A stretch of 34,921 bases of DNA from Nitrosopumilus sp. LS_AOA (GTDB lineage Archaea; Thermoproteota; Nitrososphaeria; Nitrososphaerales; Nitrosopumilaceae): positions 1 to 34,921 of the forward strand of contig LFLC01000014.1 of the NCBI GenBank assembly GCA_001543015.1. The letters run 5' to 3'. This document shows, in pieces, positions 1 through 34,921 of this stretch (the stretch's first letter is position 1; every line of letters starts with the position of its first letter). A program made the translations under genes and the position numbers. The notes beneath the pieces are model-generated. The model searched no databases and was not told where the DNA came from. It saw only the letters and a list, made by a program, of their open reading frames with translations.

Positions 1-204
1 TTCGCGTTCAAATGCAAATATTATATTTTTTAATTATTGACTGTACCTGAATCTTTTGTTTCTGAAGGATTATCTCTGATTTTGTTGGCAATTAGCATTG
101 TAAACACCATGTTTAGGCTTGATTCTTTGAAGCATATCTAAACTAGTTTGTTCATTTTGAACCTTTAGTATCATTTTTAATGTATTTTGAATTTTTAGTA
201 AATA

Positions 205-372
205 ATGGGTTTGTTTAAGCGTAAAAAAGACGATGAAAATAACACAAAATGTGATACATGTGGAACTGAACTACATGATCCTGAACGATTAAAAAGACAT
301 ATGAAAAAAGCCCATGGAAACGTACCTGCAAAGAAAATGGATCCTAATGCTGGGGATGGCGGAACTTGGTAG
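205..372 (+). CDS. C2H2 zinc-finger microprotein (55 aa)
   Basis: This is a small ORF from an ATG to a TAG. It encodes a basic N-terminus (MGLFKRKKDDE), then one classical C2H2 finger: CDTC, 12 residues, then H-x4-H (KRHMKKAHG), followed by a short tail ending GDGGTW. Small single-finger proteins are common in archaea and may bind nucleic acid or protein; the target here is unknown. The start is preceded by an A/T-rich stretch suitable for a promoter with a very short leader. The stop lies next to the possible TTG start of the following membrane-protein gene, so the two are probably cotranscribed. The finger motif is seen directly; the function is not known. Confidence 0.8.
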   Translation: MGLFKRKKDDENNTKCDTCGTELHDPERLKRHMKKAHGNVPAKKMDPNAGDGGTW

Positions 373-373
373 A

Positions 374-649
374 TTGGAATTAGATTCAGGACAAAAAACC
401 AGTCTAGTTTTTGTTGGTGCATTTGTTCTTGTAGGAATTGTTTTATCGACTATTATTTTCCCATTTTGGCATCTAATTCGTGAAGATGTGTTTGAAGATG
501 TGATAATTTTAACAAATGATGATGGTGTGTGTTATGTTGAGACTGTAGATTTTATTCCTAAAACAATTGAAAATTGTAGTTCAATTTCTGGTGAAAATGT
601 ATCCATAAAGTTTGGTAAGGGGCTTGCTTGGGCAACCATTGTACCATAA
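374..649 (+). CDS. Small membrane protein with one N-terminal transmembrane helix
   Basis: The protein has about 91 residues. A short polar start (ELDSGQKT) is followed by one strongly hydrophobic segment (VFVGAFVLVGIVLSTIIF) and then a roughly 60-residue soluble domain with two Cys. I prefer the TTG immediately after the upstream TAG, because starts further upstream (ATG at 356 or the longest at 314) would overlap the zinc-finger gene and add a non-hydrophobic extension. TTG starts are used by other genes in this window. No known domain was recognised; the soluble domain probably lies on one face of the membrane. The exact start is uncertain. Confidence 0.65.
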   Translation: MELDSGQKTSLVFVGAFVLVGIVLSTIIFPFWHLIREDVFEDVIILTNDDGVCYVETVDFIPKTIENCSSISGENVSIKFGKGLAWATIVP

Positions 650-687
650 TCGATGATTTAATATTTTAAAAAATACTGTAAATTTTC

Positions 688-1095
688 ATGGACTGTATTT
701 TTTGTAAAATAATTGAAGGTAGCATCCCTGCAAAAATTCTTAAAGAAACATCCCAATCTATCTCATTTTTAGATGCATTTCCTTTATCTAAAGGACATGT
801 ACTTGTTATTCCAAAAAACCATCACCAAAAAATTCAAGATATGAGTCAATCTGAAAATACTGATTTATTCTTACTTGTGCATGAGATGACTTCAAAAGTT
901 GATTCTATTTCTGGTTCAACTTTAGTTGCAATACATAATGGAATAGATGCTGGACAAGAAGTTCCACACGTTCATGTTCATTTAGTTCCAAGATCTAAAA
1001 ATGATTCTGCAGGACCAATTCATAGTATGTTTAATTCTTCATTGAAACTATCTGAATCTGAAGTCGATGAAATTTACAATAAACTAAAAAATTAA
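688..1095 (+). CDS. HIT family nucleotide hydrolase/transferase
   Basis: This 135-residue protein has the full length of a HIT-family (HINT/Fhit-like) enzyme. It shows the N-terminal C-x2-C pair (DCIFCKII) that often binds zinc with later His residues, the fold-typical stretch KGHVLVIPKNHH, and the catalytic histidine triad HVHVHLVP with His94, 96 and 98; His96 would be the expected nucleophile. HIT proteins hydrolyse nucleoside phosphoramidates or dinucleotides such as Ap4A in the cytosol; the substrate cannot be told from sequence. The gene follows the membrane-protein gene by 38 bp and converges on the DnaJ-ferredoxin gene with a 2-bp gap. Confidence 0.93.
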   Translation: MDCIFCKIIEGSIPAKILKETSQSISFLDAFPLSKGHVLVIPKNHHQKIQDMSQSENTDLFLLVHEMTSKVDSISGSTLVAIHNGIDAGQEVPHVHVHLVPRSKNDSAGPIHSMFNSSLKLSESEVDEIYNKLKN

Positions 1096-1097
1096 TT

Positions 1098-1814
1098 TCA
1101 ATATGGGAATAATCTTTCTTTAGTATCAATATTTTCTACAATAATTGCTTTTGTTGGGCATGTTTCAGCAGCATTCATTATTTTATTAACTCCTGCACCT
1201 TTTTGATTAATTACAGATGATTTTGGATTAAGCTTAGTATTTCTATTTATTTCAAAAACATCTGGCGCTATTGTCTCACAACTACAGCAAGCAATACACA
1301 AACTCTCATCAACATTTACAAATAAATTTGGTTGGGATTTGGGTTCTCTTGCTTTATCCCATTCTCCATTTTTACCATCTGAACGAATTCTTGCATTATA
1401 ATCGTCCCAAAACTTTCTTTCATATTCTTTCCAAAAATTAGGATCTCCCTCTTCAAACTCCCGTGTATATTTCCCCCAGTCTTGTTCTGGAATTTTTTGT
1501 TCACTAGGTGTTGCACCCCATTGTGGGTTTCTCTTAAAATCAGATTTTGTTTCATTTTGTTTGTAATCTTGATATGTTGTGAATTTTTTTGGAGAATGAT
1601 TATTCTTTAAAAAATGATATGCCTCTGTAATTTTCTTAAACTCTGAATCCTCTGTTTTATTTTTGATTCTATCCGGATGTACTTCTAGTACCTTTTTTCT
1701 ATATGATGATTTTATTTCTTCTTGAGATGAATTTTCTTGTACATTGAGTATTTTGAGTGCTTGGTATGCGTTCACTGTATTTAGTAATGTGTTATATGTT
1801 AAAAATAATTTCAT
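1098..1814 (-). CDS. DnaJ-ferredoxin fusion protein
   Basis: This is a 238-residue two-domain protein. Residues 16-75 form a J domain with the diagnostic HPD tripeptide at 46-48, which stimulates DnaK-type ATPases. Residues 76-165 are a polar linker rich in Trp and Tyr. Residues 166-235 are a ferredoxin-like domain with C173-x2-C176-x2-C179 and a distal C219-P, the ligand set for one [4Fe-4S] cluster (an additional Cys177 sits inside the motif). The combination suggests a chaperone partner that senses or carries an iron-sulfur cluster, for example in cluster delivery or redox-gated folding; that is inference. It is the last gene of a four-gene minus-strand operon with tiny gaps. A GTG at 1775, just before the J domain, is an alternative start. 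Confidence 0.85.
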   Translation of the reverse strand: MKLFLTYNTLLNTVNAYQALKILNVQENSSQEEIKSSYRKKVLEVHPDRIKNKTEDSEFKKITEAYHFLKNNHSPKKFTTYQDYKQNETKSDFKRNPQWGATPSEQKIPEQDWGKYTREFEEGDPNFWKEYERKFWDDYNARIRSDGKNGEWDKAREPKSQPNLFVNVDESLCIACCSCETIAPDVFEINRNTKLNPKSSVINQKGAGVNKIMNAAETCPTKAIIVENIDTKERLFPY

Positions 1815-1819
1815 TTGTA

Positions 1820-2185
1820 TTATTTTTCTAGTATTGTCTCATCTTCTACATTCCATGCTGGTTCTACAATGCATAAAAATCTTAAATCATCAGTTCCTGT
1901 ATTTTTTATGAATTGCTTTGAATTTGGGGGAACAAAAACTGAGTCATCTTTTTGAAGATGAAATGTATCTTCACCAACACTTAGATCACCACTTCCTTTT
2001 AGAATATAGTAAATTTCAGATGATTTGATTTTATGAATATTTGATTTTTTCCCTTGCTCTAAAGTAAATTGTGCAATACTGTAATTGATTCTATTTTGTG
2101 TATTATGTGGGTTGAAAAATTGTTTGATTTTTGTTCCTTCATTTCCTTGAATTGATTCAATCTCTGAGTTTTTCCTTAACGACAT
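1820..2185 (-). CDS. Cupin-fold protein (Cupin_2 type)
   Basis: This 121-residue protein has a single cupin barrel. The first cupin motif is degenerate (KKSNIHKIKSSEIYYILKGSG), the central turn contains GDLSVGEDTF, and the second motif is present as DDSVFVPPNSKQFIKNTG. Only some metal-ligand histidines are kept, so it may bind a small molecule without being a classical metal dioxygenase. It lies between a second cupin gene and the DnaJ-ferredoxin gene, with gaps of about 5 bp on both sides, which indicates one transcript. The actual ligand or reaction is not predictable. Confidence 0.82.
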   Translation of the reverse strand: MSLRKNSEIESIQGNEGTKIKQFFNPHNTQNRINYSIAQFTLEQGKKSNIHKIKSSEIYYILKGSGDLSVGEDTFHLQKDDSVFVPPNSKQFIKNTGTDDLRFLCIVEPAWNVEDETILEK

Positions 2186-2190
2186 GTATT

Positions 2191-2646
2191 CTAAATAATT
2201 TTTGAAACTTTGGATTTAAAATCTGATTCATACCATACCGTTTTGTATTCTGCATTTTTTCTTGGCAGAATGTTTATTGCAATATGTGAAAATATCTTTT
2301 TCTTATCAACTGAGCCATGTGTATGGAGAGTTTTTTCTGGAATGTGTAAAATATCCCCTTCATTTAGTGTGATTCTTTCTATTCTTTTAATTGTAAAATT
2401 ATTTTTACTAGTTCCATATCTTTTAAAAATCTCAAGACTACCTTTCCCCTTTATGCCAATTAATACCTGATTTCCATTGTGCCAATGAAGTTTTGTTTTT
2501 GAGCCCTTTTCAAAATGCACGTGATAGATATCTTGATCTTGGGATTTAATTTTGTTTGATAAAACTTTCATCCATGTTTTATTTGTAAACCATTCTGGGT
2601 TTACTTTTCTTTGATCTCCTGAACCGTAAATGTTTGTTTTTTTCAT
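2191..2646 (-). CDS. Cupin-domain protein
   Basis: The protein has 151 residues. The cupin core runs from about residue 40 to 130, with motif 1 (KTKLHWHNGNQVLIGIKGKG, two His) and motif 2 (GDILHIPEKTLHTHG, several His). The His-rich set is compatible with metal binding. It is not close in sequence to the neighbouring cupin, although both genes are in the same operon. It starts 1 bp from the stop of the upstream helical SHOCT protein gene. The substrate is unknown; cupins include dioxygenases, isomerases and sensors. Confidence 0.82.
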   Translation of the reverse strand: MKKTNIYGSGDQRKVNPEWFTNKTWMKVLSNKIKSQDQDIYHVHFEKGSKTKLHWHNGNQVLIGIKGKGSLEIFKRYGTSKNNFTIKRIERITLNEGDILHIPEKTLHTHGSVDKKKIFSHIAINILPRKNAEYKTVWYESDFKSKVSKII

Positions 2647-2647
2647 T

Positions 2648-3010
2648 TTATATTCTATCCAAAATTTTCTTTTTCTTTTCTTGAAATTCTTTTTCTGTAA
2701 TTATTTCTGATTTTCGTAGCTTGCCTAGTTTTTTTAATATTTCCAAGTCCTCTTGTGTATTTGATGTAACATTTTTTGCAGCAGAAATTCCATCTGTAAT
2801 TTTCTTAATTCCTCTTTTTTGTAACCCTTCTCTTTCTTTTTTTGCTTGTTTACGAATACCCTTACTAGTCTTTGAGGCTTGTTTTGCAGTCATTACTCCA
2901 AATTCTACTGCATCATCTAGTACTTCATCTGCTTTTTTGATACCTTCTTGAATGGCATTGTCTGCTTTTTTTAGAAATTTTTCAATATGGCCATTTTTTT
3001 CGCTTCCCAT
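2648..3010 (-). CDS. Charged helical protein with C-terminal SHOCT-like domain
   Basis: The protein has 120 residues, is almost entirely helical and is rich in Lys and Glu, without signal peptide or membrane segment. The last roughly 30 residues (LGKLRKSEIITEKEFQEKKK) match the SHOCT pattern, a short C-terminal domain with L..L...G.IT..EF..KK, often found on membrane or oligomeric proteins. It is the first gene of the minus-strand operon that continues with two cupins and the DnaJ-ferredoxin fusion. Its role may be scaffolding or oligomerisation; that is inference. Confidence 0.75.
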   Translation of the reverse strand: MGSEKNGHIEKFLKKADNAIQEGIKKADEVLDDAVEFGVMTAKQASKTSKGIRKQAKKEREGLQKRGIKKITDGISAAKNVTSNTQEDLEILKKLGKLRKSEIITEKEFQEKKKKILDRI

Positions 3011-3091
3011 AATCTTTGAATCATTTTAAATCTATTATCTCTTTCTTATCAGAATTGGTTTAATAGATGTAAATTGTACTTTTGTGTATCT

Positions 3092-3796
3092 TTGACAAAA
3101 ACTAATGATGTAAAGATTGTAGTTTTAAGAAAAAATCTAGAAGAAGCAGATGCGTTAGAAATTATTGAACAAAAGAAAACTACTCCTTTCAAATCTTTGT
3201 TATCTCGACCAAAAAAAGAAGATGTTCATATTCACTCCTTAAAATTATACTATGAATGCATCTTGATGGTTTCAGGAAAATACATTGCTGATTATTTTCG
3301 TCAAGCAACTCATACCATTTCAGTTGATTCCAATATTCGAGAAATTGTTTTGGGTGATGGCACTTTTCCAATTCAAACAAAATCTAGTTTGAAAAAGGCA
3401 TTTTCTGGTAAAAGAGGAAAAAACAAGATTGATTTGAAATTAGAAGAACATGTATTTGTAGAGGATGAAGATGAGTTGACTTTTGATCATCATGGACGAG
3501 AAATTAAATTCCCATTTAAGATAAACTCTAAAACAATTGAGAATTATCCTAAACGCTTACTGGAAAAAAATAAAGAAAATATCAAAAAACCAGAAATAAC
3601 AAATGCTGCAGCCATATTGAAATTACAATCCCAACTAAAAAAACCACTTGAGACTGATGTACGAAATCTTTCAGAAGAATTTGTATTGCGTGAAATTACT
3701 GAACTGTACGTTCCAATATTTGAAGCAAGGTTAATTGGTCCAAAAAAGAAAGTTGGAATTATTAGAATAGATGCTGTGAGAAAAAAGATTTTATAA
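3092..3796 (+). CDS. Conserved-looking archaeal protein of unknown function
   Basis: The protein has about 234 residues and no signal peptide or membrane segment. The N-terminal half begins with a beta-type segment (DVKIVVLRKNL) and the C-terminal half is helical and ends in a beta strand (KKKVGIIRIDAVRKK). It is basic overall with an acidic patch (VEDEDELTFD). I recognise no named family. I chose the TTG at 3092 because it sits in an A/T-rich promoter context and removes a Cys/Phe extension present from the upstream TTG at 3074. Its 3' end overlaps the convergent TPR gene by 6 bp. Confidence 0.7.
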   Translation: MTKTNDVKIVVLRKNLEEADALEIIEQKKTTPFKSLLSRPKKEDVHIHSLKLYYECILMVSGKYIADYFRQATHTISVDSNIREIVLGDGTFPIQTKSSLKKAFSGKRGKNKIDLKLEEHVFVEDEDELTFDHHGREIKFPFKINSKTIENYPKRLLEKNKENIKKPEITNAAAILKLQSQLKKPLETDVRNLSEEFVLREITELYVPIFEARLIGPKKKVGIIRIDAVRKKIL

Positions 3797-4612
3797 TTTT
3801 ACTATTTTTCTAAATTGATCATTATCGTATAGTTTCTCAAATATTTTTTCATCTTTTGCCCATATGCGTATAATTTTAGGGTTTTTTGAAACTGCCTGTT
3901 TTAGTAATTCTAGAGATTCTGGATACATCCCTAATGCTGCCTTACTTCGAGATTTTGCATAAATTACATTCACATTGTCTTTGAATTTTCTTAAAATATC
4001 ATCAAAGACATCAAGTGCTTTTTTATGCTCCCCTAATTCTGCCAACTGTACCCCTTTCTGGAAAAATGCATCTTGATTATTGGGGTATTTTTTACAAATA
4101 TTTTGAAAGCAGTTTAGTGCCTCTTCATGCCTTTTCATTTTTCCAAGAACTATTCCTTTGTAGACCATTGCATTTGGTTTTCTAGGATCAATTACAATTG
4201 CTTTTTCTAATGCTACTAATGCATCCTCATGTTCTCGTAGTTTGTCTAGTAACACACCTTTGTTAAAATACGCTGCTGCATATTTTGAATCAGCCTCTAT
4301 TGCTTTGTCGTAGCATTCTGCTGCATCTTGGATGTTTCCCATTTCCGCCATTGCAATTCCTTTATTGTTGAATGCTTGTGCATCTTTGGGATCAATCTCT
4401 AATAATTTATCAAAACAAGTAACAGAATCTGTGTATTTTTTAATTTGATTGAGTGCTAGTCCCTTATTGTATAATGCTGAAACATTTTTTGAATCTTGTT
4501 TTAGAACTTTGTTAAATAATGCAATAGCTCCTTTTGCTTGATTTTTATCCATTAGTGCCATTCCGTGATACATCAAGTCTTCTGGTTTATCTTTAGAGCC
4601 AAATAATCCCAT
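3791..4612 (-). CDS. Tetratricopeptide-repeat (TPR) protein
   Basis: The protein has 273 residues made of about seven consecutive 34-residue TPR units. They show the usual pattern W/Y-x2-G-x3-L/A...A...A-x4-P, for example ALYNKGLALNQIKKYTDSV and AYFNKGVLLDKLREHEDAL. There is no signal peptide, so it is cytoplasmic. TPR arrays form superhelical scaffolds for protein partners; the partner is unknown. The N-terminus MGLFGSKDK resembles the start of the zinc-finger microprotein at 205 (MGLFKRKKD), a small similarity that may be chance. The gene is convergent with and overlaps the upstream plus-strand gene. Confidence 0.92.
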   Translation of the reverse strand: MGLFGSKDKPEDLMYHGMALMDKNQAKGAIALFNKVLKQDSKNVSALYNKGLALNQIKKYTDSVTCFDKLLEIDPKDAQAFNNKGIAMAEMGNIQDAAECYDKAIEADSKYAAAYFNKGVLLDKLREHEDALVALEKAIVIDPRKPNAMVYKGIVLGKMKRHEEALNCFQNICKKYPNNQDAFFQKGVQLAELGEHKKALDVFDDILRKFKDNVNVIYAKSRSKAALGMYPESLELLKQAVSKNPKIIRIWAKDEKIFEKLYDNDQFRKIVKL

Positions 4613-4650
4613 AATTTACTCCAAAATGATTTCGCTAATGAAAGTTTGGC

Positions 4651-4770
4651 TTAACCTAATGACTTGAATTTCTTTATTGCCTTTTTTGCCAAATCTTCTT
4701 GTGATTTGGCATTAGCATCAGTCGGATCGTCTGTCGCATAGTCTTCCTTTGACTCTTTTTTCTTTTCCAT
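4651..4770 (-). CDS. Small charged protein (39 aa), hypothetical
   Basis: This short ORF begins at an ATG and encodes MEKKKESKEDYATDDPTDAN followed by a basic helix ending AKKAIKKFKSLG. The sequence is highly charged with an acidic middle. It lies between the TPR gene and the divergent gene at 4850. The reading frame runs upstream of this ATG, but that part is hydrophobic and antisense to the next gene, so only the C-terminal part looks like a real product. No family was recognised. Confidence 0.45.
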   Translation of the reverse strand: MEKKKESKEDYATDDPTDANAKSQEDLAKKAIKKFKSLG

Positions 4771-4849
4771 ATTTTTTACAGGATGATTAATTATAAAAAT
4801 TATAATTTTTAAGATACGCTTAATTTTAATCAAAATCTTCTTTTGACTA

Positions 4850-5212
4850 TTGACTAATTCTGAAATAAAGTATCTATCTGAAAAGGTACATGTCCATAAA
4901 TGGCCACAAAATACTCCAATTTGGGATGATTTAACCCAAAAACAAATTGATGCTACTATAAACAAAAAGACAGATAAAAAACAAATTACAATTACTGCCG
5001 ATATTGTAACCATTGAAAATATAGCATTTTATTCTTTGAAAAAAATTGGAGTCGCTATTCCGTTTTTTAAAGATGAATGTACATTAATTTTTGAAGCTCA
5101 ATTTGGAGAACTATATGCTCATGTTCATATTACTAAAAAATCTGGAAATTTTTTAGATCTTTTCAACCAACTAATGTTTTGGAAAAATAATGTTTTTGTA
5201 GATAAATCCTAA
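4850..5212 (+). CDS. Hypothetical protein, 120 aa
   Basis: The protein is soluble and starts at a TTG ([20 protein letters not shown]). It has alternating beta-type segments ([20 protein letters not shown], then [20 protein letters not shown]) and a C-terminal aromatic helix ([11 protein letters not shown]). No signal peptide or known motif is visible. The 3' end overlaps the convergent aminotransferase gene by 4 bp. The reading frame has good codon composition and a stop in a natural position, so I regard it as real; the function is unknown. Confidence 0.65.
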
Positions 5213-6504
5213 AGATTCTCAGATGCTTTGATCATCTTTTTGATATCATCTTTTGTATGTGCATCTGAAATTGCTCCTAATTTTCCAGGTAAGAAGAATA
5301 TTCCATCATGAGCAGTCATTTTAAAATGATATTTTGTAAGCATTGAACTATCGCATTTTGCAACATCAACTGCATTTTTGATTTCAGTTATTCCATTTTT
5401 TAGAAAATGAGTCATAAACAAAGAACCTTTCCCTGATACTGCAACTTGTCCATCAAAGACTTTGGTAATTTCTTTTCTAGCAAATTCCCCTAATGAGTTA
5501 ATTTTTGAGTAAATTGATTTTTTTGTTTTTAGCTGATTTAATGTGGCAAAGCCTGATGTCATCGAGGCTGGATTTGCAGAAAATGTGCCTCCACCTACAT
5601 AGGAACGCTCAGACTTTTTCTTACCTGTAGTATCTGCCATCTGCATGATTTCTTTTTTGCCACAAATTACACCAATTGCCATTCCGCCCCCTACTATTTT
5701 ACCCAATGTAACGATGTCTGGATTTAATTTCATTGTGGGGTATAGACATCCAAATCTAAATCTAAATCCTGTAACAATCTCATCTAAAATAAATAGAGAA
5801 TTATTTTTCTTACAAAACTCTTGGATCCCTTTTAGATAGTCTGGTTCTGCTGGAATACATCCTCCTCCACCTAATACTGGTTCAATAATTACCCCAGCTA
5901 AACTCTTTGAATATTTTTTTAATATTACAATTGACTTTTCTAAATCATTGTAAGGTATTGATACAATTTGATCCTCATTTACAACTCCTGAACTTTCAGA
6001 TTCTGTAAATGGCCAATTAACTGATTTTAATAAATCAGATGTATATCCATGCCATCCTCCATCTATTTTTGCAATAATTTTTTTACCTGTTACAGACCTA
6101 GCTAGTCTTACTGCATACATTGTAGCTTCAGTACCTGATGTGACGTAACGAATTTTCTCAGCTACTGGAACTGCTTTAGAAATTAATTCAGATAATAAAA
6201 TAGTCTGCTCATTAACTGTGCCGTACATCCAACTTTTATCAATTTGATTCTTCAAAGAATCTTTTACTTTTTTTGGACCGTGACCTAAAATAAGTGACCA
6301 GTGTCCCATCCAATAATCTGTATACTTGTTATCATCAACATCAATCAAATTTTTCCCTAACGATTTTTTTACTACAAATGGATATGGTTCATAAAATCTT
6401 ATGTTATGACTTACTCCATTGACGTGGAGTTTTTTTGATTTGGAAAACAGCTTGGCTGATTTTCTTGTTTTCTTTTTGTATTGAGATAAATAATTCAAAA
6501 CCAA
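5209..6504 (-). CDS. Class III PLP aminotransferase, glutamate-1-semialdehyde aminomutase-like
   Basis: The protein has 431 residues, the usual length of HemL-like fold-type I enzymes. It shows the PLP phosphate-binding [14 protein letters not shown] (123-136), the cofactor-stacking WHG (151-153), the Asp-Glu pair [12 protein letters not shown] (D241), and the Schiff-base lysine K269 in [13 protein letters not shown]. HemL converts glutamate-1-semialdehyde to 5-aminolevulinate for tetrapyrroles. The segment normally read as GCYHGH is [10 protein letters not shown] here, so it may be a paralogue acting on another amino-ketone. No haem-pathway genes are adjacent. The start is TTG. The gene ends convergently with the preceding one and is the last gene before the rRNA promoter region. 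Confidence 0.85.
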
Positions 6505-6880
6505 ACTCCTAGAAATATTTCTAACATTTTAACTATCAAAATGATCTCTTATCTTATTTTTTAAAGTCTGTCTGTTGATCTGATGGATCAAAACTTGAAA
6601 TTTTTTCAATATTTAGGCTCGATCAGCCATTTTTTCACGCTTGGTTTATATGGATTCTGGCTTCATCACTTCCTGCATACGTAACGCAATAGGCGGCGCT
6701 CGTGATGAAGTATGGCAAGATGCCACTTTGTGATTCATGGGCCTCCAGTTACGCATACAAGAATGAGGATTTGATCGAAAGATCAATATCTGAGATGTGA
6801 AGATTATGTGCATCCGTCAATTCCAATTTAAAGTACAAATGTACTTCATTAATCAAGACCAAAAAAGAAAAGAAAATTCA
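6505..6880 (+). promoter_or_regulatory. rRNA operon upstream region: promoter and leader
   Basis: This stretch holds no credible gene. A TATA-like element TTTATATG lies at 6645-6652, which would place transcription start near 6672. A perfect 9-bp inverted repeat (CTTCATCAC at 6661-6669, GTGATGAAG at 6702-6710) lies at the expected start of the leader. The left 16S processing arm follows at 6794-6817. The promoter position is inferred from spacing and composition. Confidence 0.55.
6794..6817 (+). other. 16S processing stem, left arm
   Basis: The 24-nt arm reads GATGTGAAGATTAT, then GTGCATCCGT, and is the near-perfect complement of 8369-8393 (one extra base and one substitution). In archaea such long stems carry the bulge-helix-bulge site cut by the splicing endonuclease to release pre-16S. 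The complementarity is seen directly; the processing role is established for archaeal rRNA in general. Confidence 0.8.
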
Positions 6881-6881
6881 G

Positions 6882-8354
<1,473 letters not shown>

Positions 8355-8368
8355 GACATGGAAAGTGT

Positions 8369-8393
8369 ACGGATGTACAATAATCTTCACATC
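8369..8393 (+). other. 16S processing stem, right arm
   Basis: This 25-nt segment (ACGGATGTACAATAATC...) is the reverse complement of the arm at 6794-6817 except for one inserted base and one change. Together the arms bring the two ends of the 16S precursor together for cleavage. Confidence 0.8.
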
Positions 8394-8468
8394 AAACCAT
8401 TCGATGCAATGCATCACTAACGTGATGTATGAAGGATGTAGTGGACCCCTGCCAGGGGGTTTGCAATG

Positions 8469-8502
8469 ATCATCGTGCATAGTCGTGTAATATGTGGCTG
8501 AA
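8469..8502 (+). other. 23S processing stem, left arm
   Basis: This 34-nt arm pairs with 11499-11532. The outer 16 nt (ATCATCGTGCATAGTC) and the inner 9 nt (GTGGCTGAA) are exact complements, separated by a central part with mismatches. This is the architecture of a bulge-helix-bulge processing site. Confidence 0.8.
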
Positions 8503-8504
8503 TA

Positions 8505-11498
<2,994 letters not shown>

Positions 11499-11500
<2 letters not shown>

Positions 11501-11532
11501 CAGCCACTTACATAGAGACTATGCACGATGAT
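11499..11532 (+). other. 23S processing stem, right arm
   Basis: This is the complement of 8469-8502 and starts at the 3' end of mature 23S. No 5S rRNA gene follows, so 5S must be encoded elsewhere. Confidence 0.8.
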
Positions 11533-11570
11533 TAATTTCATCAAGTGGTAATAATACACGACTTGTACGA

Positions 11571-11751
11571 TGATTATATTTTTAATCTCACTAGCGGATG
11601 CTATGCATTGTTTGTGATTTTATTTTTAATCTCACTAGCGGATGCTATGCATTGTTTGTGATTTTATTTTTAATCTCACTAGCGGATGCTATGCATTGTT
11701 TGTGATTTTATTTTTAATCTCACTAGCGGATGCTATGCATTGTTTGTGATT
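11571..11751 (+). repeat. Four tandem 44-bp repeats downstream of the 23S gene, possible terminator array
   Basis: Four copies with an exact 44-bp period begin near 11583, 11627, 11671 and 11715 (measured at TAATCTCAC). The shared core is identical in all four. Each unit can fold into an imperfect hairpin: CAC-T-AGC-(G)-GATGC, loop TAT, GCATT-GTT-T-GTG, with one bulged G and one T-T mismatch. Each hairpin is followed by a T-rich tract (GATTTTATTTTTAAT). T tracts terminate archaeal RNA polymerase, so the array would be four successive terminators behind the rRNA operon; this role is inferred. Perfect identity of the copies suggests recent expansion or ongoing homogenisation. Confidence 0.85.
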
Positions 11752-11823
11752 CTAATTTTCTAATTCTATATCTTTTTGAAGTTCTTTTGCTAGTCCGACC
11801 CACCATTCTTGATTCTTTGACAT
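11752..11823 (-). CDS. Possible 23-aa microprotein, or gene remnant
   Basis: A short ATG-initiated frame encodes a peptide beginning MSKNQEWWVGLAKELQKD and ending in an acidic helix. The adjacent Trp pair and amphipathic pattern look protein-like, but the ORF is very short and its stop abuts the tandem repeat array. It could be a conserved small protein, a remnant of a longer gene, or chance. No Shine-Dalgarno sequence was identified. Confidence 0.25.
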   Translation of the reverse strand: MSKNQEWWVGLAKELQKDIELEN

Positions 11824-11902
11824 TAAGAAAAATTATCTAATGTTGCTAATAGATCTGTTGGTTAATTCTTCATAGTATTCATTAAAGAAAATCTGACAAA
11901 AC

Positions 11903-12376
11903 TTAGTCTTTTGTATATGTGATATCTGAAAAACCCTCGACACTTTTTACTTTTACAATAATTGTACTTCCCAACTTATTGAAAATCCTTTGTCTTTTTT
12001 CATTTGTAATCATCCATCCAAATAACACATCTAGTGGTAAGAAAAATGATTTTCCTAAACTACTAATCATAATTCCTTTCAGTTTTGGTTTTCCTCCTTG
12101 CATATTGGTTGTTTTTAGATTGAGAATTTTTTTCCCAATAGTTTGTCCTGTCTTGTATTCTAAAATGGTCCAATATACAAAAAACAAAATACTGGTTGGA
12201 ATATACTGCATATTTTCTGCCCAGAATCCATTTTCACTAAACTCAATCATTCCAAATGATGCAAATATGATGGATGTTGAAATAACTGAAACGATAAGAA
12301 AATCAATCAACCACGCAAGAAATCTATCTGTCCATTTTGCAAGAATAATTTCTGTTGATGAATCTGAACTACTCAT
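11903..12376 (-). CDS. RDD family membrane protein
   Basis: This 157-residue integral membrane protein has about three hydrophobic segments (WLIDFLIVSVISTSIIFASF, IPTSILFFVYWTILEY, and a weaker third around SSLGKSFFLPLDVLFGWM). It keeps the family features: R-F-x-A-W-x-I-D in the first helix and the loop KTGQTIGKKILNLK. RDD proteins are poorly understood; some contribute to ion exchange or stress tolerance. The gene is isolated between the rRNA terminator region and the divergent methyltransferase gene. Confidence 0.85.
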   Translation of the reverse strand: MSSSDSSTEIILAKWTDRFLAWLIDFLIVSVISTSIIFASFGMIEFSENGFWAENMQYIPTSILFFVYWTILEYKTGQTIGKKILNLKTTNMQGGKPKLKGIMISSLGKSFFLPLDVLFGWMITNEKRQRIFNKLGSTIIVKVKSVEGFSDITYTKD

Positions 12377-12463
12377 AATATTACTTGAATAATGTGCCCA
12401 TTACTCTATACATATACTATTACGGCATCCCCTAGAAATTAATAGTCCATTTTTTAATATAAT

Positions 12464-13327
12464 TTGAAATTATTTTTGGTATCGATAAATCCACTTGATG
12501 TACTTCTTTGGACATTCCGAAGAAATGAGAAAGATATTGTGAATCTTTACACGACTCTTTCCCCTGTTATGCAACTAGCCACTGGAGGTTCTATGCTTAA
12601 TTTTGGTTATTGGTCATCAAAATGTATAGATCCAATTTCAGCTCAAAATAATTTGTGCACAGTTTTTGGGGACTTGGCTGAACTGTCTTCTGCAAAACAT
12701 GCTGTTGATATTGGAAGTGGACTTTCTGCCCCATCAATGTTGTGGCGCGATTCTTTTCCTAATTTACATTTAGATTGTGTAAATATTAATTTCAACCAAT
12801 TATCGTTTTCTGGACCCCAAAAAAATATAGAATTTATCAATTCCACTTCTACAAATCTTCCATTTGCTAATGATTCTGTTGACCGTGTTTTAGCATTAGA
12901 ATCGGCACAACATTTCAAACCCCTATCTGATTTTATTAATGAATCAAAAAGAATTTTAATGAAAAATGGATTATTTGTATTGGCAATTCCTTTGACTCTT
13001 GGTGAATCGTCCTTTAGAAAATTAGGACTTTTGAAATTCACTTGGTCATCAGAACATTATACCTTAGATTATTTGAAAAATATTTTGACTTTAAACGGAT
13101 TTAGTATTTCAAGTGAAAAATTAATAGGCTCAAATGTGTATGATCCTCTTGCAGATTATTATATAGAAAATAGAACTAGTTTGAAAAAATTACTTTTAAA
13201 AAATTACCCTAGTTATGTAGAAAACATACTTTTCAAATCTATTAAAAAAATGAAAAAGGCATCTGAAGAAAAAATTATTGATTATGTTCTATTGAAGTGT
13301 ACTTTGAAATCTAACTTGAATGATTGA
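12464..13327 (+). CDS. SAM-dependent class I methyltransferase
   Basis: The protein has about 287 residues. The SAM-binding motif I is AVDIGSGLSAPSMLW (about residues 79-93), followed by an acidic/asparagine loop (CVNINFNQL), motif II/III in NSTSTNLPFANDSVDRVLAL, and the post-motif ESAQHFKPLSDFINESKRIL, as in Methyltransf_11-type enzymes acting on small molecules. An N-terminal NLYTTLSPVMQLATG and LNFGYW segment resembles tocopherol or sterol/quinone methyltransferases. The substrate is unknown. The longest start is a TTG at 12464; a TTG at 12476 is an equally good choice, being about 20 nt from a TATA-like stretch at 12452-12460. Confidence 0.85.
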   Translation: MKLFLVSINPLDVLLWTFRRNEKDIVNLYTTLSPVMQLATGGSMLNFGYWSSKCIDPISAQNNLCTVFGDLAELSSAKHAVDIGSGLSAPSMLWRDSFPNLHLDCVNINFNQLSFSGPQKNIEFINSTSTNLPFANDSVDRVLALESAQHFKPLSDFINESKRILMKNGLFVLAIPLTLGESSFRKLGLLKFTWSSEHYTLDYLKNILTLNGFSISSEKLIGSNVYDPLADYYIENRTSLKKLLLKNYPSYVENILFKSIKKMKKASEEKIIDYVLLKCTLKSNLND

Positions 13328-13458
13328 TATTTTCTATTTTTTTAAATTAACATGATCTAAAAATTTAATTTATTATTCAATTCTACAAAGTTATTTGTTT
13401 TTTTGAATATTTTGAAATTGACTAGGTTTTTATTTTTGATATTTTAATTCATTTTATC

Positions 13459-13836
13459 GTGACTGATTCCACTGATTCATTATATGACAAAAAATGTGAT
13501 CAATTATTAGCCGAATCTGAAATTCGTTTTGCTGGAATTGTTGATAAATCTGGTAAACTCATCGCAGGTGGTTTTAAGCAAGGAATTGCTCCACATGAAG
13601 GTGATGAAACTAGATTACAGTCATTTTTGGAGTTTGTCTCACAAGCAACTATTAGAACAGAATACGATGAGAGTTTGGGCCCAATTAATTATCTTGCAGC
13701 AAGACGCGATAAAGCTGTTTTAGTGAGTTTTCCATTCCCTATCACACAAGTTCTTTTATTGATTTCTGCAGAACCTTCTGCTAATATTGAAAATTTAGCA
13801 AAAAAAGTTGTTGAAATATTTACTGATGTTAAATAA
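13459..13836 (+). CDS. Roadblock-like small protein, thaumarchaeal family (copy 1)
   Basis: This 125-residue soluble protein starts with GTG. It has the alpha/beta order of Roadblock/LC7 or profilin-like sensors: an N-terminal helix, the strand pair FAGIVDKSGKLIAGG with a GGFKQG turn, a long helix, then VLVSFPFPITQVLLLIS. It is a paralogue of the gene at 18391: shared features are G-x-L-x-AGG-x-K-x-G, E-x-D-x2-x-G, SFP and VLLLS. I believe such proteins are catalogued as a thaumarchaeal DUF (possibly DUF6659), but that is from memory. They may act in small-GTPase or signalling complexes; the role is unknown. Confidence 0.78.
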   Translation: MTDSTDSLYDKKCDQLLAESEIRFAGIVDKSGKLIAGGFKQGIAPHEGDETRLQSFLEFVSQATIRTEYDESLGPINYLAARRDKAVLVSFPFPITQVLLLISAEPSANIENLAKKVVEIFTDVK

Positions 13837-13977
13837 TTATAATAAAAAACATGTTTAATTTTTTTAATGTATAAAAAATCAATTTTAAGAAAATGTGTGG
13901 TAAATAATACATGTATTCTTGAAAATTATGATTTTAAACACATAGTTTTAATTTGATATGAATTTACATTAATTGAA

Positions 13978-14430
13978 TTGAAAGCAACATTTGGTGCAGG
14001 ATGTTTTTGGCATGTTGAGGATTTATTTAGAAAAACTAAAGGTGTCCAATCTACACAGGTGGGATATATTGGTGGGCAACTCACAAATCCTACATACGAA
14101 GAAGTATGTACTGCTAACACGGGACATGCAGAAGCTGTTCAGGTAGAATATAATCCTGATGAAATATCTTTTGAAGAATTACTTGACGTTTTTTGGAAAA
14201 ATCACAATCCTACAACTTTGAATCGTCAAGGCCCAGATGTTGGAAACCAATACCGTTCGGCAATTTTTTATCATGATGAACAACAAAAGGATATTGCTGA
14301 AAAATCAAAACATACCCTTGATGAATCTGGAACATGTGGTGCACCTATTGTTACTGAAATAACCCCTGCACCAACATTTTACAAAGCAGAAGAATACCAT
14401 CAAAAATATTTCAAAAAATCTGGAATGTAA
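13978..14430 (+). CDS. msrA: Peptide methionine sulfoxide reductase MsrA
   Basis: This 150-residue enzyme reduces methionine-S-sulfoxide in proteins to repair oxidative damage. The catalytic motif GCFWHVE holds nucleophile Cys9, very near the start. Family landmarks [42 protein letters not shown] and [12 protein letters not shown] are all present. Further Cys residues (in VCTANTG and GTCGAP) may resolve the sulfenic acid. The start is a TTG directly before the first conserved strand, and the enzyme has no signal peptide, so it is cytosolic. The gene converges with uspA (1-bp gap). Confidence 0.96.
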
Positions 14431-14431
14431 T

Positions 14432-14863
14432 TTACTTTACAATTACTACTGGAATTTTAGATGTGTGTACAACATAGTTTGAGACACTTCCAAAGAACAA
14501 TTGTTTTGCAGTACTTCTTCCACGTGAACCAATCACAATCATGCTGAATTTCCCTTTTCCCTGTGCAAGTTTGATGATATTATACCCAATTTCCCCATGC
14601 ATGATTTTTTTATTGAACACAATTCCATTTTGGGCTGATAATACCTTGGCATCATTCATGAATTTTTCAACTTCTTTATTGAGTGATTTACTAACTGAGC
14701 CTACCCCTTTGAATTCTGAGTGAGGTGATACATGAATTGAATATACTCCTGTAATGGTGGCACCACACTGTCTTGCTAATGTGATTGCCATTTTAAGACC
14801 TCTAACTGAATTTTGAGATCCATCTAGTGGAACCAGAATTTTTTTGATCTTATTTTTTATCAT
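14432..14863 (-). CDS. Universal stress protein (UspA family)
   Basis: The protein has 143 residues and one Usp domain. It begins with the typical KKILVPLDGSQNSVRGLKMA and ends with the ATP-binding signature GSRGRSTAKQLFFGS (G-x2-G-x9-GS), then VVHTSKIPVVIVK. An ATP-binding Usp of this kind responds to starvation or stress; the downstream partner is not evident. It is divergent from the alpha/beta hydrolase gene at 14996, and a 17-bp near-palindrome (14914-14930) lies in the shared promoter region. Confidence 0.93.
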   Translation of the reverse strand: MIKNKIKKILVPLDGSQNSVRGLKMAITLARQCGATITGVYSIHVSPHSEFKGVGSVSKSLNKEVEKFMNDAKVLSAQNGIVFNKKIMHGEIGYNIIKLAQGKGKFSMIVIGSRGRSTAKQLFFGSVSNYVVHTSKIPVVIVK

Positions 14864-14913
14864 ATAATTTCTACTTTTTTGATCTTAAAAAACATACTTG
14901 TGATATTTGATTT

Positions 14914-14930
14914 TTTTCAAAATTTGAAAA
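14914..14930. promoter_or_regulatory. 17-bp inverted repeat in the usp/hydrolase divergent promoter
   Basis: TTTTCAAA and TTTGAAAA flank one central A. The element lies 50 bp from the usp start and 66 bp from the hydrolase start. It could be an operator, but A/T-rich DNA makes such symmetry easier by chance. Confidence 0.3.
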
Positions 14931-14995
14931 TTTGTTGTTTTAATGATCGCATAATTAACTAAAACTTATCTATTGATGATTTTGATGCTAAAATA

Positions 14996-15787
14996 GTGGA
15001 AGAAAAATTTCTTCAGATCGATGAAAATAAGATTAGATATTTAGAATCTGGAAATTCTAAAAAAACACTAGTACTAATTCATGGGTTGGGTGCTTCAGCT
15101 GAACGATGGGATAAAGTGATTCCTCTTTTTGCAAAACATTTTCGGGTAATCATTCCAGATCTTATTGGATTTGGATATAGTGATAAACCTCTTACAGATT
15201 ACACTTTAGATTTTTTTTCATCATTTTTAGAAAAATTTTTTGATGTGGCAAATATTCGACATCCCATTCTAATCGGTTCATCTTTAGGCGGACAAATTGC
15301 TGCTGAATACACTGCTGATCATCCACAAAATATAGAAAAACTAATTCTTGTTTCTCCTTCTGGTGTGATGAAACAATCTACTCCTGCCCTAGATTCATAC
15401 ATTATGGCTGCATTATATCCAAATGAGCAAAATGCAAAAAATGCTTTTGAGTTAATGGAGTGTTCTGGAGATAATATTGATGAAAAAATTATTACTGGAT
15501 TTGTTGAACGAATGAAATTGCCTAATGCAAAACTTGCTTTCATGTCTACTCTTTTAGGGCTAAAAATTGCTAAAGTGATTACAACAAAATTACAATCTAT
15601 TAAAACCCCTACTTTGATAATTTGGGGGACTAATGATCCTGTTATCCCAATTCAGCATGCTGATGAATTTGTTGCATCGATTAAAGATTGTAAATTTCTT
15701 AGTATGGATAATTGTGGTCATACTCCATATGCTCAAGATCCAAATTCTTTTGTAACTATTGTTCTAAAATTTCTCAAAGTACATTAG
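14996..15787 (+). CDS. Alpha/beta hydrolase
   Basis: The protein has 263 residues and starts with GTG. Oxyanion-hole motif HGLGAS (29-34), nucleophile Ser96 in GSSLGG, acid Asp214 in WGTNDPVIP and His242 in CGHTPYAQDP form a complete catalytic triad. There is no signal peptide. It belongs to the broad esterase/C-C hydrolase group and the substrate is not predictable. It precedes the phasin-like genes by 36 bp on the same strand, so it may be part of the PHA locus, for example a depolymerase or thioesterase; that is inference from position only. Confidence 0.9.
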   Translation: MEEKFLQIDENKIRYLESGNSKKTLVLIHGLGASAERWDKVIPLFAKHFRVIIPDLIGFGYSDKPLTDYTLDFFSSFLEKFFDVANIRHPILIGSSLGGQIAAEYTADHPQNIEKLILVSPSGVMKQSTPALDSYIMAALYPNEQNAKNAFELMECSGDNIDEKIITGFVERMKLPNAKLAFMSTLLGLKIAKVITTKLQSIKTPTLIIWGTNDPVIPIQHADEFVASIKDCKFLSMDNCGHTPYAQDPNSFVTIVLKFLKVH

Positions 15788-15823
15788 ATTCATTTAAATA
15801 CCTTTTAATTCCAATTTCTACCA

Positions 15824-16255
15824 ATGAGTGGTAATAATAACCCATATAATCCTGCAGTGATGTTTAAGGATTGGATTCAAAAGAGTGGAAATGCTCAAAC
15901 AGAATTCATGAAAAACTTTGGATCACTGATGATGACTAATCAAACTAGTCAAACATTCAATCCATTAGATACTCTCAAAGGAGTTGCTGATAGTACAAGA
16001 CAAGCCCAATCAAATATGATGCAAAATGTATCATCTATGCAAAACCAAAACATGAATACAATGTTTAGCATTGGACAAATGCTTCCATCATTTATGAATT
16101 GGGGTGCTTTCAAAACCACTATCGGAAGTAATGGTAGAATTTCAATTCCTGAGGCAGAACGCAAGGCCCTTGAATTAAGTGAAGGTGATTTAGTACAAGT
16201 AATCATTCTTCCAATAGCAAAAAAATCATCAAAAGCTAGGGGGGTGAAAAATTGA
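15824..16255 (+). CDS. Phasin-like protein with C-terminal AbrB/SpoVT domain
   Basis: The protein has 143 residues. Residues 1-90 are Asn-, Gln- and Met-rich and probably helical, like granule-associated phasins. Residues 97-131 are an AbrB/SpoVT-type DNA-binding swapped-hairpin domain (TTIGSNGRISIPEAERKAL then GDLVQVIILP). In Haloferax mediterranei an AbrB-like protein, PhaR, both binds PHA granules and represses phasin synthesis, so this fusion is a good candidate for an archaeal granule-linked regulator; that analogy is inference. The following phasin gene begins inside the stop codon (TTGA overlap), so the two are translationally coupled. Confidence 0.8.
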   Translation: MSGNNNPYNPAVMFKDWIQKSGNAQTEFMKNFGSLMMTNQTSQTFNPLDTLKGVADSTRQAQSNMMQNVSSMQNQNMNTMFSIGQMLPSFMNWGAFKTTIGSNGRISIPEAERKALELSEGDLVQVIILPIAKKSSKARGVKN

Positions 16256-16680
16256 GTAAAAACGAACAAACACAATCAAATCCAAAAGATATATTTTCTG
16301 TATATCAGCAAAACGTGGATAAATTCTTCAATGGTATTAGAAAATCAGTACCACAGTATCATCAAGCAATTACTAACGTACAACAGGAATTCATACAATC
16401 TTATGAAAACATTGCAGATTCAGCAGTTTCATTACAAAAAGAATATGCAAAGAAAGCAGGTATTGCAGCAAACATTCCAGAAGATACAATCAAAGTAATT
16501 CAAGATACAACAGAAAAAATCGTAAAGGCTACATCAATTCAAAATCAGGTTACACTTGCAACTATTGATGCTGTACAACAAAATATCAAAACCTTTAACG
16601 ATAACGCAAATTCATTTGCTGAGCTAAATAGAAACATTCTACAATCTTGGATTTCGGTATTCTCTACAAAAACCAACTAG
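16252..16680 (+). CDS. Phasin-like PHA granule protein
   Basis: The protein has 142 residues, starts with TTG and is entirely helical with amphipathic heptad-like character. It has no Cys or Trp-rich core except one C-terminal Trp. Regions such as DIFSVYQQNVDKFFNGIRKS and ENIADSAVSLQKEYAKKAG resemble phasin repeats that coat polyhydroxyalkanoate granules. It is coupled to the AbrB-type gene and converges with phaC (24-bp gap). The assignment rests on composition and on its place in the PHA locus. Confidence 0.72.
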   Translation: MSKNEQTQSNPKDIFSVYQQNVDKFFNGIRKSVPQYHQAITNVQQEFIQSYENIADSAVSLQKEYAKKAGIAANIPEDTIKVIQDTTEKIVKATSIQNQVTLATIDAVQQNIKTFNDNANSFAELNRNILQSWISVFSTKTN

Positions 16681-16704
16681 TGGAAATCTATTTTTTTAAT
16701 TTTT

Positions 16705-17769
16705 TCATGATCTTTCTAATAACCATTTTCCAAGCTCTGGCAACACTTTCTTTTGTGATAATGAACTAGCTATCATTCCTACATGTCCTGTTGGATACAT
16801 TCGTAATGTTTTATCCTTACTTCCTACTGCATAATGAAGTGGCATACTGCATTCTGGTGATACTAGGTGGTCTCCCACTGCTACTTGAGTAAAAATAGGC
16901 ATTGTGATTTTCTTCAAATCAATTAGCTGATTTCCTACATACATTTTATTCTGAATTAACAAATTATCTTGATAGATATCTTTGATCCATTGTTTGAATA
17001 ATTCTCCTGGAATTGGTGGTGTATCGCTTAACCATTTTTCCACTCTTAGGAAACTATCTACAAATTTTTTATTTTCAATATTCTTGAAAAAATTGACATA
17101 TTTTTCAATACCTTGCTCGAATGGTTTGAGTACTGAAAAACAATAATACATGAATTCTGGAGGCATATTTCCAACTACTTCCACCATTTTATCCACATCC
17201 ATATGCTTTGCAAGATTGCTAATTACTGTGGTATCGCGCCATCCATCAATTACTGGTGCAGTTGCAATGTAATTTTTTACATTTTCAGGATGAAGTGTGA
17301 TGTATGCCGTAGCTATTGTTGCACCTGTACAATATCCTTGTAATGAAATTTTTTCTACTGATGATTCATTTTTGATGTATTCAACATATGCATCCAAATA
17401 CCCATTTACATAATCATCAAAATCCAAATATTTGTCCATGCTAGTTGGTGTGCCCCAATCTAACATGTATACATCAAATCCTTGTTGAAGCAAATTCCTC
17501 ACCCAACTTTTTTCAGGATGAATATCTAGAATGTGATATCGATTAATTAATGCATATGAAATTAACAATGGTGTTTTGTGTTGTTTATCAGTAAGTGGGG
17601 CATAATGCAATAATCTCGTTTTATCCATTTCTTGGACTACATCATGCTTTGTTACCTCTAAACTAATTTCATCAGGAGCTGAAACTAATTTTGGTGCATC
17701 AATTACATTTTTACTGAATTTTAAAATCTCCTCAAAAATTTTTGGATCTATTGCTGACTCATTTTGCAT
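16705..17769 (-). CDS. phaC: Class III polyhydroxyalkanoate synthase catalytic subunit PhaC
   Basis: This 354-residue protein has the usual size of class III PhaC. The lipase-like box is GYCTG with catalytic Cys147 replacing Ser, as in PHA synthases. Asp300 (AVGDHLVSPE) and His329 (PTGHVGM) complete the triad. Other family marks are DVYMLDWGTPT and FDDYVNGY. It polymerises (R)-3-hydroxyacyl-CoA into polyester granules with PhaE. Its ATG lies inside the 3' end of phaE, overlapping by 11 bp, so translation is coupled. PHA synthesis genes are known in ammonia-oxidising archaea, where the polymer is a carbon and reductant reserve. Confidence 0.96.
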   Translation of the reverse strand: MQNESAIDPKIFEEILKFSKNVIDAPKLVSAPDEISLEVTKHDVVQEMDKTRLLHYAPLTDKQHKTPLLISYALINRYHILDIHPEKSWVRNLLQQGFDVYMLDWGTPTSMDKYLDFDDYVNGYLDAYVEYIKNESSVEKISLQGYCTGATIATAYITLHPENVKNYIATAPVIDGWRDTTVISNLAKHMDVDKMVEVVGNMPPEFMYYCFSVLKPFEQGIEKYVNFFKNIENKKFVDSFLRVEKWLSDTPPIPGELFKQWIKDIYQDNLLIQNKMYVGNQLIDLKKITMPIFTQVAVGDHLVSPECSMPLHYAVGSKDKTLRMYPTGHVGMIASSLSQKKVLPELGKWLLERS

Positions 17770-18337
17770 TTTTCTTCATCTCCTTCTTCTTTAACTCTAA
17801 TTCTAATTTCCCTACTCTTTTTTTCAAAGTATGAATTTCTTTGTAAACCTCATCAATCTCTTCTTTACTTGGAAGATTTACTGATTGCAAAATTACATTT
17901 GTAATGTTATTCCAATGTTTCGTTAGTTCTAATTCTTTTGATACAAGTTTTCCATAATTTTCTCCAAACTTCTTTGAATCAAATAATTCTGTAAAATCAT
18001 TATCAAAAATATCTATCCAAATTCTCTTGAATGCCTCTATTTGTTCAACATCGTGAGGAACTTCAGGAGCTTTAATATTTACTTTCTTTTGTGCATCAGT
18101 CCATGTGTCTGAAAGTTGTTTGTAGTATTCTGTATAGTATTGATTAAATCCCATTAACACTTCATTAATTTCAATTAATTCTGTTGAAACTTTTTTTGAA
18201 TTTGATGCAAATGCCCTCATTGGACCAATAGAGTTCAAAGCTTGTGGTTTACTTGCCATTAGATGCATGATATCTGTCCAGAACAGGGACAAATGCTTGT
18301 AATATCCACTAATATCTTTAGGAGACTCTGATTGCAC
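17759..18337 (-). CDS. phaE: Class III PHA synthase subunit PhaE
   Basis: This 192-residue helical protein starts with GTG. It resembles the PhaE subunit (Pfam PHA_synth_III_E): a central segment with Trp residues (LSDTWTDAQKKV, FKRIWIDIFDNDFTELF) and a C-terminal coiled coil rich in Lys and Glu (EIHTLKKRVGKLELELKKKE). PhaE activates and stabilises PhaC. It is the first gene of the phaEC operon and overlaps phaC by 11 bp. The start is divergent from the roadblock-like gene at 18391 with 53 bp between them. Confidence 0.9.
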   Translation of the reverse strand: MQSESPKDISGYYKHLSLFWTDIMHLMASKPQALNSIGPMRAFASNSKKVSTELIEINEVLMGFNQYYTEYYKQLSDTWTDAQKKVNIKAPEVPHDVEQIEAFKRIWIDIFDNDFTELFDSKKFGENYGKLVSKELELTKHWNNITNVILQSVNLPSKEEIDEVYKEIHTLKKRVGKLELELKKKEMKKNAK

Positions 18338-18390
18338 AGATACCTAATAATACAGATCGCAATAAATAGTTCGATTGTTTAATTAGACAA

Positions 18391-18783
18391 ATGGACAATG
18401 TTGAAGAGCTTGAAAAAATATGTCAAAAAATTATTAAATTAAATTCAAAAATGCGTTCTGCTCGATTTATCAATAGTCGAGGCCATTTAATGGCTGGAGG
18501 GATGAAAAAAGGATTACTTTCCCTTGAAGCTCAAAAACAAGATGAAATGATGTTCATGGAACTTGCTTTACGTGTGAGAATGAGACATGAATTTGATAAA
18601 GAATTTGGTGAGGTTCATTTCTCAATGTCTTATCGAAGTAAGGTGATAGTGATGAGTTTTCCATTATCTAATGATGATGTTTTATTACTTTCTTGTGAAA
18701 AAGAAATAGACTTTGGTTCTATGGCATTCAAAGTTCTAAAAATAATAGAACCTATAAAAAAATCTCCTACAAAGACATTCTAA
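18391..18783 (+). CDS. Roadblock-like small protein, thaumarchaeal family (copy 2)
   Basis: The protein has 130 residues and is a paralogue of the product at 13459: matching features are RGHLMAGGMKKG (G-x-L-x-AGG-x-K-x-G), HEFDKEFGEVHF, IVMSFPLS and DVLLLSC. It differs by an extra Arg/Met-rich helix (RVRMRHEF). It is divergent from phaE with a short gap, so its promoter may be shared with phaEC. The function is unknown; the fold suggests a small-molecule or GTPase-interaction module. Confidence 0.75.
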   Translation: MDNVEELEKICQKIIKLNSKMRSARFINSRGHLMAGGMKKGLLSLEAQKQDEMMFMELALRVRMRHEFDKEFGEVHFSMSYRSKVIVMSFPLSNDDVLLLSCEKEIDFGSMAFKVLKIIEPIKKSPTKTF

Positions 18784-18820
18784 TCGTAACAACTTAATTC
18801 TATTAGTAATCAAATTAATT

Positions 18821-19231
18821 ATGACCTCAGAACAAGATGTTAGTTGGAATGAAATTGAATCACTAGTAGAACAACTTTGTAAAAAAATTTTAAAATTACC
18901 TAGAACTTTTTCAAGTATTACAACTTTGAGTAGGGGTGGATTTGTTCCTTCACGATTAGTTGCAGATTATTTGGGAATTGAAAGAATTTTTGTTGATGAA
19001 AAAAATGTATCATCTGATTCATTATTTGTTGATGATATTTTTGATACAGGTAACGCATTTGATAAAGTTTTATCACAAACTGATAATCCCTCAAAACTTG
19101 TTTTTGCAACTTTGTTTGCCCGACGTGGAAAAAAATATCCTTCAAACCTCCTATATGCAAAAAAAACAAATAATGACGCATATGTAATTTTTCCTTGGGA
19201 TAAATTAGAATTTCAAAGATCTAAAAAATAA
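18821..19231 (+). CDS. Type I phosphoribosyltransferase (Gpt/HPRT-like)
   Basis: This compact 136-residue protein has a PRPP-binding loop in LFVDDIFDTGNAFDKVL and an upstream substrate-hood motif LSRGGFVPSRLVADYLG, as in xanthine-guanine or hypoxanthine phosphoribosyltransferases. The C-terminal stretch with a conserved aromatic and acid (FPWDKLEF) resembles the Gpt end. It would salvage purine bases with PRPP. It is slightly shorter than most PRTases, and base specificity cannot be decided from sequence. It converges with the metalloprotease gene (9-bp gap). Confidence 0.87.
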   Translation: MTSEQDVSWNEIESLVEQLCKKILKLPRTFSSITTLSRGGFVPSRLVADYLGIERIFVDEKNVSSDSLFVDDIFDTGNAFDKVLSQTDNPSKLVFATLFARRGKKYPSNLLYAKKTNNDAYVIFPWDKLEFQRSKK

Positions 19232-19240
19232 TTTTTTAAT

Positions 19241-20677
19241 TTAACTAAGTAGACAATATGCATAAGATGGTGATAGTGATGGATACATTATACTTTCTTT
19301 TTCACTAACGTGTTTTAATCCAATAGAATGACCTAGTTCATGAGTCATAATTGCCTCCACACTTTTTACATCATATAATTGAAAAATACCATCACAGTTG
19401 TAATCCCCTAATGTAACTTCTACCACACCTTTTCCTAGATGTGCATGTCCTAAAACACCTTCACCAATATCTCTAACTACCCATGTTACCCAAACATTTG
19501 CTTCATATTTTTGATTTATAACTTCAAACTTCATTTTTGTTTTTTGATCATTACTAGTTAACTCCTGCTCTTCCCAAAATGAAAATGAATTTTTCAAAGT
19601 ACTAACATGATCTAATGGAAGTCCTGTCGGCTGCTCATTAATGTAAACTTTGTAATTGACAATGTATGTATCATCAATTATTTCAAATGTTGGATTAGGA
19701 AATTTTTCTGATGCTCTTTTTACTTCTTCTTCAAAATTCCATTTCACATAGTCTCTAAGGAATTTTTTTATGACATCTTTACTTGGATTTGAATATTCTA
19801 TGTATCTTTTTTCTTTGGAAATGTCATTTAATATTTTTTTAAGATATCTATCAAACAAATATGATTCATGATCTAATTCTACTTGTGATCTACTTTGTTC
19901 TTGAATCTCAAATGTTATAATTTTATTTTCAATCATTTGATGTATTCCTAAAACAAAATAACTATCATCTACCAGTTCATTTACCCACAATCTGATATTA
20001 TCTTTAATCTCATTGGATGGTTCATCCTCTAAAGTTGTATCTGACTGTACTGGTGGAATTTGAATAATATTATTTTCTAATAGGTATAGTAATATTGAAA
20101 AAAATTCTTCATCTTTGACATTTCCATCAGTCCACCATTTTGCAGTTGATTTAACCCATTCAGGTATTGATGTTTTGTATTTTTTTTCTAGTCCATCTGG
20201 TTTTACTGTTGGAGAATACGGATATTTTGAAATTACCTTTTCATTAAATTCTTTATAATTTTTAATAACTATGCTATTGGAATTTTCTTTGGTAGCTTTT
20301 TCAAAATATTTTGCTGCTTCTTGATATTCTCCCAAGTTTCCAAAGCCTACACCCATACCCGTTAATGAAATAACATCATTTGGTCTAAACTGCAAAATCT
20401 TAAAAAATTGTTTTAATGATTTAGTGTGGTCACTTTGATTACTCTGAGCAATCCCTTTCATTTTTAGAGTTGAAATATTATTTGGAGAAATTTCTAAAAT
20501 ATCATCATAAATTGATATTGCTTCTTTGTATTCCCCATTAGTGAAATGTTCCGTGGCCTGATTGAACATCATTTGTGCATTTTCTTCTGTTTGAGCAAAA
20601 ACTGTTTGAGATAAAATTAATGAACTTAACAAAATTGTGGATGTAAAACAAAACACTATTTTTGAAAATTTCCACAT
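19241..20677 (-). CDS. Secreted TPR protein with C-terminal matrixin-like metalloprotease domain
   Basis: The protein has 478 residues. An N-terminal signal peptide (hydrophobic core up to about residue 28, cleavage after VFA) is followed by TPR repeats (about 35-150). Two short Trp-containing segments follow (PEWVKSTAKWWTDGNVKDEE; IRLWVNELVDDSYFVLGIHQ), of a type repeated in thaumarchaeal envelope proteins. The extreme C-terminus carries the zinc signature HELGHSIGLKH (His446, His450, His456, Glu447) and a Met-turn at Met464 (SIMYPS), as in metzincins. It is probably an extracellular or cell-surface protease. The TPR-plus-metzincin arrangement is unusual. Confidence 0.9.
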   Translation of the reverse strand: MWKFSKIVFCFTSTILLSSLILSQTVFAQTEENAQMMFNQATEHFTNGEYKEAISIYDDILEISPNNISTLKMKGIAQSNQSDHTKSLKQFFKILQFRPNDVISLTGMGVGFGNLGEYQEAAKYFEKATKENSNSIVIKNYKEFNEKVISKYPYSPTVKPDGLEKKYKTSIPEWVKSTAKWWTDGNVKDEEFFSILLYLLENNIIQIPPVQSDTTLEDEPSNEIKDNIRLWVNELVDDSYFVLGIHQMIENKIITFEIQEQSRSQVELDHESYLFDRYLKKILNDISKEKRYIEYSNPSKDVIKKFLRDYVKWNFEEEVKRASEKFPNPTFEIIDDTYIVNYKVYINEQPTGLPLDHVSTLKNSFSFWEEQELTSNDQKTKMKFEVINQKYEANVWVTWVVRDIGEGVLGHAHLGKGVVEVTLGDYNCDGIFQLYDVKSVEAIMTHELGHSIGLKHVSEKESIMYPSLSPSYAYCLLS

Positions 20678-20805
20678 GTGTGTATTTTTTTAATTACATT
20701 ATTTCTATTTTATACCGTGATTTGGGCCTGTACTTGAATTTAATACTCTAAATTATCTTATCGTGTTGGAAAGTCTTTAATTTATTCAAATTATGTATTT
20801 TTATA

Positions 20806-21264
20806 ATGACTGAAATCAGATCAGGTGAAATTATCTATGATTTACGAAAAAAAATACAACAAATTCAATTTGATTTAAAACAATTAGGTGAACCAATATC
20901 TGAAATACCAGAATTGATCTCATCTGCAAATTTGGTGCGTTCAAATGAATATCTCTTAAATGTAAATGATAAAAAATCTGAATTACTGAGTGCATATGAA
21001 CAACACACTAATGCATTAGAAGAATTACTTTCTTCTGTTTTTGAAATCCAACATGACCTGAAAGAAATTTTGAAGGAACAATCTTCCTTAATTCCTTCTT
21101 CAAGAAAAAAACAAACCAAACCTAAACCTAAATCAAAATCAAAACCTAAATCAAAATCAAAACCTAAATCAAAATCTAAACCTAAACCTAAATCAAAATC
21201 AAAATCAAAATCTAAACCTAAATCAAAATCTAAACCTAAATCCAAACCTAAATCAAAGAAATAA
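20806..21264 (+). CDS. Coiled-coil protein with histone-H1-like Lys/Ser/Pro tail
   Basis: The protein has 152 residues. Residues 1-100 are helical and polar (KKIQQIQFDLKQLGEPISEI, ELLSSVFEIQHDLKEILKEQ). Residues 101-152 are a low-complexity tail built from KPK, KSK and KPKSKS units, strongly basic and without acidic residues. Such tails bind DNA or RNA non-specifically, as in histone H1 and in Pseudomonas PhaF, a phasin with a histone-like tail. The coding DNA of the tail (about 21117-21260) is itself a simple repeat and is prone to length change. It converges with birA (2-bp gap). The function is inferred, not shown. Confidence 0.78.
   Translation: MTEIRSGEIIYDLRKKIQQIQFDLKQLGEPISEIPELISSANLVRSNEYLLNVNDKKSELLSAYEQHTNALEELLSSVFEIQHDLKEILKEQSSLIPSSRKKQTKPKPKSKSKPKSKSKPKSKSKPKPKSKSKSKSKPKSKSKPKSKPKSKK
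21117..21260 (+). repeat. Low-complexity coding repeat (Lys/Ser/Pro codons)
   Basis: The tract consists of CCTAAA, TCAAAA and TCTAAA hexamers that encode the basic tail of the gene at 20806. Runs of identical hexamers make it a likely site of slippage. Confidence 0.85.
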
Positions 21265-21266
21265 TT

Positions 21267-22274
21267 CTATTTTGATAAATGTATAATATCGCCTGCAATT
21301 ACCTTGTCTGTTTTATTTTTATTTGAAATAATTAATGCCCCATCTTCATCAATTTTAACTGCTTTTCCCTTTATTTTTCCATCTGATGTATTTACTTCTA
21401 CATTTTTTCCTATTGTTGATGATCTTTTTGTCCATTCTGAAATAATATTTTTTGTCTGTTTTTCATTTAATAATTCATAAATTTTTTCCAATTCGACAAA
21501 AAAGTTTTGAACAAGTTGTATTGGTTTAATTTTTTTATTGTATTCACTTAGAGATGAAACTCCATAAAAATTGGGAGTTTCTTTTAATATTTTTTTAATT
21601 GCCTTGACATCTACATTAAAATTTATTCCAACTCCTAAAACCAAACTTTCAATTTTATTGGATTCTAATGCTGCATCAACTAAAATCCCTGAAATTTTAT
21701 TTCCTTTAATTGTCAAATCATTTGGCCATTTTAATTCTGGAGTTATCTTGAATGTATTCTCTATTGCTTTAGATAATGCTAATGATGATGCAATTGGAAA
21801 TAATGTTGTAATGGATATGTCAAATTTTGGATGCAAAATTATTGAGAATGAGATTCCTCCTTTTGGTGATATCCATTTTCGACCATCTCTACCTTTCCCA
21901 CCTGTTTGTGTTTCTGCAATTATGACTGAACCATTATTTTCAGATTCATTGGCCATTTTTAATGCCTGATCTTGAGTTGAACTTATTGTATCAAAATAAT
22001 ACGCTTTTTGTCCTATGAATTTTGTTTTAAGCTCTGATGTAATTTCCCATGGGAATAATGAATCTGAATTCTCTGTTAATTTGTAGCCTAGTTTTTGTTT
22101 TGATTCTACAGTGTATCCTAATTCTTGAATTTTCTTGATATGTTTCCAAATTGCAACTCTACTAATTCTTAAAACATCACTCAAGTCTTGTCCAGACAAA
22201 TATTCGGTATTGTGAGTTTGTAAAAATTTTAAAACTTTTACAAATCCTGGATTGTTAAATGAATTAAAAGTCAA
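21267..22274 (-). CDS. birA: Biotin-[acetyl-CoA carboxylase] ligase with N-terminal HTH (BirA)
   Basis: This 335-residue protein has a winged-helix domain at 1-65 (SGQDLSDVLRISRVAIWKHI), then the ligase domain with GKGRDGRKW (126-134, biotinyl-AMP loop) and KWPND (182-186). A C-terminal SH3-like domain starts near residue 285 (KNVEVNTSDGKIKGKAVKID). It activates biotin as biotinyl-AMP and transfers it to a carrier lysine, as required for the acetyl-CoA/propionyl-CoA carboxylase of the thaumarchaeal CO2 fixation cycle. The HTH suggests it may also act as a repressor of biotin genes. Confidence 0.96.
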   Translation of the reverse strand: MTFNSFNNPGFVKVLKFLQTHNTEYLSGQDLSDVLRISRVAIWKHIKKIQELGYTVESKQKLGYKLTENSDSLFPWEITSELKTKFIGQKAYYFDTISSTQDQALKMANESENNGSVIIAETQTGGKGRDGRKWISPKGGISFSIILHPKFDISITTLFPIASSLALSKAIENTFKITPELKWPNDLTIKGNKISGILVDAALESNKIESLVLGVGINFNVDVKAIKKILKETPNFYGVSSLSEYNKKIKPIQLVQNFFVELEKIYELLNEKQTKNIISEWTKRSSTIGKNVEVNTSDGKIKGKAVKIDEDGALIISNKNKTDKVIAGDIIHLSK

Positions 22275-22310
22275 TTTTGATATATTCTTATTTCAAGTAT
22301 ATGATTTTTG

Positions 22311-22886
22311 TTAGAATCCCACATCAAAATCAAATCCACCATCATCTGCACCTGTATCACCTGTATCTGCACCTTCTCCTTCGGGTATATTTTCTCCAGG
22401 CACATAGTCAGTCATTGCCATCCCCATCATACTAAACATCATTGAAAACATCATCATATCCATAACACCAAAAAATATCATTGTGGGGAAAAATGACTTG
22501 TTTTCATCCATAGTTTGTTTCATTTTTTCTTTGTCTCCTGTTTTGTATAATAATGACATTTGATTCCATTTAGTTTGTAATTTTTGAATTTGCTCATCTA
22601 CTTCGTTGGCACCTTTGTGAGTCACTGAGATTTCTATTTTAATTCCCAACCATCCTTTTCTCTCTTCTACCTCAATGAATCCATTTTTTTCTAATTGCTC
22701 TAAAATTAAATTCAATTCTTCAGGTTTTATCTGAGTAATTTTTTGAATCCCATCAAATTTTTTTATCCCATGCTTAATTGCACCTAATACTATGATCTCT
22801 TTTGGTTCTTGCTCCACTATTCTAATTTTCAATCTGGCTATAAAATTCTTCTTTGATGAATTAACTTCAAAAATTATATTCTCCAT
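22311..22886 (-). CDS. Winged-helix protein with Met-rich hydrophobic segment and acidic Gly/Asp/Phe tail
   Basis: The protein has 191 residues from the ATG at 22886. I prefer this to an upstream start at 22931 because that extension would overlap the divergent gene. An N-terminal beta-rich part and a winged helix (EELNLILEQLEKNGFIEVEE) are followed by a helix and then a hydrophobic stretch with about 12 Met in 37 residues (GVMDMMMFSMMFSMMGMAM). The end is acidic and glycine-rich (GGFDFDVGF). The Met-rich segment could be a membrane helix or bind soft metals such as Cu(I). It is divergent from the CoA-binding gene with only 15 bp between starts, so promoters must overlap. No named family was recognised. 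Confidence 0.75.
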   Translation of the reverse strand: MENIIFEVNSSKKNFIARLKIRIVEQEPKEIIVLGAIKHGIKKFDGIQKITQIKPEELNLILEQLEKNGFIEVEERKGWLGIKIEISVTHKGANEVDEQIQKLQTKWNQMSLLYKTGDKEKMKQTMDENKSFFPTMIFFGVMDMMMFSMMFSMMGMAMTDYVPGENIPEGEGADTGDTGADDGGFDFDVGF

Positions 22887-22901
22887 CTTTGTACGTTTTT
22901 T

Positions 22902-23315
22902 ATGGAATGTGATGATTACACTGATGATCAAATTCGTGATATTTTATCATTAAGAAAAGTTGCAGTAATTGGAATGTCAAAAAATTCATCAAAAGCTGCA
23001 CACTATGTTCCCAAATACCTTTCTGAGAATGGATATGATATCACTCCGATAAATCCTACTACAGAACAAATTCTTGAGAAAAAATGTTATTCTTCAATCT
23101 CTGAAATCGATGAGCAAATTGATATTGTAGATATATTTCGACCATCTGATGATGTTTTACCTTTTGTTCAGGAAGCAATTAAGAAAAAACCAAAAGTAAT
23201 TTGGTTACAAGAAGGAATTCATAATTTAGAAGCTGAAGATTTAGCAAGAAAAGAGGGAATCAAAGTGATTTTCAATAGATGTATGTTAGCAGAACATCAG
23301 AGATTATCGATATGA
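22902..23315 (+). CDS. CoA-binding domain protein (YccU-type)
   Basis: This 137-residue single Rossmann-fold domain begins VAVIGMSKNSSKAAHYVPKY, with the nucleotide-binding turn GMSKNSSK, and contains VDIFRPSDDVLPFV and IWLQEGI. These match the CoA-binding domain 2 family also seen in succinyl-CoA synthetase alpha-like proteins; the ligase domain is absent. Family members bind CoA and have been linked to protein CoAlation. It overlaps the next gene by the ATGA junction, so the two are translationally coupled. Confidence 0.9.
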   Translation: MECDDYTDDQIRDILSLRKVAVIGMSKNSSKAAHYVPKYLSENGYDITPINPTTEQILEKKCYSSISEIDEQIDIVDIFRPSDDVLPFVQEAIKKKPKVIWLQEGIHNLEAEDLARKEGIKVIFNRCMLAEHQRLSI

Positions 23316-23677
23316 CAAATTTTGAAAACTTTTATCAAGATTTACTTGATTTGGCAAAAAAACATGAACTTCAAAACACTCCCCTAAAAATTGAAAAAGA
23401 TCTCGAAAATGACATTATCAAAATTTTTGGTGAAAGAATTACTTCATTGGCAAGGGCTAAAAATGGACTTAATGACGTAACTGAACTATCATATGCCACA
23501 GCTGAGCATCATCCTTATTGGAATTTATTGTATAATTGCTCAGAAATTGCAAATACTGTTTTAGATAAATGGAAAGACTCGTTATCTACTGAAGATTTCT
23601 CAGATATTGATTGGGCATTAAAAGAACTGAACCAAACATTAGAAAAAATAAAAAATAAAAATTCTCATGATTGCTAG
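23312..23677 (+). CDS. Hypothetical helical protein, 121 aa
   Basis: The start ATG overlaps the stop of the CoA-binding gene (ATGA), which favours this start over an in-frame TTG at 23279. The product is largely helical, with a conserved-looking segment ATAEHHPYWNLLYNCSEI (two His, one Cys, Trp) and a C-terminal amphipathic helix. No signal peptide or known domain was recognised. The coupling suggests it works with the CoA-binding protein. Confidence 0.7.
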   Translation: MTNFENFYQDLLDLAKKHELQNTPLKIEKDLENDIIKIFGERITSLARAKNGLNDVTELSYATAEHHPYWNLLYNCSEIANTVLDKWKDSLSTEDFSDIDWALKELNQTLEKIKNKNSHDC

Positions 23678-23711
23678 GCAAAGATAAATATTTTAAAATT
23701 TTAATAATTTT

Positions 23712-24923
23712 ATGCCGATTAAACTTGGGTTAATAGGAAAAACCAATACTGGAAAAACCACTTTTTTTAATTCAGCCACACTCTCTTCTGAAGAAATTTC
23801 CTCATACCCTTTTACTACAAAAGCTCCTGTTACAGGAATTGCACATGCAATTAGTCTATGTGTTCATCCTGAATTCAAAATTCAAGACAATCCAAATAAC
23901 TCAAAGTGTGTAGATGGGTGGCGATACATTCCTATAGAATTAATTGATTTACCTGGATTAATCAAAGATGCCTGGAAAGGTAAGGGACTTGGAAATCAAT
24001 TTTTATCAATTGCAGCACAATCTGATGCATTACTACATGTAGTTGATGCCTCTGGAGGGATTGATTCTTCTGGAAAGATTACTGAAATTGGAACCGGTGA
24101 TCCTATTTCTGATTTTGCAGATATTGAGGAGGAATTAATCATGTGGTATCATAAAATTTTAGAAGGTAATCGTGAAAAAATATCTAAACTTATTCGAAAC
24201 GGTTCTGATATTTTAGATGCTATCACTGATCTTTATCGTGGAATTGGTGTACACAAAAACCAAGTCAAAGATACACTTTTTGCTACTGGTCTTGAAGAAA
24301 AAGACTTTGATAATTTTGATATGATTGATAGCAAAAAATTTGCATCACATCTACGTAAAATATCAAAACCAACTTTGATTGTAGCAAATAAAATCGATGT
24401 TGAAGGAGCTGACAAAAATTTTGCAAGATTACGAGAGCGATATAATGATTCAATCATTATTCCTGTAAGTGGTGATAGTGAATTTAGTCTTAGACGTGCT
24501 GAACAAAAGGGACTCATAAAATATTCTCCTGGTTCTGAACAATTTGAAATAATTAAATCTGATGAACTAAATGAAAAACAAATCAATGCTTTGGATTTTA
24601 TTAAAAAAGGAATAATGGGTGAATATATGAGAACTGGTGTTCAATTTGCAATTAACGTTGCAGTTTTCAAATTATTAAAAATGAATTCTGTATACCCTGT
24701 TGCTGATGAAAAAAATCTTTCTGATAAAAAGGGCAGAATTTTACCTGATTTAATTTTATTAAAAGATGGGGCTACGATAAATGATCTTGCAAAAGAAATT
24801 CACACAGATTTAACAAAAGGTCTTCTTTATGGAAAAGATTTGAGATATAATTTGAGATTACCTGTGGATTATCAATTACGTGATAGAGATGTTGTATCTT
24901 TAGTTAACGCTTCAAAAAAATAA
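23712..24923 (+). CDS. OBG/YchF-type GTPase with C-terminal TGS domain
   Basis: This 403-residue protein has G1 GKTNTGKT (9-16), a switch I region around SSYPFTT, G3 DLPG (79-82), G4 NKID (226-229), and a G5-like segment near IIPVSGDSEFSL. The C-terminal 70 residues are a TGS domain (ILPDLILLKDGATINDLAKE). It belongs to the OBG/YchF branch of TRAFAC GTPases, similar to the archaeal/eukaryotic Ygr210 group; members bind ribosomes and can hydrolyse ATP or GTP. A conserved NKID argues for GTP. A role in ribosome function is likely but not shown. Confidence 0.92.
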   Translation: MPIKLGLIGKTNTGKTTFFNSATLSSEEISSYPFTTKAPVTGIAHAISLCVHPEFKIQDNPNNSKCVDGWRYIPIELIDLPGLIKDAWKGKGLGNQFLSIAAQSDALLHVVDASGGIDSSGKITEIGTGDPISDFADIEEELIMWYHKILEGNREKISKLIRNGSDILDAITDLYRGIGVHKNQVKDTLFATGLEEKDFDNFDMIDSKKFASHLRKISKPTLIVANKIDVEGADKNFARLRERYNDSIIIPVSGDSEFSLRRAEQKGLIKYSPGSEQFEIIKSDELNEKQINALDFIKKGIMGEYMRTGVQFAINVAVFKLLKMNSVYPVADEKNLSDKKGRILPDLILLKDGATINDLAKEIHTDLTKGLLYGKDLRYNLRLPVDYQLRDRDVVSLVNASKK

Positions 24924-24980
24924 TATTTTTAGAGAATCATCTTTTATGCTTTATACTCAAATTTGTGCCTAATTTTTCTC

Positions 24981-25904
24981 TTAATTGATTAGTGAGAATG
25001 ACTCGTCAGTAACTTTTAGATCTTTAAATTTTTCAGGCTGGATGATTTTGGCAAGAATCTCTAATCCTTCTATAGTTCTGATACTTGGTTTACTAAAAAA
25101 CGAATTTGCATCTACTGCAAATACCTTTTTGTTTTTTACAGCTTTTAGATTATTCCATGCTTTGTTTTCTTTTAGTATGTTGTTGTATTCTGAAATTGTT
25201 CGTTTTGTATCAAAACCACATGGCATCATAATTATAATATCTGGGTCTGCTTTGCTAACTTCTTCAAAATCTAAACGTCTTGAATGCTCTCCTGTTTTAC
25301 TTATCAAATTAACACCTCCTGCAATCTCTATCATTTCTGGTATCCAATGACCAGCTGTAAAAAATGGTTCAACCCATTCAATTGCAACAATTTTTGGTTT
25401 TTCATTATTTGGGTTTTCTGAAATATGTTGAATTCGTTTTTTAAGACTATCTACAATTTCTTTTGCCTTTACTTGTTTTTCTAATATTTCACCTAATGTT
25501 GTAACTGAATGTATTATTTCATGTATGTTGTGTGGATCTATGGAATGTAGTATTGGTTTTGTTTGAAGAATTTCTATTGCTTTTTTTACTTGATTAGTAT
25601 ATGCCGCACATACTTCACATGTTTCTTGTGAAATAATTAAATCTGGATTTGCATCTTTGAGATTTTTTTCATTTAATACAAAAATATCTTTTCCATCTTT
25701 TAACAACTGACAAGTTTTTGTATCGATTTCTTTACTAGTTAATTTATCTGAATTTATGACTGAATCAATTATTTGCAATTTTGATTTTGTGTCTTCTGGA
25801 TATTTACATTCATGTGTAACTCCATAAAGAATATCTTGAACCCCAAGCTCATATAATAATTCTGTCGCACTAGGCAAAAATGAAACTATTCTCTGAATTG
25901 TCAT
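24981..25904 (-). CDS. BtuF-like cobalamin/metal-chelate binding protein
   Basis: This 307-residue periplasmic-binding-protein fold of the helical-backbone type has RIVSFLPSATELLYELGVQD at the N-terminus, VGVTHE-like LYGVTHECKYPED, a long linking helix (ILEKQVKAKEIVDSLKKRI), and EWVEPFFTAGHWIPEMIEIA, all typical of BtuF. It has no signal peptide or lipobox, and no permease or ATPase lies next to it. It may therefore act in the cytosol or bind vitamin B12 in another role; ammonia-oxidising archaea make cobalamin. Two Cys in TCEVCAAY may bind metal. Confidence 0.85.
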   Translation of the reverse strand: MTIQRIVSFLPSATELLYELGVQDILYGVTHECKYPEDTKSKLQIIDSVINSDKLTSKEIDTKTCQLLKDGKDIFVLNEKNLKDANPDLIISQETCEVCAAYTNQVKKAIEILQTKPILHSIDPHNIHEIIHSVTTLGEILEKQVKAKEIVDSLKKRIQHISENPNNEKPKIVAIEWVEPFFTAGHWIPEMIEIAGGVNLISKTGEHSRRLDFEEVSKADPDIIIMMPCGFDTKRTISEYNNILKENKAWNNLKAVKNKKVFAVDANSFFSKPSIRTIEGLEILAKIIQPEKFKDLKVTDESFSLIN

Positions 25905-26089
25905 ATTTTATCATCAGGATTATTCCTTAAACATTATACGTTCACAATTCATCAATTATTGTGCTCAGGTAAGTTACTCCAGAAAAGCCTACTTGATTTA
26001 TGGTATTTTAGGCACAATTGGTCTTAATTTTAATAAAAATGAGATGTTTTACATTGTTATTATTTTAAAATTAGATGAATTATTGCAAA

Positions 26090-26908
26090 TTAATCTAGTT
26101 GAATTTGTTCTGATATGACCCAACCTCTCTGAATTAGTTTTTCAACGCTTGATGGTTTGAGACATGCTGGACTACCTGATTTCTTGAAAACCAAATGCAA
26201 TCCTTCTTTACAATATATTTCATCAAGAGGGACTCCTAAAGATATTTGGACTTTTGGTGCAAGATCTAATTTGGTGATATGATTTTTGTAATGTTCATTT
26301 AGTAAAATAAATTTACAGTTAAGACATGACGTTGTAAACTTGTTATCCATCATGACTACATAATACAATCTGGGCCCATTCAAATCAAGTGGATAATTTG
26401 ACAATTTTTGTTTGACATCAAAACAAACGGAAAGGGTTTGTGTTTGGTTAATTTTTAGAGAATGATTTAACAGTTCACATTCAAAAAGACTTTGAGGTAT
26501 GGTGATATCCTGAAATCGTAGTTTAAAATCTTCAATGTATTGAGGATAGTAATTATCAATCATGTAGTTTTGATAGACTATGGGGAACTTTTGGTATTGT
26601 TCCCTTGGATCTATCACATCTATTTGAAACATGTCTTTGTATACTACAAAATTTTCTAATCCGTTGTTTGTTATATTGAACTTTACTTGTAAAATGTCTG
26701 AAAAATCACCTGGTTCATTAATCCATTTTGGTATGAAGAATTTTTGTACATCAAGTACCTCAAAATCTAACTTTGATAAATCATGAGATATTATTCCGCT
26801 ACCTGGTATCCCAAAGTTATATCCATCATAATCGATTTGCACCAAATTAGATTCTCCAAAGGCAAAAGGTAGTGGAATTAAAAGTAGAACAAGATAAATT
26901 TTTAGCAT
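26090..26908 (-). CDS. Secreted protein with C-terminal CxxGL...GSPACxKP...RGW motif
   Basis: The protein has 272 residues. The signal peptide MLKIYLVLLLIPLPFAFGES ends near residue 19. The middle resembles an immunoglobulin-type or DUF4352-like beta sandwich (ILQVKFNITNNGLENFVVYK). The C-terminal 40 residues contain a conserved pair of Cys in CKEGLHLVFKKSGSPACLKP and end in EKLIQRGW, a module I have seen recurrently at the ends of thaumarchaeal exported proteins. Its role may be envelope anchoring or ligand binding; unknown. An upstream gap of about 120 bp separates it from the divergent nreA. Confidence 0.82.
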   Translation of the reverse strand: MLKIYLVLLLIPLPFAFGESNLVQIDYDGYNFGIPGSGIISHDLSKLDFEVLDVQKFFIPKWINEPGDFSDILQVKFNITNNGLENFVVYKDMFQIDVIDPREQYQKFPIVYQNYMIDNYYPQYIEDFKLRFQDITIPQSLFECELLNHSLKINQTQTLSVCFDVKQKLSNYPLDLNGPRLYYVVMMDNKFTTSCLNCKFILLNEHYKNHITKLDLAPKVQISLGVPLDEIYCKEGLHLVFKKSGSPACLKPSSVEKLIQRGWVISEQIQLD

Positions 26909-27026
26909 ATTATCTTAGGAATTAGTAGGATTTAACCCGTGAGAACTTATTGATTAAATTTCTAATCAAATAACCTATCTATTCTCATCAACAGGCAAGT
27001 TAATAGGCATAATTTAGGCACAAATT

Positions 27027-28187
27027 ATGATGTCATCTGATTCTCAAGACATACGACGAGCAATTTTGACAAAATGGCATGAAGGCCTCTCAAAATATGG
27101 AAATCTTTTCTCATCTGATTCAATTAGTGGCACTAGCCCTCCATCAGTTTTTGTGGGTTCCTATAATTACCCCAAAGTCTTTGTTGGCCCGATGGTTCCA
27201 CCAATTCATGGTGATACTAGTTTACTTGATAGTCCCGAAAAGTGGAAAGGAAAATCTTTAGAGGAAATTGTAAATTTTAGATTGAGTTTAGTTAGGGGAA
27301 TACAAAAAATATCCATTGATCAAACAGAAGGGAGATACATTGAAAATCTTCAAGAAGTTACAATGTCTTCAAAACCTATTGACTCTGATTTAATTTTTGA
27401 AAAAGTTACATCTCCAAAAATATCACTTGATGGAGAGAGTGCACCTTTTGGACCAATCGGAGAAATAAAATCTGCAAAATTTTCTTCAACTAGTCCTGTA
27501 AAATCAATTGAAAAAACATTCTATGACACTGATTTGAAAGCACAAGATGCTGTTTTGAATTTATATAATTCGGGGATTGAAATTTCAAAAATCCAAAAAT
27601 GTTTCAGTATTGGAATGTTGGGACAAAAAAGAAAACTAGTCCCTACAAAATGGAGTATTACTGCAACTGATGATATAATTTCAAAATCCCTTGCAGACGA
27701 TGTTTTAGATTACAGCTTGATTGACTCGTGTAGGGTGTTCACTTATTCTCATTTGGGAAATACATTTTCTGTAGTATTGTTTCCTCATAGATGGATCTAT
27801 GAAATGGTCGAGGCTTGGTATTCTAATGGTGTGTTGGGGTTTGGTTCTGATTATGAGGATGCTCGTGGCATTGATCATCCGCCAGCAATTGCTGGTGCAT
27901 ATTTTGCAGCAAAATTAGGAGTTTTAGAATATTTGAATAAGAAAAAAATTCAAGCAGGAGTTATAATTTTAAGAGAAATTAGACCTGAATATTCAATTCC
28001 TGTGGGTGTTTGGCAGGTTCGTGAGGGGATTCGTGAGGCCATGAAGGAAGTTCCTATAATTTCTGATAATTTTGAACATGCACTATCTTTGGCATCAGAT
28101 AAAATGAGTATTAGTAAATCTGAGTGGCTTTCCCATGGAAATATTCTGAAATTAATGCGACAAAAAACAATGTCTGACTTTTTTTAG
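27027..28187 (+). CDS. nreA: NreA-type DNA repair protein with C-terminal PIP motif
   Basis: This 386-residue protein matches the archaeal Nre family: PPSVFVGSYNYPKVFVGPMV near the N-terminus, APFGPIGEIKS, and FPHRWIYEMVEAWYSNGVLG in the C-terminal domain. The last eight residues QKTMSDFF form a PCNA-interacting motif (Q-x2-M-x2-F-F). In Haloferax NreA protects against mitomycin C damage and works through PCNA. There is no N-terminal zinc finger, which separates it from NreB. Start choice among the first codons is uncertain by one Met. Confidence 0.93.
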   Translation: MMSSDSQDIRRAILTKWHEGLSKYGNLFSSDSISGTSPPSVFVGSYNYPKVFVGPMVPPIHGDTSLLDSPEKWKGKSLEEIVNFRLSLVRGIQKISIDQTEGRYIENLQEVTMSSKPIDSDLIFEKVTSPKISLDGESAPFGPIGEIKSAKFSSTSPVKSIEKTFYDTDLKAQDAVLNLYNSGIEISKIQKCFSIGMLGQKRKLVPTKWSITATDDIISKSLADDVLDYSLIDSCRVFTYSHLGNTFSVVLFPHRWIYEMVEAWYSNGVLGFGSDYEDARGIDHPPAIAGAYFAAKLGVLEYLNKKKIQAGVIILREIRPEYSIPVGVWQVREGIREAMKEVPIISDNFEHALSLASDKMSISKSEWLSHGNILKLMRQKTMSDFF

Positions 28188-28327
28188 ATTTTTAACATTA
28201 TTTTTTATCTCTTATAATGTGATAGTGTAAATTCTAAAATAAAATATTTACAGTTGAATCATAATCCTGAAACAACTTTAGAATAGACTCACCCTCACAA
28301 CGCATTATTTAGGATGTAAAAAAATAG

Positions 28328-28609
28328 TTATACTAACTTTGCAATTTGTTTTTTCTTTAATCGTCTTTTTTTAATCAGACTAAACATTATCATTCCAACA
28401 TTAATAATTGAAATAATTTCAATCAAGTCTACTCCATACAAGAACCAATCAATAACTGGATGAATTCTTGATACAATACCTGCTTCTAACATTATATCTG
28501 CATTCCATATCATATGTGGAATCTGAATGAATTGAATTATTGCAATTAAAATTATACTACCAAGTATTTTATTTTCATACCAATTCCAAAATTTGTTCCA
28601 TGTATTCAT
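28328..28609 (-). CDS. Small membrane protein, about two transmembrane helices
   Basis: The protein has 93 residues. Hydrophobic segments are at about 17-35 (GSIILIAIIQFIQIPHMIW) and 58-79 (YGVDLIEIISIINVGMIMFS), and the C-terminus is strongly basic (KKRRLKKK), which places it in the cytoplasm. The N-terminus is Trp-rich (NTWNKFWNWYEN). No family was recognised. It lies between nreA and the kinase gene, with 180 bp on the kinase side that shows only A/T-rich sequence. Confidence 0.6.
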   Translation of the reverse strand: MNTWNKFWNWYENKILGSIILIAIIQFIQIPHMIWNADIMLEAGIVSRIHPVIDWFLYGVDLIEIISIINVGMIMFSLIKKRRLKKKQIAKLV

Positions 28610-28789
28610 GTTTTACATTTGTTTTTAATTCTATTAAACAATATGAAAATTAGACTCTACTAATTAGACTGCCCTAATTTTTTTAGGTGTGAAAACAGTT
28701 AGTGTAAACTAATTAAATTAACTTTAGAAATTATTATAATTTAAAATATTTCAAAATTATTCAAAAATACTATGTTCTTTCTAAAATTT

Positions 28790-30625
28790 TCAAACAAGTT
28801 TACTGTCCTTGTTTTCTAAGATGTTTGGAATTGTAAAAATAAATTTCGAACCTTTCCCTTTTTTACTCTCTGCCCAAATTTCTCCTTTCATTATCTCTAC
28901 AATTTCTTTACAAATTGATAGTCCCAACCCACTTCCATCATGCTCTCGTGTAATACCCGTATCTACTTGATAAAATTTTGTAAATATTTTCAGCAAATCT
29001 TCTGTGGGTATTCCTCTTCCATTATCTTTAATTGTAAATTTTACAAAATCATTGTTATCAATTTCACTTCTAATTTTTATCTCACCTGTATTTTTAGGAA
29101 TAAAATCAATTGCATTCAAAATGATATTTGTAAATACCTGTTTGAGTTTGATCTCATCACTAAATATTGTGTGTATTTTTGATTCCGCAATTATTAATTT
29201 AATATTTTTTTCATTGATTTTTGATTTAATATCCTCTAATAGTTCATCATAAAATTTTTCCAGTTTTATTTCTGAAATTGAAACTGACCCTGTTAACACT
29301 TCCATTCTTTGCAGTTGTAATAATTCTAATATCATTTTTTGAAGATGTTTCCCATTTTTTTCAATATTTTTAACTGCATCAGTTTGTTGTTCATTTAATT
29401 TTCCAATAAGTTCTGGCATTAACAACATTTCAGAATACCCTAAAATGGGCATCAGTGGTGTTTTCATTTCATGAGATAACATTGCCATAAACTCATCTTT
29501 TTCTTTCCCCGACTTTTTTAACTCTATTAATTTATTTTCTAATTGTTCTGAAATATTTTCTTGATATGAATACATTTTTTTAATTGATTTAGATAAAATA
29601 TTAAATTCATCATTTGATTCTATTACTGGGAATTGAATCTTTTTTGAACCAGATGATACTTTTTGAGAAATTTTAGCTAATTTTAAAACTGGTTTTGAAA
29701 ATGAGTTCATAAATAATCTTGTTACAATTGTGGAAATTATTAGAATAACACCTACTACTATCGCTGTATTTCTTTGTAATTCAATTAATGATTGATATAT
29801 TTTATCTTCAGTTGCCTGTGTTACAATGTACCATTCCAATGATTTTTGATCTAAGAACCCCTTGTCTTCTGTGATCAAAAAAATATTTGATACTTGATTT
29901 TTATCATCTTTTTTTAGAATTTTCATTTTTTCGTTTTTTAATTCATTAAAAAATTCTTTATCAAATGTTTTATCCCTAGATGTACTAAAAATGATATTCC
30001 CATCATGTGACAGTAAATGTGTTTCATACCCATCTCTGTTTTCATTTGATGTGGAAATAATATCATATAGTCTACTAGTTGGCATTTTTGTTACAATTAC
30101 TGCACTAGTTTCACCATCTTTGTTTTTAATTGGAGCTGAAAAATGTATAACTTCTTTTTTTAATTCATTAGAAAATGTTGGGTATTTATCAAAATAATTT
30201 GAATTTAAAGCATTTTTAAAAAATTTTTCTTCTGAATAATCATTAGTAATACTATCAAAATTCCTTGTATCTGAAATTTTATTCCCACTTAAATCATATA
30301 TTGAAATAGATGAATATGTTTTTGAAATTCTTTCATATTCTCGAAGTGTATTATCAAAAATTTTTAATTCTTGAGCATTGATTTGATTTGTTTTTGAATC
30401 AATAATAATTCCTGCATTTAATGCAAAAGTTGAGATATCTGCATTTCTCTCATAAATCATTCGTGATATTTTATCCATTACATGAATTGAATCTACGCTC
30501 ATTTCTTGTATGATTTTTGACTCTAATTCTGAATACTGTGATTGAAAAATCATAATACTTGGTATGAGTACTGATGGAATTGTAATGAGTAAAATTATTA
30601 AAAATAATTGATTTTTTATTTTCAT
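28790..30625 (-). CDS. Cache-HAMP sensor histidine kinase
   Basis: The protein has 611 residues: TM1 (about 6-28), an extracellular double-Cache-like sensor (30-285), TM2 (288-307), HAMP linker (308-355), dimerisation/HisKA domain with phospho-acceptor His385 in MLSHEMKTP, and HATPase_c with N-box FTNIILNAIDF, DNGRGIP and GSGLGLSICKEIV. It therefore senses an external signal and signals by phosphotransfer. Its ATG overlaps the stop of the solute-binding protein gene (ATGA), so the two are translationally coupled. The likely partners are the two receiver-only proteins at 31689 and 32672. Confidence 0.95.
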   Translation of the reverse strand: MKIKNQLFLIILLITIPSVLIPSIMIFQSQYSELESKIIQEMSVDSIHVMDKISRMIYERNADISTFALNAGIIIDSKTNQINAQELKIFDNTLREYERISKTYSSISIYDLSGNKISDTRNFDSITNDYSEEKFFKNALNSNYFDKYPTFSNELKKEVIHFSAPIKNKDGETSAVIVTKMPTSRLYDIISTSNENRDGYETHLLSHDGNIIFSTSRDKTFDKEFFNELKNEKMKILKKDDKNQVSNIFLITEDKGFLDQKSLEWYIVTQATEDKIYQSLIELQRNTAIVVGVILIISTIVTRLFMNSFSKPVLKLAKISQKVSSGSKKIQFPVIESNDEFNILSKSIKKMYSYQENISEQLENKLIELKKSGKEKDEFMAMLSHEMKTPLMPILGYSEMLLMPELIGKLNEQQTDAVKNIEKNGKHLQKMILELLQLQRMEVLTGSVSISEIKLEKFYDELLEDIKSKINEKNIKLIIAESKIHTIFSDEIKLKQVFTNIILNAIDFIPKNTGEIKIRSEIDNNDFVKFTIKDNGRGIPTEDLLKIFTKFYQVDTGITREHDGSGLGLSICKEIVEIMKGEIWAESKKGKGSKFIFTIPNILENKDSKLV

Positions 30626-31623
30626 GTTGATTTTTGGTAAATATTATCTATGAACTCTGATTTGATTATCTCATCTAGGTCGATGTTACTGTTAATTTGT
30701 CCTCGTTGTAAATAATACTCAATAAATATTCTACCAGTTTCGTATAATGATTTGGTATCCTCAAAATCTTTCATACTGTCATATTGTTGTTCTAAATCTG
30801 GCGAAACTACTCCACTAATTCCATCTGCCATACTTTGCACATCCATTGATTCAGCATTTGCCATGATTTCTAATGCCTCATCTTGATTAGAATTAACAAA
30901 ATCGCGTGCCATTACCATTGATTTTACAATTCTTTGAATATCTTCTTGTCTTTCATCAACTATATTTTTACGAAAAACAAGAACATCTGTAATTAATCCT
31001 GGCACCTCTCCTGCAGTAGCTAACACTACATATCCATCTTCAATGGCTTTTGATTTTACTGGATCCCATGTGTGCCCTGCATCAATAATTCCCTCATTAA
31101 GAGATTCTCCAACATCCATTGCTGGAATATCTACAAATCTTACATCTGCTTCAGTAATTCCTGACTTTTCAAGTATTTTTAAAATAAAAATATGTGAAAA
31201 ACTATTAATTCCTTCAACCCCTATTTTACTTCCTTTCAAATTAGATATGTCTGATGCAAAAATTTCTTTTCCAATTAACACATCTGCTGTATCTGAATAA
31301 TCTGAAATAAACACAACTTGAGATTTTATGCCTTCTGAATTGTGAAAAATAGTGTCCGTATACACTTCAAAAATCCCATCAACATCACCATTAATGTATA
31401 ATTCCTGTGCTTCAGTATATGTTTCTGTTAAAATTAATTTTACATCTACATTATTGTTATTGAAAAATTCTTTTTCTTGTGCAATAAACGCATTTGCATA
31501 TCCTGGCCAAATATTAATTGCAATTGTAATTGGTTGTAATTCTTCAGAGTCATCATATGAATAAAACAATATTCCTAAACCTATTATGATAACTGTAATC
31601 GTGATAATATAGTATATTTTCAT
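30622..31623 (-). CDS. Membrane-anchored NMT1/SsuA-type solute-binding protein
   Basis: The protein has 333 residues from the ATG at 31623, which lies about 25 nt from a TATA-like element. The N-terminus KIYYIITITVIIIGLGILFY is an uncleaved-looking helix without lipobox Cys. The mature part is a type 2 periplasmic-binding fold: ITIAINIWPGYANAFIAQEK, LKGSKIGVEGINSFSHIFIL, GIIDAGHTWDPVKSK and VPGLITDVLVFRKNI are typical of nitrate/taurine/thiamin-precursor binders. No ABC permease or ATPase is adjacent. Coupling to the kinase suggests it presents a ligand to the sensor rather than feeding a transporter; this is inference. An upstream longer start (31638) is less likely. Confidence 0.9.
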   Translation of the reverse strand: MKIYYIITITVIIIGLGILFYSYDDSEELQPITIAINIWPGYANAFIAQEKEFFNNNNVDVKLILTETYTEAQELYINGDVDGIFEVYTDTIFHNSEGIKSQVVFISDYSDTADVLIGKEIFASDISNLKGSKIGVEGINSFSHIFILKILEKSGITEADVRFVDIPAMDVGESLNEGIIDAGHTWDPVKSKAIEDGYVVLATAGEVPGLITDVLVFRKNIVDERQEDIQRIVKSMVMARDFVNSNQDEALEIMANAESMDVQSMADGISGVVSPDLEQQYDSMKDFEDTKSLYETGRIFIEYYLQRGQINSNIDLDEIIKSEFIDNIYQKST

Positions 31624-31644
31624 ATGTAATATAGCCAATTTTTT

Positions 31645-31652
31645 AATATAAA
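31645..31652 (-). promoter_or_regulatory. TATA-like box of the binding protein-kinase operon
   Basis: On the minus strand it reads TTTATATT, centred about 25 nt before the ATG at 31623. This spacing fits leaderless transcription, common in archaea. The palindrome at 31665-31680 lies directly upstream. Confidence 0.55.
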
Positions 31653-31664
31653 GCTGCTATGTTT

Positions 31665-31680
31665 TTTCCAAATTTGGAAA
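31665..31680. promoter_or_regulatory. Palindromic operator 1 (TTTCCAAATTTGGAAA)
   Basis: This is a perfect 16-bp palindrome whose centre is 49.5 nt upstream of the binding-protein start codon. It lies upstream of the TATA-like box, a position from which archaeal regulators often activate. It matches operators 2 and 3, and the likely binder is the winged-helix protein at 32060. Confidence 0.75.
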
Positions 31681-31688
31681 GTTTGATT

Positions 31689-32042
31689 TTAATTTAATAT
31701 TACTTCTTTTATTTTAGAAAGTGATATTGGTTTTTTCATTACTTTTTTGACTCCCATTTTTATTAATTCATGTTCTTTATCTTTTGAAATTTCTGTAGCA
31801 GTTAGAACAATGACATCTAAAAATTCAATATTTTTCTTTTTCATAATTTCAGTTAATACATCATATCCTGAAAATCCAGGCATTGCTAAATCTAAAATGA
31901 TTCTATCAAATCTGTCTTCTAAAATATGTTGTATGGCCTCAGTGCCATCATTAATTGTAACACATTCATGATTATTTAATGTAAAAAACTTTGAAAACAA
32001 ATCTGTTATGTCTTTGTTATCATCAATAATTAAGATCCTCAT
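31689..32042 (-). CDS. Receiver-only response regulator (copy 1)
   Basis: The protein has 117 residues and a single REC domain. Acid pocket Asp7-Asp8 (IIDDNKD), phospho-acceptor Asp51 in LDLAMPGFSGYD, Thr81 and Lys104-Pro105 are all present. It has no output domain, so it works by protein-protein contact or as a phosphate shuttle. It is 17 bp downstream of the winged-helix gene on the same strand. It is clearly paralogous to the plus-strand protein at 32672 (identical AMPGFSGYDV). Confidence 0.95.
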   Translation of the reverse strand: MRILIIDDNKDITDLFSKFFTLNNHECVTINDGTEAIQHILEDRFDRIILDLAMPGFSGYDVLTEIMKKKNIEFLDVIVLTATEISKDKEHELIKMGVKKVMKKPISLSKIKEVILN

Positions 32043-32059
32043 TTTAATTACAATTTTTC

Positions 32060-32512
32060 CTATATTGATTTTATCTTTATGAATACTTGCATGGTACCAT
32101 TATCTAATTCAACTTTAATACTTTGTAAAATTGTTGTGTATTCTATAATTTTTTTGTAATATCTTTTTTTTAAAACTCTTGATTCAACTAGAATGCCATC
32201 TTGAATGAGGCTGGATATTTTTCTATACCCACTTGTAAATGGAATATCTAATTTTTCTATGATTTCTTGTGTGGTGAGTGGGTTTTTTTGTAGTAAGGAA
32301 AAAATCTGATTTTTTATAGGATCTGATAACAATTCTTGAATATTTGAGCATATTTTCTCATTTTTTACTTGAATCCACTCTGAACCTTGTTTGACAAAAT
32401 CTTTTGAATCAATTATTGGTTTTTGAACTAGAGCCATTATTTCATTAAGTAATACTATTTCTTGCATTGATTCGAGTGTTTGATTTGTTTCTTTTTTACT
32501 TAAATCATACAT
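32060..32512 (-). CDS. Winged-helix (ArsR-like) transcriptional regulator
   Basis: The protein has 150 residues. Residues 50-125 form a winged helix: LLSDPIKNQIFSLLQKNPLT, recognition region EIIEKLDIPFTSGYRKISSL, wing LVESRVLKKRYYKK. The N-terminal helical part (ESMQEIVLLNEIMALVQ) and C-terminal beta part (MQVFIKIKSI) may mediate dimerisation. It heads the minus-strand operon with the receiver gene. A dimer would suit the palindromes at 31665, 32551 and 32614, and one of these sits in its own promoter, suggesting autoregulation. It could also be controlled through the receiver proteins. Confidence 0.85.
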   Translation of the reverse strand: MYDLSKKETNQTLESMQEIVLLNEIMALVQKPIIDSKDFVKQGSEWIQVKNEKICSNIQELLSDPIKNQIFSLLQKNPLTTQEIIEKLDIPFTSGYRKISSLIQDGILVESRVLKKRYYKKIIEYTTILQSIKVELDNGTMQVFIKIKSI

Positions 32513-32550
32513 GATATACTATAGCTTTATTATTTAATATGCTTTTTAAC

Positions 32551-32572
32551 AAAATTCCAAATTTGGAATTTT
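32551..32572. promoter_or_regulatory. Palindromic operator 2 (22-bp perfect palindrome)
   Basis: The core is ATTCCAAATTTGGAAT and symmetry extends to 22 bp with flanking A/T. Its centre is 49.5 nt from the start of the winged-helix gene, exactly as operator 1 is from the binding-protein start. An A/T-rich TATA-like segment (32531-32540) lies between. Confidence 0.78.
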
Positions 32573-32613
32573 CTATTAGTTTTAATCCTAAACAGATTGT
32601 CATTAAATTATTA

Positions 32614-32629
32614 TTTCTAAACTTGGAAA
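32614..32629. promoter_or_regulatory. Operator 3, imperfect copy (TTTCTAAACTTGGAAA)
   Basis: This differs from operator 1 at two positions. Its centre is 50.5 nt upstream of the plus-strand receiver gene at 32672, so it has the same placement as the other two. A TATA-like stretch (TATATTTT near 32639-32646) lies between it and the start. Confidence 0.65.
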
Positions 32630-32671
32630 TGCTTTAAGTATATTTTTTAACCATACCACGTTTTATTATAT

Positions 32672-33040
32672 ATGAATATTCTAATTGTAGAAGACAATCA
32701 TCATCTTTCAGAATTACTCTCTAAATATTTTAAACTTCAAAAACATCTTTGTCATGTAGCCCCCGGTGGTCAAATTGCATTATCTCTAATGCAAACAAAA
32801 ATTTATGATTTGGTGTTTTTAGATTTAGCAATGCCTGGATTTTCAGGATATGATGTAATTGAATCATTGAAAAAAAATGATACTATTAAAGATCAAAAAA
32901 TAATTGTTTTAACTGCTGTGACATTGGATCAAACTGATATTGATTTTCTTTTGAATCAAGGTGTACATGTAGTTTTACAAAAACCAGTTCCGCTGACTCA
33001 ACTAATTAGTTACGTTAGCCAAAATTTTCCTATTCCTTAA
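32672..33040 (+). CDS. Receiver-only response regulator (copy 2)
   Basis: The protein has 122 residues and a single REC domain: Glu7-Asp8 (IVEDNHH), phospho-acceptor Asp51 in LDLAMPGFSGYD, Thr81 and Lys104-Pro105. It is divergently transcribed from the winged-helix/receiver operon and shares the intergenic region with two operator copies. It is the second potential partner of the Cache kinase. It converges with the large surface-protein gene. Confidence 0.95.
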   Translation: MNILIVEDNHHLSELLSKYFKLQKHLCHVAPGGQIALSLMQTKIYDLVFLDLAMPGFSGYDVIESLKKNDTIKDQKIIVLTAVTLDQTDIDFLLNQGVHVVLQKPVPLTQLISYVSQNFPIP

Positions 33041-33062
33041 TTTTTAAGATTTTGAATATTTT

Positions 33063-34921
33063 TTATTCATCTCTTTCTTCAAACCATTGATAATTCTTAA
33101 AGAATAATTCATACGCTCTATCTGCTTCGATTTGTAATTTTCTTTGTATCTCTGGATCATCTAATTTGTGTTCATATTGGTATGGGAATTTGTATGCAAA
33201 TGTATTGTTGATTTTATCAAATGGCATGTCATAACATTTTGGACACATTTGTAATACCAACTCTGCAGCTTTTGCAATTTCTTTTTCTTTTAGTTTGAAT
33301 AATTTAACTGCTTTTGGATCTGGTGCAATATTTGGAATGTACACTTTATTCCATAATCCTTTTTCTAACATCCAATTATTACCTAATTCATCTATTGCAG
33401 TGGTTTTACTTGTTTCAATAATATTGAATATGTGTCCTTTGTGAATTCCAACGTGTTGTTTTGGAGGATTTAATGAATCCCCTTCAATTATTACTCCGTC
33501 GTTGTAATAATTTTGCCATGCATTTCTCTTATGATCCCATACATTTGTGCCTACAATGTTGTGCTCAAGTGGTGCTCTAAATGAGTGAAGTACTGTGATA
33601 ATCAAACATGATGACTCATTTGAATTAGGTAAACAATTACCCACATCTGTTTCTATTACTATATTTTCAAATACATTTTCAGGATCAATTACTGTGATTG
33701 ATTCTATATTATCCCATGTCCTATCCCATTCAATTCTTGATGGATTTTGCGAGATTCCTTGAATTTCATCTAACCCAAATGCTAGTTCAAAATGTCTAAT
33801 ATTTTGTGGTCCTGAATTTTCATAAATTTTGAAAACTGCCGTGTTGTTTACCCCAATTAATGTTGTAATTAATGGGTATGATGTAAAGTATAATTCCACA
33901 TCTACAGAATTTCCATTATATGAGAATCCATTTGAAACCCTCCTCTGTCCAGAACTATCTAACCCCAGAGTTGGAGGGGTACAATCTGCACAACCACCGC
34001 CACCATCATCTTCCTCTTCTCCAGAACCATCACCTGCCCCAACTCCAAACTTTGATGTAGAATCAGCAGTAGCTGTAAAAATTGTAGATCCTGGGATGGA
34101 TGTGGTATCCCTTGTAGTTGCAATTGCCTCACTTAATTCTAATATTTCATTTCCATTACTATCGTGGAATATTGATGCAGACTCTGGTGTTAGACCTGCT
34201 GCAGTCAATAGTGTGTTTAGTATGGTGAATTTTATGGTACAAGTATCAGTACATGGGGCAGTAATGTCTACTGCTGTTGCTAAGTTTAATCCAAATTCTA
34301 TATTATTTTCAACTACAGTTTGAATAACTATCGTTCCTTCTATTCCTGTAGGTAATACAACATCAAGTGTAACTGTTATTGATGTTGATTCTTCAGTTTC
34401 AGGATATTCGAAAATAGTTGTAACATCTGCAGATGTTACAACCGATACAGAAGTTTCATCTGCAATCTGTACAATTCCGCCCAAATTACTTGAATCATAA
34501 AATATTGGAGTGTCTGTAATTGAGATTGCAAACATGCCTTCAGTTTTGACCATGTCGGATACTGTTGGAGTATCAGTTACAGAGATTACTGACATGCCTA
34601 CAATACCACCAGAGTCAGATACAGTTGGAGTATCTGATATTGATATAATATGAATCTGAATTACAGTTACAGAGTCAGATACAGTTGGAGTATCCGTTTC
34701 AGTTATGTCTCCAGCCTTTACTACAGTTACTGAATCAGATAGAACGGGAGTATCAGATGCAGATATGCTATGACTCTCAATTACAGTTACAGAGTCAGAT
34801 ACAGTTGGAGTATCCGTTTCAGTTATGTCTCCAGCCTTTACTACAGTTACTGAATCAGATAGAACGGGAGTATCCGTAACTAAGATTGATGATGTTTTGA
34901 TTACAGTTGCAGAATCACTAA
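33063..34921 (-). CDS. Large secreted surface protein, C-terminal part (5' end outside window)
   Basis: At least 619 residues are visible. The frame stays open to the right edge, so the ATG at 34595 is internal and not a true start. Order: seven 20-residue repeats (DTPTVSDSVTVV pattern, Thr/Ser/Asp/Val-rich, about 34495-34921); a beta-rich part with Thr/Ser (VSVVTSADVTTIFEY); an acidic Gly-rich hinge (GSGEEEDDGGGGCADC); then a conserved thaumarchaeal surface module (SYNGNSVDVELYF, NTAVFKIYENSGP, FRAPLEHNIVGTNVWDHKRN). The end is charged with a CPKC pair. It is probably a cell-surface adhesin or S-layer-associated protein, with repeats as a stalk. Confidence 0.88.
   Translation of the reverse strand, partial: SDSATVIKTSSILVTDTPVLSDSVTVVKAGDITETDTPTVSDSVTVIESHSISASDTPVLSDSVTVVKAGDITETDTPTVSDSVTVIQIHIISISDTPTVSDSGGIVGMSVISVTDTPTVSDMVKTEGMFAISITDTPIFYDSSNLGGIVQIADETSVSVVTSADVTTIFEYPETEESTSITVTLDVVLPTGIEGTIVIQTVVENNIEFGLNLATAVDITAPCTDTCTIKFTILNTLLTAAGLTPESASIFHDSNGNEILELSEAIATTRDTTSIPGSTIFTATADSTSKFGVGAGDGSGEEEDDGGGGCADCTPPTLGLDSSGQRRVSNGFSYNGNSVDVELYFTSYPLITTLIGVNNTAVFKIYENSGPQNIRHFELAFGLDEIQGISQNPSRIEWDRTWDNIESITVIDPENVFENIVIETDVGNCLPNSNESSCLIITVLHSFRAPLEHNIVGTNVWDHKRNAWQNYYNDGVIIEGDSLNPPKQHVGIHKGHIFNIIETSKTTAIDELGNNWMLEKGLWNKVYIPNIAPDPKAVKLFKLKEKEIAKAAELVLQMCPKCYDMPFDKINNTFAYKFPYQYEHKLDDPEIQRKLQIEADRAYELFFKNYQWFEERDE
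34495..34921 (-). repeat. 60-bp tandem coding repeats of the surface protein
   Basis: Seven units of 60 bp, recognisable by GTTGGAGTATC-type sequence near 34504, 34564, 34624, 34684, 34744, 34804 and 34864, encode 20-residue repeats. Two unit types alternate: 34659-34754 is identical to 34779-34874 (96 bp, offset 120 bp), which points to a recent duplication of a two-unit block. The array continues past the window edge. Confidence 0.88.

Follow-up and report, generated by a model that had tools for sequence, protein, structure and literature searches.

The window analysed here is a stretch of 34,921 nucleotides from Nitrosopumilus sp. LS_AOA, which forms one contig of a 1.93-Mb genome. We located a PHA locus near its middle, with the following features.

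14996-15787, + strand: alpha/beta hydrolase gene immediately 5' of phaR; its product is a candidate PHA depolymerase
15793-15800, + strand: TATA-like box of phaR, TTTAAATA, ending 23 nt before the ATG
15819-15833, + strand: candidate operator for PhaR, TACCA-ATGAG-TGGTA, a pair of boxes at 10-bp spacing across the phaR start codon
15824-16255, + strand: phaR, 143 aa, a PhaR homologue; N-terminus helical, AbrB domain at the C-terminus
15833-15937, + strand: first copy of a duplicated N-terminal segment (PhaR residues 4-38), putative granule-binding helix
15944-16045, + strand: second copy of the segment (PhaR residues 41-74), which is the one alignable to haloarchaeal PhaR
16112-16204, + strand: match to an AbrB-like DNA-binding domain (PhaR residues 97-127; TIGR01439)
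16252-16680, + strand: phaP, 142 aa, TTG start, 4-nt overlap with phaR; two-helix protein, putatively phasin-like
16705-17769, - strand: phaC, catalytic subunit of a class III PHA synthase (TIGR01836, 406.8 bits, cut-off 365.3)
17759-18337, - strand: phaE, subunit of a class III PHA synthase (PF09712, 45.5 bits, cut-off 25.7)

The phaR and phaP genes converge on phaC and phaE, and phaR and phaC co-occurred in 16/20 Nitrososphaerales stretches. The class III assignment is based on PhaC, which exceeds its NCBIfam cut-off, and on PhaE, which exceeds its Pfam cut-off and lies under that of NCBIfam (43.1 vs 154.95). The hydrolase gene was present in 18/20 Nitrososphaerales stretches and lies beside phaC or phaR in other families too; its second-best NCBIfam match, below the cut-off, is an intracellular short-chain PHA depolymerase. 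Genes for DUF6659 proteins (13459-13836 and 18391-18783) flank the PHA locus, a place kept in most relatives of the same genus. The divergent phaE/DUF6659 promoter (18338-18390) contains a conserved near-palindrome over a TATA-like stretch, ATCGAACTATTTATTGCGAT, and in most relatives a GATCGC element is also found ahead of the hydrolase gene. The near-palindrome and the GATCGC element may belong to another regulator.

The initial annotation had described the PhaR protein as an Asn/Gln/Met-rich helical N-terminus followed by a C-terminal AbrB domain, and both parts were recovered. Asn, Gln and Met together account for 39% of residues 1-92 and for only three of the last 51 residues, while TIGR01439 matched residues 97-127 above its NCBIfam cut-off (29.5 vs 28.3 bits); in the Pfam protein scan, MazE_antitoxin fell just under its own (23.5 vs 24.7). 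The structure prediction proposed for the N-terminal region gave helices at residues 10-36 and 47-73 in AlphaFold2, at low confidence (mean pLDDT 63.8). Foldseek searches with this weak model placed AbrB/SpoVT folds in the top ranks, none of them significant. The best solved relative by sequence is 2glw (PhS018; E 4e-9), which has an AbrB-like fold of the AbrB/SpoVT/MazE type. Its chain of 92 residues is matched twice by the AbrB domain alone, and therefore leaves no space for a helical N-terminal region as long as that of PhaR.

PhaR homologues were detected in 34/37 genomes of the same genus and in 5/24 other genomes of the order, and on this conservation we regard phaR as a real gene, not a chance reading frame. 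In a draw of 299 genomes from the phylum, 53 matched PhaR at E 1e-6, all of them in the order of the window and 47 in its family; among the misses listed in the same draw, three belong to that order. In the phylum of the haloarchaea, 27/196 genomes gave a PhaR match.

Within the helical N-terminus, residues 4-38 and 41-74 are copies of one segment. In 46 PhaRs from the family of the window the duplication scored 36.3, which none of 400 shuffled controls reached (mean 7.0, highest 25.6). By comparison of sequences, this duplicated segment is what distinguishes PhaR of the window's family from haloarchaeal PhaR. The Pfam scan of the N-terminus returned no phasin family, the amphipathicity of its helices did not exceed that of shuffled sequences, and a profile comparison of PhaR with the neighbouring PhaP detected no shared phasin segment (0.4%).

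The TTGA overlap with the second gene, also noted in the initial annotation, was confirmed: the two reading frames share 4 nt, and this arrangement is kept in 24/30 loci (L001-L030). The remaining six comprise one contig end, one locus that yielded no phaP, one gap of +4, two with approximately 250 bp between the genes, and one rearrangement. The product of the second frame (16252-16680) matched no trusted family, with only weak matches to ApoLp-III and REF below their cut-offs. A single-sequence model of low confidence contains two long helices, whose amphipathicity is only just beyond that of shuffles (0.59 vs 0.57). Against solved structures the best match had E 0.014, to helical proteins that are alike only by appearance. 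This protein is putatively a phasin.

By sequence, the protein encoded at 15824-16255 is homologous to haloarchaeal PhaR: its domains follow the same order, and its gene has the same operon partner. The best match of the window PhaR was phaR in all 20 haloarchaeal genomes taken from 80, and the reverse search agreed (3e-11, with the next match at 0.41); these best-match searches place the protein nearer to haloarchaeal PhaR than to AbrB proteins of other kinds. A profile of 21 Nitrososphaerales PhaRs aligned with one of 19 haloarchaeal PhaRs at E 1.2e-25 over 85 columns, covering part of the helical N-terminus. The view that the protein resembles haloarchaeal PhaR in concept but has its own architecture thus did not hold, because the layout, the best matches in both directions and the profile match all join the two. 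As in the haloarchaeal type, phaP, with its putative phasin product, lies directly 3' of phaR, and phaE and phaC occupy the same locus. The system is best explained as the ammonia-oxidising-archaeal branch of archaeal PhaR-PhaP.

Scanning named genomes gave 331 confirmed relatives, and the best 80 of these 331 loci were analysed. All four genes, phaR, phaP, phaE and phaC, were present in 73 of these best 80 loci; four lacked a recognised phaP and three, on short contigs, lacked phaC. On two haloarchaeal plasmids (L033, L037) the gene for an AbrB protein is followed by those for a hypothetical protein, PhaE and PhaC, in that order. Haloferax larsenii and Haloferax elongans stand in for Haloferax mediterranei, whose phaR is in neither the plasmid collection nor the best 80 of the 331 loci. 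The founding studies of H. mediterranei phaRP are reportedly those of Cai et al. (2012, 2015). Shared by the window and the haloarchaeal system are the C-terminal AbrB-like domain, the helical N-terminus, a phaP that overlaps phaR or follows it closely, and phaE-phaC in the same locus. The differences, beyond the duplicated segment, lie in the surroundings: phaE-phaC is convergent in the window, whereas it is downstream in haloarchaea, and phaR is accompanied by the alpha/beta hydrolase gene instead of the haloarchaeal phaJ/maoC. The putative phasin of the window is not alignable to haloarchaeal PhaP, and the profile comparison revealed no detectable homology (5.8% probability).

Among 14 stretches taken from the search of the haloarchaeal phylum, mostly around weaker matches, three (L163, L170, L172) contained both a phaC-like and a phaJ-like gene, the former no more than a few kb from the gene for the PhaR-like protein; the other 11 had no phaC within the stretch. 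The PhaR-like proteins of these three have a shorter helical N-terminus, and their genomes look non-haloarchaeal within that phylum. PhaR-like proteins near phaC and phaJ in these genomes indicate that the family is wider than the haloarchaea. Two of the best 80 loci, with phaR of the haloarchaeal type, come from MAGs labelled bacterial (L088, Salinivenus; L136, Ectothiorhodospiraceae), for which mis-binning seems likelier than transfer.

The initial annotation had suggested a search for an AbrB binding site in the promoter regions 15788-15823 and 18338-18390. A candidate was detected at the first of these, at 15819-15833, running into the gene, and none was detected in the second. The sequence TACCA-ATGAG-TGGTA at this position has no second match anywhere in the window, where 0.03 would be expected, and no other box pair was found there, the phaE/DUF6659 promoter included. 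Within the family, TACC-N7-GGTA spans the phaR start at 31/47 loci (24/33 in the genus and 7/14 in other genera) and the direct form, GGTA-ATG...GGTA, at 6/47; the left box occurs in both orientations at the same spacing. Neither form was present at 10/47 loci, among them L196, through a wrongly placed start. When exact boxes were counted from -60 to +20, a 10-bp pair was found in 22/46 family phaR loci (24/46 had none) and at only 2/227 other starts of the same loci, both of them phaP, giving a Fisher value of 1e-17 that overstates the strength because the loci are related. No 10-bp pair was present at six phaR loci belonging to the order's other families. The right-hand box falls within the coding region, at a place that is conserved at the protein level too; the Gly codon inside it is GGT in 32/32 genus loci, whereas neighbouring genes use GGT for 27% of theirs. 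Inverted repeats with arms of at least 6 covered 10/16 phaR starts and 3/123 other starts, all three belonging to a methyltransferase gene. The inverted pair was not enriched genome-wide (29 vs 35 for the reversed control, nine genomes); hence nothing points to a large regulon, and the pattern by itself lacks specificity.

Transcription start sites can be placed from the spacing of archaeal promoters. Since the TATA-like box ends 23 nt upstream of the ATG, phaR transcription probably starts at the ATG, with the boxes covering the start. This placement would make the phaR transcript leaderless.

The same boxes were observed before haloarchaeal phaR. The upstream regions of the best 80 of the 331 loci contained 139 TGGTA/TACCA boxes, or 1.74 per region compared with 0.25 in shuffled sequence, and the distance between boxes was exactly 10 bp in 52 cases and 20 bp in 24. 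A pair at 9-11 bp occurred in 35 of these best 80 regions (0.1 when shuffled), and 45 had none. The boxes are rare before the other haloarchaeal genes: 8 in 78 regions of phaE, 0 in 77 of phaC and 2 in 74 of phaP. They sit far upstream of the haloarchaeal phaR start, whereas in the family of the window they lie over the start codon. Among seven PhaR-like genes from other genomes of the haloarchaeal phylum, a 10-bp pair was seen in four (L165, L166, L171, L172, of which L165 and L171 are almost the same sequence) and not in the other three (L163, L167, L170). In the genus, where phaP stands apart from phaR, three boxes at 10-bp steps precede a TATA-like stretch in 3/3 genomes (G024, G006, G011); phaP of two genomes in family f2 (L039, L042) has boxes but no 10-bp pair. 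The compared loci are related, and their sequences are hence not independent.

The phaRP promoter of haloarchaea is reported to have four tandem repeats (PMC9049629, PMC7137286), and the cis-element has been called semi-palindromic and placed just upstream of the BRE (PMC6085418). A repeated cis-element at the phaRP promoter is present here as a sequence pattern, in a comparison made with haloarchaeal elements other than that of H. mediterranei itself. TGGTA was not found in the phaRP literature searched, which lay largely outside subscription journals, and the haloarchaeal repeat sequence may already be in print, for instance in the founding studies. The candidate operator shared with haloarchaea appears to be a new element in the present locus.

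Haloarchaeal PhaR has been described in H. mediterranei as a protein with a C-terminal AbrB-like domain that represses phaRP and is found on granules, and the phaRP promoter was less active without granules (PMC9049629, PMC7137286). Bacterial PhaR (PHB_acc; Cupriavidus/Ralstonia, Bradyrhizobium) works alike, being described as a repressor of phaP that attaches both to PHB granules and to the promoter of phaP. The window protein differs in its DNA-binding fold, which is AbrB, and no match to the bacterial PhaR (PHB_acc) Pfam families was obtained at E up to 1.

We propose that the C-terminal AbrB domain of PhaR would bind the TGGTA boxes, 10 bp apart, that cover its own transcript start, and that bound PhaR would repress phaR and phaP together. 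Once PhaE and PhaC begin PHA granules, the N-terminal helices would attach to the granule surface, free PhaR would fall, and the released phaRP would supply PhaP to coat the new surface. The most likely mode of action is repression of phaRP by PhaR until the protein is titrated onto granules, as reported for H. mediterranei, and the DNA binding, granule binding and titration assigned to PhaR in the window are drawn from this analogy. The gene layout, the homology, the phased boxes and the boxes that stay with a separated phaP can be read in the DNA compared; a single protein that meets both granule and DNA and is coupled to a phasin would be the best explanation, and it fits the reviews on haloarchaeal PhaR. 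We assign the whole PhaR-PhaP titration explanation a probability of roughly 0.7.

An autoregulatory DNA-binding repressor without granule sensing, whose N-terminus oligomerises and whose signal comes from another regulator or a metabolite, would account for an N-terminus with no phasin family match, no similarity to PhaP and no amphipathicity beyond shuffles. A second regulator, PspR, is reported to act on the phaRP promoter of H. mediterranei as well (PMC10948481). We consider this reading unlikely, as haloarchaeal PhaR, homologous over part of the N-terminus, is reported on granules (PMC7137286), and the N-terminal segment, once duplicated, has been retained solely in a protein linked to PHA genes. 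The start-codon sequence could also be a translation or transcription-start signal whose likeness to the haloarchaeal repeats is due to chance: it sits on the start codon, is half coding, and belongs to a pattern with no genome-wide enrichment. This is quite improbable given that, among the 227 other starts of the same loci, the pair is confined to two phaP starts, that the left box keeps its spacing in either orientation, and that the same box and 10-bp step recur far upstream of haloarchaeal phaR and before the TATA box of the separated phaP.

The overlapping genes and the Pfam name MazE_antitoxin might suggest a toxin-antitoxin module, with an AbrB/MazE-type antitoxin and a small partner. 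The partner matches no toxin family, and PhaR is tied to phaC across families, to phaE-phaC in haloarchaea, and is near-universal in the genus (34/37); on this genomic context the antitoxin reading was rejected as scarcely credible.

Extending the PhaR-PhaP titration circuit, one operator code, TGGTA boxes at a 10-bp step read by PhaR, may have been kept across two archaeal phyla, Halobacteriota and that of the ammonia oxidisers, and may follow phaP out of the operon, even though the phasin has changed beyond recognition; we regard the chances of this as evenly balanced. If it is true, a granule-titrated circuit in abundant marine nitrifiers would be predictable from DNA alone. For PHA storage in Nitrosopumilus maritimus, the genes listed in the available text of one study are PhaE, PhaC and degradation enzymes, and PhaR, which was searched for as a KEGG term, is absent from the six genes that the study reports (PMC11082331). 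We found no description of the phaR-phaP pair for ammonia oxidisers in the literature searched, which lay largely outside subscription journals. To the PHA genes of a major marine nitrifier group, the present locus would add a regulator together with a candidate family of phasins and a candidate operator open to testing, and suggests how ammonia-oxidising archaea tie coat protein to stored carbon. A marine ammonia oxidiser would thereby possess the same kind of self-regulating storage-granule switch as the salt-loving archaea, with short DNA signals that look conserved between these distantly related groups.

Several minor features were observed besides. Positions 20806-21264 of the window encode a protein whose tail is a long lysine/proline/serine repeat. 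One box pair in genome G000 sits within a coding frame, and a second occurs there in L179. In genome G018, two 10-bp box pairs (L177:3068-3084 and L177:3805-3821) flank a DUF6659-like gene (3301-3681, - strand) outside the PHA locus, and this gene is possibly a further PhaR target.

Follow-up and report, generated by a model that had tools for sequence, protein, structure and literature searches.

The question raised by this locus was which protein reads three closely related palindromes that lie about 50 bases 5' of three sensor and regulator genes in an archaeon of an ammonia-oxidiser lineage. The window, meaning the whole stretch of 34,921 nucleotides that was analysed, encodes a candidate reader between the palindromes themselves, a winged-helix (WH) protein. 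The comparisons described below indicated that the palindrome is probably the binding site of the family to which this protein belongs, and that it belongs to a so far uncharacterised circuit of signalling.

The gene at 30622-31623 on the minus strand encodes a membrane-anchored NMT1/SsuA-like substrate-binding protein (SBP) of 333 amino acids, which matched the Pfam families NMT1_2 (3e-17) and NMT1 (3.3e-17) as well as the NCBIfam family SsuA_fam (4.8e-30, 104.8 bits, under the family cut-off of 163.5). Domain search revealed a dCache-HAMP-HisKA-HATPase histidine kinase (HK) at 28790-30625 on the same strand, and its start overlaps the SBP stop codon (ATGA), so that SBP and HK were taken as one operon. 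A further minus-strand operon begins with the WH gene (32060-32512), coding for the 150-amino-acid winged-helix protein with a recognition helix at about residues 92-104 (FTSGYRKISSLIQ), which is proposed here as the binder of the palindromes. The second gene of this operon is RR1 (31689-32042, minus strand), a single-domain receiver with phospho-acceptor D51. Divergent from WH, a second single-domain receiver, RR2, was identified by domain search at 32672-33040 on the plus strand, and both D51 and the usual K104 are kept in RR1 and RR2. Elsewhere the window contained complete 16S and 23S rRNA genes (6882-11502, plus strand, Rfam) and, at 33063-34919, a repetitive secreted-type protein with DTPTVSDSVTV repeats that runs off the contig end.

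The palindromes were annotated without strand. Site 1 (TTTCCAAATTTGGAAA, 31665-31680, 0 mismatches) has its centre 49.5 nt 5' of the ATG of the SBP gene at 31623, site 2 (AAAATTCCAAATTTGGAATTTT, a perfect 22-bp palindrome at 32551-32572) 49.5 nt 5' of the WH ATG at 32512, and site 3 (TTTCTAAACTTGGAAA, 32614-32629, two mismatches against the 16-mer of site 1) 50.5 nt 5' of the RR2 ATG at 32672. The core of site 2 (32554-32569, ATTCCAAATTTGGAAT) also differs from the 16-mer by two mismatches, and a 14-bp core is common to sites 1 and 2. Sites 2 and 3 share one divergent intergenic region, between WH and RR2, with their centres 60 bp apart. The gene starts were mechanical calls, and an alternative SBP start at an in-frame TTG (31638) would reduce the distance of site 1 to 34.5 nt; the ATG at 31623 was favoured because the TATA-like segment ends about 21 nt 5' of it. 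Positions, mismatches and the matching distances from the three starts were all reproduced as the original prediction had given them.

TATA-like segments were assigned approximately to 31643-31653 on the minus strand for the SBP-HK promoter (TTTATATTA, from the sequence and a promoter alignment), and by promoter alignment to about 32530-32540 on the minus strand for the WH-RR1 promoter (ATATTAAATA) and about 32636-32650 on the plus strand for the RR2 promoter (AAGTATATTTTTTA). Their centres were found about 25 bp downstream of the palindrome centre for SBP-HK, about 26 bp from it for WH-RR1 and about 20-23 bp from it for RR2, in agreement with the earlier claim that all three copies lie on the upstream side of a TATA-like segment. 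From this spacing, transcription is predicted to start at or near the start codon.

Searches of the 1,925,182-base genome showed that the exact 16-mer TTTCCAAATTTGGAAA occurred once, as site 1. With up to two mismatches there were 15 places genome-wide, against 1 for the reversed control; three of the 15 fall within 965 bp (P ~4e-4), and beside this trio in the window no second cluster of the kind was found in the 1.93-Mb genome. The core TTCCA-N4-TGGAA was observed 8 times where a first-order Markov model of the window gave 6.6, which is not above expectation. Genome-wide over-representation of the core was not supported against this model and nothing was claimed from it, so that the information sits in the location of the copies. 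Six of the eight copies are outside ORFs (P about 0.0015), all of them before or beside two-component (receiver or kinase), WH, SBP or ribbon-helix-helix (RHH) genes; a motif both frequent and randomly placed, which would have refuted the original prediction, was not what the genome showed. Outside the window there are six exact sites, of which two are less than 1 kb from two other WH paralogues, on contigs C25 and C60 (expected 0.024, P 3e-4). Several promoters carry the site with no WH gene nearby (RHH on C49, HK on C35), which points either to a wider regulon or to a different binding protein; the regulon candidates beyond the window are RHH, receiver and HK genes on other contigs. The site inside EamA genes is conserved there and encodes a conserved peptide, ISKFGKKD, so it was left uncounted as a regulatory element.

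Homologues of WH were numerous in the family and the order. No close orthologue of the window protein was found in 250 genomes of the family (best 38%), so the three promoters could not be footprinted one by one and the palindromes around WH genes were ranked instead. All 1024 half-sites of 5 nt with an N4 spacer were ranked in the intergenic DNA around 55 WH genes of other genomes. TTCCA was found 10 times, joint first with the A/T-only ATTTT, and TCCCA 7 times, in fourth place, against Markov expectations of 0.18 and 0.05, respectively, the loci being related and the events not independent. The degenerate form TYCCA-N4-TGGRA was defined from this result and used afterwards. In other families and genera of the order, the palindrome stood directly upstream of the WH gene in the genomes G041 (-75), G052 (-49) and G298 (-18), and it was found within 7 nt of a WH gene in G204 and within 23 nt in G230. 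As a separate observation, WH genes of the C25 type repeatedly adjoin an EamA-type transporter gene, with the palindrome overlapping or closely preceding the transporter start codon (loci L017-L025, L101, L103, L108 and L151).

An AlphaFold model of WH, made from single-sequence input and of low confidence (mean pLDDT 56), showed a helix-turn-helix core in which residues 92-104 form the recognition helix, and sequence-profile matches to solved structures were weak, to regulators of the Lrp/AsnC, ArsR and MarR types. The recognition helix TSGYRK is found in all four WH proteins of the genome, the overall identity of which is about 21-33%, and Y96, R97 and G106 were invariant in a ten-member WH alignment. 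All four WH genes have a receiver gene within 0.6 kb (chance about 1e-6, given 32 receivers). The WH/receiver gap of the paralogue on C7 contained no obvious palindrome. Since TSGYRK is common to the four paralogues, the window WH is not the sole possible binder. A paralogue from elsewhere, or all four together, might occupy the sites and the window would be a node of a cross-regulating network, a reading to which we give a little less than an even chance; the shared helix and the same motif at other paralogue loci agree with it, while the densest cluster of the genome is at the local WH, its own promoter included, which argues for the local protein.

The placement of the operator differed by promoter. 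In the window, in RHH promoters and in G170 it is located at -48 to -58, upstream of TATA, and alignment of the RHH promoters on the palindrome centre again placed the TATA-like segment about 25 bp downstream (centre to centre). In a second promoter group, comprising EamA transporters and receivers adjoining WH genes (C25 of the same genome among them), the palindrome lies downstream of TATA and over the start, 7 to 16 nt 5' of the start codon, and there a repressor role would be expected. By analogy with the placement rule of TrmBL1, an activator-like role of the window sites is plausible. Repression by WH at these sites, through exclusion of TFB or TBP from the neighbouring BRE/TATA, was judged rather unlikely. 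In its favour, no more than about 10-14 bp separate the end of the palindrome from the TATA-like segments, and classical TrmB is a repressor where its sites overlap BRE and TATA (PMC4706686); the window sites, however, are clear of TATA, and at other genes the motif is downstream of it, the usual place for a repressor, an arrangement in which the sign seems to be set by position. Two promoters, G000:C25:27860-27960 and G000:C31:5540-5640 (L059, L156/L224), shared a near-identical 40-bp block, TTTTTAAATAG...CCATATTTGGAAATAACCTTG, in which TATA and a TTG start flank the palindrome. The C25 and C31 copies drive one receiver and one RHH protein, and the block seems to be a promoter cassette copied between gene families.

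The sites before RHH genes also bear on the choice of binder, as the operator might belong to a small RHH regulator (CopG-like, 47 aa), with WH, the receivers and SBP-HK as mere members of its regulon. Sites precede four RHH genes of the same genome (C49 at -58, C60 at -53, C31 at -43 and C31 at -13), and an exact TYCCA-N4-TGGRA was present 48 to 57 nt 5' of the ATG in 27 of 30 RHH orthologues of the genus. When these genes were divided by neighbourhood, however, the site was found in 26/26 with a receiver neighbour (WH also in 25) and in 1/4 without (Fisher P 0.001). RHH paralogues of the genome on C27, C33 (two), C10 and C22 have the same or nearly the same DNA-contacting KR[VI]TIM strand and lack the palindrome; G041, G052, G298, G204 and G230 have the palindrome at a WH gene and no member of this RHH family detectable at E 0.01, and no gene of the 47-aa RHH family was found in the window. 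The neighbour test, the site-less paralogues and the genomes without a detectable member of this RHH family together show that the site tracks the WH/receiver pair and not the RHH gene, and the RHH protein was downgraded to an improbable binder. Least probable of all was that the palindromes are A+T-rich by chance or act as RNA hairpins, with 31665-31680, for instance, as the terminator of RR1: the core count is near Markov expectation and site 1 lies directly 3' of the RR1 stop codon, but its RNA fold is weak (-5 kcal/mol, z -2.8), for which the terminator was rejected, sites 2 and 3 are upstream of genes in a divergent region, the distances match, and other genomes carry the motif at corresponding positions.

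Searching genome contigs with SBP returned mainly distant bacterial relatives. SBP relatives were present in ten further genomes of the family, mostly adjoining a kinase and often a receiver, and the sensor module is thus recurrent. Among the locus relatives, two with SBP, WH and receiver genes had the palindrome at -48 of the receiver in G170 (exact, TCCCAAAAATGGGA) and as a variant with one mismatch at -50 of the receiver in G020 (start set at M5 by homology), and a third had it with one mismatch at -65 of the SBP gene in G161. Altogether 3 of 22 upstream regions carried a site, against 0.4 in shuffles (P 0.0075). The anticipated conservation at these promoters in relatives was therefore borne out in part: versions exist in the three genomes named, while most related SBP operons are without the site and no close WH orthologue was found in the 250 family genomes. 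The support from this conservation is modest.

The relatives also differed in architecture. In G020 and G170 (L058, L086) the SBP domain is inside a larger protein of about 600 aa, clustered with a short WH gene, receivers and three kinases, and in G245 (L082:7115-9115) the SBP gene is tandem-duplicated, and no kinase gene adjoins it on the same strand. Another element, TTTGGGTACAATTTGG, recurs in conserved form before a WH-like gene in G171 and before a receiver gene in G152 (L077 about 1553, L079 about 8400); both loci adjoin SBP-HK operons without the palindrome, and a different regulator of this sensor module may use the element as its operator.

The preferred reading, which we hold to be likely, is that the three palindromes serve as operators for the WH protein whose gene lies between them, and perhaps for its paralogues too, with local autoregulation, activator-type placement and a loop to SBP-HK sensing. 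The motif, its spacing, the order of the operons, the association of the motif with WH genes across genomes and the common recognition helix were seen directly. The operator is found at the WH gene's own promoter and at the neighbouring promoters (sites 1-3), which is the layout of a locally autoregulated regulon, with binding predicted. The originally proposed local regulon with the WH protein as candidate binder was strengthened by the half-site ranking, the palindromes at WH genes elsewhere, the coupling of the site to WH and receiver genes, and the shared helix.

A WH dimer would bind TTCCA-N4-TGGAA (for example TTCCAAATTTGGAA) about 50 bp upstream of the transcription start, with BRE/TATA immediately following the site. 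Three transcription units would come under its control in this way, namely the operon of WH itself and RR1, the divergent RR2 gene, and the SBP-HK operon for sensing. SBP, together with HK, would recognise a small molecule and pass the signal on to RR1/RR2, and the abundance of the sensing module would be adjusted through the loop. In this scheme we infer binding, dimerisation and activation, the ligand, and any effect of a receiver on WH. The pairing of each WH gene of the genome with a receiver, and the presence of the operator before WH, receiver, kinase and RHH genes, led to a more tentative proposal, held at appreciably less than even confidence, in which the WH family would supply the DNA-binding output that the stand-alone receivers of this lineage lack. 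In such a split response regulator, a phosphorylated REC-only protein would bind its partner WH, which would read TTCCA-N4-TGGAA, with the position relative to TATA setting the sign.

About three quarters of the response regulators in the phylum are receivers that lack an output domain, and their mode of action on genes is not known (PMC5847659). A conserved operator that follows a receiver-paired WH family across genus, family and order would name a concrete target on the DNA and a candidate for its reader, and would delimit the set of promoters, so that short oligonucleotides and purified proteins would suffice to test the question, with no need for genetics in an archaeon that grows slowly.

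The closest comparison for the two placements is TrmBL1/Tgr and the Thermococcales glycolytic motif (TGM), TATCAC-N5-GTGATA, which activates from upstream of BRE/TATA and represses from downstream of TATA (PMC4706686, PMC4158304). As there, an archaeal winged-helix regulator is combined with a palindromic operator in two placements relative to TATA, binding and sign being analogies in the case of WH. Unlike the TGM, the motif here is TTCCA/TCCCA-N4-TGGAA/TGGGA, and its targets are signalling genes, not sugar genes. The best Pfam match of the window WH was TrmB at 21.6 bits, below the cut-off of 25.6, and Pfam and NCBIfam gave no match to a C-terminal sugar- or effector-binding domain in the 150-aa protein. 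By Pfam cut-off, motif and domain content, as read from sequence, the window WH is outside TrmB/TrmBL1, and by analogy it may work like them.

In the same account (Galperin et al. 2018, PMC5847659), thaumarchaeal receivers without an output domain are described as occasionally adjoining ArsR-like HTH proteins of arCOG03067, with the interaction to be shown; an ArsR/HTH_20-type example beside a REC-only receiver is Nmar_0452-Nmar_0453. In those pairs as in the present one, winged-helix protein and receiver are each stand-alone and encoded side by side. The arCOG03067 pairs are often divergent, whereas WH and RR1 of the window are in one operon. Against HTH_20 the window WH scored 15.9 bits where 27 is required, and 4 of 10 WH family members matched at E 0.05 or better (best 9e-6). 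The consulted part of that account names no operator, regulon or SBP-HK partner for arCOG03067 (PMC5847659). It also presents FilR1 and LtrR as archaeal response regulators with receiver and DNA-binding domain in one protein (PMC5847659). As with these, kinase, receiver and winged helix would form one signalling module; unlike them, the receiver (31689-32042) and WH (32060-32512) are separate ORFs, with a putative contact between the two proteins. Literature searches yielded nothing relevant on the motif in this lineage. The pairing of WH and receiver was already known; the papers searched described neither the operator with its two placements nor the regulon.
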